Origin: Natronosalvus rutilus
GTDB taxonomy: Archaea > Halobacteriota > Halobacteria > Halobacteriales > Natrialbaceae
Direction: 5' to 3'
DNA: 64,000 nt
Assembly (NCBI RefSeq): GCF_024204665.1
Contig: NZ_CP100356.1
Span: forward strand, 1-64,000
Shown: piece by piece, positions 1 to 64,000 of the stretch
Layout of the letters: each line of letters starts with the position of its first letter
Numbering within the stretch: the first letter of the stretch is position 1
Notes under the pieces: generated by a model
What the model saw: the letters and a program-made list of their open reading frames with translations, nothing else
Databases searched by the model: none
Told to the model about the DNA's origin: nothing
Made by a program: the position numbers and the translations under genes

Positions 1-4
1 TCAC

Positions 5-392
5 TGAGTCCATGAATCCATGAATCAGTGATTCAGATATTCCCAGAGATCATGAATAACTGATTCGCAGAGCATCTGACTCAAAGACTCCGATAGACTT
101 AGGCTGAACTCATTGATTCCATGAATCACTGATGTTATGAATTGAGAATGGTGTGGAGCCATAGATCGAGAGCTCAGCAACTCCCAAGAACGCTAATCAG
201 GGAGTGAACGATTACATGATGCAATGAGTTTAGGAAGCTCTGATTCACTGAATCCATGAATCAATGAGATACATTCAATTCCTGAATTCACAGCATACAA
301 TGCCCGTACTCCCGATATTCAACAGAAAAGGGAGAATAGAACCGTAGCGAAATGTCTGACGTGGATTTATGAGTCATTGATTCAATGATCCA
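5..392. repeat. Phased heptamer iterons (putative centromere) upstream of parA
   Basis: Five clusters of the heptamer TGAATCA and its complement TGATTCA, with one- or two-base variants, each separated by exactly one base so that units start every 8 bp. Units start at 5, 13, 21, 29; at 53, 61; at 114, 122, 130; at 241, 249, 257, 265; and at 370, 378, 386. Units at 21 and 29 form a perfect palindrome with one central base. Another cluster follows the operon at 1751. Contiguous heptads in mixed orientation next to a ParA gene resemble the binding arrays of ribbon-helix-helix centromere proteins such as omega of pSM19035. That role is inferred from the family analogy. A replication origin element is the alternative, but no Rep gene lies in the window. 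Confidence 0.72.
370..392 (+). promoter_or_regulatory. Probable parA autoregulatory operator
   Basis: TGAGTCA-t-TGATTCA-a-TGATCCA occupies the space between a TATA-like element (ATTTATG, about 364-370) and the parA start at 396. A partition protein bound here would block the promoter, the usual autorepression arrangement of par operons. The site is visible in the sequence; the regulatory role is inferred. Confidence 0.5.
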
Positions 393-395
393 ATC

Positions 396-1307
396 ATGTC
401 CGAATTACCTCGCGGATGGGGCGTTACGCCATCGACTGGCATCCCGACAATTGCCTTCGGGAATCAGAAAGGTGGAACCGGAAAAACAACGGCGACAATT
501 AACAGCGCAGCGGCGTTGGGCACACGTGGCCACGACGTTCTTGCAATCGATATGGATCCACAGGCCGACATGACGAAGGGACTTGGACTGGGTCCGGGCG
601 ACGAGAACGACCCCTCGAGCCCAAAGAACGGCCTTCCAAACACGCTTGTTACGGATGATGCGAACCTCCTGGACGTTCTCGTCGACAACCCGCGTACGCA
701 CAATACAAACCTTTCAGAGATCGTAATTGAAGCCGACGAATATGACCACCTGAACTTCGATATCGTACCGAGCCACAAGGACATGGGCCTCGCTCGAGAT
801 TGGATGGACGATGCGAACGCCCGTCTCTCGTTGAAACTCGCCCTCGAGGGACTGGTTGAGGACGGGTACGACTACGATTTCATCCTCATCGATTGCCCTC
901 CTGACCTCTCGGTTTTGACGGATGCAGCGTTCATTGCAGCACAAAACGTCTTCTTAGCTGCACAAACCCAAGCAACGTCACGAGATGCCCTGGACGACCT
1001 GTGGGATCAACTGGAATCGATAGAGGACAACCAGCAAATAGAGATCGCAATCGTCGGACTCCTGGCGAATATGTACCGGGACGACGGTCAATCACAGAAA
1101 TTCCTAGATGAATTCGACGAGTCGTTCGCATCTATGGCCCCGATTTTCAAACTCCCGATGCGCGTAGCAATCCAGCGCGCCTGGGATAATGGACAAGATA
1201 TTTTCGAATGGGAGGACGCGAACGACCAACAAGTAGAGCGTGACCTCTTCGTAGAGGTTGCAGAGACCATGGAACGGGCATTCGACAAAACGCAGGTGGA
1301 GGTGTAA
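396..1307 (+). CDS. parA: ParA/MinD-family partition ATPase
   Basis: A 303-residue Walker-type ATPase expected to segregate the replicon. The deviant Walker A motif KGGTGKTT lies at residues 25-32, with the signature Lys of the ParA/MinD class. The A' motif DMDPQAD follows at 52-58, and the Walker B-like segment FILIDCPPDLS sits near 165. There is no long N-terminal DNA-binding extension, so it resembles the small (type Ib/II-like) plasmid ParAs that need a separate centromere-binding partner. The next gene starts three bases after the stop, so the two form an operon. The start is preceded by a TATA-like box about 30 nt upstream and by heptamer repeats, fitting a leaderless, autoregulated transcript. 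Family assignment is secure; specificity for this replicon is inferred from position. Confidence 0.93.
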   Translation: MSELPRGWGVTPSTGIPTIAFGNQKGGTGKTTATINSAAALGTRGHDVLAIDMDPQADMTKGLGLGPGDENDPSSPKNGLPNTLVTDDANLLDVLVDNPRTHNTNLSEIVIEADEYDHLNFDIVPSHKDMGLARDWMDDANARLSLKLALEGLVEDGYDYDFILIDCPPDLSVLTDAAFIAAQNVFLAAQTQATSRDALDDLWDQLESIEDNQQIEIAIVGLLANMYRDDGQSQKFLDEFDESFASMAPIFKLPMRVAIQRAWDNGQDIFEWEDANDQQVERDLFVEVAETMERAFDKTQVEV

Positions 1308-1309
1308 AT

Positions 1310-1753
1310 ATGCCTCGAGGAATGGATGAGCGTTTCGAGGATCCTTCAGGTGAAGAAGATGATGCTGTTACTGAAGAAGAGACCACGAGAACGTCGGAAT
1401 CAGAAGGACAAGGTCGCAAAGCAATTGCGGCATCCGAACAAGATACGAAACAGCAGAGGACCACTTCTACGGCAAATACAGATCCCTCAACCAGTGAGAT
1501 AGAAGGAATAGACGACGAACCGCTGAACATCCGCAAGGATTGGGATTCAGCCACGATCTACGTTGAACCTGAGCAAAGTGAGGACATCGAGATCACGTTC
1601 ACCCGCCTGAAAAAGCAACTCAAGCGTGAGGACGTCACCCTGGAGAAGAACAAGCACTTCTATCGCGGTGTCTTCGAGGTGGCATTCGGCGAGCACCAAG
1701 ACGAAACGAAGGAAAAAATACGTGAACTCGCCAAGCAAGATACCGATCAGTGA
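1310..1753 (+). CDS. Small acidic ParA-partner candidate (centromere-binding protein)
   Basis: 147 residues, not recognised as a known ParB. Residues 1-75 are low-complexity and rich in Glu, Asp, Ser and Thr, probably disordered. Residues 76-147 look folded: a WDSATIYVEP strand, a basic stretch FTRLKKQLKRED, then helices ending in KIRELAKQ. The gene follows parA with a two-base gap and must be co-transcribed. Its stop codon lies inside a perfect TGAATCA-t-TGATTCA palindrome, so the putative binding sites flank both ends of the operon. Position makes it the natural adaptor between ParA and the repeats. No helix-turn-helix or ribbon-helix-helix could be assigned by eye. Confidence 0.7.
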   Translation: MPRGMDERFEDPSGEEDDAVTEEETTRTSESEGQGRKAIAASEQDTKQQRTTSTANTDPSTSEIEGIDDEPLNIRKDWDSATIYVEPEQSEDIEITFTRLKKQLKREDVTLEKNKHFYRGVFEVAFGEHQDETKEKIRELAKQDTDQ

Positions 1754-1773
1754 ATCATTGATTCACTGAATTT
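1751..1773. repeat. Heptamer cluster at the end of the par operon
   Basis: TGAATCA-t-TGATTCA-c-TGAATTT, with units at 1751, 1759 and 1767. It has the same 8-bp phasing as the upstream clusters and overlaps the TGA stop of the small partner gene. It is probably another centromere or partition-protein site. From 1774 to 2186 there is AT-rich sequence with no gene I can support; an AT-rich stretch near 2109-2131 is the only marked feature. Confidence 0.6.
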
Positions 1774-2186
1774 GATACGGAGTTGATGCGGCGCCAACAC
1801 AAAGTTCTCAGTTTTCCCCTTCACCTTTTGATGTTGGAAACTGCACATCGGCTAGTTGACAGCGTGTTAGATTCGCCGAGGGCAAAGGCATCTCGAGTCG
1901 TGATTAGTGAAAAACCTGTCAAGTACAGTTGATACTGGCCTTGGTCAGATACTACAATATATCCCGACTTTCGGTTGGTTATTGATGTCGCAACTTTCGG
2001 ACGGGGGGACCGGTCCAGACATTTTTATACAGCTGTATTCCTGGCTGTTTTGAAAGCGAAAATCAAAATACATTATACAGACCTGCCCCCGTTCAACGTA
2101 TGATGAACCATATATAGCTATATGATATATTCGTGGAAAGGATGAGCCAGCTGGTGTATGAAAACGAGATATCTCCGCAAAGACGT

Positions 2187-2654
2187 TTAAATAGGTTTGA
2201 AAAGATGGTGGCGCCAGATATTGTATCCGAGATCGTCAAAAAACTTGAGCGCGCCCTCGTTTTTTGCATCAATCGTGAGCACAATGGTCTCAGCACCCTT
2301 CTCTTCACCAATCATCACTGCTCGGTCAATTAGCGCCTGGCCAATTCCTTCCCCACGATATTCCGGTTTGACGTACAATTGGTCGAGTGCACAGTCGCGT
2401 TCGCGAGTAAAAATTGGCGGAGCGTCCCGAATCTCAAAAAGGAGGTAGCCAATCACCTCGTTGTCCACCTCAGCTACGAAAATGAACACATCGTCTTGGC
2501 GTAATCCGTTGCTGAAGTTGGATGCCATCGCCTGTTCTGCGTCGTCAGCGAGTTCAAAACGTTTGTTTCGCGACTCCATGTCTTCAGCGAACGGTCGCCA
2601 GAGATTTCTCACGACTTCCTGGATTTCGGTTGCTCGAATCGGCCTGAGATCCAT
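2187..2654 (-). CDS. GNAT-family N-acetyltransferase
   Basis: A 155-residue acetyl-CoA-dependent acyltransferase of the GNAT fold. The start MDLRPIRATE at 2654 is chosen because family members begin their first strand this way; codons further upstream give an atypical Cys/Arg-rich lead. The core motif LDQLYVKPEYRGEGIGQALI contains the R-x-x-G-x-G pyrophosphate loop, followed by the late helix motif NEGALKFFDDLGY. The acyl acceptor is unknown. The gene is transcribed divergently from the alpha/beta hydrolase at 2767, and a near-perfect inverted repeat lies between the two starts. Confidence 0.85.
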   Translation of the reverse strand: MDLRPIRATEIQEVVRNLWRPFAEDMESRNKRFELADDAEQAMASNFSNGLRQDDVFIFVAEVDNEVIGYLLFEIRDAPPIFTRERDCALDQLYVKPEYRGEGIGQALIDRAVMIGEEKGAETIVLTIDAKNEGALKFFDDLGYNIWRHHLFKPI

Positions 2655-2679
2655 ATCACGCACATTACTTGCACAGCGA

Positions 2680-2710
2680 TTAACTGTTATGGTGACGCTG
2701 TAACGGTTAA
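2680..2710. promoter_or_regulatory. Inverted repeat between divergent promoters
   Basis: TTAACTGTTA (2680-2689), an 11-base spacer, then TAACGGTTAA (2701-2710). The arms match at nine of ten positions. It lies in the 112-bp gap between the acetyltransferase and the alpha/beta hydrolase, about 25 nt upstream of the former's start, where an operator would control one or both. Its binding protein is unknown. Confidence 0.4.
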
Positions 2711-2766
2711 CAGCTCTGAGAGCCGAAAAGCTTAGAACTCCCCTCGTCCGTATCACAAACGTTCAC

Positions 2767-3759
2767 ATGCCAACAGAGTGGGAGCAACTTATCGATAGCG
2801 GCCAGTATGTAACGGTTGACGGCACAGATGTCCACTATTACGACGAGGGCTCCGGAGACGCCATTGTTCTCCTTCACGGCGGCGGACTAACCTCATGTGC
2901 CGAACTTAACTGGGGTGCAGTTATCGGCCTACTGAGTGAATCCTGCAGAGTAATCGCGCTTGATCAGCCCGGGTTCGGCTTCACCGCTCCGCGTGATGAA
3001 CGTGATTACATGCCTCGGAAGCGCGCGGATTTCATCGCGAGCTTTCTGAGGAAACTCAACATCGATACCGCCACTGTCGCGGGAAATAGCAGGGCTGGGT
3101 ACCAAGCAGTCTATCTCGGCCTAGAGTACCCTGACCTCGTAGAGAAACTCGTTGTCGTTAACGCCGGGTCTGCCTCTCGGAAACTAGTCAAGGGGGAAGT
3201 CCCAGGCAACCTCGAGTCGGACGAACCCACCCTAGAAGGCGCTCGTGAGTTCCTAGAAGATTTCGAAGAAAACCATCTTGTCCGGCCCGACAATCATCCA
3301 CTCTTCCAAGTTGGAATCACCGAGGAAGCGATCGAACGAGTTTACGAAATCCAGAAACGTAACTGGAAATTTACTAACGCACGGAGTCGAAATATACAGA
3401 CCTCCGCTGAGTCGCTCAATGAAGCACTGAGCTACAATGGAACACACATCACTGAGGCTGCTTCGAACGTCAAGCAGCCTGTACTTATCACGTGGGGAAC
3501 AAAACCGTACGAGGGCTGGCCACGACAGGCGGATGAGCCTGCGGACAATCCAGACAAAAAACTTGTCGAGATACATCCGGAAACACTCCCTGCCTATGAG
3601 CGCGACGAGGGATTCGACATGGGCGTTCGCCTATTCGAACAACTTCCAAACAGCGAGATTCACATTTGGCATGATACTAAACATCACGTGATGACTGACA
3701 AGGCAGCGCGCTGGTCTGACGTTGTAGCTGATTTCGTTACGGCCGAAACCAATATCTAA
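2767..3759 (+). CDS. Alpha/beta hydrolase, copy 1 (meta-cleavage-hydrolase-like)
   Basis: A 330-residue serine hydrolase resembling carbon-carbon or ester hydrolases of the MhpC/BphD group. The oxyanion segment LLHGGG is at residues 35-40, followed by LTSCAELNWG and the ALDQPGFGFT strand-turn. The nucleophile elbow is GNSRAG (Ser108), and the catalytic His lies in KHHVM near residue 307. A TATA-like AAGCTTAG sits about 30 nt upstream of the ATG, so the message is probably leaderless. Three further copies with the same HGGG, PGFGFT and KHHV frame occur at 20885, 22856 and 52308. Here the elbow has Arg after Ser where others have Glu or His, so substrates probably differ. Confidence 0.85.
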   Translation: MPTEWEQLIDSGQYVTVDGTDVHYYDEGSGDAIVLLHGGGLTSCAELNWGAVIGLLSESCRVIALDQPGFGFTAPRDERDYMPRKRADFIASFLRKLNIDTATVAGNSRAGYQAVYLGLEYPDLVEKLVVVNAGSASRKLVKGEVPGNLESDEPTLEGAREFLEDFEENHLVRPDNHPLFQVGITEEAIERVYEIQKRNWKFTNARSRNIQTSAESLNEALSYNGTHITEAASNVKQPVLITWGTKPYEGWPRQADEPADNPDKKLVEIHPETLPAYERDEGFDMGVRLFEQLPNSEIHIWHDTKHHVMTDKAARWSDVVADFVTAETNI

Positions 3760-3828
3760 GCTTCCGGTGGATACACCGTTCTTTCAATAGAGGGTATGAT
3801 TTATTTGTCAAGGGTGGGATGACCACAT

Positions 3829-4209
3829 ATGGTACGTAGAGCCATCAGTCCAGACGAACTCGCAGAAACACCATACAATCATGTAATCGTTGACGGTGGA
3901 AATATTTACATGGCGGGGCAGGTTCCTCGGGACAGCGATGGGAACATCGTGGGCGACGACCTCGAGACGCAGTCACGAAAGACCTTCGAGAACATAGGAA
4001 TACTGCTCGAAGAAGTGGAGAAGGACTTCAACGACATTGCGAAGATTACTGTCTACATCATGGGGAAACAGGAGACATTGGACGGATACAAAAAGGTCTA
4101 TAATGAGGTGTTCTCGGAACCGTATCCGTGCCAGACGGTCATCGGAACGCGACCGCTCGGTGATTCGCCGGTGATGATAGAGATCGAAGCTGAAGTACCG
4201 ATGGAGTAA
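3829..4209 (+). CDS. RidA/YjgF-fold protein without the canonical arginine
   Basis: 126 residues covering the whole RidA trimer fold: IYMAGQVPRDSDGN near 26-39, the helix KTFENIGILLEE, the strand AKITVYIMG, and the closing MIEIEAEVP. Classical RidA enamine/imine deaminases carry an essential Arg in a P-A-R-(S/T) motif; here the corresponding segment is YPCQTV, with Gln102 in that place. The second copy at 18249 keeps the Arg. This one therefore belongs with the divergent Rid subfamilies, and deaminase activity should not be assumed. It follows the alpha/beta hydrolase by 69 bp with its own TATA-like ATTTATT at 3799-3805. Confidence 0.85.
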   Translation: MVRRAISPDELAETPYNHVIVDGGNIYMAGQVPRDSDGNIVGDDLETQSRKTFENIGILLEEVEKDFNDIAKITVYIMGKQETLDGYKKVYNEVFSEPYPCQTVIGTRPLGDSPVMIEIEAEVPME

Positions 4210-4254
4210 CGTACTACTTCTCACGAAATCGGGTGGTTTGAATAGTGTGCCTGA

Positions 4255-5478
4255 GTGGAGTCGACTGTGAGCGCCTCGACAACCCCTCGTGAGTCGTTAA
4301 TTCGGGGGCGAACTGGACGACAGCTGTGGCTCGTGACTGTGGGAACTATAACGTTCACAACCGGGAGGTTCGCTCTCTCGCCGCTATTGCCGACGATTAC
4401 GGACTCTCTCAATATTTCGTCGTTCGCTGCAGGAATTGCAATGACCATGATGTTCGGATTCACAGCTATCGTCCGGTATCCGGGCGGACAACTCTCCGAC
4501 CAGCTCTCGCGAAAGACGGTGCTGGTAGTTGGACTGGTCATCACGACAGGAGGGTTCACAATCCTCACAATGGTCTGGAATTATTCGACTTTTCTGCTCG
4601 CCATTATCGGTGTCGGGGTCGGCATCGGTCTCTACTCGACGGCTGTGATTGCGTGGCTGTCGGATCTGTTCACATCGAAACAAGGGCAGGCGCTCGGCAT
4701 CAACAACAGCTCGATTTATTTCGCAGGGATCCTCGGTGCCGGTCTAGGCAACGTCGCCATCGCTTCAGAGTCGTGGCGCTCGGCATTTCTCCCTATCGTG
4801 TTCGTTCTCTGCATTCTCTTGCCAGCGCTGCACTACTGGAATTACGAACAGTACCAGATTTCTCGACCCGAATTCGACATCCGTGACACGGTTTTTCGAC
4901 TACTTCAATCAGCTCAGGTTCGACGAATGCTCGTCGTCGGAACACTCTTTGGGACTGCTTGGCAGGGCGTAATAACATTCCTCCCGATGTTCCTTCAGGC
5001 CGAGAAGGCGATTTCGGCGACGTTTGCGAATAATCTTTTTGCGCTCCTGTTTCTCGTCGGCGCCGGCTCGAATCTACTCACCGGGCGGATATCTGACCTG
5101 TATCCTGTTCCGTACATTGTCGCCGTAGTCGCCGGAATCACGAGCGTCGGGTTAGTGATGGTGATATTTGTCGAAACAATCGTTCTGATCATTTTCAGTA
5201 TCTGTATCCTGGGTGCAGGGCTCGCCGCAATCTGGCCCGCTCTCCAGTCGTACATGGTGGACCTCTTCCCGGAAGAGACTAAAGGCGGAGACTACGGCGC
5301 ATTTAGTGCCGGATACGTCGGTCTCGCGAGTCTCGGACCCAGTATCGTCGGGTTCATCTCTGACAAATTCGATTTCACTGTCGCGTTTATGGGCCTCGTG
5401 GTCTGTCTCCTCGTCAGTGCACTTCTGGCCCTCGGCGTTGCTCGTCGAAATGATGACCTTAGTCACCGAACTCCCTGA
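4255..5478 (+). CDS. MFS transporter
   Basis: 407 residues with about twelve hydrophobic segments, typical of the major facilitator superfamily. The motif GGQLSDQLSRKTVLVVG between TM2 and TM3 matches the conserved loop (G-x-L-[SA]-D-x-x-x-R-K). A second such loop, TGRISDLYP, starts the C-terminal half. The start is a GTG at 4255, since no ATG precedes the first helix. The gene begins 45 bp after the RidA-like gene on the same strand and is probably co-transcribed, so it may carry the substrate or product of the neighbouring hydrolases. Substrate cannot be deduced. Confidence 0.85.
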   Translation: MESTVSASTTPRESLIRGRTGRQLWLVTVGTITFTTGRFALSPLLPTITDSLNISSFAAGIAMTMMFGFTAIVRYPGGQLSDQLSRKTVLVVGLVITTGGFTILTMVWNYSTFLLAIIGVGVGIGLYSTAVIAWLSDLFTSKQGQALGINNSSIYFAGILGAGLGNVAIASESWRSAFLPIVFVLCILLPALHYWNYEQYQISRPEFDIRDTVFRLLQSAQVRRMLVVGTLFGTAWQGVITFLPMFLQAEKAISATFANNLFALLFLVGAGSNLLTGRISDLYPVPYIVAVVAGITSVGLVMVIFVETIVLIIFSICILGAGLAAIWPALQSYMVDLFPEETKGGDYGAFSAGYVGLASLGPSIVGFISDKFDFTVAFMGLVVCLLVSALLALGVARRNDDLSHRTP

Positions 5479-6052
5479 CGAATTCGCGAACAGGATCGTC
5501 AGCGAACTTGCTGCCCGCGCTGTCAACCGTGCCGATTTTGAACTGGTTGATTTCTTCTTCAAAACGAACGGTGGTGGGGGGGGGGGGGGTACTAATCTCG
5601 AACGTTGAGCCTGCACGAATGTCATCTCTTTGATTACTTTGTGTGGAACGTGATACGCTGTGAATAGTTCACCAGTACATCTCGATCACGGAGTGGAAAG
5701 AAGTAGTGAGATTCGGCCTACTCCCTCTCCTGAAATTTGAGCCGAGCCGTTCGAGTTTGTTTCTGAGACGCATCGATTCCCTCTATTAAACTGTTATACC
5801 TCATAGGTTCCTATCACCGAGCGTATCACTCGGAGATACGTCTGGTGGTGTCATCAAGGATACGTAGTTGTGCATCGAGCAGGTACGTGACTGAAATCGT
5901 TTCACAAATTCACTCTGGAAGGATGGTGTAGAGAGCGTCAGTGTCCTAGGAGGGTCATCGAGGGAGAAAGGCTCTTCCCCGACTTCGGTGCGAACACGAT
6001 ATTACCCTTTGAAACCACCGTGGGGTGTTCCCCTGTTCAGATTCTCCGATGG
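5479..6052. other. Non-coding gap with a 14-G homopolymer
   Basis: No gene is supported in these 574 bases. A run of 14 consecutive G lies at 5576-5589. A short hairpin, CCGAG-CGTATCA-CTCGG, lies at 5817-5833. Short protein-like stretches on the minus strand (for example TYLLDAQLRILDD around 5860-5900) hint at decayed coding sequence, but I could not assign them to a family. Confidence 0.45.
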
Positions 6053-7585
6053 TCAATCAAGGTCGTACAGGTCACGGTACTTTTCGTTGACGTATTCGAC
6101 GAAGTAGTCGGCGGTCAGGTCCTCGCCGGTCGCCTCCCTAACCAGTTCATCGGCGCGGAAGAACTGCCCATGACTGTGGACGTTCTCGGTCAACCACTCT
6201 CGAATCGGGCCGAGTTCACAATCACGAATGAGCTCATCAACATCCTCATTTAGTTCTTCGCGCATTGCTGCGTCAAGTTGTGCGGCGAGAACACTGCCAA
6301 TGGTGTAGCCAATAAACCCTGGTAGACTCCGCGACCAGTGTGGGTCTTGTAGACAGCCTTCGTTGTCGGTCGATGGTCGAATACCAAGGTAGTCTTCCAT
6401 TTTGTCGTTCCAGAGTTCCGGAATTTCATCGGCGGTGATCCGGTTGTGGAAGAGATCACGCTCTATCTCAGTTCGGAGGATGATGTGCATGTGGTATGTC
6501 AGCTCGTCAGCCTCGACCCTGATGAAATTATCCTTGAACACCTGGTTGACCGCCTCGTAGGCCTCACGAGCGGTGACATCCTCCAATTGGGGGTAGTGCT
6601 CACGAACCGTCGGCATGAAGTGCTCCCAGAACGCCTGGGTTCGACCAACGTGGTTCTCAAAGAAACGAGACTGTGACTCGTGAATTCCGATTCCGCGCGG
6701 CTCCCCAAGCGGTGTCCCGTACTGTTCCTGGGAAAGTCCGTGAGCGTACGCCGTGTGACCGAACTCGTGGAGGGTCCCGGTGAGTGCCTCGGTAAGATCC
6801 GTCTCGTCGTACCGAGTCGTCATCCTAACATCGTACGGATTCCCGAACGAGAAGGGGTGGGGTGCGATGTCAAACCGTGTACGATCCCAATCGAGTCCGA
6901 CCGCATCGAGGGCGGCTCTGTTCAACTCTTTCTGCGTTGCGGTGTCGAATTCGCCACTCTCGCTAGACAGGGCGTCGGTCGCAAGGTCTGTGCCGCTCTC
7001 ATGAATATCTTCGATGAGTGGAACGAGTTCTTCGCGGAGTGTATCGAAAATTCGATCGACCGTTTCGAGAGATATGTGAGGCTGGCCGAGGTAGCCGGTT
7101 CGCTGGCTCCAGATTACCTCGTAAGGGTCACCGTCCGGATCGACATGGTTCGACCATTGTTTCTTCACCTCGAAGTGCTCGGCAACGAGCGGACCGAACG
7201 CCGACCAGTCGTTCGCTTCGCGTGCTTCTTTCCATGATTCATGAGCGCGAGAATTTATCGCGCTGATCTCATCGTTCAGGTCGTCGGGAATCCGACTCGC
7301 AGTGGTGTACTCGCGTCGTACTTCTCTGACGATTGCCTCCTGTCCATCGTCGAGGTCTGCATCATCGAGCACATTCAGCGCCTCCCCTAGCCTGTCGTCG
7401 GTGAGGTACCTGTGTCGAGCGGCAGAAAGTGTCGTTCGCTGACTGGACCGTGCCGGAGCACCACCGGGTGGCATCATCACGTCGGAATCCCAGCGCATGA
7501 GCTGGTTCGTCTTCTCGAGGTCGATAACGCGCTGTGACTGCTCCAGCACTATCTGATAGGCCTCCTCAGCTGATTGAACTGCCAT
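6053..7585 (-). CDS. M32 metallocarboxypeptidase, copy 1
   Basis: A 510-residue zinc carboxypeptidase (thermostable carboxypeptidase 1 family), which removes C-terminal residues from peptides. The zinc motif HEFGH, in LHEFGHTAYAHGL, and the third-ligand motif HESQSRFFENHVGR are both intact, as is the downstream TYHMHIILR segment. The start MAVQSAEEAYQ at 7585 is chosen over an upstream ATG because the shorter start matches the other copies and lies about 28 nt from an AT-rich TAAATTTAT box. The length is normal for the family. It is transcribed divergently from an SDR gene, an arrangement repeated at 13048-15486. No signal peptide is seen, so it acts in the cytoplasm, probably on imported peptides. 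Confidence 0.93.
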   Translation of the reverse strand: MAVQSAEEAYQIVLEQSQRVIDLEKTNQLMRWDSDVMMPPGGAPARSSQRTTLSAARHRYLTDDRLGEALNVLDDADLDDGQEAIVREVRREYTTASRIPDDLNDEISAINSRAHESWKEAREANDWSAFGPLVAEHFEVKKQWSNHVDPDGDPYEVIWSQRTGYLGQPHISLETVDRIFDTLREELVPLIEDIHESGTDLATDALSSESGEFDTATQKELNRAALDAVGLDWDRTRFDIAPHPFSFGNPYDVRMTTRYDETDLTEALTGTLHEFGHTAYAHGLSQEQYGTPLGEPRGIGIHESQSRFFENHVGRTQAFWEHFMPTVREHYPQLEDVTAREAYEAVNQVFKDNFIRVEADELTYHMHIILRTEIERDLFHNRITADEIPELWNDKMEDYLGIRPSTDNEGCLQDPHWSRSLPGFIGYTIGSVLAAQLDAAMREELNEDVDELIRDCELGPIREWLTENVHSHGQFFRADELVREATGEDLTADYFVEYVNEKYRDLYDLD

Positions 7586-7683
7586 ATAGATGTTCTCTTG
7601 TCGTGGTCTGATAAATTTATGCACATCAAACCCCAGACGGCCAAACCCCCAATCTATACCTTCCCCTTCCCCAGATGCACCGT

Positions 7684-8457
7684 ATGGACCTCACAGGGAG
7701 AACCGCACTTGTCACTGGCGCAGCTGCCGGTATCGGTCGGGGAATCGCAATCGAACTCGCACGGGGCGGTGCAAACGTCGCCGTCACAGACCTCCGGAAA
7801 GAACCGAAACTGGTGGAGGAGCAGGAACGGGGTGAGACGACCGAAGTCATCGAGGACTTCGGGGGCGACGCCCTATTCAGCGAGTGCGATGTCGGAAATG
7901 AATCATCGGTCAAAGCGACAGTCGGCGAGACTGTCGAAGCGTTCGGTGGCATCGACATTCTGGTCAACAACGCGGGCATCTCGGTTCCCGGTTCCGTGAC
8001 CGAACTCGGGTGGGAGGATTGGGAGCAAATTGTGGACGTCAACCTCACCAGCGTGTACCTAACGACAAAGCACGCGGCCTCTCATCTGAACGAGAGTGGA
8101 GCAGGAAGAATTGTCAACCTTGCGTCGACGGCCGCGTTCGAGGGAACGCCAAAGGGGGCCGGGTACTGTGCGACGAAAGGCGGTGTAGTCAACCTAACCC
8201 GCCAACTGGCCGTCGACTTCGGATCTGACGGCACGACGGCCAACGCCCTCTGCCCAGGTCCCATCTACACTAGCATGTCACAAGGAACGTTCGACGACCC
8301 CGAACGCCGTGAGGTTTATGAGGAACACGTCCTGCTCCCTTACTTCGGAGAACCGGAGGACGTCGGTCAACTGACCCGGTTCCTGGCGTCAGACGCCGCC
8401 CGGTACATCACTGGGACAGCCATCCCAATCGACGGTGGCTGGCTAGCGAGCAGGTAG
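7684..8457 (+). CDS. SDR-family oxidoreductase, copy 1
   Basis: A 257-residue classical short-chain dehydrogenase/reductase. The cofactor loop TGAAAGIGRG is near residues 11-20, followed by NNAG, the catalytic Ser in NLASTAA, and YCATK carrying the Tyr and Lys pair. The late CPGP motif and the end IPIDGGWLASR are typical. The ATG at 7684 is preferred to the one at 7675 because a CTATAC box lies about 28 nt upstream of it. Like copies 2 and 5, it carries an unusual acidic insert after the second strand (KEPKLVEEQERGE). Acidic residues at the end of that strand suggest NAD(H). Substrate unknown. Confidence 0.9.
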   Translation: MDLTGRTALVTGAAAGIGRGIAIELARGGANVAVTDLRKEPKLVEEQERGETTEVIEDFGGDALFSECDVGNESSVKATVGETVEAFGGIDILVNNAGISVPGSVTELGWEDWEQIVDVNLTSVYLTTKHAASHLNESGAGRIVNLASTAAFEGTPKGAGYCATKGGVVNLTRQLAVDFGSDGTTANALCPGPIYTSMSQGTFDDPERREVYEEHVLLPYFGEPEDVGQLTRFLASDAARYITGTAIPIDGGWLASR

Positions 8458-8458
8458 C

Positions 8459-9907
8459 TCAGAGGTTGTTGTACAGGTAGTGCCACGGTTGGGCACGTTC
8501 GAGTGCGGCGCCCGCTGCAAGGACTAGACCGTCGGCAAAGCGCTGTCCAGCAATCTGTAGGCCAACGGGGAGCCCGTCGACAGTACCAGCAGGGATGGAA
8601 AGCGCCGGCGGCCCGCCAAAGTTGAACGGGAACGTTAGGAACCAGTCGGTCGCAGGATCGATGGCTTCACCGTCGATGATCTCCGGGCCGACAGTCCCAT
8701 TCTCGACGCGGGTCACCGAAAGCGTCGGCGTCACGAGTAGGTCGTACTCCACGAACACGTCCTGGAGGACGTCGTAAATCTTCGAATGGATTTCATTCAC
8801 TCGTTTGTATGAGACTGCGTCTATATCGTACCCCTTCTCGGTGGATTCGACGAATGATTTGCCAAGAATATCTGGATGTTCAGTGAGGTCGATGCCGTGT
8901 TCTTCGGCGACGCGCTCGGTCAGGACGGCGTTGTGGACGGGTCCCCAGTTGTGATACTTGGGAGCGACCAGTTCTTCCAGCGACAGGCCGAAGTCGATAT
9001 CAGGGCGGTGAAGAGTTGAAGAGGTTTTGTCCGCGAGCACTGAGGCTGCATCTTCGACGATTGCTTCGACGGCTTCGGCGACCGGGAACACCCCCAAGTC
9101 CGGGCTGTAGGCGATATCGAGGTTGAGGGGATCCTCCTTGGTCGCCGACAGGTATCTCTCGCTTGTTTTGGGGTGTGAGAACGGGTCATTGTGGTCGGGA
9201 TTCGAGACAACATCAAGTACGAGCGCAGCGTCGGGCACCGTCCGGGTTATCGGGCCGGCGTGATTTCCACGAGCGTGGGCGAACGCGTCCGGTCGATTCA
9301 CCCACGGGATGAGCCCAAACGTCGGTTTATATCCAACGACACCGCACAGGGATGCTGGAATTCGAATCGAGCCACCACCATCGGTTCCGTAACCAATCGC
9401 CGCCAACCCTGCCGCGACAGCGGCCGCCGAACCGCCCGATGACCCACCTGCATTGAAATCCTCGCCGAAGGGGGCCGAACAGTACCCAACTAGGTCGCTC
9501 TCCGTCACCGCGCTCCGGGCGAACGGCGGCGTGTTCGTCTTTCCCAGCACTATCGAGCCTTCGCTCCGCAGCCGAGCTACTGCCGGGTCGTCTGCTTCGG
9601 CAGTGTTGTCGGTCAGCAACGAGATACCGTGAGTGGTCGCCACACCCTCCACATCGACGATGTCTTTCACCCCAACGGGTACCCCCACAAGCAGACCGGG
9701 ATCCGATCCGTCGGCGATAGCCGCGGCCTGCTTGTGGGCGGCGGCCCGCGCACGCTCTTCAAGGGTTGTGATGTACGAACCGAGCGAATCGTCCCGCTCG
9801 TCAATACGGTCGAGGTACGCGTCGACGATATCGACGGGCGATAGATCTCCCGTACGGACTTTCTCTGCCAGTGATACTGCTGAGGCGGTGGTCACGTTTT
9901 CGGCCAT
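8459..9907 (-). CDS. Amidase-signature hydrolase
   Basis: A 482-residue amidase-signature enzyme that would hydrolyse carboxamides to acid and ammonia or amine, using the Ser-cisSer-Lys triad. The Lys is in GVPVGVKDIVDVEG near residue 80, the signature is GGSSGGSAAAVAAG, and the nucleophilic Ser lies in GTDGGGSIRIPAS. The start MAENVTTAS at 9907 is chosen because the upstream in-frame ATG lies beyond the TATATAATA promoter element at about 9932-9940. It ends one base from the converging SDR gene. No transport signal is present, so it is cytoplasmic. It could belong to the aryl/acyl-amide or Glu-tRNA amidotransferase-A-like branch, but no GatB/C neighbours are present, favouring catabolism. 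Confidence 0.93.
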   Translation of the reverse strand: MAENVTTASAVSLAEKVRTGDLSPVDIVDAYLDRIDERDDSLGSYITTLEERARAAAHKQAAAIADGSDPGLLVGVPVGVKDIVDVEGVATTHGISLLTDNTAEADDPAVARLRSEGSIVLGKTNTPPFARSAVTESDLVGYCSAPFGEDFNAGGSSGGSAAAVAAGLAAIGYGTDGGGSIRIPASLCGVVGYKPTFGLIPWVNRPDAFAHARGNHAGPITRTVPDAALVLDVVSNPDHNDPFSHPKTSERYLSATKEDPLNLDIAYSPDLGVFPVAEAVEAIVEDAASVLADKTSSTLHRPDIDFGLSLEELVAPKYHNWGPVHNAVLTERVAEEHGIDLTEHPDILGKSFVESTEKGYDIDAVSYKRVNEIHSKIYDVLQDVFVEYDLLVTPTLSVTRVENGTVGPEIIDGEAIDPATDWFLTFPFNFGGPPALSIPAGTVDGLPVGLQIAGQRFADGLVLAAGAALERAQPWHYLYNNL

Positions 9908-9994
9908 GACATCACATATGTCTCGACGTATTATATAGGAGATCACAGGTGAGTGGGTGGCGGCCGGCACAGCTGGTACAGGGATACCCTTAAG

Positions 9995-10822
9995 ATGGAT
10001 TCAGACATCGCCCGAAGTATGTACGAGTGTTTCGGTAGTCAACCGACCGCATGGGCCGGAAAGACTGCCGCCGAAATCAAAGCAATTGCTGAAGAAGATG
10101 GTTCGATTCTCGTTCTCCCTGTAGGAAGCATCGAACAGCACGGACCACACCTGCCCGTCTCGACCGATACCATCTGCGCCGACGCGTTAGCACACGAAGG
10201 CGCGAAGCTGGTCATGGACGAAATCCCGATCCTGATCGGTCCAGCACAGTGGGCAGGTAACTCCCCGTACCACGTGGGGTTCCCAGGTCGCATCGACGTC
10301 ACGTTCAGCAAACTCGTCGAATTCTACGAAGAAATGGCGTCTTCCGCCCTCGAAACTGGGTTCGATGCTCTGCTCTTCCTGAACGGACACGGCGGCAACC
10401 ACAACGCTATCGGCGGCGCGAGCAAGGCCATCGGACTCGACCACCCTGATATCGAGGTATTGGCGATTACTTACTTTGGGCTTGCCGCGGATTTCATAGA
10501 CGAGATTCGAGACTCCAAACCTGGCGGAATGAACCACGCGGGAGAACTGGAGACTTCGATAATGATGCACCTGCGCCCCGACCTCGTCCGAGGTGATCTC
10601 ATCGAGGGCGCGAACCTCGACGAACCATACACACACGCATACGATGATATGTTTGTCGGTGGACCGCTCTCAGTCCACCGGCTCGAAGAAGAGTATTCAG
10701 AGAACGGCGCCGTCGGCAACCCCGAGTTCGCTAGCGCTGAGAAGGGCAAGGAAATCTTCGAAAAACTCTGTACGGAGATGAGAATTCTGTTCGAAGAAAT
10801 TTACGAACAGAATGCGAACTGA
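9995..10822 (+). CDS. Creatininase-family amidohydrolase
   Basis: 275 residues of the creatininase fold, a two-metal enzyme family acting on cyclic or linear amides (creatinine, formamidopyrimidines, mycofactocin precursor). Metal and catalytic motifs are intact: LPVGSIEQHGPHLPVSTDT near 40-57, FLNGHGGNHNA near 130-140, and HAGELETS near 180. The start is uncertain: ATG 9995 is used, but ATG 10019 (MYECFGSQ) with a CTTAAG box 30 nt upstream is also possible. It is divergent from the amidase. A decayed relative with the same landmarks lies at 21795-22353. The substrate is undefined, since archaeal members often are not creatininases. Confidence 0.88.
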   Translation: MDSDIARSMYECFGSQPTAWAGKTAAEIKAIAEEDGSILVLPVGSIEQHGPHLPVSTDTICADALAHEGAKLVMDEIPILIGPAQWAGNSPYHVGFPGRIDVTFSKLVEFYEEMASSALETGFDALLFLNGHGGNHNAIGGASKAIGLDHPDIEVLAITYFGLAADFIDEIRDSKPGGMNHAGELETSIMMHLRPDLVRGDLIEGANLDEPYTHAYDDMFVGGPLSVHRLEEEYSENGAVGNPEFASAEKGKEIFEKLCTEMRILFEEIYEQNAN

Positions 10823-10838
10823 GACCAGACAACTGTTG

Positions 10839-11921
10839 TTACTGCGGTTTCGCAAACGTCAGCATTCGCTGTGGATTGGTCGTGAGGATCTGTTCGACGA
10901 CTTCGTCAGGAACGCCTGCCCCATCAAACATCGGCACCACGTTCGTGAGGATATGCGCGTAACCGTGACCGCCGTACGTTCGGAGGAGGTGTTTGAGAAA
11001 GATGTCGTGCGAGAGTAACAACTGATCCGCGTATCCGTCTTCGACTAGCTCCGCGACATAACCGGCCCGGTCAACGTCCGATGGCTGGGCGTCCTTAGCG
11101 TGCGCGAAGTACAGATCATGCCCAAACAGGTCAAACTCGACGTACGCACCGCGGTCGAGAATCTGTCGTTGATACTCCATTGATCCTCCGAGCCACTTCG
11201 ACTGGTCCATATGACAGATGACGACTCGGTCCAGCGGTAGTCCCTCCTCTTCAAGAATATCGAGTACCTGCAGCGCCCGCCTAGACGGTGGCCACTCGGG
11301 GTTGCGATTCGAGGGCGGGTGGACACTTACTGGAGCACCGGTCTCCAGCGAGGCCCGAGCCCCAGCCCGGAGTACTCTCTTTTCTTGCTCGTGGATGTCA
11401 CCGGAAGTGCCGATTTCGCCGATGATACCGGCTCGGACGGATGTATCGTTGATTCCCTCGCTGACATCACTGACGAATTCCTCTGCGAGTTCGTCGATCG
11501 TAATGTCGCCAATTCGGTCGGGGTGAGAGTCGTAGGTATAAAAGGCCGTTCCGTGAACGAAGTTGAGGTCCGTTTCACGACCCACGCCGCGGACACGTAC
11601 TGGGTCAGCACTGGTGCCCTTGGGTGTGACGTCAACAATGGTGTCGCCACCTGCCCGGTAAAAGTGCATGACCTCCTTGACGGCGTCCTCCATTGACTCT
11701 AATCGGAGGTTCCCCTGGTGTTGGGTCGGGTTGCGTCGGACGTACCAGAGATTGTCGAGAGAAATCGGTTCACGGGCGAGTTTTCGCTCGTAGGCGGACT
11801 CGGGTGTGTCGAATTTCTCTGGCCCCCACGATGAAAACAGGTGTTCGTGTGGAAGTGTGATGCCCAGGTTTTCAGGGTTTACCGGTCCCTCAGCGGTGAT
11901 GGCTTTGCCTGCATCTGACAT
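10839..11921 (-). CDS. Phosphotriesterase-family metallohydrolase (Glu-bridged)
   Basis: A 360-residue amidohydrolase-fold protein of the PTE/PLL/PHP group. Metal ligands are seen as LPHEHL near 24-28, VSVHPP and VICHMD for the two later His, and LLSHDI for the final Asp. True organophosphate hydrolases and the PLL lactonases bridge the two metals with a carbamylated Lys; here the position falls in GIIGEIGTSGD and is Glu. This matches the PHP-like branch of mostly unknown function. It converges on the creatininase-family gene (16-bp gap) and diverges from the aldo/keto reductase. A TATA-like GTATAAC lies about 27 nt upstream of the start. Confidence 0.87.
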   Translation of the reverse strand: MSDAGKAITAEGPVNPENLGITLPHEHLFSSWGPEKFDTPESAYERKLAREPISLDNLWYVRRNPTQHQGNLRLESMEDAVKEVMHFYRAGGDTIVDVTPKGTSADPVRVRGVGRETDLNFVHGTAFYTYDSHPDRIGDITIDELAEEFVSDVSEGINDTSVRAGIIGEIGTSGDIHEQEKRVLRAGARASLETGAPVSVHPPSNRNPEWPPSRRALQVLDILEEEGLPLDRVVICHMDQSKWLGGSMEYQRQILDRGAYVEFDLFGHDLYFAHAKDAQPSDVDRAGYVAELVEDGYADQLLLSHDIFLKHLLRTYGGHGYAHILTNVVPMFDGAGVPDEVVEQILTTNPQRMLTFAKPQ

Positions 11922-12026
11922 GGTTAGGATCTCACACTCTCATGGTATAACTGTGAGTGTTAGAACCGTCGGGGGCTACGCGGTGCCTGAACTGCAGGTA
12001 TCGACGGAATTTTCATCTGAGCATGA

Positions 12027-12034
12027 GAGGTGAT
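12027..12034 (+). promoter_or_regulatory. Ribosome binding site deciding the reductase start
   Basis: GAGGTGAT, complementary to the 3' end of archaeal 16S rRNA, lies five bases before ATG 12039. It selects that codon over the in-frame GTG 12030 and ATG 12033. Confidence 0.6.
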
Positions 12035-12038
12035 GGTC

Positions 12039-13022
12039 ATGGGAATCAACACAGTCAAACTTGGGAAGACAGGCCTGAATGTCAGCGAACTTGCACTCGG
12101 TACCGCTCGGTTCGGAAGCCAGCGCTCCGACGGAGAAAAGGAAATTTCCCGCGATCAGGCACACAGGCTGCTTGACAGATACGCCGAGGCTGGTGGCAAC
12201 TTCATTGATATGGCGGACGTCTACGGCGGCGGCCGTGCTGAAGAGTACGTTGGAGACTGGCTCGGAGAACAAGATCGTGACAAGTTCATTCTCGCCTCGA
12301 AAATCTATTGGCCGACACGTGAGGACGACCCGAATGCGCAGGGACTCAACCGCAAGCACCTCCGCACTCAAATTGACAACATTCTCAATCGTCTGGGAAC
12401 TGACTACGTCGATCTGCTTTACATCCACCGGTGGGACAACGAGACACCGGTCGCGGAGTTCATGCGAACTCTGAACGGCTTCGTCAATGACGGCCGTGTC
12501 CATTACCTCGGCGCGTCCAACCGAGATCCAAACGCCTGGCAGGTCGTTAAGGCGAACGAAATCGCCAAAAGAGAGGGCTGGGAGCCATTTACCAACACGC
12601 AAATTATAGTCAATCTCGTCGACCGGCAGATCGAACCGGAGTATCTGCCCATGGTGGAGTCGTACGGTCTCGGCTTGATGCCGTTCTCGCCCTTAGCCGG
12701 CGGCTTCCTGACCGGGAAGTACGAGCGCGACGAGTCCCCACCTGAGGGTTCCCGCGGCGCTCACGAAGATCGCTTCCGCGAAATGTACCTTACCGATGAG
12801 AACTTCGACGTACTCGACACCGTTCGCGAGGTTGCAGACGAGTACAATGCCTCAGTGGTTCAGGTGTCGCTCGCCTGGCTATTGCAACATCCGGCGGTAA
12901 CGGCCCCGGTCATCGGACCGCGGACCGTCGACCAACTCGAGGCGAACATCGACGCCACGGACGTTGACCTCTCGGAAGACGCGTTCGAGCGGCTGAGCGA
13001 GGCCACATCCGTACCATACTGA
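12039..13022 (+). CDS. Aldo/keto reductase
   Basis: A 327-residue NAD(P)H-dependent oxidoreductase with a TIM-barrel fold. The catalytic tetrad is visible: Asp in NFIDMADVYGGG, Tyr in the same segment, Lys in ILASKIYW, and His in LLYIHRWD. The cofactor-binding end SLAWLLQHPAVTAPVIG is normal. The start at ATG 12039 is fixed by the GAGGTGAT ribosome site. The length and motifs fit the YajO/YhdN-like branch. It is divergent from the phosphotriesterase-like gene and converges on M32 copy 2. It probably reduces an aldehyde or ketone intermediate of the island; which one is unknown. Confidence 0.92.
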   Translation: MGINTVKLGKTGLNVSELALGTARFGSQRSDGEKEISRDQAHRLLDRYAEAGGNFIDMADVYGGGRAEEYVGDWLGEQDRDKFILASKIYWPTREDDPNAQGLNRKHLRTQIDNILNRLGTDYVDLLYIHRWDNETPVAEFMRTLNGFVNDGRVHYLGASNRDPNAWQVVKANEIAKREGWEPFTNTQIIVNLVDRQIEPEYLPMVESYGLGLMPFSPLAGGFLTGKYERDESPPEGSRGAHEDRFREMYLTDENFDVLDTVREVADEYNASVVQVSLAWLLQHPAVTAPVIGPRTVDQLEANIDATDVDLSEDAFERLSEATSVPY

Positions 13023-13047
13023 GCAGTCGATTTTCTGCCTTTCAGGG

Positions 13048-14586
13048 TTAGAGAGCGTATAGTTCACCGTACTTTTCGCGGGCATAGTCGACGAAGTACT
13101 TGGCGGTGAGAGGTTCGCCGGTCGCACGCTCAATGAGCTCGTCGGTTCGGTACCGCTGGCCGTGTCGCTGAATCCGTTCCTCGAGCCAGTCGTGAATCGG
13201 CTCGAAGTTACCCTCGCGAACGAGTTCGTCGACGGCCAGATCTTTGCGCATTGCCGCGTTGAGCTGGGCTGCGAGCATGCTCCCGATGGTGTAGGTGATG
13301 AATGCCGGAATCTGGCTGGCCCAGTGGGGGTCCTGCAGCGGACCTTCGGCGTCGGACTCGGGCCGGACACCGAGGTACTCCTCCATCTTGTCCGCCCACA
13401 CATCGGGGACCTCGTCGATGCCGATTTCGTGGGCAACGAGTGCCTGCTCGATTTCGGTACGGAGGATGATGTGCATGTGGTAGGTTAGTTCGTCGGCAGA
13501 GACACGGATCCGGTTGTCCTCGAACACCTGATTGACCGCCTCGTAGGCCTCCTGTGATGTGATATCCTCGAGCTGCGGAAAGTGTTCACGCACCGTCGGC
13601 ATGAAGTGCTCCCAGAACGGTTTCGACCGAGCAATGTGATTCTCGAAGAAACGGGACTGTGACTCGTGGACTCCGAGCCCTCGTGGCTCTCCGATCGGGT
13701 CGCCGTAGTGGTCCTGCGGAAGGTTGTGTGTGTAGGCCGTGTGTCCGAACTCGTGGACGATTCCCTGTAACGCTGTCATCGGCGTCTCCTCCGAGTACCG
13801 TGTCGTGATACGAACGTCGTGTTGCGTTCCGTAGGAAAACGGGTGTGGCGCAGTGTCCAGCCGTGCGCGGTCCCAGTCAAGTCCAAGGACATCAAGCGTG
13901 TCCTCACAGAGTTGTCGCTGGGTATTGATATCGTACGGTCCTCGAGCGGTGAACGCATCGGTTGCGAGGTCGGCGTCGCTGAGACGAATGTCGTTGATGA
14001 GGGGGACCAACTCCGCGCGCAGTTCATCAAAGATGCGATCAACGGTCTCTAGGTCGATGTAGCGCTGAGCGTGATAACCCGAGCGTTTCGTCCAGAGTGT
14101 CTCGAAGGGGTCGCCGTCAGGGTTGACGTGTTCACTCCAGTCGATCCATGCGTCCACGACATCCTCCATGCTTGGACCAAATATTGACCAGTCATTGGCT
14201 TCTTTCGCCTGCTTCCAGTCCTCATGTGCACGTGACATGACTGTCGAAATCTGGCCATTCACTGCCTCGGGAACGCTGGTTTCAACGTCGTACTCCCGGC
14301 GCATCTCGCGAACGATTGCATCTTGGTCTTCCGTAAGATCGGCATCTTCGAGCAAGTCAAGCGCCTCACCAAGGTCGTCGTCGGTCCTGTAGCGGTGCTG
14401 TGCCGCTGCAATCGACGAGCGCTGGGATGCCCGCGCGGGTGCTCCGCCGACTGGCATCATCACGTCAGAATCCCATCGGGTGAGGAAATCCACTTTCTCT
14501 AGATCGAGTATCCGTTGGCTCTTCTCAAGTACTACGTCGTATGCGTCTTCAGGTGACATGGTTGACTTATCAGTGTCTGCCGCCAT
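13048..14586 (-). CDS. M32 metallocarboxypeptidase, copy 2
   Basis: 512 residues, closely related to copy 1 (shared RWDSDVMMP, GGAPAR, DWSIFGPS-type and VDRIFDELRAELVPLI segments). The zinc site is complete: VHEFGHTAYTH and HESQSRFFENHIAR. A TATATAAA-type box lies about 25 nt upstream of the start (reverse of 14608-14615). It is divergent from SDR copy 2, so the M32/SDR pair at 6053-8457 is repeated here in the same order. It is probably a cytoplasmic peptide-trimming enzyme. The difference in specificity from copy 1 cannot be read from sequence. Confidence 0.93.
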   Translation of the reverse strand: MAADTDKSTMSPEDAYDVVLEKSQRILDLEKVDFLTRWDSDVMMPVGGAPARASQRSSIAAAQHRYRTDDDLGEALDLLEDADLTEDQDAIVREMRREYDVETSVPEAVNGQISTVMSRAHEDWKQAKEANDWSIFGPSMEDVVDAWIDWSEHVNPDGDPFETLWTKRSGYHAQRYIDLETVDRIFDELRAELVPLINDIRLSDADLATDAFTARGPYDINTQRQLCEDTLDVLGLDWDRARLDTAPHPFSYGTQHDVRITTRYSEETPMTALQGIVHEFGHTAYTHNLPQDHYGDPIGEPRGLGVHESQSRFFENHIARSKPFWEHFMPTVREHFPQLEDITSQEAYEAVNQVFEDNRIRVSADELTYHMHIILRTEIEQALVAHEIGIDEVPDVWADKMEEYLGVRPESDAEGPLQDPHWASQIPAFITYTIGSMLAAQLNAAMRKDLAVDELVREGNFEPIHDWLEERIQRHGQRYRTDELIERATGEPLTAKYFVDYAREKYGELYAL

Positions 14587-14709
14587 ACCAGGTGCTACTC
14601 ACCTGCTAGATATAAAGCCAGTGGCTTCCCGAATTGCACTGGGTTGTTCTGCTGTTGTAGCGGTACTTAGATACGAACTTTTATTTTGAGACCACGCTCA
14701 TTGAGGTTC

Positions 14710-15486
14710 ATGGGAATCGACCTTACGGACAGGACAGCCGTCGTTACCGGCGGCGCTGCAGGTATCGGTCGCGGAATCGCTATCGAACTCGCCCGCGAAG
14801 GAGCAGACATCGTCGTCGCCGATCTCGATGACGAACCAACGCTGCCCGAGGAGAAAGAACGAGGGACGACGGTTGAAGTGGTTGAAGAGATGGGACACGA
14901 GGCTGAGTTCGTCAAGACGGACGTAACCGACGAAAATCAGGTTTCATCGTTGATGGACGTGGCGGCAGAGGAGTTCGCCGGTATTGACATCCTCGTGAAC
15001 AACGCCGGTATCGCCGGGCGGGGAAAAGCGAGCGAAACCACGCTTGAGTTCTGGAACAAGGTGCTCGCTGTCAATCTCACGGGGCCATTTCTATGTGCGA
15101 AACACGCGATTCCATACCTCGTCGAATCAGACCAAGGTCGAATCATCAACATCTCCTCGCAGGGATCGAAACGCGCCAGCGGGACGAACACCGCCTACTG
15201 CATATCGAAAGCCGGAATCTCACACTTGACACGTTCTCTCGCCGCCGAACTCGGCAGCGAGGGCGTCAACGTGAATGGAATCATGCCGGGCCCCGTCCGA
15301 ACCGAGATGATGGCCGATGTGCTGGACGATCCTGAACAGCGGCAGACGTACCTCGATCAGATGTGTGTCGATTATTACGGCGTTCCGGAAGATATCGGTC
15401 GTGTCGCCGTATTCCTGGCGAGCGAGGATTCACGCTACGTCACCGGCCACGAAGTGGCAGCCGAGGGCGGCTGGCTGGTCAACTGA
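14710..15486 (+). CDS. SDR-family oxidoreductase, copy 2
   Basis: A 258-residue classical SDR: TGGAAGIGRG near 14-23, NNAG, Ser in NISSQGSK, YCISK catalytic pair, MPGP, and the end VAAEGGWLVN. The ATG at 14710 gives the MGIDLTDRTAVV start seen in relatives and has a TTTTATTTT box about 30 nt upstream. It shares the acidic DDEPTLPEEKERGT insert with copies 1 and 5, so these three are a paralogous set. The FAH-family gene follows after seven bases, indicating an operon in which a dehydrogenation step may precede FAH-type hydrolysis or decarboxylation. Confidence 0.9.
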   Translation: MGIDLTDRTAVVTGGAAGIGRGIAIELAREGADIVVADLDDEPTLPEEKERGTTVEVVEEMGHEAEFVKTDVTDENQVSSLMDVAAEEFAGIDILVNNAGIAGRGKASETTLEFWNKVLAVNLTGPFLCAKHAIPYLVESDQGRIINISSQGSKRASGTNTAYCISKAGISHLTRSLAAELGSEGVNVNGIMPGPVRTEMMADVLDDPEQRQTYLDQMCVDYYGVPEDIGRVAVFLASEDSRYVTGHEVAAEGGWLVN

Positions 15487-15493
15487 CGTGGAT

Positions 15494-16315
15494 ATGAAAT
15501 ACCTCGCACGAACGATGGATGCTCAGCCGCTACTCGGGGACGAGTCGGGGTTCGTCCCACTGGGCGCCGTCCACCCGGACACGGAAACAGTCCGCGACGC
15601 GCTTTCGTACGCAGCGGCTGGGACGCTCGGCGACCCTGCCGACGCGCTCGCCGAGCCCGTGGACCGCGCGGATTTGACGTTCGGCCCGCCACTAGCCGAG
15701 TTCGGGAAGATATGGGGTATCGGTCTCAACTACGCCGAACACGCAGGCGACCTCGGCGAGCAGCGCCCCGACGAGCCCGCGAGCTTCATGAAGCCAAACA
15801 CCGCCCTCACGGGTCCGGGCGGGCCGATCCGACTGCCTCCGCAAGATCGAACGGACCGAGTGACCGCTGAGGCCGAACTCGGCGTGCTCGTGGGCCGAGA
15901 GTGCCACGGCATAGACGAAAACGAGGTCAGCGAGGTCGTCGCGGGCTATCTCCCGATCATCGATATGACTGCCGAGGATATTCTCCAGCGCAACCCCCGC
16001 TTTCTGACGCGCGCCAAGAGCTTCGATACGTTCCTCGTCCCCGGACCGCTTATCATGGTCCCCGGGGATGGGTTCGACCTCGCCGACTTGACCGTCCGGA
16101 CGGAAGTAAACGGCGCGATTGCAGCCGAGAATAAAGTTGCGAACATGCTGTTCCCACCGGCGGAACTCATATCGTTCCATTCGGGCGTGATGACGCTGCG
16201 GCCAGGCGACCTGTTCTCGACCGGGACGCCTGGCGCAGCACCGATCGAACCCGGTGATAAGGTACGATCCTACGTGGAATCCGTCGGGGCGGTCGAGGCG
16301 TCAGTGACGCGCTAA
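15494..16315 (+). CDS. Fumarylacetoacetate-hydrolase-family enzyme
   Basis: 273 residues. The FAH catalytic domain begins after a short N-terminal domain: IWGIGLNYAEHAGD near 80, SFMKPNTALTGPG, the metal-binding pair in TAEAELGVLVG, a later Asp in PIIDMTAEDI, TRAKSFDTFLVPGP, and FSTGTPGAAPI near the end. The family performs carbon-carbon hydrolysis, decarboxylation or lactone-like reactions on 2-oxo or 2,4-dioxo acids with Mg2+. ATG 15494 is used; GTG 15488 is a minor alternative. By eye the gene is more GC-rich than the neighbouring region, which may mark separate ancestry. It is co-transcribed with SDR copy 2. Confidence 0.9.
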   Translation: MKYLARTMDAQPLLGDESGFVPLGAVHPDTETVRDALSYAAAGTLGDPADALAEPVDRADLTFGPPLAEFGKIWGIGLNYAEHAGDLGEQRPDEPASFMKPNTALTGPGGPIRLPPQDRTDRVTAEAELGVLVGRECHGIDENEVSEVVAGYLPIIDMTAEDILQRNPRFLTRAKSFDTFLVPGPLIMVPGDGFDLADLTVRTEVNGAIAAENKVANMLFPPAELISFHSGVMTLRPGDLFSTGTPGAAPIEPGDKVRSYVESVGAVEASVTR

Positions 16316-16368
16316 TCCAGGCACTCCTGTCGAACGCAGGCCGGAAAACCGACGCTGCTTTTCCGTGC

Positions 16369-17763
16369 TTACTCTTCGGTCTTGTCCGACCAGTTCGGTA
16401 TTTCGCGCGCGACGAAGTCGCCATACCCAGCGTTGACCAGGATATCGCCGTCATCGTAGACGAGCTCGCCGCGGACAAACGTCTGGTCGACCCGTCCCGT
16501 AATCTCGCGGCCCTCGTAGATGCTGAAGTCGGCTTTCGAGAAGTTGTCCGCAGGGTTAACCTCGTAGGTCGCCTCGGGGTCGAAGATGACGATGTCGGCG
16601 TCGGTTCCGGGGTCGAGCGTCCCCTTGTTCGGCATCCCGTAGGTGTCAGCGATAGCCGTGCTCATCTTCTCGACAACGAACGATGGGGAGTAGCCGCGGT
16701 TGTTGACCGCCTCGTCGAAGAACACCGGGACCGAGGTCTGAAGCTGGTTCGCACCAGAGGTGGACTCCCAGAAGTTCTCAACTTCCTCCTTCTTCTCCCG
16801 CGGGTATGAACAATGGTCCGTCGAGATGAGGTCCAGGGTTCCGTCTTCAAGATGTTCGTACATCGCTTCGACGTCATCAGCCTCGCGTAGCGGTGGCGCT
16901 ATCTTAACGAGGTTGCCGCGTCGGTCAAACTCAGATTTGTCGTAGATGAGGTAATGTGTGCACGTCTCACCCCGAACCAATGACCCGTCGTCGCGGTAGC
17001 GTTCGATCACCTCAGCGGCGGCGCGAGAGGTGGTGTGGATACCAAAGTACTTGGCTCCATGAGCTTGAGCGGAGCGGAGTACCGTGTCGGCAGCCATCGC
17101 TTCTGCGTAGTCTGGACGAGATTCAGCGAAGTATTTTGGTTCGCCCTTCCCTTCATCTTTCAATCGTTCGAGAAGTCGATCGCATACGTCGGCTTCCTCG
17201 GTGTGGAAAACGCCGACACCCCCAAGTTCGCCAAGGCGCTCCATGACGAGGTTGATGAGGCCGTAGCCGACAGGAAATGTACCTCCGGTAAACATCTTGA
17301 ATGACGTGACCCCCGCCTCATGTGCCTCCTCCAGTTCGTCCAGTACGCCCTCCTGGTCGTCAGTGATGCCGCCGTGGAGCGCATAATCAACGACGGCTTT
17401 TCCATCGGCTTTCTCTTGCTTCGCGCGAATCCCCTCCATAAGCGACTGGGGTGGATTATAGGGCTGGTGGTCAACGTACATCCACGAGAAGTCCATGTAC
17501 GTGGTGATTCCACCAGCCGCCGCAGCCATCCCTGCCGTCTCGTGTGTGTCGATCGACGAGCGGTCGTGGACGTGAGTCTGTGCGTCCATCAACCCAGGCA
17601 TGACGTATTTCCCGGTCGCGTCGATTTCCTCGTCGGCATTAGGAAGTGACTCACGCGACCCTATCGCGACAATTTCTTCTCCATCAATTGCAACACTGGC
17701 CTCAAACATATCGTCGGCAGTTACGACTGTCCCGCCGGCGATAACTGTGTCCACAGTCATCAT
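16369..17763 (-). CDS. Hydantoinase/dihydropyrimidinase-family cyclic amidohydrolase
   Basis: 464 residues of the cyclic amidohydrolase family, which opens cyclic ureides such as hydantoins and dihydropyrimidines. All six metal ligands are recognisable: the His pair in DAQTHVHDRS near 58-66, the carbamylated Lys in SFKMFTGG near 150, His in GVFHTEEAD, His in FGIHTTS, and Asp in LISTDHCSY near 315. The start is the MM pair at 17763/17760; the longer in-frame start would lie upstream of a TTTATA promoter element at about 17785. Allantoinase is a possible alternative. It stands alone on the minus strand, converging with the FAH gene. Confidence 0.9.
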   Translation of the reverse strand: MMTVDTVIAGGTVVTADDMFEASVAIDGEEIVAIGSRESLPNADEEIDATGKYVMPGLMDAQTHVHDRSSIDTHETAGMAAAAGGITTYMDFSWMYVDHQPYNPPQSLMEGIRAKQEKADGKAVVDYALHGGITDDQEGVLDELEEAHEAGVTSFKMFTGGTFPVGYGLINLVMERLGELGGVGVFHTEEADVCDRLLERLKDEGKGEPKYFAESRPDYAEAMAADTVLRSAQAHGAKYFGIHTTSRAAAEVIERYRDDGSLVRGETCTHYLIYDKSEFDRRGNLVKIAPPLREADDVEAMYEHLEDGTLDLISTDHCSYPREKKEEVENFWESTSGANQLQTSVPVFFDEAVNNRGYSPSFVVEKMSTAIADTYGMPNKGTLDPGTDADIVIFDPEATYEVNPADNFSKADFSIYEGREITGRVDQTFVRGELVYDDGDILVNAGYGDFVAREIPNWSDKTEE

Positions 17764-18248
17764 TACGCAAATGTGCAGGCAATGTATAAAATTGTATGCG
17801 TTCGGCAGTTGACTATATTTGGTTGACATCATCCGTCATCTCAATTTTAAGAAGTACCGTCATTGGCATGGTTGCTGCCAGTACAATCTGTTCATAAATT
17901 TCATGGATAGGTATTCTCGTCTTGACCATCCGTCCCTGGCCCGCCATGATATTCATCATAACATCATACTCCCCGGGGCCGGTGTTACTGATTGATTCCT
18001 CACGCACCCAAGATCTTATTATACAAATCTAAGTCGATTTTAGTGAGTGTGTTCTTCAATATATTTGTCTCACCGGCACTTGTCTACAAAATTCGCTCGA
18101 AGCGACCTGCTACCAATAAGATTCGCTTTGTACAGCACCCTCGAAAATTGATTAGAACGAAATAGATAGTATCACCGACCGTTGCCCAGATGCTGGGTGC
18201 GCATCGGGACTCGCAGACGCGATTTCAAAAAACGGGTGTGTTCTGGGA
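17764..18248. other. Gap with one weak small ORF
   Basis: No gene is clearly supported. A 64-codon minus-strand frame at 17813-18007 encodes a protein-like sequence with the segments MNIMAGQGRMVKTRIP and HEIYEQIVLAAT. It has no recognised family and no clear promoter, so it may be a small protein or a relic. The remainder (18008-18248) shows nothing I can interpret. Confidence 0.3.
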
Positions 18249-18632
18249 CTACTCGACGGCGGCGATGACGTCGATCTCGACCAGTATATCGGGATTGGCC
18301 ATCTCAGCTTTGACGGCGGTCCGTGCTGGGTACGGTTCGCTCATGAACTCTGTATACACTTCGTTCATCTCGCTGAACGAGTCCATGTCAGTCATGAACA
18401 CACCAGCTCGAATGACATTATCCATGGACGTGCCGGCTTCTTCGAGAATCGCCTCGACGTTCTCCAGAACCTGTCGGGTCTGTGGCCCGACGCCACCTTC
18501 GACGAGCTCCTCTGTCTCGGGGTCGACCGGGACGTTACCAGAGACGTAGACAGTGTTGCCGTGTTGAATCGCCTGAGAAAGGGGTGCACTGCTCTCGTAC
18601 GCTTCGTCAGTTTGGATTTGCTCTAGATCCAT
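18249..18632 (-). CDS. RidA-family enamine/imine deaminase
   Basis: 127 residues with a canonical RidA layout: VYVSGNVPVDPET near 28-40, the helix TRQVLENVEAILEEAG, the strand VIRAGVFMTDMD, and the active-site motif YPARTAVK with Arg104 in place. RidA enzymes hydrolyse reactive 2-aminoacrylate-type enamines or imines released by PLP enzymes. It lies 73 bp downstream of SDR copy 3 on the same strand and probably shares its transcript. With the aminotransferase and several amide hydrolases in the region, it may clear imine intermediates. Contrast the copy at 3829, where Gln replaces the Arg. Confidence 0.92.
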   Translation of the reverse strand: MDLEQIQTDEAYESSAPLSQAIQHGNTVYVSGNVPVDPETEELVEGGVGPQTRQVLENVEAILEEAGTSMDNVIRAGVFMTDMDSFSEMNEVYTEFMSEPYPARTAVKAEMANPDILVEIDVIAAVE

Positions 18633-18705
18633 CTGCGTTTGCCTCGTTGACTGCTGGGCTAATGAAACTACGGCTCATGGGGCGACACTGCCGCAAATCC
18701 GTTGT

Positions 18706-19584
18706 TTATTCAAGAGGATATCGCTTACGGTCGAGGCTTTCGTACTCGCCAAACGTAGTATGGAACCGCTCTGCTATGGTATCCGGCGTCCAGCCATCTT
18801 CCCGGAAAGCGAGCCGAGTGGCCTGGGGATCGGAAACCAGTCCGATCATCTCGCCCGAGGCGCGGATGGTGAGTCCGTTCACGCCTTCGGCCTCGTCGCT
18901 CATCAGGAAACCTACGGTTGGGCCGATATGCTCTGGGCCGGGAATGCTACGGTCCTCACTGTCACTAGCCGGGAAATACGAGTTCTGCCGGCTCTCCGCA
19001 CCAGGCACAAGCGCGTTGACCCGGATTCCACTGTCGCGAAGTTCGTCCGACGCCGATCGGACAAAGCCGAGAACGCCGGCCTTCGCAGTTGAGTAGGCGA
19101 GTTGCCCATAGCCGCCGACCGCTGCTCCGCTAGATGTACCGAGGAATGACCGCTCCGAGTCAAGGTCATGCTTCTCTGCATGCCGAACTAATGCCCGAAG
19201 TTGTGCGAAGTGACTACCGAGATGGACATCGATGACAGCGTTCCAATCATCGCGCGAGAGATCAGCGATGCGGTCATTTCGGACAATACCTGCGAAGTTA
19301 GCGATTCCGTCGACCCGCTCAAACTCTTCATACGTGCGGGTGATGAGTTCTTCAGCTTCTTCCATTGAGGATGCGTCCCCAAAGTGAGTGATGGCGTTCC
19401 CGCCTGCTTCACGTACCGCTTCGGCGGTTGTCTCCGCTGGTTCAGGGTCCGATCCATCGCCTTCAGGGTTTGTCCCTAGATCGTTCACCGCGACATTTGC
19501 GCCATACCGCCCAAGTTCGATAGCTACTGCTTCACCAACACCGTGGCCGGCGCCGGTTACGACTACTGTTTTCCCGCTAAGCAT
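18706..19584 (-). CDS. SDR-family oxidoreductase, copy 3
   Basis: A 292-residue SDR of a different branch from copies 1, 2 and 5. The cofactor loop is TGAGHGVGEA near 9-18. NFAG replaces NNAG, the catalytic Ser lies in LGTSSGAAVGG, and YSTAK holds the Tyr and Lys. A C-terminal extension follows (WTPDTIAERFHTTFGEY), as in acyl-CoA-type SDRs related to multifunctional protein 2. The start at 19584 is chosen because upstream in-frame codons encode a Cys/Arg-rich, non-homologous lead. It is divergent from the M24 gene and upstream of ridA. Confidence 0.88.
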   Translation of the reverse strand: MLSGKTVVVTGAGHGVGEAVAIELGRYGANVAVNDLGTNPEGDGSDPEPAETTAEAVREAGGNAITHFGDASSMEEAEELITRTYEEFERVDGIANFAGIVRNDRIADLSRDDWNAVIDVHLGSHFAQLRALVRHAEKHDLDSERSFLGTSSGAAVGGYGQLAYSTAKAGVLGFVRSASDELRDSGIRVNALVPGAESRQNSYFPASDSEDRSIPGPEHIGPTVGFLMSDEAEGVNGLTIRASGEMIGLVSDPQATRLAFREDGWTPDTIAERFHTTFGEYESLDRKRYPLE

Positions 19585-19694
19585 ACCTGTCAAGATGAGC
19601 GCCAGGGATTTAATGTTACGGAGTGAAACGCAGGTCCGACCGGACAATACGATGCTTCTCCCGAGGCAAACATTTTTCGTACATAGTTGTGAAC

Positions 19695-19700
19695 AGGTGA
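19695..19700 (+). promoter_or_regulatory. Ribosome binding site of the M24-like gene
   Basis: AGGTGA five bases before ATG 19706 identifies the start; in-frame codons upstream run antisense through SDR copy 3. Confidence 0.5.
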
Positions 19701-19705
19701 TCGGA

Positions 19706-20881
19706 ATGCTAGCTAGCCCATCACTCCCGGAGTCGGAGTTCCGTAACCGCATCAAGCGCGTGCGGGAGAAAATCAACGAAGCAGATCTGGACGCGGGTAT
19801 CTGGTTCAATGCCACCAGCATCGAATATCTTTCCCACTTCTATCATGTTCAAACGGAACGCCCTGTAGCCCTCGCAATCACTCCCGAGCAAACAGCCATC
19901 ACCGTTCCGAAGCTTGAGATAATGCGCGTCGACGAGAATCCGGTCATCGACGAGTCTTACTACTTCTTCGATTTCCCTGGTGGAGGACCAATGAAGACGA
20001 TTACAGAAATGGTCGAGGATCTCGAGATCGAGACGGCAGCTGTGGACATGGATGGGCCTCCCGGCGCATACGGCTATGAGGGGCCGCCACTCTCTGATTT
20101 CATATCGATCGAAACGCAGTCCTGGGTCGATCAAATGCGATGGGTCAAATCTAACGCCGAAGTGGCCGTGATGAATGAAGCATCAAAGTGGGCGCACCTC
20201 GCACACCAGTACCTTGTTGATCGGATGGAGCCCGGTGCATCCCAGGCCACTATCAGCCAAGACGCAAGCAAGGAGGCTTCCAAAGCGATGACTGACACAC
20301 TCGGTGATCAGTACGTTCCTCGAACAGGCATCTACTTCATGGGCCCTGCTCATACCGGGATGCACAGCGCCGAGAGTACCGGCGAGCCACATCCGTATCC
20401 CACGAACCGAAAACTGGAGGTGGGTGACGGTATCGTTACAGCGGCGGAGGCAAACGTCGACGGCTACCTCTCAGAAATCGAGCGAACAATGTTTCTTGGC
20501 GAACCTGATGAACAGCAACAAAAGTACTTCCACATCATGCTCAAAGCTCAGACGACCGGTATCGAAGAAAGTGGGCCTGGTGTAAAATATGCTGATGTTG
20601 CACAGGCTGTGTGGGATGTGTTTGTCGAACACGGTGTCGAAGAACACGCGTACCACCACGTCGGACACAATCTCGGAATGCAGACACACGAGCCACCGTA
20701 CGTCGACCGCGGAAGCGACGTGACGATGAAACCAGGCCACATCTTCACCGTCGAACCCGGCATCTACATCCAGGGCCACGGTGGGTACCGTCACTCCGAC
20801 CCCGTGCTTATCACCGAGGACGGCACGGAAATTCTGAACTACTGGGGTCGAGACCTCGAATCGAATATTATCCCCGTATAG
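19706..20881 (+). CDS. Creatinase-like M24-fold protein with altered metal site
   Basis: 391 residues with the two-domain layout of the Xaa-Pro peptidase/creatinase family: an N-terminal domain to about 150, then the pita-bread domain. Dinuclear M24 peptidases need two Asp, one His and two Glu. Here the first Asp position is Ala (VTAAEANVDGY), the second is Glu257 (SEIERT), the His is kept in HHVGHNLGMQTHEPP, Glu is kept in TVEPG, and the last Glu is replaced in GGYRHSDP. His229 in PHPYPTNR sits where creatinase carries its catalytic His (H-x-P-x-TNR context, recalled from the Pseudomonas enzyme). It is probably a hydrolase of a small amidine or amide such as creatine or ectoine. The alpha/beta hydrolase follows after three bases. 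Confidence 0.82.
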   Translation: MLASPSLPESEFRNRIKRVREKINEADLDAGIWFNATSIEYLSHFYHVQTERPVALAITPEQTAITVPKLEIMRVDENPVIDESYYFFDFPGGGPMKTITEMVEDLEIETAAVDMDGPPGAYGYEGPPLSDFISIETQSWVDQMRWVKSNAEVAVMNEASKWAHLAHQYLVDRMEPGASQATISQDASKEASKAMTDTLGDQYVPRTGIYFMGPAHTGMHSAESTGEPHPYPTNRKLEVGDGIVTAAEANVDGYLSEIERTMFLGEPDEQQQKYFHIMLKAQTTGIEESGPGVKYADVAQAVWDVFVEHGVEEHAYHHVGHNLGMQTHEPPYVDRGSDVTMKPGHIFTVEPGIYIQGHGGYRHSDPVLITEDGTEILNYWGRDLESNIIPV

Positions 20882-20884
20882 TAG

Positions 20885-21760
20885 ATGGATTATTCACTCT
20901 CGGACGAACCCTGGACAGACAGGTACATACAGATAGACGGTGTCGAGACCCACTACATCGAAGCAGGAACAGGAGAGCCAGTCGTCTTGGTACACGGTGG
21001 CGGCATGGGTTCCTGCGGTGCGGTGAACTACGGCGACGTCATGGAGCCCATGAGCGCACACTACCGTGTCATCGCCCCGGATCTCGCCGGTTTTGGAGAG
21101 ACACCTGGTCGCTGTCCCGAGGACTACCCGGCTGAGGCGCAGGGTGACTTTCTCATCGAATTCCTCAAAACGCTTAATGAGCCGGTTCACCTCGGGGGCA
21201 ACTCCCATGGTGGCTGGCTCGTGCAGTACGTCGCTCACGAAGCGCCAGAACTGGTTCGGCGAATGATTATAATAAACAGCCTGAACGGCTGTATGCCGAT
21301 ACCACCCGCGCCGGAGGGGTATCAGTACATCTATCACGAGGAAGGTCACGCACACAAGGAGCCCACACTAGAAGATGTGCGCGAGAACCTCATGGAGTTC
21401 TACTCCGATACGGGCCTGGTGACCGACGAACGCGTAGAGTTGTTCTACGAGATGTCCGCACGAAACCACAAATTCGCAGAGAAGCGCTCGGCAGCGGTTA
21501 CCTCGACCATCGGGGACGCGAACGAGAACCTCTCGTACCGTGGCGATCACATCTCCGAGCATGCCGACGAACTGAGCTTACCGGTGTTGCTCACGTGGAG
21601 TCGAGAGAATCGCGGCGCCACACCAGAAGACGCGATGCCGCTGTTCAACCGTATCGATAACGTTGAGATGCACATCTTTAGTGGGGCAAAGCACCACGTT
21701 CAGGCGGAGTATCCCCATGCCTGGACGAATGTCGTGCAGCGGTTTCTCGAGCGCGACTAG
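20885..21760 (+). CDS. Alpha/beta hydrolase, copy 2
   Basis: 291 residues, shorter than the other three copies and with the most classical nucleophile elbow, GNSHGG (Ser near 103). The oxyanion segment LVHGGGMGS lies near 38-46, a PDLAGFGET turn follows, and the catalytic His is in GAKHHVQAEYP near 275. It starts three bases after the M24-like stop codon, so the two are translated from one message and their reactions are probably consecutive. Carbon-carbon hydrolase, esterase or lactonase activity are all possible. Confidence 0.87.
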   Translation: MDYSLSDEPWTDRYIQIDGVETHYIEAGTGEPVVLVHGGGMGSCGAVNYGDVMEPMSAHYRVIAPDLAGFGETPGRCPEDYPAEAQGDFLIEFLKTLNEPVHLGGNSHGGWLVQYVAHEAPELVRRMIIINSLNGCMPIPPAPEGYQYIYHEEGHAHKEPTLEDVRENLMEFYSDTGLVTDERVELFYEMSARNHKFAEKRSAAVTSTIGDANENLSYRGDHISEHADELSLPVLLTWSRENRGATPEDAMPLFNRIDNVEMHIFSGAKHHVQAEYPHAWTNVVQRFLERD

Positions 21761-21782
21761 TAACGTCTTGGTAGTTCCGCCA

Positions 21783-21794
21783 GGGGGGGGGGGG
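21783..21794 (+). repeat. 12-G homopolymer
   Basis: Twelve consecutive G between the end of alpha/beta hydrolase copy 2 (21760) and the terminal stop codon of the convergent pseudogene (21795). It parallels the 14-G run at 5576-5589. Confidence 0.8.
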
Positions 21795-22846
21795 TCAGGA
21801 GCGATTTTTCGCGACGTTGCTATCGCTGATTTGCTCGATGTCTGTCATGAGTTTGTCAATCAAGACCTCATAGATTTCTTCGCCTTTCGACAGACTCGCG
21901 AGCGTCGTGTCGCCGGTCGGTCTCGGCACCTACCAGACGTCCTCGGCACGGTAGACCGACAAGAGTTCTTAGCAAAAAAGTCGTGAAAGGCACCCTCATA
22001 ACCGCCTTTTGGCACCTCACGATAGTCGATAGCGTACACCTCTTTTCCGGACGAGGGCCGGTCCGATGTACAACATCATCGAGGTTTCAAACCCTCGGCG
22101 CGGGACATCCCTCCGTAGTCGCTCTCCCAGAGTTCCTCCGCAACGGCTCTGCCAAGTAGTAGTGCGTCGTCGCCAGCACCTCCACATCAGGATGTGCCGT
22201 TCCAACCGTCTTCACCGCCGCGTTGACGACGGGCGTTCCCACCGTTCCCGTTCAGGAACATATCGCGTCGAAGTTGTTCTCCAGTGGCGAGCCGGCCATC
22301 TCTTCGAGCATCGGTAGCATCGTCGTCACCTCCAGCGAGAGGGTGCCATCCCTTACGTTACCAACGTCGAGTTCGACCAGTCGATCCACCAACCCTTCCG
22401 ATTGCCACTCAGAGATGTGACCGAAACAGAAGCCGTGGCTCACGGTTTCCCGCTCCTCGTAGTCGAGCGATTCAACGTGGTCGAGGAACTCCTCGAGGAG
22501 GTACGTCCCTGCAGCCCCACCATATTGGAGGTGAATATCGAGTTCAACGCCGTACTCAGTCGCCACTTCGAACCACCGATCCAGCATGCGTTCGATTGTT
22601 CGATTTCGGCCCGCGGGATTCATGCCACCGACTCGGATGTCGTCGGCACCGGCCCCGTCGAACGCGAGGTCGATGGCCTCCTCCACCAGTTCGCCGTTCA
22701 CTAGGCGAGGGTTCCGCACGACGCGTATGGCACAATCTGGGCGCCTGCGAGGTCGGGAGGCCGCTTCTTTCGCCTTTAGTAATCCCGGAGAGTGTCCAGG
22801 TCGGCAGCCGCCCGTTTCGGACGATCAACGTAGGATTTGACGACAT
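21795..22846 (-). pseudogene. Chimeric decayed gene: amidohydrolase front, creatininase back
   Basis: Reading the minus strand, an amidohydrolase-like start MSSNPTLIVRNGRLP at 22846 is followed by frameshifts. From 22719 there is an open segment with cytosine-deaminase-family landmarks (VELDIHLQYGG, ETVSHGFCFGH). At about 22353 the sequence changes to creatininase-family sequence: TLSLEVTTMLPMLEEM, LENNFDAI, then in other frames FLNGNGGN, AHPDVEVLATTHYYLAEP, GFETSMMLYIGPALV, and the terminal SKGEEIYEVLIDKLM with its stop at 21795. The intact creatininase-family gene at 9995 has matching landmarks in the same order. Several frameshifts and internal stops make it non-functional. The simplest origin is deletion between two neighbouring genes followed by decay. 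Confidence 0.8.
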
Positions 22847-22855
22847 TAACGAGTA

Positions 22856-23788
22856 TCAGGCGTAGACGAAATCTGTCACGACATTGACCCAGCGGGGCGT
22901 GTGGTCAGTCATCACGTGGTGTTTTCCGTCGTCCCAGAGGTGCAGTTCCGCGTCGTCCATCTCCTTGACGTACCAGATTGCCGGTTCGACCGGATCCATA
23001 TCTCCGAAGTACGCCTCGATTTCCTGGGCGAGTTCCTCGTTCTCCTGGTAGTGAACCCGTGGGAACGTTTCCGGCGTGGTACTCCACGTAATCAGCGCGG
23101 GAACGTCCATCTCAGGGGCCGAATAGTCGATGACCTGTCCGTTGTACTCTGCCGTGTACTCGTCCGACGCGTACAGCTCGGCGCGTGCCTGGTTATGCTC
23201 CCAGTTCCGCTCTTTCAACTCGTAGTACCGGTCGGCTTTCTCCTTCGTAATCGGATTCCTATAGAACGGATGATGTTCGTACGTAACGTAGCGTTCTTCC
23301 CGTATCTCCTTGATTTTCTCGCGCAGGCCCTCGCGCTTGGGTTCCGGAGCGAACAGATCCCCTGAGGGCTCCTCCGGACGAGGGGTGCGGGAGTTAACGA
23401 TGATGACCTTCTCGACCAGTTCGGATCGCTCAAGCGCGATATAAATCGTCCCGAACAGTCCTTCGCTGTTCCCCACAAGCGTGACGGGGGCGAGGTCGAA
23501 GTATTCGAGAACATCGATGAGAAAGTCCGCCCGGTTCTGTACCTTGTAGTCCTCTTCGTCGCGTAAATCGGTGAAGCCGAACCCAGGCTGGTCGACCGCG
23601 ACCACGCGACACTCCTCACTCAACGGCTGAATCACGGCTCCCCAGTTCTGTTCGGCCGACGACGTCAATCCGCCGCCGTGGATTAAAAAAATCGGTTTCC
23701 CCTCCCCAACATCGAAGTAGTGGGTTCGCGTTCCCGAGATGTCAGCGTACGCTTCCTGTTCGAGTAGTTCTGCCCATTCGTTAGTCAT
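22856..23788 (-). CDS. Alpha/beta hydrolase, copy 3
   Basis: 310 residues, closely related to copies 1 and 4. The segment FLIHGGGLTSSAEQNWG spans the oxyanion hole, followed by AVDQPGFGFTD. The elbow is GNSEGL (Ser near 109), and the catalytic His is in GKHHVMTDH near 295. A central cap region with YERHHPFYRNP-like residues is shared with copy 4. It stands next to the decayed amidohydrolase/creatininase gene on the same strand and may once have headed its transcript. Its start lies 176 bp from the divergent first ABC transporter operon. Confidence 0.87.
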   Translation of the reverse strand: MTNEWAELLEQEAYADISGTRTHYFDVGEGKPIFLIHGGGLTSSAEQNWGAVIQPLSEECRVVAVDQPGFGFTDLRDEEDYKVQNRADFLIDVLEYFDLAPVTLVGNSEGLFGTIYIALERSELVEKVIIVNSRTPRPEEPSGDLFAPEPKREGLREKIKEIREERYVTYEHHPFYRNPITKEKADRYYELKERNWEHNQARAELYASDEYTAEYNGQVIDYSAPEMDVPALITWSTTPETFPRVHYQENEELAQEIEAYFGDMDPVEPAIWYVKEMDDAELHLWDDGKHHVMTDHTPRWVNVVTDFVYA

Positions 23789-23904
23789 GATGATTCACGT
23801 TAGAGGTATAGTGCAAGGAGAATAACTCTTGCTACCAAAGTGCACGGACTGGTAGAGAACGTAAAAGCAGCGAAGCCGACCGTAAAATCACCAGTAAGTT
23901 AAAG

Positions 23905-23933
23905 TGACCACTTGCCAATTGAGCAAGTGATCA
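23905..23933. promoter_or_regulatory. Palindromic operator candidate before dppB-1
   Basis: TGACCACTTGC, a 7-base spacer, then GCAAGTGATCA. The 11-base arms match except at one position, and the inner seven are perfect (23909-23915 and 23923-23929). It lies 31 bp before the dppB start at 23965, over the expected core promoter, so a bound repressor would shut transcription. The regulator is unknown; the IclR protein at 61681 is one candidate. Confidence 0.5.
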
Positions 23934-23964
23934 ACCGCCCACTAGTGCGGCCGTCTCACAAACA

Positions 23965-24969
23965 ATGAGTTTAGCTCGATACACGATTCGGAGGTTACTA
24001 CAGGCAATTCCCGTCATCATCGGAATACTGACGATAACGTTTTATCTAGCGAACAGGATTCCGGGCGACCCGGTGCGGATAATGCTCGGGCCAGAACAGG
24101 CGAACAATCCGGAGATGATAGAGGAGATTCGTGCCCAGTATGGCCTCAATAGGCCATTACACGAGCGCTATGTCAACTACATATTCGAGGTGGCACAGGG
24201 CAACCTCGGAACGAGCATCCATTACAACATGCCGGTGACTGAGGTGATTGCCGGACGGATTCCGGTGACGCTCCTGTTGATGCTCTCTGCGTTCGCGTTC
24301 GCCATCGCCATGGCCATCCCGCTCGGCATCATTTCCGCCAAACGACGGAACGAGCCGGTCGACCACATCTCCCGCGTCGTCGCGCTCATCGGCGTCAGTA
24401 CGCCGTCGTTCTGGATTGGACTGCTGCTGATTATCGTCTTTGCGTTCCACCTCGGCTGGTTCCCAGAGCGGGGACTTGTCTATCCGTGGGCTGACCCTGA
24501 GAGCGTGCGTGGAGCAGAGACGAGGATCGACGTGTTGCAGATGGCGATACACCACCTCATGCTCCCAATGATCGCGCTCGGGACACTCCAGATGGCATCG
24601 ATTACACGTATTCAACGCTCATCGATGGTTGACACGCTACAGAACGATTACGTGAAACTTGCGCGAGCCTACGGTGTTTCCGAACGACGAATTACGTGGC
24701 GCCACGCACTTCGTCCGTCGCTGCTGCCCGTGATTACCATCGTCGGACTGGGGCTGAGTACCTCCCTTGGCGGATCGGTTCTCATCGAGACCGTCTTTGA
24801 GATAAACGGCCTCGGCCGCCTAATTATCCAGGCTATCAATACACAGGATTACCCCCTGATTATGGGGACAACATTCGTCTTCGGATTCGCCTTTGTCATT
24901 GGAGTTATCATCACTGACCTTGCTTATGCATACATCGACCCGCGAGTTAGTTACGGGAACGCAGACTGA
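23965..24969 (+). CDS. dppB: ABC transporter permease DppB-like (system 1)
   Basis: A 334-residue inner permease of an oligopeptide/dipeptide-type (PepT family) ABC importer. It has about six membrane segments, the N-terminal RRLLQAIPVIIGILTITF helix typical of DppB/OppB, a long extracytoplasmic loop (residues 35-95), and the cytoplasmic EAA-type coupling loop KLARAYGVSERRITWRHALR that contacts the ATPases. First gene of the system, behind a strong palindrome. An unusually long 295-bp gap, holding only AT-rich sequence and a promoter-like box, separates it from dppC. Confidence 0.94.
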   Translation: MSLARYTIRRLLQAIPVIIGILTITFYLANRIPGDPVRIMLGPEQANNPEMIEEIRAQYGLNRPLHERYVNYIFEVAQGNLGTSIHYNMPVTEVIAGRIPVTLLLMLSAFAFAIAMAIPLGIISAKRRNEPVDHISRVVALIGVSTPSFWIGLLLIIVFAFHLGWFPERGLVYPWADPESVRGAETRIDVLQMAIHHLMLPMIALGTLQMASITRIQRSSMVDTLQNDYVKLARAYGVSERRITWRHALRPSLLPVITIVGLGLSTSLGGSVLIETVFEINGLGRLIIQAINTQDYPLIMGTTFVFGFAFVIGVIITDLAYAYIDPRVSYGNAD

Positions 24970-25230
24970 ATTCTCCCTCAAACAAGCGGCCTTCGTATCG
25001 ACCATTATTCCTTCCATTATTAATCGATAATAGGTTACAGACATGGAGAACCGTCGCCTGCTTTCAGTTCTGCTCGAAACAAGTGTCCACAGCTCGAACC
25101 AAAAGCCTACATCGAACAATTGGATTACTGATTCAAACCGAATAACTGTCTAAATAAATGGTCTGCACTGTCTGCACACCCGATCGAAAAGAGTAAAACA
25201 TCAACACGTAGGGTGATACCCTCCCATAGC

Positions 25231-25236
25231 TTTATA
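25231..25236 (+). promoter_or_regulatory. TATA-like box of dppC-1
   Basis: TTTATA 29-34 nt upstream of the dppC start. It suggests dppC, dppD and dppF have a promoter of their own in addition to read-through from dppB. Confidence 0.4.
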
Positions 25237-25264
25237 CTGGGCCGACAGTAACTGATCCAAAAGA

Positions 25265-26245
25265 ATGGCCACATCAGAAACACAAATAGACAAAAATATT
25301 TCTAGTTCCAACACCTCTGGAGAGAGCGAGGTCGAAACACGGGTCGGACTAAAGTATACGCTGGCACAGGTCAAGCGAGACCCGACCGCAAGAATCGGGA
25401 TGTACATAATCTCGTTTCTCACGGCGGTGGCAGTTCTCGTTTCGATAGATTACTACGCCTTAGATTACGCCGTTGCGGAGCGGATTCTCTATCATCCTGA
25501 ACAGGATCCACTCATGGCGGATCGGCTCTTACCGCCCGTCGGCATGGAGAACCAGTACGGATCCGGCAGCCTCGCTCATCCACTCGGGACAGATCATCGT
25601 GGTCGTGATGTCCTGAGTCGTCTCATCTACGGTACGCGGATTGCCATCACCGTTGGTTTCATGGCGACCGTTATCGGGCTCGTCGGTGGCTCGATTATCG
25701 GTGCGGTCTCAGGCTACTACGGTGGCTGGATCGACGACGTGCTCCAGCGCATCACCGAGACCATCTACGCGATTCCGTTTCTTATCCTCGTCATCGCGTT
25801 CATGTCCGCCTTCGGTCGGAATCTGACGTTCGCGATGATTGGCGTGGGCATCACTTCGATCCCAGTGTTTAACCGGTTGATTCGCTCACGGGTGGTAAGC
25901 GTCCGTGAAGAGGAGTACATCGAGGCCGCCAAGGCCGCGGGGGTAAAAGACCACAACATCATTCTCCGCCACATCATCCCGAACAGTTTCGCCCCGGTGC
26001 TGGTTCAGGCCACCCTCCAGATCGGATTCAGCATCCTGATTATCGCAGGGCTGTCGTTTCTCGGATTTGGTGTCCAGCCACCCACACCCTCGTGGGGCCA
26101 GATGCTCGCAGAGTCACGGCAGTACATGCTGCCAGCGCCGATGTTCAGTATCTGGCCTGGCCTGGCCATCTTGATTACCGTTGTTGGCTTCAATATCTTC
26201 GGAGACGGGCTCCAGGACGCACTTGACCCACGGATTCAGAACTAA
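25265..26245 (+). CDS. dppC: ABC transporter permease DppC-like (system 1)
   Basis: 326-residue partner permease. A 35-residue polar, Ser/Thr-rich N-terminus precedes the first membrane helix (MYIISFLTAVAVLVSI). The hallmark HPLGTDHRGRDVLSRLIYG, conserved in DppC/OppC, follows near residue 105. The coupling loop is EAAKAAGVKDHNIILRHIIP. The C-terminus, FNIFGDGLQDALDPR, is typical. dppD starts one base after the stop, so these genes are translationally linked. The substrate would be short peptides or similar amides; binding specificity resides in the lipoprotein. Confidence 0.95.
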   Translation: MATSETQIDKNISSSNTSGESEVETRVGLKYTLAQVKRDPTARIGMYIISFLTAVAVLVSIDYYALDYAVAERILYHPEQDPLMADRLLPPVGMENQYGSGSLAHPLGTDHRGRDVLSRLIYGTRIAITVGFMATVIGLVGGSIIGAVSGYYGGWIDDVLQRITETIYAIPFLILVIAFMSAFGRNLTFAMIGVGITSIPVFNRLIRSRVVSVREEEYIEAAKAAGVKDHNIILRHIIPNSFAPVLVQATLQIGFSILIIAGLSFLGFGVQPPTPSWGQMLAESRQYMLPAPMFSIWPGLAILITVVGFNIFGDGLQDALDPRIQN

Positions 26246-26246
26246 C

Positions 26247-27395
26247 ATGACCCGGAATACACCACTGCTGAGCGTCGAGAACCTGCAGACGCAGTTCTTC
26301 ACGGAAGACGGCGTCGTTCGCGCTGTCGACGGCATCTCCTTCACCGTCGAGGAAGGCGAAATCGTCGGACTCGTCGGCGAATCAGGTGCCGGTAAGAGCG
26401 TTGCAATCTCCAGCCTGCTCCGACTGGTCGATAATCCCGGCCAGATTGTCGGCGGTCACGTCGAGTTCAAGGGTGAAAACCTGATTGACTTCGAGGAAGG
26501 CCCTGATGGCAATCTCCGGCAGAGCGACGAGATGATGAGCAACGATGAGATGCGCAAGCGGATACGAGGGAACGAGATTGCGATTATCTTCCAGGATCCC
26601 ATGGAGAGTCTCAATCCGGTGTACACCGTCGGCGAGCAGCTCAGTGAGTTCATCCGACTGAACCGCGACCTCTCGAAAAAGGAGACGAAAGCAGAGGCAA
26701 TCGATATCCTTCGGGAGGTTGGCATTCCCGACCCGGAGGGACGGTACAACGAGTACCCCCACCAGTTCTCGGGCGGGATGCGCCAACGCGTGCTCATCGC
26801 GATGGCTCTCGCCTGCCAACCCTCGCTCATCGTCGCCGACGAACCGACCACGGCGCTCGACGTAACCGTCGAGGGACAGATTCTCGACCTCGTAAATGAC
26901 CTGCAGGAAAAGTACAACACGAGCTTTATCTGGGTGACTCACGACCTCAGCGTCGTCGCAGAAATCTGTGACCGAGTGAACGTGATGTACCTCGGGAAAA
27001 TTGTCGAGAGCGCAGACGTCGACGACCTGTTCTACGACACACAGCATCCCTACACTGGGGCGCTACTGGACTCGATACCGCGCCCAGACAGAACCGTTGA
27101 GGAACTCAACCCTATCAAGGGTGTCATGCCCGAAGCAATCCATCCGCCGTCGGGTTGCCGGTTCCACCCTCGGTGTCCCGACGCCCGCGAGGTGTGCAGG
27201 GATGTCGACCCGGGCGACGGCATCGTCAGGGAGAAGGAGCCGCCACATCGCGTGGTTTGTTTCAAACACGAAAAGTACGATGTAGGATATGAGGAGAGTC
27301 AACCGCTGGACGTGAAGGTCGGGAGCGGGTTCGACGCCGGACTGGATAGAGATAGGGCCGAACCCGAATCAAGAGGTGACGCAAATGGTAACTGA
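26247..27395 (+). CDS. dppD: ABC transporter ATP-binding protein DppD-like (system 1)
   Basis: 382 residues. Walker A is GESGAGKS, the signature is FSGGMRQR, Walker B is [12 protein letters not shown], and the switch His is in WVTHDLSVV. The C-terminal oligopeptide-transporter region has the usual Cys pattern [14 protein letters not shown] with the last Cys in RVVCFKH. ATG 26247 follows the dppC stop by one base and is preferred to upstream codons inside dppC. About 40 extra polar residues trail the Cys motif. Its 3' end overlaps dppF by 11 bases. Confidence 0.95.
27372..27379 (+). promoter_or_regulatory. Ribosome binding site inside dppD for dppF
   Basis: AGAGGTGA five bases before ATG 27385 selects that codon over GTG 27376 as the start of dppF. 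Confidence 0.55.
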
Positions 27396-28752
27396 GACGG
27401 ACATGACAACTTATCAGAATAGCCAACCCGACGAGATAGCGTACGGCGAACCGCTGATGGAAGTAGCGAACCTGACCAAACACTTTACCCAGTCGGACGG
27501 TGTGCTCGGGAGTTTTGAGTTGAACACCGATGGCTACGTGCCACCGGTGAGACGTAACCCCCGAAAGGTCGAAGCGGTTGACGACGTCTCCTTTGAGATT
27601 CTGAAGGGGGAAACGCTGGGCCTGGTCGGCGAGTCGGGCTGTGGCAAGTCGACGCTTGCGCGTACGATTCTTCGACTTATCGAGCCGACAGACGGCTCTA
27701 TCCGGTTCAAGGGGACAGACCTCGCAGATATGTCGAGCGGGACGCTCCGGAAGAAGCGCCAGGAGATACAAATTATCTTCCAGGATCCGCAGTCGTCACT
27801 GAACCCACGGATGAAAATCGGCCGTATTGTCGAAGAGCCGATGAAAGCACACGGCCTGTACGACAGCGAGGGCCGAGAAGAGCGCGCCAAAGAGCTACTG
27901 AAGAAGGTCGGACTCGACCCACAACACTATAATCGGTATCCGCACGCGTTCTCCGGCGGGCAGCGCCAGCGCGTCAATCTTGCCCGTGCGCTGTCGGTCA
28001 ACCCGGATCTCATTGTCTGCGATGAGCCAGTAAGCGCACTCGACGTCTCGATTCAGGCTCAAGTCCTCAACACGCTCCAAGAACTCCAAGACGAGTTCGG
28101 CCTCACGTACCTGTTTATCACGCACGACCTCTCAGTTATCCGCCACATTAGTGATAGGGTCGCGGTGATGTATCTCGGGAAACTCGTCGAAATCGCCGAC
28201 AAGGCGGAACTGTTCGAGAACCCACAACACCCCTACACAAAGGCGCTACTCGACTCTATTCCGATTCCGGACCCCAGAAACAGCGGGACACGTGGGGTTC
28301 TTCCCGGTGACGTGCCGAGTCCGCTGAATCCACCGAGCGGATGTCGGTTCAGGACGCGTTGTCTACGGCTGATGAAGCCGGACCGATACGCCAACGGTGA
28401 TGAAACCATTGAGTATGGGATGACGAAGAACGAGTGGGAGCAAATCCGAGCATTCATCCGCTCAATCTCATATCGGAGTCTCGAACAGTATGACCGCGAT
28501 TTCCTCGGAGATCAGTTCTTCGAGGACGGGGTTCCGGATGGGACTGCCGGGCAATTCGTCTCCGAGGCACTCTCGCTGGCCGACGACGAGAGGCTAGACG
28601 AGGCCGAAGCATTGCTGGAAGAGAGGTTCATCAACCAGAGCATCTGTGCACGTGAAGACCCGTACTACGAGGTCAAGACGGAGTACGGGACTTCGACCCA
28701 CATCGCTGCTTGCCATCTTCACAACAAAAACGTCGCCCAAGAGACCGACTAA
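27385..28752 (+). CDS. dppF: ABC transporter ATP-binding protein DppF-like with C-terminal insertion (system 1)
   Basis: 455 residues, longer than the usual 320-350. Walker A is GESGCGKST, the signature is FSGGQRQR, Walker B is [12 protein letters not shown], and the switch His is in FITHDLS. Two insertions are visible: about 25 residues in the first strand pair ([20 protein letters not shown]), and nearly 100 residues separating the first Cys pair of the C-terminal motif (GCRFRTRC) from the later Cys residues (SICARED, AACHLH). The insert is acidic and helical ([20 protein letters not shown]). The second DppF at 38414 has an insert at the same place, so it is a lineage trait, perhaps regulatory. 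It converges on the gene at 28766. Confidence 0.94.
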
Positions 28753-28765
28753 CGTCCCGGATGGG

Positions 28766-29248
28766 CTATACGATTTCTACGACGACCGAATCCTGCGGTC
28801 GGTTCTTGGCCGTAATGAAACCAGTTATCGTGTGCTGACCGGGGTCGGGAAGTTCCCATCTGTCAGGTTCGCCGAACCGTTTGAACCGACCGTCCCAGAC
28901 GATGTGGTAAGTCTTTCGCTCGCCGCCCCTGAAGTCGAATCGACCAGACTGGCCGTCATCGTACCGGGGTTCGTCGCTGGCTTCAAGTTCTCCGTCAACT
29001 GTCCAGCCCCACAGCCTGAGCATCTCCGTATACACCGTGACTGGAATCGGAAGCCTGTTCTTGAATTCAAGCGTGATTACGATCGGTTCACCTTGTTCGT
29101 ACCGTTCGGCGTCAGTACTCACGGAGACCCGTATCGAGCGACGGACGACAGACCGTGGCAGTAGCTTGTTCAGTATCTCGGTCGTGTAGTTCCGAGTCTG
29201 GTCGAACCCGAATCGGTCACCCTCCAGTTGGGTCTGCCGACGTGACAT
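28766..29248 (-). CDS. Ig-like beta-sandwich protein of unknown function
   Basis: 160 residues, no recognised enzyme motif. After about 38 residues the sequence alternates in strands: RVSVSTDAERYEQGEPIVI, TLEFKNRLPIPVTVYTEML, GGERKTYHIVWDGRF, and GQHTITGFITAK. This pattern resembles BsuPI-type (intracellular proteinase inhibitor) or similar Ig-like domains. No signal peptide or membrane helix is present, so it is probably cytoplasmic. It lies between the ABC transporter and its likely lipoprotein, 148 bp downstream of the latter on the same strand. An inhibitor role toward neighbouring peptidases would be attractive but is only a guess. Confidence 0.7.
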   Translation of the reverse strand: MSRRQTQLEGDRFGFDQTRNYTTEILNKLLPRSVVRRSIRVSVSTDAERYEQGEPIVITLEFKNRLPIPVTVYTEMLRLWGWTVDGELEASDEPRYDDGQSGRFDFRGGERKTYHIVWDGRFKRFGEPDRWELPDPGQHTITGFITAKNRPQDSVVVEIV

Positions 29249-29395
29249 GGTATCGTTCGTAGAAGGACTAAGTAGGCGCCATAATTAAACTGACGGTCGG
29301 CCCCAGCCGAACGAAGATGTGAAGCCTCGGCGAGGACGTGGCCACGGTGCGTCAGAATGGTTCCCACGAGTAAGAGATCGTGGAGGTGAGTTCGA

Positions 29396-31048
29396 TTATC
29401 TGTCGACCGAGGTGTTGCTCACAGGCGAATGGAGTCGCGGATTATAGTGGCTCGATGCGTGAATGTTGAAGTCCTGAACCACGTTGTGGACACCCCAGCT
29501 GTTGTCGAGGGTGTACGCCGGAAGATGGACACGATCCTCGAGAATCGTCTCGATAACGAACTCGTAATGTTCCTTGCGCTCCTCACGGTCAGTGATTTCC
29601 CCGGCAGTGGTGAGTCGCTCGTCCATCTCGTCGTTGAAGTAGAACAGGCCGGAGTTCGTTCCCTGCGTGTCCTGCGAGAACTCCCAGGGAAGGATGTTCT
29701 CCGGATCTGGACCGCCACCAGTACCGAGCGCATACATATGGTAGTCGTCGGGGTCACCAGTGGTGAACGTATCGAGGTACGTTCCCCATTCGAGACGCTG
29801 AACCTGGGTGTTGAACCCGAGTTCCTCGAGGCCGTTTGTCACCGAGACACCAATCTGTTCACGCATTTCGTCTGGGGGAACGATGACCAGGGGCTCCCAG
29901 TCATCCGGTGTGACGCCCGCCTCGTCAAGTAATTCCTGTGCCATGTCGAGATCAGGGTCCTGGTGCTGGATATCGGCCCACTCGTCCTCCGGAAAGCCCC
30001 ACTCCTCGATGATAGGTCGGTTGAGCGGTGCGTACGCACGCTGTCCAGCAGGTTTGACGAAGTTTTCGACTGCCTGATCCATTGAGAAGCAGTAGTCGAC
30101 TGCTTCGCGAACGAGTGGATCCGCAGTCGGCCCTTCGTTGCAGTTGAACCCGATGTAGTAGTAGCCGAGCGCCTCCGTAGACATGACGGACGCGTCGTCC
30201 ATATCTTCGACCTGAGGGAACAGATCCGGGGGAATGCCCTGAATGACGTCTGTAGAACCCGTCTCCAGGGACGTGACACGTGTCGTGGATTCATCGATGG
30301 GTTCGAACTCGACCTCTGCAAGGTTCGGGAGTTCGTCGCCCCAGTAATCGTCCCAGCGTTCAATGCGAACGAAGTCCCCCTCTGACCAGTCCTCGAACTG
30401 GAACGGACCAGAACCGACCGGGTTCGTAATGAACCCATCCGGATCATCTTCACGGACGCCTTCAGGAACGATGTAAGTCATCAACGCATTGATCGGGAAG
30501 ACCGGGTCGGGTTCCTCGAGGTGAATCTCGAGCGTGTTGCCGTCGACCTCGAACTCCTCGATACTGTTGAAGTACGGTGCGTTCGGAGTTTCCTCTTCAA
30601 CAGGGGCTGTCATCGAGTAGATGACGTCGTCCACAGTGACTGGATCTCCGTTGTGAAACTCAGCATCGTCTCGAATCTCGACGATGTAGGTCGTGTCGTC
30701 GACAACTTCGAAATCGTCAGCTGCGAGTTCTGGGACGTACCCGAGCGCCTCGTCGTACCGGTACAGGGTTGAGTACATCTGGGCACAGACCTGGCTAGAC
30801 GGGATGTCGTTAAGAATGATTGGGTCAAACTCGATCGGTGAATTATCCAGCCCGACCTGGAGACGCCCATCATCGCCAGCACCTCCGTCGCCTCCGCCGT
30901 CAACAGTATCGTCACCACTGATACATCCAGCCATCATAGCAGTTCCTGCCGCAAGCCCAGACGCCATAACCGAACGTCTGCCGAGGACAGATGGTATCTT
31001 CCTGTCGCTGTCGCTACTACTGGGTCTAACCCCTGGCTTTCTTGCCAT
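29396..31048 (-). CDS. Tat-exported substrate-binding lipoprotein (SBP family 5), system 1
   Basis: 550 residues. The N-terminus carries a twin-Arg signal (LGRRSVMASGLAAGTAMMAG) ending in the lipobox AGC, then a Gly/Asp-rich linker, the haloarchaeal design for a membrane-anchored binding protein. The mature part is an extracellular solute-binding protein family 5 (oligopeptide/dipeptide/nickel class). Landmarks are YVPELAADDFEVVDDTTY, FHNGDPVTVDDVIYSM, VGSGPFQFEDW and GYYYIGFNC. The start at 31048 has a TTTATTTATT promoter box about 30 nt upstream. It almost certainly serves the permease set at 23965-28752, though it lies beyond it and on the other strand. Confidence 0.94.
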   Translation of the reverse strand: MARKPGVRPSSSDSDRKIPSVLGRRSVMASGLAAGTAMMAGCISGDDTVDGGGDGGAGDDGRLQVGLDNSPIEFDPIILNDIPSSQVCAQMYSTLYRYDEALGYVPELAADDFEVVDDTTYIVEIRDDAEFHNGDPVTVDDVIYSMTAPVEEETPNAPYFNSIEEFEVDGNTLEIHLEEPDPVFPINALMTYIVPEGVREDDPDGFITNPVGSGPFQFEDWSEGDFVRIERWDDYWGDELPNLAEVEFEPIDESTTRVTSLETGSTDVIQGIPPDLFPQVEDMDDASVMSTEALGYYYIGFNCNEGPTADPLVREAVDYCFSMDQAVENFVKPAGQRAYAPLNRPIIEEWGFPEDEWADIQHQDPDLDMAQELLDEAGVTPDDWEPLVIVPPDEMREQIGVSVTNGLEELGFNTQVQRLEWGTYLDTFTTGDPDDYHMYALGTGGGPDPENILPWEFSQDTQGTNSGLFYFNDEMDERLTTAGEITDREERKEHYEFVIETILEDRVHLPAYTLDNSWGVHNVVQDFNIHASSHYNPRLHSPVSNTSVDR

Positions 31049-31192
31049 GTCAACAATGCTCAGTTGTGAATAAATAAATGTATGGGTGGGTTTGTATTAC
31101 ACACGACTCAACCACTACAGTTCGCCTGCTGAATAGGAAATTCAGGATCTGTTGAAACCATCTTTTTGTCTTGCGATTTCGCATAGGGGGAT

Positions 31193-32187
31193 GATTTCCT
31201 GAAATTCGGCCGCCGTGCTCGTGGAACACGTCGATTATCTTCGCTCCATCTCGGCTAATTCGCCGGATAACGTCCTCACCTTCGTCTGGCGTCTGGACGT
31301 ACATGAAGGCCCCGTTCGGCCCTAGACAGGACCACCTTCGACGGCCCGCTCCAGCGAGGTTGTGAGTACGCTATCGGTCTCCCCGTCAGTTACATGCACC
31401 TCGGTCTGGTTGAGCGCCAGGTTCGCCCCCTCTTCGGGGAAGAAGGTATACGCCACGTCTCCATCGTCGTTGACGGCGAGTCTTGGACTCCAATCGTGGG
31501 TCATCGTGATCGTCTTAGTTGCGCCGGATTCGACATCAGTAGCCAAAATCTCGTGATAGAGCGTCCGATACGTGAGTCGTTTCGTGTAGTAGAGCGTTCA
31601 ATCCGAATCCCACCCCGGGCAGTCGTAATCAACATCTTCGCTCGTGATTCGAGCCACGTCGCCAGTCTTTATATCCACAACGTAAACGTGACTGCATTTT
31701 CCGTCCATGTAACCGCCTGCGGAGCGGTAGACGATCCGGTCAATGACACGTGGATCAGGTGACTCGTGTTCGCACTCGGTGTCAAGATTCTCTTCCCGCT
31801 CTGCTTCACTCACTTCCTGGACGAACGCGACTTTTGTCCCTTTAGCGTTCCAGACTATTGAGCGATCGTCTCCGACAACATCGGTCAACTACCGGCCCTC
31901 TCCGCCGCTCGTCGAGAGTACCCATACCTCACTGCTCCCGCTTCGATCGCTCACGAACCCGAGGGTTCACCGTCTGGACTCCACTCGGCTTCAGTTTCCA
32001 TGTCGCTTGCGATCGTGAACTGCTGTTGCGTATCCCCACCTGTTGGCGCGAAATAGACGGTCTGTTCGTACGTGTCGTCCGAAACCGGGTCACGTTTGAG
32101 GAAAGCAACAGACAACCCATCTGGCGAGAGTCGTGGACGATCCACTTGCGAGATATCGTAGTAATCCTCTGGAAGTACCTGCGGCAT
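31193..32187 (-). pseudogene. Truncated S9 peptidase propeller remnant
   Basis: Starts at 32187 with MPQVLPEDYYDISQ and LSPDGLSVAFLKRDPVS, clearly paralogous to the intact S9 gene at 33992 (PSDYCDISQ, LSPDGEQVAFVKRTPS). It continues in shifted frames: the segment WNAKGTKVAFVQEVSEAERE, with PRVIDRIVYRSAGGYMDGK, at about 31598-31888; VESGATKTITMTHDWSPRL at 31322-31546; and MYVQTPDEGEDVIRRISRDG at 31250-31304. Homology ends near 31193 within the beta-propeller, so the catalytic domain is missing. Frameshifts, internal stops and loss of the 3' half make it non-functional. The break lies just upstream of the binding-lipoprotein promoter. Confidence 0.85.
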
Positions 32188-32330
32188 ATTCGCCTCGAGA
32201 AACGGAGGTGAGTTGATTGTTATTACAATTTATACATGCGTTCAATGGTGTTAAACTATTGTAGTTGCGAGAGTGGTACGATACCACGCAGTGTCACATC
32301 ATTTATCACGATCCTAGTTCACTAACAAGT

Positions 32331-33824
32331 ATGTCCGGGACAGACGACCCGTACCAGCAGTTTGCTCACCGCATTCGGAACGCCAACGTACTCGACGACG
32401 TCTCACTCGTCCTGAACTGGGACCAGCAGGTCGTGATGCCCGAGGAGGGCAGTCACGCCAGATCGCTGCATTTCAGCGCACTTTCCGCGATGAGACACGA
32501 GTTGTTCACCGGCGAACAAACGCTCGAATTGCTAGAGACTATCGATGACAGCGCCCTTAACGACGAGCAGCATGTGATTCTCCGCGAGGCACGTCGCGAA
32601 ATAGACAGGAAGCGAAGCGTGCCGGGGCCGCTGGTCGAAGAAATAAGCGTGACGCAGACGCAGGCGTTCGAAGACTGGAAGATCGCACGTGCCGAGAAGT
32701 CGTTCGATCCGTTCGCGGAATCGCTCGGTGAGCTTGTCCAACTGCAGCGCGAACGAACGGACTACATCGACGCCTCAAAGACCACGTACGGCGTCCTGCT
32801 TGGAGATACGGAGCCCTATATGGAACCGGAGGATATCGACAGACTCCTGACGACGCTCAGAGACGGCGTGCTTGACCTACTTGAGGAATACGGCGATGAC
32901 CTCACCGAACCAGATCATCTCAACGTTTCTGGACCGTTCGAAGAGGACAAACAGCAGGAGCTCTGTGAGCGTGCGCTCACGATGCTAGGGTATAACTGGA
33001 GCCGTGGGCGACTCGACACCGCCCCGCATCCCTTCGACGGACTGAGCCAGTACGACGCCCGGATAACGACGCGGTTCGACGAAAGCGAGCCGTTTAGCGC
33101 GCTATTGAGCACAATTCACGAGTTCGGACACGCCGTCTACAACCTCGGATTGTCCGACGAGCATTACGGAACTGCCTTGGGTCGCGCACGAAGTCACTCA
33201 ATCCACGAGTCCCAGTCGCGCTTCTTCGAGAATCATGTCGGGCGTTCGCGAGCGTTCTGGGAGCGTTTCCTCCCGACTATGCGCGAAATCTTCCCGCAGT
33301 TTGAGTCGGTGTCGCTGGACGAGGTGCTCGCCCACGTCAACAGAATAAACAGGTCGAACCAAATTCGCGTTGAGGCTGACGAAGTGACCTACCACCTCCA
33401 CATCGCCCTGCGCCATGAGATTGAACAACAGCTTCTCGAAGGGGAGATTGCAGTCGAGGAGGTTCCCACGGTATGGAATGAGCGTGCGGTGGAGTACTTT
33501 GGTGAGCCGCCAGAGAGTGTTGTCGACGGCGTGCTCCAAGACGTCCACTGGAGCTCCAAGTTCGGTATGTTCCCAAATTACTCGCTAGGAAGTATGCTGG
33601 CCGCACAGGTAGCGAACGCCATCGATCGAGGGGTTGCCGACGTCGATACCCTGATCAGGGAAGATCGACTAGACGAGATTCACAACTGGCTCACGCAGCA
33701 CATCCACCAGCGAGGTCAGCGCGATACGACCGGCGAACTCATCGAACGTGCAACCGGTGAACCGCTTTCTGCAGAACCGCTCCTAGACCATCTCGAAGCG
33801 AATATCCGAGCACAAATAGAATAG
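32331..33824 (+). CDS. M32 metallocarboxypeptidase, copy 3
   Basis: 497 residues, the most divergent N-terminus of the four copies (VLNWDQQVVMPEEGSHARS instead of RWDSDVMMP). The zinc site is intact: IHEFGHAVYNLGL and SIHESQSRFFENHVGR. ATG 32331 is chosen because a CATTTATC box lies about 30 nt upstream and the upstream in-frame codons lack homology. It lies between the S9 remnant and the intact S9 peptidase. A cytoplasmic carboxypeptidase on imported or S9-generated peptides is the likely role. Confidence 0.92.
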   Translation: MSGTDDPYQQFAHRIRNANVLDDVSLVLNWDQQVVMPEEGSHARSLHFSALSAMRHELFTGEQTLELLETIDDSALNDEQHVILREARREIDRKRSVPGPLVEEISVTQTQAFEDWKIARAEKSFDPFAESLGELVQLQRERTDYIDASKTTYGVLLGDTEPYMEPEDIDRLLTTLRDGVLDLLEEYGDDLTEPDHLNVSGPFEEDKQQELCERALTMLGYNWSRGRLDTAPHPFDGLSQYDARITTRFDESEPFSALLSTIHEFGHAVYNLGLSDEHYGTALGRARSHSIHESQSRFFENHVGRSRAFWERFLPTMREIFPQFESVSLDEVLAHVNRINRSNQIRVEADEVTYHLHIALRHEIEQQLLEGEIAVEEVPTVWNERAVEYFGEPPESVVDGVLQDVHWSSKFGMFPNYSLGSMLAAQVANAIDRGVADVDTLIREDRLDEIHNWLTQHIHQRGQRDTTGELIERATGEPLSAEPLLDHLEANIRAQIE

Positions 33825-33991
33825 AGATCGCGCCCACGTTATCTCCTATTTCCTCGTGGCACAAGGAGGTTGCCACATGGCGTACGGTCACCGTCTGCGA
33901 ATTGCTGATTCGCAAAGCAGTTTCGTGAGAGTAGACGCCGTCGGTAGGCTACCAAAACAGTAATACTCTTTCCTTGAGAGTTGTCCACGTA

Positions 33992-36016
33992 ATGCGCGTT
34001 ACACCGAGCGATTACTGTGACATCAGCCAAGCGAGTGAACCGGCTCTCTCACCAGACGGAGAGCAGGTTGCTTTCGTCAAGCGAACTCCCAGTGACCAGC
34101 AGAAGTACGATTCAACTATCTATCTCTCGTCGGTTTCAGACGAGGAGAGTATCCGGTTCACCCAAGAGTTAGGAGCTGATTCCAGTCCGTGCTGGTCACC
34201 AGAGGGGAACAAACTGGCCTTCGTCAGCACGAGAGGCGATGATGAGACGCCGCAACTTTGGTTACTCCCAATCGACGGTGGTGAGGCGGAGCAACTGACC
34301 GACGTCGTTGGTGGTGTGAGCGATCCCACATGGTCTCCCGACGGTCGATACATCGCCTTCACGCAGAAGACGACGGTGGACGAACGAGATGCCGAGCTCG
34401 ACCTCGAGTGGGAGAACGACCCCGAATATGAACGCGAGGAGCCGAGCCCACGAGTCATCGGGCGACTTGTTTACCGCGAACACGGTGGCTACATCGACGG
34501 TCGTCGCCAGCACCTGTATCTATACGATATCGAGGCCGGCAACGTCGAGCGAGTAACCGATGGAGCGTTCGACTGGGCGAATCCGGACTGGGGCAATGCC
34601 GGGACGCTGTACGGAACTGTGCGAAGGACGGGCGACCCGGACGACAACCTCGTCCACGATATCGTAGCCATCGACGTCAACTCCGGTGACGAGACGACGG
34701 TGACACAGACCACAGGCTGGGATCCGTCGTTCAGCGCGACGACTGACGGACGTATTGCGTTCAGATATAGCGACGACGAGGAGCCGGGTCCGTCGATGCG
34801 GCTGACGGAGATCCGTGTCGTCGACCGCGAAACGGGTGAAGAATGGACGGCGACCGAAGGTCTCTCACGGCGGGTCTACCGTGGGTGTACTCCGGTGTGG
34901 GACGACGCTGAGGAGTCGATTTACGTGCTCGTCCCCAATGAAGGTGTGGTTCGATTGTACGAACTTGACCCCCAGAACGAATCTGAACCCACTCTCGTCG
35001 ACACAGGCAAGACAGAACACATCGAGTCGATGTCGGTTAGCAATAACCACGTGGCGTTCGTCCAGAGCACGTCGAAGGCACCGAGTGACGTGTTCGTCGC
35101 GACGACAGAGGGCGGGGAGCCGACGCGCGTGAGCCGGCTCAACGACGAGTACCTCGCCAAGCGAGATGTACAGCTTCCCGAAGAGGTGTGGGTCGAATCC
35201 GAGGACGAAACGGATGTTCAGGGCTGGATGCTCACACCACCTGACTTCGACGAAGATGAGACGTATCCCGCGATTCTGGAGATTCACGGCGGCCCATCTA
35301 TCATGTGGACGACCAGCGGTACGATGTGGCACGAGTTCCAACTGCTCGCGTCTATGGGGTACGTCGTCGCCTGGTGTAACCCACGGGGTTCGACCGGCTA
35401 CGGCGAAGACCACACGCTCGCAATCGGCGGCGACTGGGGTGGGCCGGACTACCGAGATCTGATGGCGTTCATGGATGAAATCGCCGGACAAACGTACGTC
35501 GACGACTCGAACCTCTTTGTCACAGGCGGGAGCTTCGGTGGCTTCATGACGAGCTGGATCGTCGGCCACACCAACCGGTTTAGCGGAGCCGTGACACAGC
35601 GCGGTGTCTACGACCAGATTGCCCAATACGGGGCTACCGACACCTATCACTCGAACGAAAAGCAGCTCGGGCTGCCGTGGGAAGACCCGATCAAGTACTG
35701 GGAGTCTTCTCCCGTCGCGTACGCCGACCGGGTCAAGACGCCGACTCTCATAATCCACAGTGAAGAAGATTACCGCGTCCCGGTTCACAATGCCGACACC
35801 CTGTACCGGTTCTACCGGAAAAACGGCGTCGAAACACGCTACATCAGGTATCCACGTGAAGGCCACGAACTGTCGCGCTCGGGCGAGCCGGGTCACGTCG
35901 TCGACCGCCTCGAACGAATCCTGCGATGGTTCAACGGGTACTCAGACTACCATGATGAGCCACCAGTGGTGGAAACCGAGGAGACGGAAAGAGACTGGAA
36001 GCCGACTGTTGGGTAA
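33992..36016 (+). CDS. S9 prolyl-oligopeptidase-family serine peptidase
   Basis: 674 residues: an N-terminal beta-propeller built from Tol-like repeats (LSPDGEQVAFVKR, WSPEGNKLAFVSTRGDD, WSPDGRYIAFTQK) to about residue 400, then an alpha/beta-hydrolase peptidase domain. The nucleophile is Ser in GGSFGGFMTSW near 510, the Asp is expected in HSEEDYRVPV, and the His is in YPREGHELSRSG near 630. The family includes acylaminoacyl and dipeptidyl peptidases that admit only short peptides. ATG 33992 gives the MRVTPSDYCD start, with a TAATACTC box 30 nt upstream. It converges on the cytosine-deaminase-like gene. Confidence 0.94.
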   Translation: MRVTPSDYCDISQASEPALSPDGEQVAFVKRTPSDQQKYDSTIYLSSVSDEESIRFTQELGADSSPCWSPEGNKLAFVSTRGDDETPQLWLLPIDGGEAEQLTDVVGGVSDPTWSPDGRYIAFTQKTTVDERDAELDLEWENDPEYEREEPSPRVIGRLVYREHGGYIDGRRQHLYLYDIEAGNVERVTDGAFDWANPDWGNAGTLYGTVRRTGDPDDNLVHDIVAIDVNSGDETTVTQTTGWDPSFSATTDGRIAFRYSDDEEPGPSMRLTEIRVVDRETGEEWTATEGLSRRVYRGCTPVWDDAEESIYVLVPNEGVVRLYELDPQNESEPTLVDTGKTEHIESMSVSNNHVAFVQSTSKAPSDVFVATTEGGEPTRVSRLNDEYLAKRDVQLPEEVWVESEDETDVQGWMLTPPDFDEDETYPAILEIHGGPSIMWTTSGTMWHEFQLLASMGYVVAWCNPRGSTGYGEDHTLAIGGDWGGPDYRDLMAFMDEIAGQTYVDDSNLFVTGGSFGGFMTSWIVGHTNRFSGAVTQRGVYDQIAQYGATDTYHSNEKQLGLPWEDPIKYWESSPVAYADRVKTPTLIIHSEEDYRVPVHNADTLYRFYRKNGVETRYIRYPREGHELSRSGEPGHVVDRLERILRWFNGYSDYHDEPPVVETEETERDWKPTVG

Positions 36017-36028
36017 CCCGAACCACAG

Positions 36029-37339
36029 TTAGACAGATACTGCAAAATCAACCGACTCCCACTGTTCATTCGTTCGAACGTAGACCGTACCCAACTCACG
36101 ACGAGTGACTGGCCTCCCCTCGCGAACGACGAGTCGGCGTGGAGCACGGGTCCGAAGCGCGTTGTAGGAGTCCGGCGCGTCGAACAGAACGAACGAGCCC
36201 TCGTTGCCGGGTTTGAGTCCCGAGTTGAGGCCGAGAATCGACGCGTTGTTTTCAATTACCATCTCCCACAGCGTCGGCACGTCGTACCAGCTCGTCAGGT
36301 GACCGAAGTGCGCGAGGAACAGTACCTCACCGAGCGGGTCGCAGTCGCCATACGGGTGGTACTTGTCAACCATGTTGTCCTGCCCGATACCGACAGTAAT
36401 TCCTGCTTCGAGGAGTTCGTCGACCCGAGTGTGTCCGCGACGGCGCGGATAGTCGTCGCGTCGTCCCTGCAGTTCGGCGTTCGTCGTCGGGTTTGTGATA
36501 ACGGAGATGTCATTCCGGGCAAGCAAGCCGCGAAGTTTGTCGGCGTACGCATTGGGATAGGTGTGCATCGCTGTGAGGTGACTTGCCGTGACTTGAGTGT
36601 CGAGCGACCGTTTTTCGACTTCACTAGCGAGCACGCCAGTGAACCTAGAGTACGAGTCATCGGACTCGTCGATGTGTGGATCCAACGGTCGGTCGTAGCT
36701 ATCTGCGAGGTCGACTATCGTCTTCACGTGCTCGACACCGTCTTCGCGGGTCGCCTCCTTGTGTGGGATTCCGCCGACGACATCGACGCCTGCATCAAGT
36801 GCGTTGCACAATGCCTCCACCTCCGCGTTGGAACGGACGAGCGAATCGAGCGGGAGGCCGACAATCTGGACGTCGACGACCCCCTCGTAGACGCGACAGA
36901 GCTCGAGCAGACCCTCAACAAGTTTGTTGCCGTGGCGGGAAGATGTATCCACGTGAGTTCGAACCGTCGTAACGCCGTGTGCGAGAAACCAGTTGAGTTG
37001 CGAGCTAGTGCGTTCAACGATAGATTTCGGTTCGAGCATACCAGCCTCTTCCAGATCATCGTACATCTCCCATCCGACGCCGAACCGATCCGGCCTCGGC
37101 ATTTCATATCCGTCCCTGAGTAAGCCTGAAAACGTGTTCGCTGTTACAAGATAGGTATGGGGTTCAGCAAACGGAGGCGTGACAAGGCGTCCATCAGCGT
37201 GGAATCGCTGACTCGTGTCGAATGCATCGATGTCTCCCTCTCCTCTAGATACAATCTGATCGATTTGTCCGTCACGAATCTCGATATCAATGGCGTCTCC
37301 GTTCCTGAGAACCGCATTTGTCAGTATAAAATCGGTCAT
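36029..37339 (-). CDS. Cytosine-deaminase-like amidohydrolase with HxY metal motif
   Basis: 436 residues, homologous along its length to CodA. HVDESDD-type landmarks are present as PHIDESDDSYSRF (metal His and catalytic Glu), VTASHLTAMHTY, and GQDNMVDKYHPYGD with the metal Asp. The first metal motif, H-x-H-L-D in CodA, reads PHTYLV here: His61 is kept and Tyr63 replaces the second ligand (codon 37153-37151). The Gln/Trp residues that read cytosine (FPQ, DPWYP contexts) are also different (GLPLDS, DKYHPYG). Cytosine deamination is therefore unlikely; deamination or hydrolysis of another ring, such as a creatinine-like one, is possible. It has its own TATAATAAAT promoter element at about 37361-37371. 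Confidence 0.86.
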   Translation of the reverse strand: MTDFILTNAVLRNGDAIDIEIRDGQIDQIVSRGEGDIDAFDTSQRFHADGRLVTPPFAEPHTYLVTANTFSGLLRDGYEMPRPDRFGVGWEMYDDLEEAGMLEPKSIVERTSSQLNWFLAHGVTTVRTHVDTSSRHGNKLVEGLLELCRVYEGVVDVQIVGLPLDSLVRSNAEVEALCNALDAGVDVVGGIPHKEATREDGVEHVKTIVDLADSYDRPLDPHIDESDDSYSRFTGVLASEVEKRSLDTQVTASHLTAMHTYPNAYADKLRGLLARNDISVITNPTTNAELQGRRDDYPRRRGHTRVDELLEAGITVGIGQDNMVDKYHPYGDCDPLGEVLFLAHFGHLTSWYDVPTLWEMVIENNASILGLNSGLKPGNEGSFVLFDAPDSYNALRTRAPRRLVVREGRPVTRRELGTVYVRTNEQWESVDFAVSV

Positions 37340-37379
37340 GCACAGCAAGTCGGCTGGAGTTATAATAAATTGAGGTCGG

Positions 37380-38417
37380 TTATTTGCCCGACTGTACGAA
37401 CTGAACTGTCTCCGTCACTCTCTCACCGGTTGGCCCATCTTCAAGAACATTTAGTACGTCGCGTATCTCGTTCACTTCGAGGTCGACGATCCCGAGTCCG
37501 ATGTAGTAGGCCTGGAACGCCGGGAATGCGTCGACTGGCCCTTCAATCTGGAAACGAATGAACGTCTCAGAAGTAAGTCGCCTAATTGGGAAACACGTTT
37601 CACTCGGATCCACCGTCGTCCACTCGATGTCCCCATCCATCGAGTAGCCGATTGCGGGAGTGATGGTTGCTTCCTCCGGAACTTTTGCAATGAGCCGTAG
37701 AAACGCCGCAACAGAGTATTTGTCTGCCCGGAATTCGTCAGTAGTTGCATACGCCGGGTCAGCATCTGCACTGTATCCCGGCAACCAAGGGAGCCACGTG
37801 TTTGAGTCGAGTGAAACCGCCTCGCCCACAAGGTCAATTGCTTGTTGATCTGCTCCTGCCCAGTGGCAGCACAGTGCCCTGACCGTTCGAGTGATGACAC
37901 TGTCCGATATGGTTTGAGCAGCACTCACTGCATCCTTTAGTTCGTCAGCTGCCCGCTCCCACTCCTGGCCATTGATTGCATCCAGTGCTTTGGACATAGC
38001 ATCCATCACTGTTTCCGAGACATCCAGTCGCGTGAGTGGTTCCGCCTCCCGCGTCATACTGAAGGTGTACACTAGTGCCTCCTCGTTGGAAAGAGAGAGA
38101 CTGTTTTCGTGTGTAACGATCACCGAAACATCGTTGGCAGCGAGTCTCTCTCGGACACTGCTGACCACTGCTTTGATTATGTCCTGTTGGTCATCTCCAA
38201 TGGAATGTGAGCCAGTTTGAACTCCCTCAGCAGCCTCATCAAATCGATCCTGACTCTCCGCATCAACAGCAGATTCGAACGCCTCCCTAACGAGCGCCTG
38301 TGACGAGTCGTCGGCCAATGCTGGTGAGTCATCCCCATCCCGTTCGGCGAGTGCGTTGAGGAGAATTGGATCGACAGGGTGAATATCCCACTTCATCTCG
38401 TCAAGTTTGCCAGTCAT
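37380..38417 (-). CDS. Unknown protein coupled to the second ABC operon
   Basis: 345 residues, no family recognised. Its ATG overlaps the stop of dppF-2 (ATGA), so it is translated with the transporter. N-terminal 130 residues are polar, with a helical stretch EAFESAVDAESQDRFDEAAE. A TPR-like helical middle follows (SKALDAINGQEWERAADELKD, then VRALCCHWAGADQQAIDLVGE). The C-terminal third looks like strands: EWTTVDPSETCFPIRRLTSE, FIRFQIEGPVDAFPAFQAYY. No signal peptide or membrane helix is present. An accessory or regulatory partner of the transporter ATPases is the best inference; system 1 lacks a counterpart. Confidence 0.75.
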   Translation of the reverse strand: MTGKLDEMKWDIHPVDPILLNALAERDGDDSPALADDSSQALVREAFESAVDAESQDRFDEAAEGVQTGSHSIGDDQQDIIKAVVSSVRERLAANDVSVIVTHENSLSLSNEEALVYTFSMTREAEPLTRLDVSETVMDAMSKALDAINGQEWERAADELKDAVSAAQTISDSVITRTVRALCCHWAGADQQAIDLVGEAVSLDSNTWLPWLPGYSADADPAYATTDEFRADKYSVAAFLRLIAKVPEEATITPAIGYSMDGDIEWTTVDPSETCFPIRRLTSETFIRFQIEGPVDAFPAFQAYYIGLGIVDLEVNEIRDVLNVLEDGPTGERVTETVQFVQSGK

Positions 38418-39853
38418 TTTCGCTCCTCTAGGTTTGGTGCCGAAGATTTCGCTTTACTACCGACGACACCAATAGCACGATCGGGTTGTCCAGGCATGGT
38501 TTCGTCATATAGGTGGCAAGAAGCAGACCGCATATCTGCCGTCACTATTTCATCCGGGATGTCTGTCGCACAAACAGTATTCCAGAGTTCGTCAACCAGC
38601 TTCACCGCCTTGGTATTGGAATCAGTAATTGCGACGTTCAGGGAGCGTCGGATCTCTTCTTCGACCGAAGGAGGGAGTTCTTGCGTCGAATTCTTCTTCC
38701 CTTCTTGAGAGCCCAAGTGGGATGGGGTCCACTCTCCTACATGTTCCTCATAGAGTGCATCGAGAATATCATCATCTGTGACTGAGTTCTGGCGGGTTTC
38801 GAGCTCCCGACGCATTGCCTCAGGCTGGACATCACCATTTTTCAGCCGTGTCTTGTACCGAAGAACACGTCGCCACTCTTCATGGCTGTGTGCCCAGTTT
38901 TCTGGTGGGATTACTTTGGGACAACGCGGATGGAAGTTGCAGCCACTTGGTGGGTTAATTGGTGACGGAACGTCACCCTCGAGTCGAATGCTCTCACGCT
39001 GTAGATTTGGATCCGGGAGGGGGATAGACGAGAGTAACGACTGCGTGTAGGGGTGTTCTGCGTGCTGGAACAGCTCAGACGTTGGTCCTCGTTCGACTAC
39101 CTGTCCGAGGTACATGACAATGACTCTGTCGCAAATCTGGCGAACGACAGCCAGATCATGCGTAATAAACAACATCGTTAAGTCCCGTTTTTGCTGGAGA
39201 TCGAATATCAAGTTGAGGATCTGAGCTTGGACAGAAACGTCTAGTGCGCTCGTCGGCTCGTCCGCGACGATGAGTTCAGGTTCGACGGACATCGCTCGGG
39301 CAATCGCGATACGCTGACGCTGACCCCCGGAGAACTCGTGGGGATAACGGTCGAGATGCTCCTTACTGAGCCCTACCTCTTCGAGCAAATCGCCCGCGCG
39401 TTGTATCCGTTCCTGTTTATTATCACCAATTCCATGAATTTCCATGGGTTCAACGAGTGTTTTTCGGACAGTGTACCGGGGGTTAAGCGACTCGAAAGGA
39501 TCCTGGTAAATCATCTGAGCCTTGCTTCGGAACTCTAGAAGCTCTGAACCCGAATACGACGTTACTTCCTCATCTCCAAAGTAGATCTTACCGTCAGTCG
39601 GCTCGATGAGCCGGAGAATTGTTCGTGCTAGCGTCGATTTTCCACATCCGCTCTCCCCGACCAGTCCGAGAATCTCACCACTCTGAACCGACAAGTCAAC
39701 CCCGTCGACGGCCCGAATAGTTCTGACCTCACGATTTGGTCGAATACGGTTGAGCCAGGAATCGTTTTCTGTGAAGTGCTTCGTGAGCGATTCTGTACGA
39801 ACAACTGGGGCGAACGATTCTTCCGTCGTCACCTGTTGGTTGGTCTGAGTCAT
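38414..39853 (-). CDS. dppF: ABC transporter ATP-binding protein DppF-like with C-terminal insertion (system 2)
   Basis: 479 residues. Walker A is GESGCGKST, the signature is FSGGQRQR, Walker B is [12 protein letters not shown], and the switch His is in FITHDLAVV. As in system 1, the first C-terminal Cys pair (GCNFHPRCP) is separated from the later Cys residues (NTVCATDIP, SASCHLY) by about 120 inserted residues, including RRELETRQNSVTDDDILDAL. About 20 further residues follow. It overlaps dppD upstream and the unknown gene downstream by four bases each, giving strict translational coupling. Confidence 0.94.
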   Translation of the reverse strand: MTQTNQQVTTEESFAPVVRTESLTKHFTENDSWLNRIRPNREVRTIRAVDGVDLSVQSGEILGLVGESGCGKSTLARTILRLIEPTDGKIYFGDEEVTSYSGSELLEFRSKAQMIYQDPFESLNPRYTVRKTLVEPMEIHGIGDNKQERIQRAGDLLEEVGLSKEHLDRYPHEFSGGQRQRIAIARAMSVEPELIVADEPTSALDVSVQAQILNLIFDLQQKRDLTMLFITHDLAVVRQICDRVIVMYLGQVVERGPTSELFQHAEHPYTQSLLSSIPLPDPNLQRESIRLEGDVPSPINPPSGCNFHPRCPKVIPPENWAHSHEEWRRVLRYKTRLKNGDVQPEAMRRELETRQNSVTDDDILDALYEEHVGEWTPSHLGSQEGKKNSTQELPPSVEEEIRRSLNVAITDSNTKAVKLVDELWNTVCATDIPDEIVTADMRSASCHLYDETMPGQPDRAIGVVGSKAKSSAPNLEERK

Positions 39854-40908
39854 GTTGGATTGTCAAAGATGCAGGCACTGAAATGTCTGTCGTCGACCTC
39901 ACGTAGCCTGGGGTCGGACTTCGAACAATCTTCTGTTGCGTACGGACAGCGAGATTCGAAGTTGCAACCCTTTGGTGTCGACGCGAGGCTTGGAACTGTA
40001 CCTGAGATGGGTGAGAGTTTCTGTCCATCTCTCGTGGGATCGGGAACCGCCTCGATCAACCCCTGCGTGTATGGATGTCGAGGGTCGTTAAATATCTCAT
40101 CAACGGTACCATATTCGACGATGCGGCCCGCATACATCACCGCCAGGCGATCACAAGTCTCGGCGACGACACCCAGATTGTGTGTTACGATGACGACGCT
40201 CATATCGAGTTCCTCGTTGAGTTCTTTGATAATATCAAGAATTTGGGCCTGAATTGTTACGTCCAGCGCCGTTGTCGGTTCGTCCGCGATGAGCAGGTCC
40301 GGTTCACACGCGAGGGCCATCGATATGACGGCACGCTGTAACATCCCGCCACTGAACTGATGAGGATAATCATCAACGCGATCTTCGGGGCTTGGGATAC
40401 CGACTTGCCGCATGAGATCAATCGCACGTGTTCGAGAGGCTTCCTTCTGCAGATCTTCATGAATCCGCAACGGTTCACCAACCTGCCAGCCGATGTTGTA
40501 GACGGGGTTCATCGCCGTCGAAGGTTCTTGAAACACCATGGAAATTCGGCTGCCACGATATTTACGGAGTTCGCTCTGTGAGAGTTCCGTCAGGTCGACA
40601 CCATCAAACATAACTGAGCCATCAGCGATATACCCTGGTGAGTCTACGAGACCCATTAGCGAAAGGCTTGTGACGCTCTTTCCACAACCGGATTCACCAA
40701 CAATACCGAGTATTTCTCCCTTCTCCACTTCGAACGAAACGCCATCAGCTGCTCGAACGGTTCCCTCGTCCGTATCGAACCGGGTATGGAGGTTCTGGAC
40801 GGACAACAATGGTTCGTTATTACGGCTAATGCGCTCAGCTTCCTCTTCACCACCTATTGTGGCTTCAGAGATGTTTTGCTCTTGTTTATTCATTTCTAGG
40901 TCGCTCAT
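39850..40908 (-). CDS. dppD: ABC transporter ATP-binding protein DppD-like (system 2)
   Basis: 352 residues. After a 30-residue Glu-rich lead it has Walker A GESGCGKS, the signature FSGGMLQR, Walker [13 protein letters not shown] and switch VTHNLGVV, with Asn where Asp is more common in the switch loop. The Cys motif is uninterrupted (GCNFESRCPYATEDC, then SACIFD). It overlaps dppC and dppF by four bases at either end. It pairs with DppF-2 to energise uptake through DppB-2/DppC-2. Confidence 0.94.
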   Translation of the reverse strand: MSDLEMNKQEQNISEATIGGEEEAERISRNNEPLLSVQNLHTRFDTDEGTVRAADGVSFEVEKGEILGIVGESGCGKSVTSLSLMGLVDSPGYIADGSVMFDGVDLTELSQSELRKYRGSRISMVFQEPSTAMNPVYNIGWQVGEPLRIHEDLQKEASRTRAIDLMRQVGIPSPEDRVDDYPHQFSGGMLQRAVISMALACEPDLLIADEPTTALDVTIQAQILDIIKELNEELDMSVVIVTHNLGVVAETCDRLAVMYAGRIVEYGTVDEIFNDPRHPYTQGLIEAVPDPTRDGQKLSPISGTVPSLASTPKGCNFESRCPYATEDCSKSDPRLREVDDRHFSACIFDNPT

Positions 40909-41807
40909 GCTCCCTCCTGTGTGGTTTCTGTCTGTGGGTCGATTTCGTCACGGAGTCCGTCGCCGAAGATGTTGAACGCGAGTACTGTGAACATTATCGC
41001 TAGTCCTGGGAAGGTGGAAATCCACCACCCCTCTGGAAGGTACTGTCGGCCATCAGCAATGAGAACTCCCCACGTCGGTGTCGGCGGCTGGACGCCCAAA
41101 CCGAGGAACGACAGCGAAGCTTCGAAAATAATTGCCGTCGCAACGTGGAATGTCGCCTGGACAAACACAGGTGTGAATGCGTTTGGGATGACATGTTTCC
41201 AGAGTACCTTCAGCTCTGAGAGCCCGGTACCGCGGGCCGCTTCAACGAATTCCTCTTCCTTGACTGAAAGCACGTCACCGCGTATCAGCCGTGCATACTG
41301 AGGAGTATATACGATCGCGATGACAATGATGATGTTTTGAAGGCTCGCTCCTACGGCACCAACGAGTGCCAGCGCCAGGATGAGCGATGGAAACGAAATC
41401 ATAACATCCACGCCACGCATCAATACCTCATCAACGTAACCACCGCGGTATCCGGCAATCGAACCGATAGTAACTCCCAGCGCAACCGCGATAGACACGG
41501 CAACCACCCCAACTAAGAGCGATATCCGAGTTCCATGAATTACTCTTGATAGAATATCCCGGCCGGTAAGATCTGTTCCCATCGGGTGGTCAATTGATGG
41601 ACCTTGGACTGAAGCGCCGTAGTCAGGAACAGTTGGTTCGTACGGTGCAACAAAATCTGCAAATACCGCGACGAGTACGATGCCAACTATCAGCCACATC
41701 GAAACTCTCGCGGCAAAATCGAGGTTGGAGTACACCTGCACAGCACGTCTGAGCTGAGCTATCGTGTGATCCTTTATCGTCGGTTGTTTGATTTTTTCTG
41801 TCGCCAT
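40905..41807 (-). CDS. dppC: ABC transporter permease DppC-like (system 2)
   Basis: 300 residues, about six membrane helices. The DppC hallmark is HPMGTDLTGRDILSRVIHG near residue 75. The coupling loop is VEAARGTGLSELKVLWKHVI and the C-terminus FNIFGDGLRDEIDPQ. The N-terminus is shorter than in system 1 and positively charged. Its start lies 84 bp downstream of the dppB-2 stop, and it overlaps dppD-2 by four bases. Confidence 0.94.
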   Translation of the reverse strand: MATEKIKQPTIKDHTIAQLRRAVQVYSNLDFAARVSMWLIVGIVLVAVFADFVAPYEPTVPDYGASVQGPSIDHPMGTDLTGRDILSRVIHGTRISLLVGVVAVSIAVALGVTIGSIAGYRGGYVDEVLMRGVDVMISFPSLILALALVGAVGASLQNIIIVIAIVYTPQYARLIRGDVLSVKEEEFVEAARGTGLSELKVLWKHVIPNAFTPVFVQATFHVATAIIFEASLSFLGLGVQPPTPTWGVLIADGRQYLPEGWWISTFPGLAIMFTVLAFNIFGDGLRDEIDPQTETTQEGA

Positions 41808-41891
41808 TAGGGCACCCTCTGATCCGTTTTTGCCTGGGTCATTGTCCTCGGTAGAGTCTGTTTGAACGTATATTCGATTATACGAGGTAGC

Positions 41892-42863
41892 TTACTCATA
41901 TTCAATCCTCGGGTCTAGTACCGTATACAGAAGGTCGACAACCAGGTTCATTACCACGAAGACGGTGGCAAACAACAAGACAAGGCCCTGGATGAGCGGC
42001 ATATCTTGCTGTTGAACCGCCTGGAAGAGTAGTCGTCCGACTCCTGGCCAAGCGAATACCTCCTCAACAACGACTGCGCCATTCAAGAGATACCCTATCT
42101 GTAATCCAGCAACCGTAACCACCGGAATAAGTGCATTTCTGAGAGCGTGAATAACTATGATAGCCTGCTCTTTCGCCCCTTTCGACCGTGCAGTGCGTAT
42201 GTAGTCCTCCTGCATGGCCTCGGCCATTGATGACCGAGTGAGCCGCATGGTAATCGCTGAAAATCCGACACCAAGGATAATTCCTGGAGGGAGGACATGC
42301 CATAGCCACCCCCCAAAACTTTCGAACGGTGAAACGTATCCACCGGCGGGAATCAATTGATATCCGAACCAGCGATTCCAGAACAGCGCTCCAAATAGAA
42401 TCGTCATCAAGCCGAGCCAAAACGAAGGGATGCTGATTCCGGTGAACGCTATGACGCGACTTATCTGGTCGATCCAACTGTCCTTATAGACGCCCGAAAG
42501 GACACCGAGCGGTACTGCGATAAGAATTGAGACAATGAACGCCACGAAGGCGATCTGGATTGTCGGCCAGATATGGGCTGCAATCACTGATGTAACAGGT
42601 CTGTCCTGTGAATACGACATCCCGAGGTCAAGTGTTATTGCGTCAGTGAGCCAATTCAGGTACTGAACTGGAAGAGGGTCATCTAATCCCAAGCGAGCCC
42701 GAAGCGCCGCTACCGTCTCTGGCGTACGAGCTTGTGGAGGGATCATTGCAGTAGTTGGATCACCTGGAGTGAGTCTGACGAGCAGAAACACGACAAGAGT
42801 CACCCCGATAAAAACGGGTATCAAACTTGCCAGCCGTTTAAGTAGGTAGTTTGTTCTGTCCAT
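41892..42863 (-). CDS. dppB: ABC transporter permease DppB-like (system 2)
   Basis: 323 residues with the standard DppB/OppB profile: a basic start (MDRTNYLLKRLASLIPVFIG), the periplasmic-side LTPGDPTTAMIPPQARTPE loop, and the coupling loop IRTARSKGAKEQAIIVIHAL. The end FVVMNLVVDLLYTVLDPRIE is typical. It lies 133 bp downstream of the binding-lipoprotein gene in the same direction, probably in one transcript with moderated expression relative to that lipoprotein. Confidence 0.94.
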   Translation of the reverse strand: MDRTNYLLKRLASLIPVFIGVTLVVFLLVRLTPGDPTTAMIPPQARTPETVAALRARLGLDDPLPVQYLNWLTDAITLDLGMSYSQDRPVTSVIAAHIWPTIQIAFVAFIVSILIAVPLGVLSGVYKDSWIDQISRVIAFTGISIPSFWLGLMTILFGALFWNRWFGYQLIPAGGYVSPFESFGGWLWHVLPPGIILGVGFSAITMRLTRSSMAEAMQEDYIRTARSKGAKEQAIIVIHALRNALIPVVTVAGLQIGYLLNGAVVVEEVFAWPGVGRLLFQAVQQQDMPLIQGLVLLFATVFVVMNLVVDLLYTVLDPRIEYE

Positions 42864-42996
42864 TTGTGTAAGGTTGACGTGTAGCTGTATTGAATCAGTT
42901 GTTGTTGTTCAGTTACTTATAGATGGTGGTATCGTAGTGTCTATAGGTGGCGTAACGAAGGACGGATTACCGATCTTCGGAAAGGTGGAGGGGCAG

Positions 42997-44841
42997 TTAC
43001 TGGTCGAGCCAGACCTCGTTTAGCCGGAAGCGGAATGTCGCATTTGCCGGAACGAAGTTTTTAACCTCCGTACGAATCGCTTGGGTCACGTCAGGCCAGA
43101 CCAGCCCGTTGTTTGGTGCGAGATCGGATGCGAGTGACTGTGCCTCGGAATAGGCTTCCTGTCTTGCTTCCTGATCGGTCGTCGTTCGAGCGTCATTGAG
43201 AAGCTCGTTGAGCTCGGGAACGTCAATGTACTTGTAGTTTGTTCCGGATCCGCCCTCATAGGCGTTGAAGTACGCACCGGCCTCCACAGAGTCGCCGATA
43301 GATTCGATGTGCGTCTCGTACCCTTCGTCGATCTCGTCAGACACACCGCCGGCTTCCCAGGCTGCATCCGAATTGATGATTCCACCCCAGGAAGCGGCTT
43401 TTTCGAGTGGTCGAACTTCGTAATCGATTCCTGCATCCGACGCGCTCTGCTGGACAATTTCGGCCGCGTCGACGAATCGCGACTCGTTCGTGCATCTCAG
43501 ATCGAGTTCCCACGGCGTCTCGATTCCTGCATCTTCAAGCATCTGCTGTGCCTGCTCTGGATCGTACGGATACGTGTTGACTGCGTCCTCGTCGTAGAAC
43601 TTGTCGTGAGGTGGAAGCGGCCCCCATCTCGGGGACGCCATCCCATCGAACTGAACGTTAACGATTGCTTCGTGGTTGGTCGCGTAACGAAGTGCCTGGC
43701 GGACTGCCTTCCCACTTTCCGATATTTCGTCCTCACCGGGTGTTCCGGGCATCGCCTCAAACAGACTAAATTCGTCTTTGTAGCGGAGGTTGACCCACTG
43801 ATTGATGTGCCCACCACCACCCGAGACAATCGTCTCGACACTGTCGACGCCCTCCAATGCGCTGATGTCTCGCGGTGGAACCAGGTCACTGATGTGAATG
43901 TCGCCGACTTCGAGTTGTGTCCGCCTCGTTCCAGCTTCGGGAACAATGGTGTATTCAATCGCATCAACGTACGGAAGTTGGCCGTGCTCCCCTTCGGCCC
44001 AGTAATCGTCGAAGCGCTCGAGGCGATAGGGGCCGCCTGAAGAACCGTCGGCCCACATGAAAGGACCAGTTCCGACGTATCCAGTACTGGGTGAGGCAAG
44101 ATCATCGCCAAGTTCGTCCAAACTCTCTAACGGGAATATTTTCTGATCAGCGATTCCGAGCAATGCTGGGAAGTGGGCCGCTGGTGCTGCAAGGTCGAAA
44201 GTAACCTCGTACTCGCCAGTCGCCTGAATCGTTTCCATCGGGTCAATACCGTCGCCCCAAAGCAGGCCAGGGAACGGCCACGCACCCGTCGTCGTGTAAT
44301 CGTCACTGCTGTAACCCACCAGTTCGGGGTCGTAGATGAAATGGTACGTATCAACGACGTCCTGAGCCGTCATCTCCCGATCGATTGGCGGGTGGAACAT
44401 CACGCCTTCCCTTAGTTTGAACGTCCACGTTTGGGCGTCTGGCGGCTCGGGGATCTCTTCAACGAGTTCGGGAACGACCTCAAGGTCGGGAGTGACCCGC
44501 GTCAGGTTATCGCCAACGTGGTTCAGCATCTGTGCCGAGGATTGGTCGGATGCCAGCGCCGGGTGCAGCGGACTCGTTACACCGACACTTAAGCCAACGT
44601 TGAGTGTGCCACCGTGTACATCACCGTTTCCGCCGCTTCCACCCGTGTCATCGTCGCCGTTGCCACCGTCGCCGTCCTCACCATTGCCGCCGTCACCGCC
44701 ACTGAAACAACCCGCGAGCATCGTCGTTCCGGTCGTCAATCCTGCACCAGCCGTCAGTCGGAGGAAGTTCCGTCTGCCGTTTGAAATTGCCCCACAACCA
44801 TTTTCTTGACTACTACTGACTGTACTGTCTTGCGACACCAT
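42997..44841 (-). CDS. Tat-exported substrate-binding lipoprotein (SBP family 5), system 2
   Basis: 614 residues. ATG 44841 begins MVSQDSTVSS; a Tat signal NGRRNFLRLTAGAGLTTG follows, then the lipobox LAGC and a long Gly/Asp/Asn linker. In-frame codons upstream encode a non-homologous hydrophobic lead and lie across the promoter (TTTTATGC about 28 nt before the start). Family 5 landmarks are LVEEIPEPPDAQTWTFKLRE, GVMFHPPIDREMTAQDVVDT, and VGTGPFMW. It heads the system 2 operon. Only limited similarity to the system 1 lipoprotein is visible, so the two importers probably take different substrates. Confidence 0.94.
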   Translation of the reverse strand: MVSQDSTVSSSQENGCGAISNGRRNFLRLTAGAGLTTGTTMLAGCFSGGDGGNGEDGDGGNGDDDTGGSGGNGDVHGGTLNVGLSVGVTSPLHPALASDQSSAQMLNHVGDNLTRVTPDLEVVPELVEEIPEPPDAQTWTFKLREGVMFHPPIDREMTAQDVVDTYHFIYDPELVGYSSDDYTTTGAWPFPGLLWGDGIDPMETIQATGEYEVTFDLAAPAAHFPALLGIADQKIFPLESLDELGDDLASPSTGYVGTGPFMWADGSSGGPYRLERFDDYWAEGEHGQLPYVDAIEYTIVPEAGTRRTQLEVGDIHISDLVPPRDISALEGVDSVETIVSGGGGHINQWVNLRYKDEFSLFEAMPGTPGEDEISESGKAVRQALRYATNHEAIVNVQFDGMASPRWGPLPPHDKFYDEDAVNTYPYDPEQAQQMLEDAGIETPWELDLRCTNESRFVDAAEIVQQSASDAGIDYEVRPLEKAASWGGIINSDAAWEAGGVSDEIDEGYETHIESIGDSVEAGAYFNAYEGGSGTNYKYIDVPELNELLNDARTTTDQEARQEAYSEAQSLASDLAPNNGLVWPDVTQAIRTEVKNFVPANATFRFRLNEVWLDQ

Positions 44842-45067
44842 ATGACATACTATTTTGGGGAGTGCATAAAACTTTCGTATGAGGTGAACTATGGTGTGAG
44901 ATACTGAGAACATATACATGAACCCATAGTAACTACCGAACGTATTCGTCTGAAATAATGGCGCTTTCCATACTCTTGTTCTACGCCGGAACCTTCTTAG
45001 CAATACCAAATAAATCGGTGTATGATGCGGATAAGCAACTTTGGTACGATGAGTACCCTTACTCAAT

Positions 45068-45072
45068 GGAGG
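45068..45072 (+). promoter_or_regulatory. Ribosome binding site of the M28-like gene
   Basis: GGAGG eight bases before ATG 45081. It supports that codon over ATG 45066, which would contain the site. Confidence 0.5.
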
Positions 45073-45080
45073 AATCAGCG

Positions 45081-46982
45081 ATGAACTCACGAGACGAACT
45101 GTTCAACGTACTCGATAACACGTTCTCACCCGAATCGGCACGCGACTTTGCGGTAGGACTAACCGATTACTATCGAGCACCGGGAACCAGCGGGTTCCAG
45201 ATCGCAATGGATCAAGTCGAGTCAGCGCTTCGTGATGCAGGGTTAGACGTTACCGTCGACGAACCGGTCATCGAAGACGCCTGGGAACCAAACGAAGCAT
45301 CTCTGTCAGTCGTCGACCCTGTACACGAATCGCTGATTGATTTCGATGACGCACCGGCCTGCCTCGCCTGGGGATCCTCATCCACCAATGGAAAGGAAGA
45401 GTTCGAGATCGTCAACGTTGGAACTGGCGAATCTCCGGACGATTTCGAAGAGCAAAACGTCGAAGGAAAGGTAGTGTACATTCATGGAACTCAGCGTAGG
45501 CCGGGGTGGTGGGAAGCAGCAGGTAACGCAGTAGACGCGGGAGCACGTGGGATTATTACTGACTACATGCTCTATCAGACACCAGGTGTACGAGAACCTG
45601 AGTTGGTTCCAGAAGCAGCGCAATTGCTCAGACTTCGTCCAGCCGAGCGATTTATCGACGAAGATGTTTGGGCGGTGTCGATCCCTCACGATTCCGCGAT
45701 CGTTCTGGACGACTTACTCGAAAGAGGCTCCGTTACTATTGAGGCCAACATCGACGTCGAAGTCTTCGATGCTACGGCTCCGTATCTGGAGGCGACTATC
45801 CCTGGCGAAGTTACCGATGAAACGATTCTATTCTGTGGGCACGCGTCAGGTATCAAACCCGGTGCGAACTGTGCTGAAGGAACCGGTCTGGTGGTCGAAC
45901 TTGCGCGAGCGCTCAATGAACTTGCAGACCAGTACAAGTTCAAGCGCTCCATTAAGTTCATTGTTGGTGTCGAAGGGCCAGTTTCTGAGGAATACCTGAA
46001 ACAGAACCCAGACGCCACAGAGGACGTCATTACGTCGCTGACGTACTGTTCAACCGGGCACAAGCAGTCCGAGACCGAATCGTGTCTATTGCTCTCTTCC
46101 TCACCAGATTCCGTTCCTCACTTCACGAACGATTATCTGGCCGAATTAGCTGACCAATCACCAAAAGAGGCTGACTGGATTGGTAAGGAAGGAGGTCAGG
46201 AATTGCCTCTCCTCAACCTTTCACAGCACTACTACACGCCGTGGAGTGATAATAGTCGATTCGCCCAACACGAGATCCCAGCACCACTGTTCATGTCCTG
46301 GCCAGACAAGTGCTTCCATAGTCAGCTTCTGACGGCGGATGTAATTGACCCCGCCGCACTCCGACGGTCCGCGCTCATATCGGGGGTTGCAGCACTGGAA
46401 CTCGCAATCGCAGACAAAGACGAAGCTGCTGCAATTGGCCGAATCGTGGCTGGCCGATCGCTACAGCGGTTACAGAGTCTCGGTGCAAATTACGCAATGG
46501 AGGCAACACCCCGAGCACGCAGACACGTAGAGTACGTCAAAGAACGTGATATCAAGGCGCTCAACTCGGTAACAGAACTTTCCGACGGCGCTGCCGACAC
46601 TATCGATGATCTGGAATTACAGATTCAGCAAACTGCAGAGAAGGTCGTCGATTCTTTCAATGACACGAAGGAATCGAATCGTGGGGAAATTGCAGAACTG
46701 ATTCCTGTTCGAACGACCGACGACCTCGTGGCACGGTGGGTCGGACTCGAATATAACGACCTGCTCGAGATAGCTGACCAACTGGCCGACGCCGACGAAA
46801 ATGCAGGATGGCGTTCCCTCAGAGTCGTCTCCGACGAGGCGTGGAACTTCGTCGACGGTGAGCGGACTGTCGGCGAAATCGCCGACGCAGTCGGATTTGA
46901 GTTCGAGATGACAATCCACCCGGAACCGGTCCACCGAATACTCAAAGGCCACGAAGACGGGGGCAATCTTCGATTCGAATAG
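45081..46982 (+). CDS. M28-like protein with PA-type domain, winged-helix tail and altered metal site
   Basis: 633 residues. Residues 110-235 resemble a protease-associated (PA) insert (NVEGKVVYIHG, AVDAGARGIITDYM). Residues 235-450 follow the M28 aminopeptidase core: FCGHASGIKPGANCAEGTGL has His254, but Ser256 replaces the H-x-D Asp and Cys264 the bridging Asp. IKFIVGVEGP keeps the catalytic Glu298 but has Gly299 for the metal Glu. A late His remains in CFHSQLLTADVID. Residues 580-633 look like a winged helix (EAWNFVDGERTVGEIADAVG). No signal peptide is present. It diverges from the system 2 lipoprotein. Ordinary dizinc aminopeptidase activity is doubtful. Confidence 0.75.
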   Translation: MNSRDELFNVLDNTFSPESARDFAVGLTDYYRAPGTSGFQIAMDQVESALRDAGLDVTVDEPVIEDAWEPNEASLSVVDPVHESLIDFDDAPACLAWGSSSTNGKEEFEIVNVGTGESPDDFEEQNVEGKVVYIHGTQRRPGWWEAAGNAVDAGARGIITDYMLYQTPGVREPELVPEAAQLLRLRPAERFIDEDVWAVSIPHDSAIVLDDLLERGSVTIEANIDVEVFDATAPYLEATIPGEVTDETILFCGHASGIKPGANCAEGTGLVVELARALNELADQYKFKRSIKFIVGVEGPVSEEYLKQNPDATEDVITSLTYCSTGHKQSETESCLLLSSSPDSVPHFTNDYLAELADQSPKEADWIGKEGGQELPLLNLSQHYYTPWSDNSRFAQHEIPAPLFMSWPDKCFHSQLLTADVIDPAALRRSALISGVAALELAIADKDEAAAIGRIVAGRSLQRLQSLGANYAMEATPRARRHVEYVKERDIKALNSVTELSDGAADTIDDLELQIQQTAEKVVDSFNDTKESNRGEIAELIPVRTTDDLVARWVGLEYNDLLEIADQLADADENAGWRSLRVVSDEAWNFVDGERTVGEIADAVGFEFEMTIHPEPVHRILKGHEDGGNLRFE

Positions 46983-47077
46983 AAGAGTACCGAACGGAGA
47001 GAAAATCACCAGCCAGGTAATCGACCAACCCGTTTCCGCTTGCGTTCAGATATCCTATTCACTGGTCGATAGAAAGT

Positions 47078-48559
47078 TTACTTCGCGTACTCCATTACTA
47101 TCTCGGCGTGGGAAAGTTCGCAGTCAACAAGACTGGCGACGGTGTCGTTACCGTCAATGACGAAGAATTCGTCGCTACCTTCGGAGTTCGCACCATGTCC
47201 GAGTCCAACACCGTAGAGAACGGGGATGTTGAATTTGCTCCCAAAGACAGCCCACGGGACACCACCCGCAGAGAATGGCCAGAGTGTCAAGTTGCACCCG
47301 TGGTTCGAGATGACGGTTTGTGCAGCCTGAACGAGATCAGAATCAGGGTCAGTCTTACACCAACTATGCTGACCGGAAACCTCCATTTCGACATCTTCGA
47401 AACCATTGTTGTCGAGGTGATCGCGGAGTTGCTGGCGAACAATCTCAGGATCGTAACCACGTGGCATTCGCAAGTCAAATGTTGCGTGAGCGTCTCCTGG
47501 TAAAATGAACGGTTTCGTGCCCGTGTCGGGGCCGAGATAACCTGTGTTAATCCCTTGGATGTTAAATGACTCAGGGCCGTAGAAATGCTGAACGAAAGCT
47601 TCGACGACGTCCTCCTGAAGGTCATCTGTAAGGTTTTCAACTTCACCGGCCCCTCGCGCGAGACCAGGCAAGTGCTTCCATAGTTCGTCATACGGCGTCT
47701 CGGTCTGCTCGTCGAGTGTCTCGACAAATTTTCGAATCTCCTCCCGCTCTTCCTCCGTCGGTTGTTCGTACTGGTCGTAGTAACCCTCGATATCAATGTG
47801 TGTACCGTTATCTGAAGTCAATGAAGAAAGGACGTCAACCATCCGCCAGGAAGGACTATCGACGGTGACGTTGCTCATCGCGTGGACGTTACCACCCTGT
47901 GGTCCGCGACCCCAGCTACGGCCGGAAACATCGAGCGTGAAATAGAGCGCCGATTTGTAGCCAAGCGATCCAGTAACATTCCCGTCACCCCCTTGTCCCG
48001 CAAGCGGACAGAAACAAGCGTCGGCATCTTTGAGACGATCCTCATACTGATCGAGCATATCGTAGTAGTGCGGGCTCCCATTGATTTCCTCAGCCTCGAG
48101 TAGGAACATTACGTTAACCGGGAGTTCACCGAGTGCCTCTTTCATCGCTTCCAGTGCGTTCAGCCAGGCAACGAATGCACCCTTAACCTTGACTGAACCC
48201 CGGCCGTAGATGACACGGCCGTACTCATCAGTCTCCTCTATCTCACCACCGAACGGGTCGTGTGTCCAGTCATCCGGGTTGACAGGCCGGGTGTCGAGCA
48301 TGCCGTAGTTGATGAGTGTCTTTTCTGCTCCCGCGTCGTAATACCCCCAAACGCCTGGAGCACCATCGGTTTCAACGAGTGTCGCCTCATCACAGCCCAA
48401 CTCGTTTAGATAATCGACCATAAGTTCCGAGATCTCGCGAAGGCCACGCTGTTCAACGCTGATACTCGGTTGTTGTACTGCACGCTGGATACGATCAATG
48501 TGTGAATCGAGATTTGACTCGATTGACTCACGAACTGCGGCACTGTCACTCTCTGACAT
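47078..48559 (-). CDS. M20-family peptidase-like protein with altered metal site
   Basis: 493 residues with the full M20 layout (catalytic halves around a lid domain). The canonical G-H-x-D and G-R-G-x-x-D-D-K-G motifs read YGMLDTRP (Met87 for His, Asp89 kept) and GRGSVKVKG (Lys124 for the metal-bridging Asp). The Glu pair is kept in LLEAEEINGSP, and the last His in GVGLGHGANSEG. Substitutions of this kind occur in a known divergent M20 subgroup, so the protein is probably functional with other chemistry or a single metal. It converges with the M28-like gene and precedes no co-directional partner within 70 bp apart from the aminotransferase upstream. Confidence 0.82.
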   Translation of the reverse strand: MSESDSAAVRESIESNLDSHIDRIQRAVQQPSISVEQRGLREISELMVDYLNELGCDEATLVETDGAPGVWGYYDAGAEKTLINYGMLDTRPVNPDDWTHDPFGGEIEETDEYGRVIYGRGSVKVKGAFVAWLNALEAMKEALGELPVNVMFLLEAEEINGSPHYYDMLDQYEDRLKDADACFCPLAGQGGDGNVTGSLGYKSALYFTLDVSGRSWGRGPQGGNVHAMSNVTVDSPSWRMVDVLSSLTSDNGTHIDIEGYYDQYEQPTEEEREEIRKFVETLDEQTETPYDELWKHLPGLARGAGEVENLTDDLQEDVVEAFVQHFYGPESFNIQGINTGYLGPDTGTKPFILPGDAHATFDLRMPRGYDPEIVRQQLRDHLDNNGFEDVEMEVSGQHSWCKTDPDSDLVQAAQTVISNHGCNLTLWPFSAGGVPWAVFGSKFNIPVLYGVGLGHGANSEGSDEFFVIDGNDTVASLVDCELSHAEIVMEYAK

Positions 48560-48630
48560 TAGCTACCAGTTTAGTAGCCGACGATAAAATGGTTTCTACC
48601 GCAATGTCACCGTTTTCCAGTGGCGCTAAT

Positions 48631-49773
48631 TTAAATGAATCCGCTGTCTGCAAGGCGGTCAACTGCTTCAGCTAGCCGGTCTCTGCTGCATGTGTAGGCG
48701 AAACGAGCATAACCAGGCGCTCCAAACGCGCTGCCAGGAACCGTAGCAACGTGGGCCTCCGAAAGGGCACGCTCGCACCACTGCTGATCGTTCTCGTCAA
48801 CGGGGACCATTAGATAGAACGCACCATCAGGTAAGCTGACGGCTACATCTTCATCAGTGAGGCGCTCAACCAGAAAATCGCGGCGTTTGTGGAAGGTGTC
48901 AACCATCTCACCAACTGCGGCGTCACCATTTTCGAGTGCCTCAATGGCCGCATGCTGTGCGAAATTCGACGCACAGGTTACCGAGTGCGTGTGAATCTTC
49001 CCCGCTTGCTCAACGAGACCTGAGGGTGCAGCCATATAGCCGAGGCGCCAGCCCGTCATTGCGTACGCCTTCGAGAAGCCGTTGATAGTCACGGTACGCT
49101 CGGCCATCCCATCGATCGCACCGCAGCTCGTGTAATTGCCGTCGTAAGTGAGTTCACCATAGATTTCGTCACTGATGACAGTTACATCATGATCAACCGC
49201 GAGGTCACGGAGTCCTTTCAGAGCTGTCTCGGAATAGACTGCACCTGTCGGGTTCGACGGTGAATTGACGACGACAAGTTCCGTGTTATTATCGATGGCC
49301 CCTGCTAGGTTCTCCAACGCTGATTCGAGCTGAAAACCATGGGGTGTTGTATCAACTCTAGTGACCGAGCCGCCAGCGAGCCTCACGATAGGTTCATAAG
49401 ACACCCATGCGGGATCGATGAGGACGACTTCGTCACCGGCGTCGACGAGTGCCTGAACAGCCTCGAAGATTGCCTGCTTTGCACCGGGAGTGACAATGAT
49501 GTCTTCGGCGTTATTAGGGACCCCACGTTCGCGAAGTGAGTCAGCGATAGCTTCTCGGAGGGCGGGGATTCCGTTCGAAGCGGTGTAACCAGTGTGGCCG
49601 TCGGCTAAGGCCTGCTGGGCAACGTCGACGATGTGTTTTGGTGTCCCCATATCAGGTTCGCCGACGCTGAGGTCGACAATATCAACTCCCTGACTCTGGA
49701 GTTCAGCGGCTAAGTTACCGACTGCGACGGTCGCAGATGGTTCGATTTGTAGAGCACGTTGTGAATAGTTCAT
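48631..49773 (-). CDS. Class I/II pyridoxal-phosphate aminotransferase
   Basis: 380 residues of the aspartate-aminotransferase fold (subgroup I gamma-like). Cofactor residues: TPGAKQAIFEAVQAL, the Asn in NSPSNPTG, the Asp-x-x-Tyr in ISDEIYGEL, the Schiff-base Lys in NGFSKAYAMTGWRLGY near residue 230, and a C-terminal Arg in YARFAYTCSRDRL that would bind a carboxylate. It would move amino groups from amino acids released by the peptidases. It lies between M20- and M32-like genes on one strand, each with its own promoter-like box (TTTAAA at about 49802). Confidence 0.93.
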   Translation of the reverse strand: MNYSQRALQIEPSATVAVGNLAAELQSQGVDIVDLSVGEPDMGTPKHIVDVAQQALADGHTGYTASNGIPALREAIADSLRERGVPNNAEDIIVTPGAKQAIFEAVQALVDAGDEVVLIDPAWVSYEPIVRLAGGSVTRVDTTPHGFQLESALENLAGAIDNNTELVVVNSPSNPTGAVYSETALKGLRDLAVDHDVTVISDEIYGELTYDGNYTSCGAIDGMAERTVTINGFSKAYAMTGWRLGYMAAPSGLVEQAGKIHTHSVTCASNFAQHAAIEALENGDAAVGEMVDTFHKRRDFLVERLTDEDVAVSLPDGAFYLMVPVDENDQQWCERALSEAHVATVPGSAFGAPGYARFAYTCSRDRLAEAVDRLADSGFI

Positions 49774-49827
49774 CAGCGATAGTTGGTCGTCTCCGGCTGC
49801 GTTTAAAAAAGTAGCGTACTAATCCAT

Positions 49828-51342
49828 CTAACAGTCGTATAACGTCCTATACTTGTCCTCAATATATGCAAGGAAGTGATCAGCAGTAATTTCCCGGTTG
49901 GTCGCCCGGCGGACAAGCTCTTGTGATTTATAGCACTGACCGTGGCGGTGGATATTCTCACGCATCCACTCCTGAAGTGGTTCGAACTCACCACGACGGA
50001 TCTGATCATCAAGGGGGAGGTCGCGGTCCGCAGCTGCCCAAACCTGTGCGGCGAGAACGCCGTGGCCGAGTGTGTAGTTGATAAAGCCGGGCACATCGCC
50101 CGACCAGTGCGGATCCTGTAGCGGCCCCTCACCATACGAGTCTGGCGTTACGCCGAGGTACTGGTCATACTTCTCGTTCCAAACCTGAGGGACCTCGTTG
50201 ACGGTCATCTCCCCTCCGACTAGAGCTTGCTCGATCTCGGTGCGAATGATAATGTGCATGTGGTAGGTCAACTCGTCAGCAGCAGTTCGAATGACATTCG
50301 AATCATTGACCTGGTTGACCGCCTCGTAGGCCTCACTGGGTGTGACATCTGACAACTGTGGAAAGTGGTTCTGGAATATAGGTAACACGAACTCCCAGAA
50401 CGGCTCAGACCGGCCAATATGATTTTCCCAAATGCCGGACTGCGAGCCGTGAATCGTCAATCCACGTGCGCGACCAAGGGGCGTCCCGTATTGTTCAGCA
50501 GGAAGGCCATGGTGATAGGTCGTATGACCGAACTCATGCATCGTTGCCGTAAAGCCACTAGTCGGGTCGTCCTCATCAAAACGGGTGGTAAGGCGGACGT
50601 CATAGGGGTTGCCGTAGGAGAACGGGTGTGGAGCAGTGTCGAATCGGGCTCGATCCCAGTCTATTCCCAACTCGGTCAATACATCCTCAAATGCGTCTTT
50701 CTGTACCTCCCGAGTGTATGGGCCCCGGATTTTGAATACATCCGTCTCGAGATCAGTATCGCTCTTTTGGACGTCTTCAATAAGGCTGGGAAGGGTCGAT
50801 TTGAGGCGGTCGAATACCCGGTTTACTGTCGATAGTTCAATGTATGGTTGTGAAGTGTAGCCGAGTTTGTTCTTCCAGAGAACTTCGTAGGGATCGCTGT
50901 TGGGATCGACATAGTTGGCCCATTCCCGACGAAGGTCGATGTGTTCCTTGAACACTGGGGCAAAGGTATCCCAGTCGTTGTTCTGCTTCGCACTTTTCCA
51001 CGCCTCATGTGCGCGCGCAGTCACGTCTGCAAGTTCGCCGTGGAGTTTGTCCGGAACCGAAGTCGTAACCTCGTGCTCACGGCGTGTCTCTCGAACGATA
51101 GCTCGCTCATCCTGACTCATCTCCTGTTCGTCAACCCGGTCGAGTGCCCTTCCGAGAGCGTCGGAACCTCGAAGGTCGTGCATCATCTTGGAAAGGGTCT
51201 CCCGCTGACCCGATCGAGCAGTTGTCCCCTGTGGTGGCATCATCACATCCGAGTCCCACCGGAGTAGGTGGTCTATCTGTTCCAGGTTGTGTATCCGTTT
51301 GGCGTGCTCAACTATCGTCTCGTATGAAGTGTTCTGGCTCAC
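49828..51342 (-). CDS. M32 carboxypeptidase homologue, copy 4, with third zinc ligand missing
   Basis: 504 residues, alignable end to end with copies 1 and 2 (LLRWDSDVMMPPQG, TAPHPFSYGNPYDVRLTTR). The HEXXH motif is kept (MHEFGHTTYHHGL, His269 and His273). The next motif, HESQSRFFENH in copies 1-3, is HGSQSGIWENH here: Gly299 takes the place of the zinc-binding Glu, and Gly replaces the Arg (codon 299 at 50448-50446). No frameshift or truncation is present and the rest is well conserved, so the protein is maintained. It is either a regulatory or scaffolding pseudo-enzyme, a subunit partner for an active copy (M32 enzymes are dimers), or changed in chemistry. A GTATAAAAT box lies about 25 nt upstream. 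Confidence 0.88.
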   Translation of the reverse strand: MSQNTSYETIVEHAKRIHNLEQIDHLLRWDSDVMMPPQGTTARSGQRETLSKMMHDLRGSDALGRALDRVDEQEMSQDERAIVRETRREHEVTTSVPDKLHGELADVTARAHEAWKSAKQNNDWDTFAPVFKEHIDLRREWANYVDPNSDPYEVLWKNKLGYTSQPYIELSTVNRVFDRLKSTLPSLIEDVQKSDTDLETDVFKIRGPYTREVQKDAFEDVLTELGIDWDRARFDTAPHPFSYGNPYDVRLTTRFDEDDPTSGFTATMHEFGHTTYHHGLPAEQYGTPLGRARGLTIHGSQSGIWENHIGRSEPFWEFVLPIFQNHFPQLSDVTPSEAYEAVNQVNDSNVIRTAADELTYHMHIIIRTEIEQALVGGEMTVNEVPQVWNEKYDQYLGVTPDSYGEGPLQDPHWSGDVPGFINYTLGHGVLAAQVWAAADRDLPLDDQIRRGEFEPLQEWMRENIHRHGQCYKSQELVRRATNREITADHFLAYIEDKYRTLYDC

Positions 51343-51405
51343 AGTTCGATGCTTTCGCTATCGGGGTATAAAATCATAGGCAATAGTACAAGTAGCCGCG
51401 ACTAC

Positions 51406-52200
51406 TCACTCGATAATTCCAATTGCACGGACGGGTGAGCCGGTCCCATCACGAATTTTGAGCGGCAAGCCAGAGAACGTGTACCGCATTCCGGCGACAG
51501 AAGCAAGGTTGGCGAGATTCTCCCAGATAACGATCTCCTCTCGCGATGCAATTGCGTGAACCGGGAAATTGTAGTTTGGGTAGATATTGGGCGGATGATC
51601 AACGCTAATAGAATCTATTCCAATGCCCTTCGCACCGTTGTCCACGAGCCATGTAGCGGCTTCCTCGTTCAGGCCCACAAACTTTGAGTTGTACCGGTGT
51701 TTCTTCTCCTTATCAGTCGTAGAATAATTCGATTCGCGATTCCCAGTTTCAAGTGTGACGATGTCGCCTTCACAGATTTCGAGACCGTGTTTGTCGAGTT
51801 CGGTTTGAATGTCCTCAATCGTGATCGGGTCGGGGTACTCGACGTGGGAGACGTCGACACCAACAGCGTCACCGTAGAACCATTCCAAAGGCATTTTGTC
51901 GATGGAGAGATCTGACGTTGGGTCAAGATGGTCGATAGAGTCGACGTGTGTTGGCCCGTGTTCGCTAACAATCATTGTACGGTTCATCGGTTGTTCCTCC
52001 TCGTATCCCTCACGTTCTGCTCGGAGGTGGCGACGGACGTACTCTGTTTCGCTATCCATGCCCTTTTCTTCGAGTTCCTTCTTGACCTGGAAGCCACGTT
52101 CCTCATGGGTTAAGTTCGTAAACAGTCGCGTCTCGTCTGCCGATCCGGCCATCGGTTGGTTCTCCTCTATGTGACCGGAGAGGTCGATAAGCTCTGCCAT
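51406..52200 (-). CDS. Cyclase-family (kynurenine-formamidase-like) metallohydrolase
   Basis: 264 residues of the cyclase/KynB family, metal-dependent amide or carboxyl-ester hydrolases. The metal motif is seen as SEHGPTHVDSIDHLDP near 80-95 (His-Gly-x-x-His-x-Asp-x-x-x-His pattern, slightly altered from H-x-G-T-H-x-D-x-P-x-H). A later acidic/His region is GIGIDSISVDHP near 195. Family members open isatin, N-formylkynurenine or similar N-acyl bonds. It is divergent from alpha/beta hydrolase copy 4. Substrate unknown, but it fits the amide-opening theme. Confidence 0.87.
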   Translation of the reverse strand: MAELIDLSGHIEENQPMAGSADETRLFTNLTHEERGFQVKKELEEKGMDSETEYVRRHLRAEREGYEEEQPMNRTMIVSEHGPTHVDSIDHLDPTSDLSIDKMPLEWFYGDAVGVDVSHVEYPDPITIEDIQTELDKHGLEICEGDIVTLETGNRESNYSTTDKEKKHRYNSKFVGLNEEAATWLVDNGAKGIGIDSISVDHPPNIYPNYNFPVHAIASREEIVIWENLANLASVAGMRYTFSGLPLKIRDGTGSPVRAIGIIE

Positions 52201-52307
52201 GATACGAGTATGTAGTTGGTAGAAGTATTCTTAAGTCTTACCTGTTTCGCGAGATGAACGTATCAGTGGAGGAAACTATAAGTGGAGGCTCATATACTCT
52301 CAGTACG

Positions 52308-53240
52308 ATGTACTCTGACTGGCAATCACTGATAGAGGAGGGGACATATGTCGAAGTAGACGGCACTGACGTCCACCACTTCGACCTCGGCGAAGGACAT
52401 CCCCTGCTGTTGATTCACGGCGGTGGCCTCAGTTCGTCAGCCGAAATGAACTGGGGGGCAGTCCTGGAGGGGTTCGCCGAACAGTTTCGTGTCATTGCGC
52501 TCGACCAGCCTGGCTTCGGCTTTACCGACCCCCGCGGCGAAGTAGACTATTACCCGGCGGAGCGGGCAAAATTCATCATCAAGTTTATCGAAGAACTTGG
52601 CCTCGATTCGGTCTCGGTCATGGGTAATAGCGAGGGCGCAACCATCTCGTGTCACATGGCGCTTCGGCGTCCAAACCTCGTGAATCACGTGATCCCTGTC
52701 AACGGCGGCATGACCATCCGTGAGTTCGGAACGCCTGCGCCAAGTACGAAGACCAACAAACCAACAATCGAAGACGTTCGCGAAGAAGTTAAGAAGTTTC
52801 GAGAACATTATTTCACTGAGACAAAGTACCACCCGTTCTGGCGGGAGATTACCGACGAGAAAATAGAGCGCCTCTATGAAATAGAGCAACGAAATTGGGA
52901 GTATAACAACAAGCGCGACGAGGTGATTCGTGGTACGGCGCACCTATACAATAAGACGCTGGCATACGAAGGTATACCAATCTCCAGACAACCCGAGAAC
53001 TTCGAGCTGCCCGTATTACTACCCTGGAGCACGAATCCATTCTTTTCACTTGGACAGTACGACGATCCCGGACATGATAGAGGCGGGGAAGATCCCCACG
53101 AACCGCTAGACGATGCCTACGAGTTCTACAAGCAACTCGACGACGCCCAAATGCACATCTGGAGCGATTCGAAACACCACGTTCAAACCGACAAAGCACC
53201 CGAGTTCATAGAAGTTGTTACGTCGTTCGTACAGACCTGA
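52308..53240 (+). CDS. Alpha/beta hydrolase, copy 4
   Basis: 310 residues beginning MYSDWQSLIEEG, matching the start of copies 1 and 3. LLIHGGGLSSSAEMNWG carries the oxyanion hole, ALDQPGFGFTDPRG follows, the elbow is GNSEGA (Ser near 109), and the catalytic His is in SKHHVQTDKAP near 292. ATG 52308 is used rather than an in-frame ATG 54 bases upstream because a CTATAAG box lies about 28 nt before it. Its stop codon directly abuts the end of the convergent formamidase-like gene, with no intergenic base. Confidence 0.87.
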   Translation: MYSDWQSLIEEGTYVEVDGTDVHHFDLGEGHPLLLIHGGGLSSSAEMNWGAVLEGFAEQFRVIALDQPGFGFTDPRGEVDYYPAERAKFIIKFIEELGLDSVSVMGNSEGATISCHMALRRPNLVNHVIPVNGGMTIREFGTPAPSTKTNKPTIEDVREEVKKFREHYFTETKYHPFWREITDEKIERLYEIEQRNWEYNNKRDEVIRGTAHLYNKTLAYEGIPISRQPENFELPVLLPWSTNPFFSLGQYDDPGHDRGGEDPHEPLDDAYEFYKQLDDAQMHIWSDSKHHVQTDKAPEFIEVVTSFVQT

Positions 53241-54200
53241 CTACTTCGGAAATATATCTTCGGGAATGTGCGATGAAACCACCCAATTCGGCCGATCAAC
53301 GATTTCATTGATTTTCAGATCGGCAGCAACCGACGTGAGAATGTACGCGTCATGTGCCGACAGGTTTCGAGCCACCTGTAGATGTTCGACCATCGCAAGC
53401 GTAGCCTTTCGTGCTGCCTCCATAAGGTCGTCGCTGATTCCCATCGTCGCGTACGTGGGGACATCTTCACGCGAGGAATTACCATCCGACATCAGGTATT
53501 GCGGTTGTGAGATGTCCCAATTGGGGAGAACGTCGAGACGGACGTTGAGTGTAATTGGTGTCTCGATGGCGCCCCCACAAATCTCCCCATCACCCTGCGC
53601 AGCGTGACCGTCACCAATGCTCAACAATGCGTCCTCAACCTCTACCGGAAGGTACAGCGTTGTCCCGGCAGTGAGGTGTTTCGTATCCATGTTTCCGCCG
53701 GCGTCGTGAGGTGGGCCCATGTTCTGCTCCGTCTCGTCGGCCGGCGCGAGTCCGATTGTCCCAGGGAAAGGATCTAGCGGAATCTCGATGCCGTCAACGA
53801 ACTCGCCGACGCCACCTTCGAGATGCCAGTAGTGTAACCCCCACTCCTCAAACTCCTCGTACAGCAAACCGAACTCGTCCTCTCGAGGACGAAATGAAGT
53901 CCAACCCCAGTCATCATGTTCTACATCGAGAATCTCGACAGCCAGTACATCTCCTGGGCTCGCACCCTCAACTGCGACAGGTCCGGTGATCGGCATTCCG
54001 CCCTCCCTTTCGGCGAGAGCGTCTGGAACCTCTTCGGCGGTAGTGTCTTTATCGATGAGTCCGTTCCAGGCATCTCGACACTCGAACGAGATGACATCGC
54101 CCGGTTTGGCTTCAACTACCGGGTCGAGTGTCTGGCTCCACTTCGAATGGACGTTGTTGTCCTTTGCGGGAATCGAATAGTCGATTGTATACTCGGTCAT
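53241..54200 (-). CDS. Acetamidase/formamidase-family protein
   Basis: 319 residues of the FmdA/AmdA family, which hydrolyses short-chain amides such as formamide or acetamide to acid and ammonia. Landmarks: VEAKPGDVISFECRDAW near 30-45, PITGPVAVEGASPGDVLAVE, FPGTIGLAP, PPHDAGGNMDTKHL, and SIGDGHAAQGDGEICGGAIE, the most conserved family segment. The length is within the family range. No signal peptide. It would recycle ammonia or formate from formamide released by a cyclase-type formamidase. A TTATAAG box lies about 27 nt upstream of the start. Confidence 0.92.
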   Translation of the reverse strand: MTEYTIDYSIPAKDNNVHSKWSQTLDPVVEAKPGDVISFECRDAWNGLIDKDTTAEEVPDALAEREGGMPITGPVAVEGASPGDVLAVEILDVEHDDWGWTSFRPREDEFGLLYEEFEEWGLHYWHLEGGVGEFVDGIEIPLDPFPGTIGLAPADETEQNMGPPHDAGGNMDTKHLTAGTTLYLPVEVEDALLSIGDGHAAQGDGEICGGAIETPITLNVRLDVLPNWDISQPQYLMSDGNSSREDVPTYATMGISDDLMEAARKATLAMVEHLQVARNLSAHDAYILTSVAADLKINEIVDRPNWVVSSHIPEDIFPK

Positions 54201-54258
54201 GAACGTCTGTACGATAACCCGATTGCGTCTTATAAGTTAGTATGAAGTAAGGCGGAGG

Positions 54259-55329
54259 TCAGCTCGCCCAGACCTCTTCGAACAATCGAAGAAAATTCCC
54301 ACCGAGTATTTTCGAAATCTCCTCGTCGGTATAGCCTCGGACTACAAGCCCTCGTGTGAGAGTACGGAGGCCAGTGTGTCGGTTGATTCCCTCGGGATAC
54401 GGATCATACACATCGGTTGCTCCGGCGCCGTATACTTCCGGATGGTTCGGTCGGTAATGTCTGAGTGCGGACGTGGGGGGCGTCTCTTCGCGATCAAGCG
54501 AACGGCCGTCAAGGTCAGTTCCGATACCGACATGATCGACACCCATTACGTCCACTGCATAGTCGAGATGGTTTAGCACGTCTTCAACGGTGCTCTCGGC
54601 AACGTAGTGACTTCCGGCCTCCCGCTTGATCAGTGGTGGAAAAAACGTGATGCCGGCGACGCCGCCAGCGTCAGACAACGCTTCGAGTTGTTCAGTTGTT
54701 TTGTTTCTCCCCGGTGCGTCACAGAGATCTCGGATCCCGATATGCGTGAATGCTACCGGATCGGCGGAGTATTCGATTGTATCCATCGTCGTCCTGTCGC
54801 CACAGTGGGATAGGTCGATAAGTACACCCCGGTCGTTGCAGTGGTTCACGACGTCGCGACCGAACGATGAGAGGCCGGTGTCTTCGTCCTCGCAACACCC
54901 TGCCCCGATGTAGTTCTGTTCGTTGTAGGTCAACTGGATGACTCGCACGCCGAGATCAGCAAACAAATCCAGCTTCCATCGGTCATTTTCGATAGGCTTC
55001 GTATCCTGAAACCCCATGACAATGGCGGTGTCGGTTTCCTCGATCGCTTTGTGAATGTCTCCGTACTCTTCGACAACGCATGCATCGATACTCTCTGTTA
55101 GGCCACGTATCTTAGTTATCTGTTGGAGGGTCGATTCAAAATTGTCGCGGTAACTGCCTACTGTGAAATTCGCTGCATCGACACCGCCGCGAGGGAGATG
55201 TGATCGATACTCCCGGTCCGTCAGATACGCATCCGTAGCAATGAGCCCATCAACAACGACAACTTCCTCGTGAAGTATATCGGCGTGACGACGCTCCTGT
55301 TCGGTCAACTCAAAGTAATCAGCCGTCAT
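54259..55329 (-). CDS. M19 renal-dipeptidase-like protein, copy 1, with altered metal site
   Basis: 356 residues of the membrane-dipeptidase (M19) family, here soluble. Canonical members bind two zincs through an H-x-D near the N-terminus, a bridging Glu, and two His. Here the first motif, D-G-H-N-D-L in typical members, reads VVDGLIATDAY, and the bridging Glu in the G-V-E-G context is Gln (VMGFQDTKPI). The two later His remain (IDLSHCGD, AFTHIGIRDLC), as do RN and IGTDLDG. The late Asp is therefore present but one metal site is dismantled. ATG 55329 is chosen from the MTADYFEL start. The second copy at 59454 shares the same substitutions. Confidence 0.86.
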   Translation of the reverse strand: MTADYFELTEQERRHADILHEEVVVVDGLIATDAYLTDREYRSHLPRGGVDAANFTVGSYRDNFESTLQQITKIRGLTESIDACVVEEYGDIHKAIEETDTAIVMGFQDTKPIENDRWKLDLFADLGVRVIQLTYNEQNYIGAGCCEDEDTGLSSFGRDVVNHCNDRGVLIDLSHCGDRTTMDTIEYSADPVAFTHIGIRDLCDAPGRNKTTEQLEALSDAGGVAGITFFPPLIKREAGSHYVAESTVEDVLNHLDYAVDVMGVDHVGIGTDLDGRSLDREETPPTSALRHYRPNHPEVYGAGATDVYDPYPEGINRHTGLRTLTRGLVVRGYTDEEISKILGGNFLRLFEEVWAS

Positions 55330-55463
55330 TAAGAACAACCATTGTGCATTCCCCTATAGTTCTCCCGGATATGCACGCTCTTGAGAGCGCTCAAGAGTGG
55401 ACGTCAATTGCTCACACGGGAGATTACACAATTTATTTACACCGGTGTTGAGATTGTGACCAT

Positions 55464-56255
55464 ATGGATCTCGAACTAGAGGGAGATTCGGCGCTAGTAA
55501 CGGCATCAAGCAGCGGTCTCGGTAAGGCATCTGCAACCGCACTCGCTCGTGAGGGGGCGAATGTTGTCATTAACGGTCGAGACAAAGGGCGACTGGAAGA
55601 AGCGAGAGAAGAAATCAGCGAGGTTGCAACCGGGAAGGTTATCGCAAAACAAGGTGATCTGACTGAGGAAGACGATGTCAAGGTACTCGTCGAAACAGCT
55701 GTCTCAGAATTCGGTGGCCTCGATCACCTCATTACCTCCGCTGGCGGCCCACCAAGCGGTGCCTTCCTGGAGACGACAGACGAGGACTGGTATCACGCTT
55801 TCGACCTGCTCGTCATGAGTGTTGTTCGGCTGGTACGTGAGGCAGAACCGGCGCTCAGAGACAACGGCGGCGGCACGATTGTAAACATCACTTCACGGAG
55901 CACAAAAGAGGCACTCGACTCACTCGTACTCTCGAACTCCGTTCGAATGTCGGTCATTGGGCTTGAAAAGACGCTTTCACGCGAACTCTCACCAGAGATT
56001 CGGGTGAATTCGATCTTGCCAGGTTCACACGAGACATCGCGCGTCGAAAACCTTGTGCAGGCAGCAGTGGAACGCGGTGAGTTCGACTCCTACGAGGAAG
56101 GAATGGACGCTCGTGGTGAATCGATTCCAGTCGGTCGAATCGGTGATCCAATGGAGTTAGGCGATACAGTTGCATATCTGTGTTCGGATAGAGCTGGATA
56201 CATTAACGGACAGGCGGTAGTCATTGACGGCGGTTCCGGCAGGTCGAACCTATAG
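55464..56255 (+). CDS. SDR homologue, copy 4, lacking the Tyr-x-x-x-Lys pair
   Basis: 263 residues with a good cofactor site (TASSSGLGKA near 13-22) and normal SDR ending (GQAVVIDGGSGRSNL). The NNAG region reads TSAGGPPSG. The expected Tyr and Lys are replaced: VLSNSVRMSVIGLEKTLSRE has Ser-Asn-x-x-Arg where Y-x-x-x-K should be. This variant recurs in a known SDR subgroup, so it is not random decay; catalysis may use other residues or be altered. It is divergent from M19 copy 1. The TTTATTTAC box lies about 28 nt upstream. Confidence 0.87.
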   Translation: MDLELEGDSALVTASSSGLGKASATALAREGANVVINGRDKGRLEEAREEISEVATGKVIAKQGDLTEEDDVKVLVETAVSEFGGLDHLITSAGGPPSGAFLETTDEDWYHAFDLLVMSVVRLVREAEPALRDNGGGTIVNITSRSTKEALDSLVLSNSVRMSVIGLEKTLSRELSPEIRVNSILPGSHETSRVENLVQAAVERGEFDSYEEGMDARGESIPVGRIGDPMELGDTVAYLCSDRAGYINGQAVVIDGGSGRSNL

Positions 56256-56304
56256 ATACGGAGGTTTCTCCTATTTTCTCTTCAATATCAGTGTAGAGAC
56301 ACCC

Positions 56305-57309
56305 TCAATCTTCGTTGACTTTCGGTGAGGGGACGGTCCTCGGGTCGTTTACCCGGTTGTGGAACTCCGCTTTTGATCCACGCTCGAGTTGTTCAACATT
56401 GTGAACCACGATGTCACTCAGTCTATCCCAGTGTTTCGGGGTATGGCCTCCTACGTGTGGTGTGATGAGAACATTTCCCATACGCCAAAGCGGACAGTCG
56501 GTCGGGAGTGGTTCGGGATCTGTAACGTCGAGTGCTGCGCCGCTTATATCGTTCTTTTGCAAGGCGGCGACGAGAGCGTCTGTGTGAATTACGCCGCCTC
56601 GGCAGACATTAATAACGTATGCGCTGGGTGGGAGTGTATTGAGTTCAGCTTCATCAATCAGATTCCGGGTTGTCTCCGATAACGGGGTTGACAGCACAAG
56701 ATAGTCAGTTCGTGCGAGTGCGCTGTGAATACTGTCTTCGTCGAACCCATACACCTCGTCAGTTGGGCCGCCTTTCTCCGGCGAGTATCGGATGCCAATC
56801 GTGTCGACATCCATTCCTTCAAGCCGATTAACGAACTCGGTTCCAATAGCGCCCAATCCAACGATAGTGACAGTACTTCCTTTCAACTCCCCGGGCTGAT
56901 AGTGACGCCATTCGTGGTTTACATTTCTTTGCCAGCCGGTATGGAGCTGCCGGGCAAACATGAGGCAGTACCCGAGTGCTTGCTCTGCAATCCCTGGTGC
57001 ATGAATTCCCGCAGCGTTGGAAACGACAACACCTTTCTCAGTTAACTCATCCATTGGAAGATGATTATAACCTGACGACGCGACAGCAAACAGCTCTAGA
57101 TTCTCAGCACAATCTAGGAGTTCTGTGTTCATCGTCACACCAGTCGCGACAGGCGCGTTCTGAATTAATTCCCGTTCTTTCTTGGGTGTGTCGGCGTGGA
57201 CGACAGTGTAGTCCGGAAGCTTCTCTTGTAGTATCTCAGTATACGCGCGGGTTGACAGCCCTTCTGTATTTTTTCGTAATACAACGACGTCAGGATTGGC
57301 TTTGTTCAT
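56305..57309 (-). CDS. D-2-hydroxyacid dehydrogenase
   Basis: 334 residues of the D-isomer-specific 2-hydroxyacid dehydrogenase family, interconverting 2-oxo and D-2-hydroxy acids with NAD(P)H. The nucleotide loop is VGLGAIG near 150, and the next strand ends GIRYSPEKGG. Arg replaces the Asp of NAD-specific enzymes there, hinting at NADP(H). The catalytic Arg is in CRGGV, the Glu in TDPEPLP, and the His in TPHVGGHTP near 300. It could reduce 2-oxo acids produced by the aminotransferase. Convergent with SDR copy 4. Confidence 0.93.
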   Translation of the reverse strand: MNKANPDVVVLRKNTEGLSTRAYTEILQEKLPDYTVVHADTPKKERELIQNAPVATGVTMNTELLDCAENLELFAVASSGYNHLPMDELTEKGVVVSNAAGIHAPGIAEQALGYCLMFARQLHTGWQRNVNHEWRHYQPGELKGSTVTIVGLGAIGTEFVNRLEGMDVDTIGIRYSPEKGGPTDEVYGFDEDSIHSALARTDYLVLSTPLSETTRNLIDEAELNTLPPSAYVINVCRGGVIHTDALVAALQKNDISGAALDVTDPEPLPTDCPLWRMGNVLITPHVGGHTPKHWDRLSDIVVHNVEQLERGSKAEFHNRVNDPRTVPSPKVNED

Positions 57310-57564
57310 GGAATCCTCGCAGGATTGAATGGGTAAGTCTTGTTCATAAGTTGTTCGGTTGATTGAGTTGTGATGTCATGAGTATTAACGCCTTTGGTTG
57401 GTGTTTGTCATGTTCAGGCGACACAGTTCACTTAGTCCCGCCATTAAGCGTCCATACCATTCAGATTAAGATAACTCTATTGGCCTAATTGAAAAGGCGC
57501 CAAATAGTCACAATATTGCTTCCGAGAAGGGTATCTTTATTGGAGGTCACTATGAACGAAGAGT

Positions 57565-58341
57565 ATGGAATTAGAAGGGCTGGCAGCAGTTGTTACCGGC
57601 GGAGCGGCAGGCATTGGTCGTGGTATCGCTCTCGAACTCGCCAGAGAAGGGGCGGATGTAGCTGTTGCAGACGTCCGTGAAGAGCCCCTAATGGATTTTA
57701 AGGAAACACCGACCCATGAACGTATCGCAGAGATGGGGCGCGAAAGCTGTTTCATTGAAACGGACGTCTCCAATGAGGCAGAAGCACAAGCAATGATAGA
57801 AACTGCAGCAGAGGAACTTGGCGGCCTCGACATTCTAGTCAACAACGCGGGCACTAACCGCGAGGGAACGGTTGAGCACCAGACCTACGAGGAATGGCGA
57901 GAGGTATTCTCTGTAAACCTTGACGGAGTCTTCCTCTGTTCGAAATTCGCAATTCCGCACATTCGAGAGAGCGAACACGGACGCATCATCAACATCTCTT
58001 CGCAGGTAGCTTTCGTCGCATGGCCGAGGAATGCAGCGTATGATAGTTCGAAGGCCGCTGTCTCCCATCTGACTCGACAAATGGCGGTTGATCTTTCACC
58101 CGATGAGATTACAGTGAACGCCATCTGCCCTGGGCCAATAAAGACGAAAAAGATGAAAGATTCGCTAGCCGATTTCGAAATCAAAAACCGGTACGATGAA
58201 AAGACGCTCACGTCGTTCGTCGGCGAACCGAAAGATATCGGAAAAGCGGCTGTCTACCTCGCTAGTGACGCAGGCCGGTACGTGAACGGTCATAACCTCG
58301 TCGTCGACGGAGGGTGGTTGGCTGGTGATTTTTTCGGTTGA
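57565..58341 (+). CDS. SDR-family oxidoreductase, copy 5
   Basis: 258 residues, a classical SDR closely related to copies 1 and 2: TGGAAGIGRG near 11-20, the same acidic insert region (REEPLMDFKETPTHE), NNAG, Ser in NISSQVAF, and YDSSK. It ends VDGGWLAGDFFG. The start at 57565 is taken as leaderless, with a TCTTTATT box about 28 nt upstream. A GGAGGTCAC before ATG 57552 serves a different frame and is probably fortuitous. Third member of the paralogous SDR set, but without an adjacent M32 gene. Confidence 0.9.
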   Translation: MELEGLAAVVTGGAAGIGRGIALELAREGADVAVADVREEPLMDFKETPTHERIAEMGRESCFIETDVSNEAEAQAMIETAAEELGGLDILVNNAGTNREGTVEHQTYEEWREVFSVNLDGVFLCSKFAIPHIRESEHGRIINISSQVAFVAWPRNAAYDSSKAAVSHLTRQMAVDLSPDEITVNAICPGPIKTKKMKDSLADFEIKNRYDEKTLTSFVGEPKDIGKAAVYLASDAGRYVNGHNLVVDGGWLAGDFFG

Positions 58342-58377
58342 GTGAAGAAGAGTTGATGAGGTGAAAGAAACAACGAT

Positions 58378-59367
58378 TCAGCGTGGTTGACAGACTGCCT
58401 GGATGATCATTGAGCGGATGTTTTCGAGCGTGCTTATACAGTCAAGCGTCACCGAGAGAACTGGAAAATTCACGGAGAGATTTCTGTAGAGATACTCCTG
58501 AGCGATCGTCTTCGAATCTGCCTCGATTCGACGATTGACGACGTTCATCGCCTGCTGGCGCTCATTTATCAAGGTTTCACAGCATTCCCTATATGTTCGC
58601 AGCTCAGTATCCAGACTGATGAGTCTAGACAACGAAAGGTCGAAAAGGTCCGTCTGTTCGATATCAGTCAGGAATTTCTGCACCGGTTTGAGTACCGACT
58701 TTGCCTCTTGGAGAGAACGCTCCTCGATAGTATGGCCACCCAGAAGGTGCCCACGCTTTCGTGCAGACTGACTCGCCTGCTGGACGAGGAATCGCTTACC
58801 CGGTTCGCTTAGATGATGACCGTTGATGAGTAACGACGCTGCGCCATCACCGAACTCCGCGGCAACGTGTTCGTGGAACGACTCGCCGTACTCGCAATCG
58901 AAATTAGGTGTTGACATCACCGTCTCTCGGTACGTGTCACGCACTTGCATCAGGACACAATTTCCAGAAGAGATATTGACGGTCTGAGTTTTCACACCCA
59001 TGATCGACTGGTTCGTAGTTGAGAGCGATTGGATTTTCTCTGCGAACTCCTGAAACATCTCTTGTTCCGTTTCGATGTGATCTTTCTCATCTCTTACTGC
59101 ATTAAGTGCAATCGGGAGGAGTCCTCCCGAAGCCGTCTTTGCAACAATATCCATCTCAATAGAGACAATCGTTATTGCATCACGGTACAGACTCCCAACG
59201 GATGCGTCCCCCCATATCGAAACGTCGTTCTGTATAGCCAGTACAACAAAGACGATCACGAGAAAGAAAATCGACAATATCTCTCTGCGAAGAATTCCGT
59301 CCTTGCCCGAACTGGTGATGGTCAATAGTTGAATCTCCCGGCGCACTCTACTGGCAGACTCGCTCAT
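58378..59367 (-). CDS. Unknown membrane-anchored helical protein
   Basis: 329 residues, not recognised with confidence. One clear membrane helix near 30-46 (ILSIFFLVIVFVVLAIQ) is preceded by a basic segment. A weaker hydrophobic stretch lies near 60-90. The remaining 240 residues are mostly helical and charged (EKDHIETEQEMFQEFAEKIQ, SRLISLDTELRTYRECCETL), likely coiled coil, with several Cys and His residues (FDCEYGESFHEHV). The layout resembles haloarchaeal proteins of unknown function with one N-terminal anchor and a cytoplasmic coiled coil. It lies between SDR copy 5 and M19 copy 2, with its own promoter-like box, and may not belong to the catabolic set. Confidence 0.72.
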   Translation of the reverse strand: MSESASRVRREIQLLTITSSGKDGILRREILSIFFLVIVFVVLAIQNDVSIWGDASVGSLYRDAITIVSIEMDIVAKTASGGLLPIALNAVRDEKDHIETEQEMFQEFAEKIQSLSTTNQSIMGVKTQTVNISSGNCVLMQVRDTYRETVMSTPNFDCEYGESFHEHVAAEFGDGAASLLINGHHLSEPGKRFLVQQASQSARKRGHLLGGHTIEERSLQEAKSVLKPVQKFLTDIEQTDLFDLSLSRLISLDTELRTYRECCETLINERQQAMNVVNRRIEADSKTIAQEYLYRNLSVNFPVLSVTLDCISTLENIRSMIIQAVCQPR

Positions 59368-59453
59368 ATCTACAAAGCGGACGTGATGCTAGATAATTTT
59401 TTGGTATGTTAAAATACACTTCGAATCGCGGCAAAATATCCGATATTCTCGGG

Positions 59454-60548
59454 CTACTTCCAGACTTCCTCAAAGACCCGCCGAAGATTTCCACCGAGTA
59501 TACCGCATACGTCATTATCGCTGTATCCTCGGTCAACCAGTCCGTGGGTGAGGTTGGAAAGTTCCGTGTAACGGGAGAGGTGTTCAGGGTAGGAATCCAT
59601 TCTATCCGTGGGCCCTTCGCCGTAAACCTCGGGGTGAGTCTCACGCCACACGTTAAGATTCGAACCTTTTGAGATCGAGCCTTGGTCGAGCGTTCGATCA
59701 CTCATGTCACCGCCGAACGCGACACTCTCGACACCGCCAACGTCAACGGCATGGTCTATGTGATCGAGCACGTCCGCGATAGTCGCCTGTTGTACCTTAT
59801 GTGTCTCCGGATTCTGCTTGATGACCGGCGGAAATGGTGTGATGCAGTTGACGCCCCCATTGTCTGCAATAGCGCGGAGTTGTTCGTCCGTCTTCGCTCT
59901 CCCTTGGGAGCTGGCAAGAGCCCGACAACCGATGTGTGACGCGATAACCGGATCGTCCGAATATGAGACCACGTCCATCGTCGTTTCGTCATTGCAGTGA
60001 GAGACATCGAGCACAATACCTTGATCGTTACAGATTCCAACAGCCTCCCGACCAAGCATGGTCAGTCCCGCGTCACGGCGTTCACAGCAGCCATCACCCA
60101 GCGTGTTACCCCGGTTGTACGTAAGGTCGATAACTCGAACCCCGAGTTCGGCCATAGTCACAATCCGCGAGAGGTCGTTCTTGACCCAATTCGCCCCCTG
60201 GAACCCCATGACAATTCCCGTCCGATCCGACTCCGATGCTACATCGATGTCATCGATTGACTCGACAAGGAGGTAGTTGTCGTCGTTCTCCCTAATTTGT
60301 GTACGGGTGTCGGTGACACTGTGTATTGTATCTGTGTAATCGAACGAAGGACCGCCGACTGTTAGATTCCCAGCCGTGATATCCGCATCTCGCAGACGGT
60401 CGCGGTACTCAGGGTCGTCGAGATAGTATGTCCCAGCGACGAGCCCATCGATAATTTCACACACTTCGTGGAGTTTCGCTGCGCGAGAACGTTGCTGGTC
60501 ATCCAAGTCAAACGGTTCATCGGCTGTGGCGCTAGATTCCTCAAACAT
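59454..60548 (-). CDS. M19 renal-dipeptidase-like protein, copy 2, with altered metal site
   Basis: 364 residues, paralogous to the gene at 54259 (shared CEIIDGLVAGTYYLDD start region, GVRVIDLTYN, GCCE, and the terminal GGNLRRVFEEVW). The N-terminal H-x-D motif is replaced by DGLVAGT, and the bridging Glu by Gln in VMGFQGANW. The later His remain (LDVSHCND, IASHIGCRAL), and GGDMSD replaces G-x-D-x-D-G. The two copies thus share the lost ligands but differ in the final loop. Start at 60548, with a TTTACATA-type box upstream. Dipeptidase, D-amino-acyl or lactone hydrolysis on a single metal are all possible. Confidence 0.85.
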   Translation of the reverse strand: MFEESSATADEPFDLDDQQRSRAAKLHEVCEIIDGLVAGTYYLDDPEYRDRLRDADITAGNLTVGGPSFDYTDTIHSVTDTRTQIRENDDNYLLVESIDDIDVASESDRTGIVMGFQGANWVKNDLSRIVTMAELGVRVIDLTYNRGNTLGDGCCERRDAGLTMLGREAVGICNDQGIVLDVSHCNDETTMDVVSYSDDPVIASHIGCRALASSQGRAKTDEQLRAIADNGGVNCITPFPPVIKQNPETHKVQQATIADVLDHIDHAVDVGGVESVAFGGDMSDRTLDQGSISKGSNLNVWRETHPEVYGEGPTDRMDSYPEHLSRYTELSNLTHGLVDRGYSDNDVCGILGGNLRRVFEEVWK

Positions 60549-60758
60549 CTAGTTACTCAACAGAGAGGGTAGATATGTAAAGGTGTGTATTACCGAAAGC
60601 AGAATGAATTCGAAGATACCTGATGAAGCGTGAGATCGTGATCCTAGTGGTCGTGACGAGACCTCGTGTGGTTCTAAGCTGCTGAATAGGCGATCGTATA
60701 ACGAGTCAACGAGAGTGGGACCACAAGAGATAAGATGACGCTTCCTGTTATTTGAATC

Positions 60759-61109
60759 GTGAAATCCATCGATTTTGCAGAAGCGGAAACGTACGAACCG
60801 GAAGATGGGTGGCGCCGCGTATCGCTCGCGGGTAGCGAGAAATTCACATTCGAGTGGTTCGAGAAACCACCAGGGCATACATCACCAATGCATGACCACG
60901 AAAACGAACAGGTTTGTCTCTGCCTCGAGGGCGAGTTGACTGTGTATAATGAGAACGGTGAGTCGACGACGCTAGAACAGCATGACTCTGTTTGGCTCGA
61001 TGCCTGGGAACCGCATCGCGTCGCCAATGAGAGTGACGAGGTGGCTGTCGGTCTCGACGTGTTCGCTCCAGGACGTTCATTCGATTTCTGGACTGACCGA
61101 GAGGAGTAA
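60759..61109 (+). CDS. Small single-domain cupin
   Basis: 116 residues forming one cupin barrel. Motif 1 is seen as SPMHDHENEQVCLCLEGEL near 42-60 (two His, one Glu, then G), and motif 2 as AWEPHRVANESD near 82-93 with its His. All four usual metal ligands (His, His, Glu, His) are therefore present. Starts with GTG 60759 and has a GATAAGAT box about 28 nt upstream. Such stand-alone cupins serve as isomerases, dioxygenases or sensor domains; no function can be chosen. The 210 bp before it hold nothing recognisable. Confidence 0.85.
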   Translation: MKSIDFAEAETYEPEDGWRRVSLAGSEKFTFEWFEKPPGHTSPMHDHENEQVCLCLEGELTVYNENGESTTLEQHDSVWLDAWEPHRVANESDEVAVGLDVFAPGRSFDFWTDREE

Positions 61110-61139
61110 AACCAATTCGAAATAGTCCATAATTATATA

Positions 61140-61164
61140 GAATCCCCACCCAGTAGTGGGATTC
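61140..61164. promoter_or_regulatory. Stem-loop downstream of the cupin gene
   Basis: GAATCCCCAC, six-base loop, GTGGGATTC: a nine-pair stem with one bulged C, 31 bp after the cupin stop. It could be a terminator hairpin or an operator. The surrounding gap (61110-61680) is otherwise AT-rich, with a TATATAAAG element near 61438-61446 but no gene I can support. Confidence 0.35.
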
Positions 61165-61680
61165 ATTATGGCTAAACAACCCACGTTAGTTATTGACACA
61201 CTCATAGGAAGGTGATATCTGTGTACCTCCCTCCGGAAAAGTAGTGAGATTAGCTAATACGCAGTGGATCACACTAATAACCGAGAATTCTCAGGTGAAC
61301 TCTCAGCCATCCCCAGAAACATCATTGCTTCCAAACTAATGGTGTCCCAGGTAATGTGCTGATTTGAATATCCTGCTTGTGTTGGTTACCAGGGCTTAAG
61401 TCCCAATCAGTATACGGCAAATCTAGCATAGATAGGTTATATAAAGATCAGAACTATATGAATGATTATAACGACCGTCGTTCAGTATTCCTAAACACAT
61501 TCGGGTAGCGTTCAGTAACTCTGAATACCGGCATAACATCAAATACAGAGCCTTATCTCAGTGTTTGTGACTTATACTCGCACCATCCAATGGAGAATAA
61601 TAAGTGGGAGAGTGCAGAAGGTGCCAGATTATTTGGAATGAGTGAACAAACTTATGTGGTTGGCTACCAAACGTGGGTGT

Positions 61681-62451
61681 ATGGCACGATCGAAAAAAGC
61701 AAAAAACCCGGTTGGGGCGACCAGCAAGTCGCTCAAAATCATAGATGAATTAAAACAGCGTGACGGGGCTGGGATTACAGAACTGGCTGATGCATTGGAT
61801 GCATCGAAAGGGACGGTTCACAACCACCTGAGTACACTAGAAGAACACGAGTACGTTGTGAAGGAGGACTCGACGTACAGACTCGGACTTCGCTTCCTGG
61901 ATTTAGGGGAGTACACGAGACAGCAGACAAAGCTCTTTGAAGTAGCGAAAGCAGAAATTGACGATCTGGCCAATGAAACTGGGGAAATTGCGAACCTGAT
62001 GATAGAGGAACACGGGCGAGGTATATACATCTATATCTCGAAGGGAGATAAGGCGGTCAATTTAGACACACATGTCGGAACGCGCCAGTACCTCCACACG
62101 TCTGCCGTCGGAAAGTCAATACTCTCGAAGATGGGTGACGAGCAGTTCAAGCGAATCATCGAACTACACGGTCTCCCGGCTGAAACGGCAAACACCGTGA
62201 CCAGCAAAGAGAAACTACTCGATGAACTCGATGAGATTCGTGATCGAGGTGTCGCGTTCGATGGCGAAGAACGGGCAGAGGGGATTCGTTGTGTCGCAGC
62301 ACCAATCACGGACAACGATGACAACCTCTTGGGTGGTGTGAGTATCTCTGGACCATCAACACGACTCAAAGGCGATCGACTCCACCAAGAGATCCCAGAA
62401 AAAGTCCAGCACGTCGCGACAGTCATCGGTATCAACGCCTTCTATTCCTAA
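61681..62451 (+). CDS. IclR-family transcriptional regulator
   Basis: 256 residues. Residues 8-65 form the IclR winged helix-turn-helix (SKSLKIIDELKQRDGAGITE, then DASKGTVHNHLSTLEEHEYV). Residues 80-256 form the GAF-like effector domain, with landmarks YLHTSAVGKSILS, GVAFDGEERAEGIRCVAAPI and GVSISGPSTR. IclR proteins usually control adjacent catabolic genes in response to a small acid or aromatic effector. It is the only dedicated regulator seen next to the catabolic island, at its right end, so it is the best candidate for controlling it. ATG 61681 is preferred, with an ACTTATG box about 30 nt before it. Confidence 0.93.
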   Translation: MARSKKAKNPVGATSKSLKIIDELKQRDGAGITELADALDASKGTVHNHLSTLEEHEYVVKEDSTYRLGLRFLDLGEYTRQQTKLFEVAKAEIDDLANETGEIANLMIEEHGRGIYIYISKGDKAVNLDTHVGTRQYLHTSAVGKSILSKMGDEQFKRIIELHGLPAETANTVTSKEKLLDELDEIRDRGVAFDGEERAEGIRCVAAPITDNDDNLLGGVSISGPSTRLKGDRLHQEIPEKVQHVATVIGINAFYS

Positions 62452-62475
62452 CGTCCGTGTTTGAGGTACTGTCCA

Positions 62476-62625
62476 TCACTTATTTTTCGAAGTGGATTTA
62501 GTTGGAGTGGGACTATCTAATTCAGAACAAGCTTCTAAGGCATTGTACCAGTCGTCGTAGCGGGATCTGAACGTCTCATGTTTCACAGGCTGTATAGACT
62601 GCCTCGTCAAAAGATGAATGACGGC
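62476..62625 (-). pseudogene. Possible remnant of a homing-endonuclease-associated-repeat protein
   Basis: A 50-codon open stretch ending at 62476 reads VKHETFRSRYDDWYNALEAC near its middle. This resembles the short repeat (F-x-x-R-[YF]-x-x-W-x-x-A-L-x-A) found in haloarchaeal homing-endonuclease-associated proteins. There is no start codon or upstream continuation, so at most it is a 3' fragment. The rest of the 356-bp gap before 62808 shows only AT-rich promoter-like sequence. Confidence 0.3.
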
Positions 62626-62807
62626 TAACTATCCGCATTAAGAAGGTCTATAAGTGCTTTTCAATATGGTTTCGTTCGCTATCAGCGGTCTAACTACTCA
62701 ATTGTCTACCTACGATGACAAACAGATAACTAACATTATCAACAAGAAGCTCTAAACCGTCTATCGAAACTATTTTTTACGGTCTGCGACTACGTCTATC
62801 CATCATA

Positions 62808-63425
62808 ATGTCTCCAGCAAACACTAATTCAGGACCAGGTCCAAAACCCAAAGTCGTCCGCGTAATCAAACGGTACGAACTTGAGAACGCTGGCGATTGG
62901 CTCGAAGATCAGTGGATTCGGCGTGAAGACCGTGTCAGTCTTAGAGATCTCGAAACGGCGTTCAATCAACGAATCCTCGAAGCAGCCCTTGCCGATGTAT
63001 CGGTCGAACCGCTTACTGAGGACGTCTCTCGAGCATACGAGTTGTTGACCGGGAAAATCGGCACGAGCGGCGAACAAACCCAGTTAAAGCGGCGGCTTGA
63101 GCGCGCTGGACTGGACGTTGATGCCGTTTGTGATGATTTCGTCACCTACCAGGCAATCAGGTCATACCTGACAAATGTTCGTGGTGTCAATCCACCAGAG
63201 AAAACCGATTCTGATCTACGTGAGACCGCCGCCGAAACCATCGCCCAACTTCGCGAGCGGACAGCAGTAGTCACAACAAGCAAAATTGAGCAACTTGAGC
63301 GGAACGCGCAGCTGGATGTCGGAGACGTTCGGACGCGAGTTGACGTACGTGTTTTCTGTGAGACTTGCGGTAGACAATATGACATCGACGAACTGCTCGA
63401 AATCGGTGGCTGTGACTGCTCGTAA
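62808..63425 (+). CDS. rdfA: RdfA-like rod-determining factor
   Basis: 205 residues matching the haloarchaeal RdfA family as I recall it: VIKRYELENAGDWLEDQW near the start, the helix RVSLRDLETAFNQRILEAAL, YELLTGKIGTSG, RRLERAGLDVDAVCDDFVTY, and a C-terminal zinc-ribbon-like Cys set (CETCGRQYDIDELLEIGGCDC). RdfA proteins are linked to rod-shape formation in Haloferax, and many paralogues sit on plasmids and integrated elements beside SMC-related genes. The end of such a gene lies 142 bp downstream on the opposite strand, supporting the call. A TATTTTTTAC element lies about 30-40 nt upstream. Confidence 0.78.
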   Translation: MSPANTNSGPGPKPKVVRVIKRYELENAGDWLEDQWIRREDRVSLRDLETAFNQRILEAALADVSVEPLTEDVSRAYELLTGKIGTSGEQTQLKRRLERAGLDVDAVCDDFVTYQAIRSYLTNVRGVNPPEKTDSDLRETAAETIAQLRERTAVVTTSKIEQLERNAQLDVGDVRTRVDVRVFCETCGRQYDIDELLEIGGCDCS

Positions 63426-63451
63426 TCCATCTTCGACCGTCACCGAACACG

Positions 63452-63542
63452 TCACAACAGTACTCCTGTGACTACTATACAAGGGTACTATTGACGAAAA
63501 TCACGGGTCATAACTATGGAGAACAACCCATCACAACAGTAC
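63452..63542. repeat. 12-bp direct repeat between rdfA and the SMC-related gene
   Basis: TCACAACAGTAC occurs at 63452-63463 and again at 63531-63542, in the convergent gap. No gene lies between them. Function unknown. Confidence 0.5.
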
Positions 63543-63567
63543 GAATGATATGGGTTAGTCGAGGTGA

Positions 63568-64000
63568 TCAGATCGATTCGATGAACTGATGATCGTCGGC
63601 GAGCGCTTGAGAGTCCTCAGGCAACAACGCAACAACAAGGTAATCGCAATACTCGCCAAAATACTCGACCAGCGAGGCAATTCTATCGGAGTCAAGAGAT
63701 TCAAGCGAGTCCAACAGAACGAACGGGAGGTCTTCATACACCTCGTGAACAAGATAGCCTGCCAAGGCAAAAATAAGCCCCGTTACCTCCCGTTCGCTCT
63801 CGCTCAGATGATCAATCGTATCCTCGTACGTTCGCCCATTCTCTGAGGTTCTGACGACATGAAGATCGAACTCGGCGCGATCGACTTTGCGACGACCTTG
63901 TTGAACTTGCCGCTCGACTCGTTCGAGCCAAATGCGTTCAATGTTTGAGTAATCGAGAACGTCTAACACTGTCTCCATGTGTTCGTTGAACGAGTCCACA
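63568..64000 (-). CDS. Archaea-specific SMC-related protein, C-terminal end (partial)
   Basis: The last 143 codons of a gene entering from the right edge. The ABC-type signature region LSESEREVTGLIFALAGYL is followed by a Walker B-like strand LPFVLLDSLESLD, in which Ser follows the Asp where most SMC and Rad50 proteins have the catalytic Glu. A switch-like YLVVALLPEDSQAL strand comes next. This is the C-terminal ATPase lobe of an SMC/Rad50-like protein, and the pairing with RdfA matches the haloarchaeal family. The N-terminal lobe and coiled coils lie outside the window. A role in DNA organisation or replicon maintenance is likely. Confidence 0.78.
   Translation of the reverse strand, partial: VDSFNEHMETVLDVLDYSNIERIWLERVERQVQQGRRKVDRAEFDLHVVRTSENGRTYEDTIDHLSESEREVTGLIFALAGYLVHEVYEDLPFVLLDSLESLDSDRIASLVEYFGEYCDYLVVALLPEDSQALADDHQFIESI

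Follow-up and report, generated by a model that had tools for sequence, protein, structure and literature searches.

A Probable Type-Ib-Like Plasmid Partition Locus of Natronosalvus rutilus with an 8-bp-Phased Repeat Array as Putative Centromere

The Closest Described Systems

Large plasmids are present in nearly all haloarchaea sequenced (PMC5120986), and a 2025 survey of near-complete archaeal genomes found canonical parAB pairs to be essentially absent (PMC12704722). Of the partition systems described so far, the delta/omega system of pSM19035 (type Ib) resembles the locus of Natronosalvus rutilus studied here in combining a ParA with a small centromere-binding protein that has a disordered N-terminus, both properties being predicted for the N. 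rutilus partner, and in repeating short words at constant intervals across promoter regions, in several clusters per plasmid (PMC9499535). The omega protein, however, reads non-palindromic 7-bp heptads (WATCACW) that follow each other without a spacer in runs of 7–10, whereas the N. rutilus array is made up of runs of 2–4 units of a near-palindromic 7-bp word (TGAWTCA), each with one free base, which gives a step of 8 bp. The type Ib ParA/ParB system of pCXC100 likewise has a direct-repeat centromere, with a ribbon-helix-helix (RHH) protein as partner (PMC5016525). It differs in being bacterial and from the 8-bp period found in N. rutilus, and the two are set side by side here by description only. 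The pCXC100 repeats are 9 bp long and follow one another without interruption, a trait shared with the distant 9-bp class of arrays described below.

Two archaeal systems also share part of this organization. SegAB of the Sulfolobales comprises an archaeal ParA homologue and a site-specific partner (of RHH type) with sites 5' of the operon, but SegB recognizes 13-bp palindromes (TCTAGA S TCTAGA) that occur singly across the chromosome, without any phased array (PMC12284271). The AspA-ParB-ParA cassette of pNOB8 also serves the partition of an archaeal plasmid and contains a ParA (PMC5120986); it encodes three proteins including a ParB homologue, in contrast to the two genes without a ParB homologue found here. 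ParABS systems with an HTH/CTPase ParB differ in the same respect, as the N. rutilus partner has no ParB match in Pfam or NCBIfam; a canonical ParB is absent. In its geometry, the array recalls the met boxes, on which RHH dimers of MetJ bind one per palindromic 8-bp box and stack cooperatively at an 8-bp step. This analogy is geometric only: MetJ is a metabolic repressor with a ligand and not a partition protein.

The features shared with type Ib are a ParA without N-terminal DNA-binding domain, a small partner directly downstream and a short-repeat array, the presumed centromere, 5' of the operon. The locus therefore resembles type Ib partition systems, and no known member matches it. No published description of the partner family or of its arrays was found in the open papers searched, a scope that leaves most subscription papers outside. 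Based on our data, we propose, with a probability of roughly 0.8, that this is a type-Ib-like par locus of haloarchaeal plasmids, in which the partner is a centromere-binding protein that uses the array both as centromere and as operator.

The Phased Array and Its Conservation

The locus lies on a contig of 339,965 bp (C2), one of the four contigs of the genome, whose bases 1–64,000 are the window analysed here. The preliminary description had reported at least 19 heptamers of the TGAATCA/TGATTCA type in six clusters with an 8-bp period, five of the clusters before parA and one overlapping the end of the partner gene. All of this was borne out: with the consensus TGAWTCA exactly 19 units were counted (17 with at most one mismatch and two in-register units with two mismatches), the lone unit at position 217 included, and the clusters lie where expected (table 1). 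Its emphasis on a mixed orientation of the heptamers does not hold, since TGA-W-TCA is palindromic around its central base and opposite orientations record nothing else than the central W.

Table 1. Features of the par locus, in window positions
Feature	Position	Strand	Remarks
Array cluster 1	5..35		Four units in 8-bp phase: 5, 13, 21, 29
Array cluster 2	53..83		Units 53, 61, 77; 8-bp register throughout
Array cluster 3	114..128		Units 114, 122
Array cluster 4	241..263		Units 241, 249, 257; lone unit 217 shares the 8-bp register
TATA-like TTTATG	366..371	+	About 27 bp 5' of the parA ATG; read from sequence
Array cluster 5	370..392		Three contiguous units, from the TATA-like box to the parA start codon
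parA	396..1307	+	303-aa ParA/MinD-type ATPase, Walker motif KGGTGKTT
Partner gene	1310..1753	+	147 aa, predicted centromere-binding protein
Array cluster 6	1751..1773		First unit begins with the partner TGA stop; further units 1759, 1767

The array resumes at the opposite end of the contig (C2:339632–339965, with units at C2:339632–339940; contig-end locus L023) and, as the window begins at base 1 of C2, the replicon is evidently circular, with an upstream array of about 730 bp. Over this region we found 16 pairs of units at a distance of 8 bp, against 0.06 expected from dinucleotide shuffles, and the sites that deviate from the consensus by no more than one mismatch number 29, against 7.3 expected; all spacings of up to 24 bp between such units are multiples of 8. 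Exact 8-bp pairs number eight within positions 1–395 and one at the end of the partner gene, and no 8-bp unit pair was found in positions 1800–64000 of the window. Counts of the exact heptamer by itself are near chance across the window (16 matches versus 10 expected, a number reached by 6 of 100 shuffles) and were dropped as evidence. In a scan of the whole genome for double units (14-mers with at most one mismatch), by contrast, C2 showed only the par locus and one par relic at C2:198996, and the 3.79-Mb contig C1 only eight matches.

The phased array is not a peculiarity of this plasmid. It was found 5' of parA in all 20 orthologous loci taken from other genomes, with 5 to 12 8-bp pairs and few off-phase pairs in each locus; together with the N. 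rutilus locus they contain 184 such pairs and hardly any off-phase. A separate collection of genome contigs, which shares some genomes with the first set, showed the array 5' of parA in 34 of 35 loci; in the exception (L101), parA and the upstream array have been lost to an unrelated transposase-like ORF, while the partner gene and its 3' array are kept. Moreover, in N. rutilus and in each of the 20 orthologous loci the TGA stop codon of the partner gene coincides with bases 1–3 of a TGAWTCA unit, behind which another unit usually follows in the same register.

Between loci, the sequences 5' of parA have drifted apart, with a median identity of some 55%. Identity is 0.80 for the unit letters, 0.59 outside the units, 0.57 for the central base and 0.50 for the spacer, which indicates that selection acts on the unit letters. 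Between the plasmids of Natronosalvus halobius and N. rutilus, one indel corresponds to exactly four units (32 bp). The promoter-proximal block, which comprises the TATA-like box and the three units reaching to the parA start, GATTTATGAGTCA[TG]TGA[AT]TCAATGAT, hardly varies among 21 loci.

Because cluster 5 fills the stretch from the TATA-like box to the beginning of parA, binding of the partner there should repress the operon, and the cluster is likely an operator as well as a centromere. One might go further and see in the whole array an operator only, with the partner autorepressing parA by coating the promoter region and segregation being independent of it. Such a role would agree with cluster 5 being the most conserved part, and centromere-binding proteins of type Ib are known to double as repressors (PMC5016525). 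We consider it unlikely, nevertheless, since some 730 bp of clusters and a second array at the stop codon, retained by every fetched locus, exceed the needs of an operator, and since in distant homologues the array sits within the partner coding region.

Association of the Array with the Partner Gene

A strict pattern of three units (at most one mismatch) occurs in 30 of the 392 genomes of the order, and the reversed pattern, used as control, in none of them. Close orthologues of the partner gene, which we found on 26 plasmids, are present in 29 of these 30 genomes against 45 of the 392 overall (Fisher p ~3e-31). Three-unit TGAWTCA arrays distant from the par locus were also observed on the same replicon in two genomes (G116 C3, at 1848, 81377, 292104, 298971 and 306795; G371 C6, at 22102 and 148611), and these may possibly be extra centromere sites.

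The tight association with the partner gene bears on the idea that an Orc1/Cdc6 or RepH initiator binds the repeats as iterons or origin boxes of replication and that parA merely happens to be adjacent. Roughly one locus in three does have a gene of the Orc1/Cdc6 type no more than about 4 kb away, and on C2 an Orc1/Cdc6-like ORF, as read from the sequence, ends just 5' of the par relic (C2:198674). Equally strong arrays, however, are found where the fetched flanks contain no Orc1-like gene, the presence of the array tracks the partner gene, and the word itself covaries with a segment of the partner protein (see below), so that an origin function seems very improbable to us. The par relic itself (C2:198674–199018; L019, 8674–9018), which lies outside the window, has retained the end of parA with its stop and the start and end of the partner gene. 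It keeps a perfect three-unit array, TGAATCATTGATTCATTGAATCA, just 3' of the Orc1/Cdc6-like ORF, and may be a centromere left orphaned beside an origin. In G297, a related plasmid, a decayed copy of the partner gene lies at a similar place.

We give equally little credit to a dimer-resolution site, in which the clusters would serve the tyrosine-recombinase-like product of the ORF just upstream for binding or crossover. A gene resembling this ORF (L023, 4267–5571) is found directly 5' of the array in about 16 of 35 loci, and int2 lies near parA in the haloviruses phiH and phiCh1. Yet five loci (L096, L107, L115, L116 and L124) have equally strong arrays with no recombinase-like gene in the fetched flank, and 8-bp steps extending over some 730 bp are unlike paired recombinase arms with a core.

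The suggestion made at the outset that the array is a centromere, and not one of the classical parS type, is instead well supported by the phasing, by the presence of the array in 20 of 20 loci, by its exclusive link to the parA/partner pair, by the sites lying just ahead of parA, behind the TATA-like box, and by the covariation of the word with a predicted strand of the partner.

The Partner Protein and Its Distant Homologues

The ParA of N. rutilus, a deviant Walker ATPase, matches the Pfam family AAA_31 (2.5e-34) from residue 18 onward and has no N-terminal DNA-binding domain; its matches in the PDB are Soj, ParF and other ParA proteins. The ATG of the partner gene follows 2 bp downstream of the parA stop, and the gene pair is kept in the fetched homologous loci. 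In the RefSeq annotation of the N. halobius orthologue the start is the second Met (MDERF); as the MPRG ahead of this Met does not vary among 33 sequences, translation probably begins four codons earlier (window 1310–1321), 2 bp after the parA stop.

Aligned partner proteins show an invariant N-terminal MPRGMxERF, an acidic variable linker and a conserved C-terminal domain. The partner matched no family in Pfam, NCBIfam or the PDB, including no ParB (CTPase or HTH) domain in Pfam and NCBIfam; the family matches PHROG 26668 and 29165, both without function, and the PHROG scan yielded no named family. A first full-length AlphaFold model was poor, with an N-terminus of low confidence. In the model of the domain, an extended strand is followed by a helix of 19 residues and then by a second, long one (overall pLDDT 73, about 90 near the first helix), an arrangement that one chain of an RHH dimer could adopt. 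Foldseek and VIA-align gave no credible structural match, a profile of the domain found nothing credible in the PDB, no RHH protein was matched in PDB, Pfam or profiles, and hhalign gave no signal against omega, a comparison of low power with three omega sequences only. An RHH fold, which the preliminary description had suggested, is plausible to judge from the model, but of all parts of the proposal it is the weakest.

From 629 in-register units of 21 loci we derived the consensus t-G-A-n-T-C-a, in which the centre is weak (0.33 bit) and the eighth base, the spacer, is free (0.05–0.10 bit); a palindromic word of this kind is what one two-fold symmetric dimer per 8-bp step would require. We infer that the C-terminal domain, probably as an RHH dimer, recognizes in every step one near-palindromic 7-bp word (t-GA-n-TC-a), so that adjacent dimers could pack side by side, and that a nucleoprotein lattice would form over the upstream array and the short second array at the end of the partner gene. 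The flexible N-terminus, with its invariant MPRGMxERF, may then contact ParA and stimulate ATP hydrolysis, and nucleoid-bound ParA would move or position the plasmid copies. Against a centromere role stand the shortness of the clusters, with 2–4 clean units, given that full stimulation of ParA in pSM19035 requires at least four contiguous repeats (PMC9499535), and the polyploidy of haloarchaea (PMC5120986), under which active partition may not be required.

Distant homologues of the partner, with about 27% identity, are also encoded after a parA, and a close or distant homologue is present in 120 of the 392 genomes. In the distant class the step of the arrays is 9 bp instead of 8, and the arrays are placed in frame in the 5' portion of the partner coding sequence, in many loci also 5' of parA with the identical word. 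As 9 bp correspond to three codons, the coding arrays encode a linker rich in Thr, Glu, Ser and Asn. Codon choice speaks for constraint on the DNA, and against mere low complexity at the protein level, in about half of the loci: the DNA repeat is stronger than under synonymous recoding (reached in at most about 20 of 1000 simulations) in about 10 of 19 chromosomal or plasmid loci and in phiH and not in the others, ChaoS9 being left out of this result.

In the haloviruses phiH (L136), phiCh1 (L135) and ChaoS9 (L132), the gene after parA belongs to the partner family, and its 5' coding region contains an array in frame with a 9-bp step; the ChaoS9 array additionally overlaps the parA start. The papers on phiH and ChaoS9 name parA alone and leave the next gene uncharacterized.

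Across these classes the repeat word covaries with a strand-like segment of the partner, which in an RHH fold would be the part that reads DNA. The predicted strand SATIY goes with the word TGAWTCA (8 bp), GRTIY with GAAACGA (9-bp arrays) in two separate subfamilies, VNMY with AGAC..CA (phiCh1, L134), and RSFY, RSVY and TSVY with AGAA-type words. N. rutilus itself has two further parA loci. One (L020, 1–1440; contig C3) has a small acidic partner gene and shows a period of 13 bp on its upstream side (ACTGGTCAGTATT type) as well as in the 5' coding region of the partner; the other (L022; contig C1, 2416000–2419500; minus strand) has an upstream 9-bp array of the ACCTATTNN type and a partner that begins MSDENPFDDLGGL. 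Different arrays at several parA loci of one genome are as expected if the arrays confer replicon-specific identity.

A broader proposal, for and against which we see the odds as even, is that a widespread family of haloarchaeal partition proteins reads lattice centromeres with one word per step, in at least two steps (8 and 9 bp), that the 9-bp centromere lies in frame in the partner gene, and that a few residues of the predicted reading strand determine the word. If so, DNA of the 9-bp class would be both a centromere and the code for a disordered linker rich in Thr, Glu and Asn, that is, a disordered protein region shaped by a function of the DNA, and words set by the strand would give compatible families of replicons inside one cell. 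For the ParA of haloarchaeal plasmids, the proposed locus would provide a concrete partner and a concrete centromere, both testable in tractable haloarchaea and including those of the classic virus phiH.
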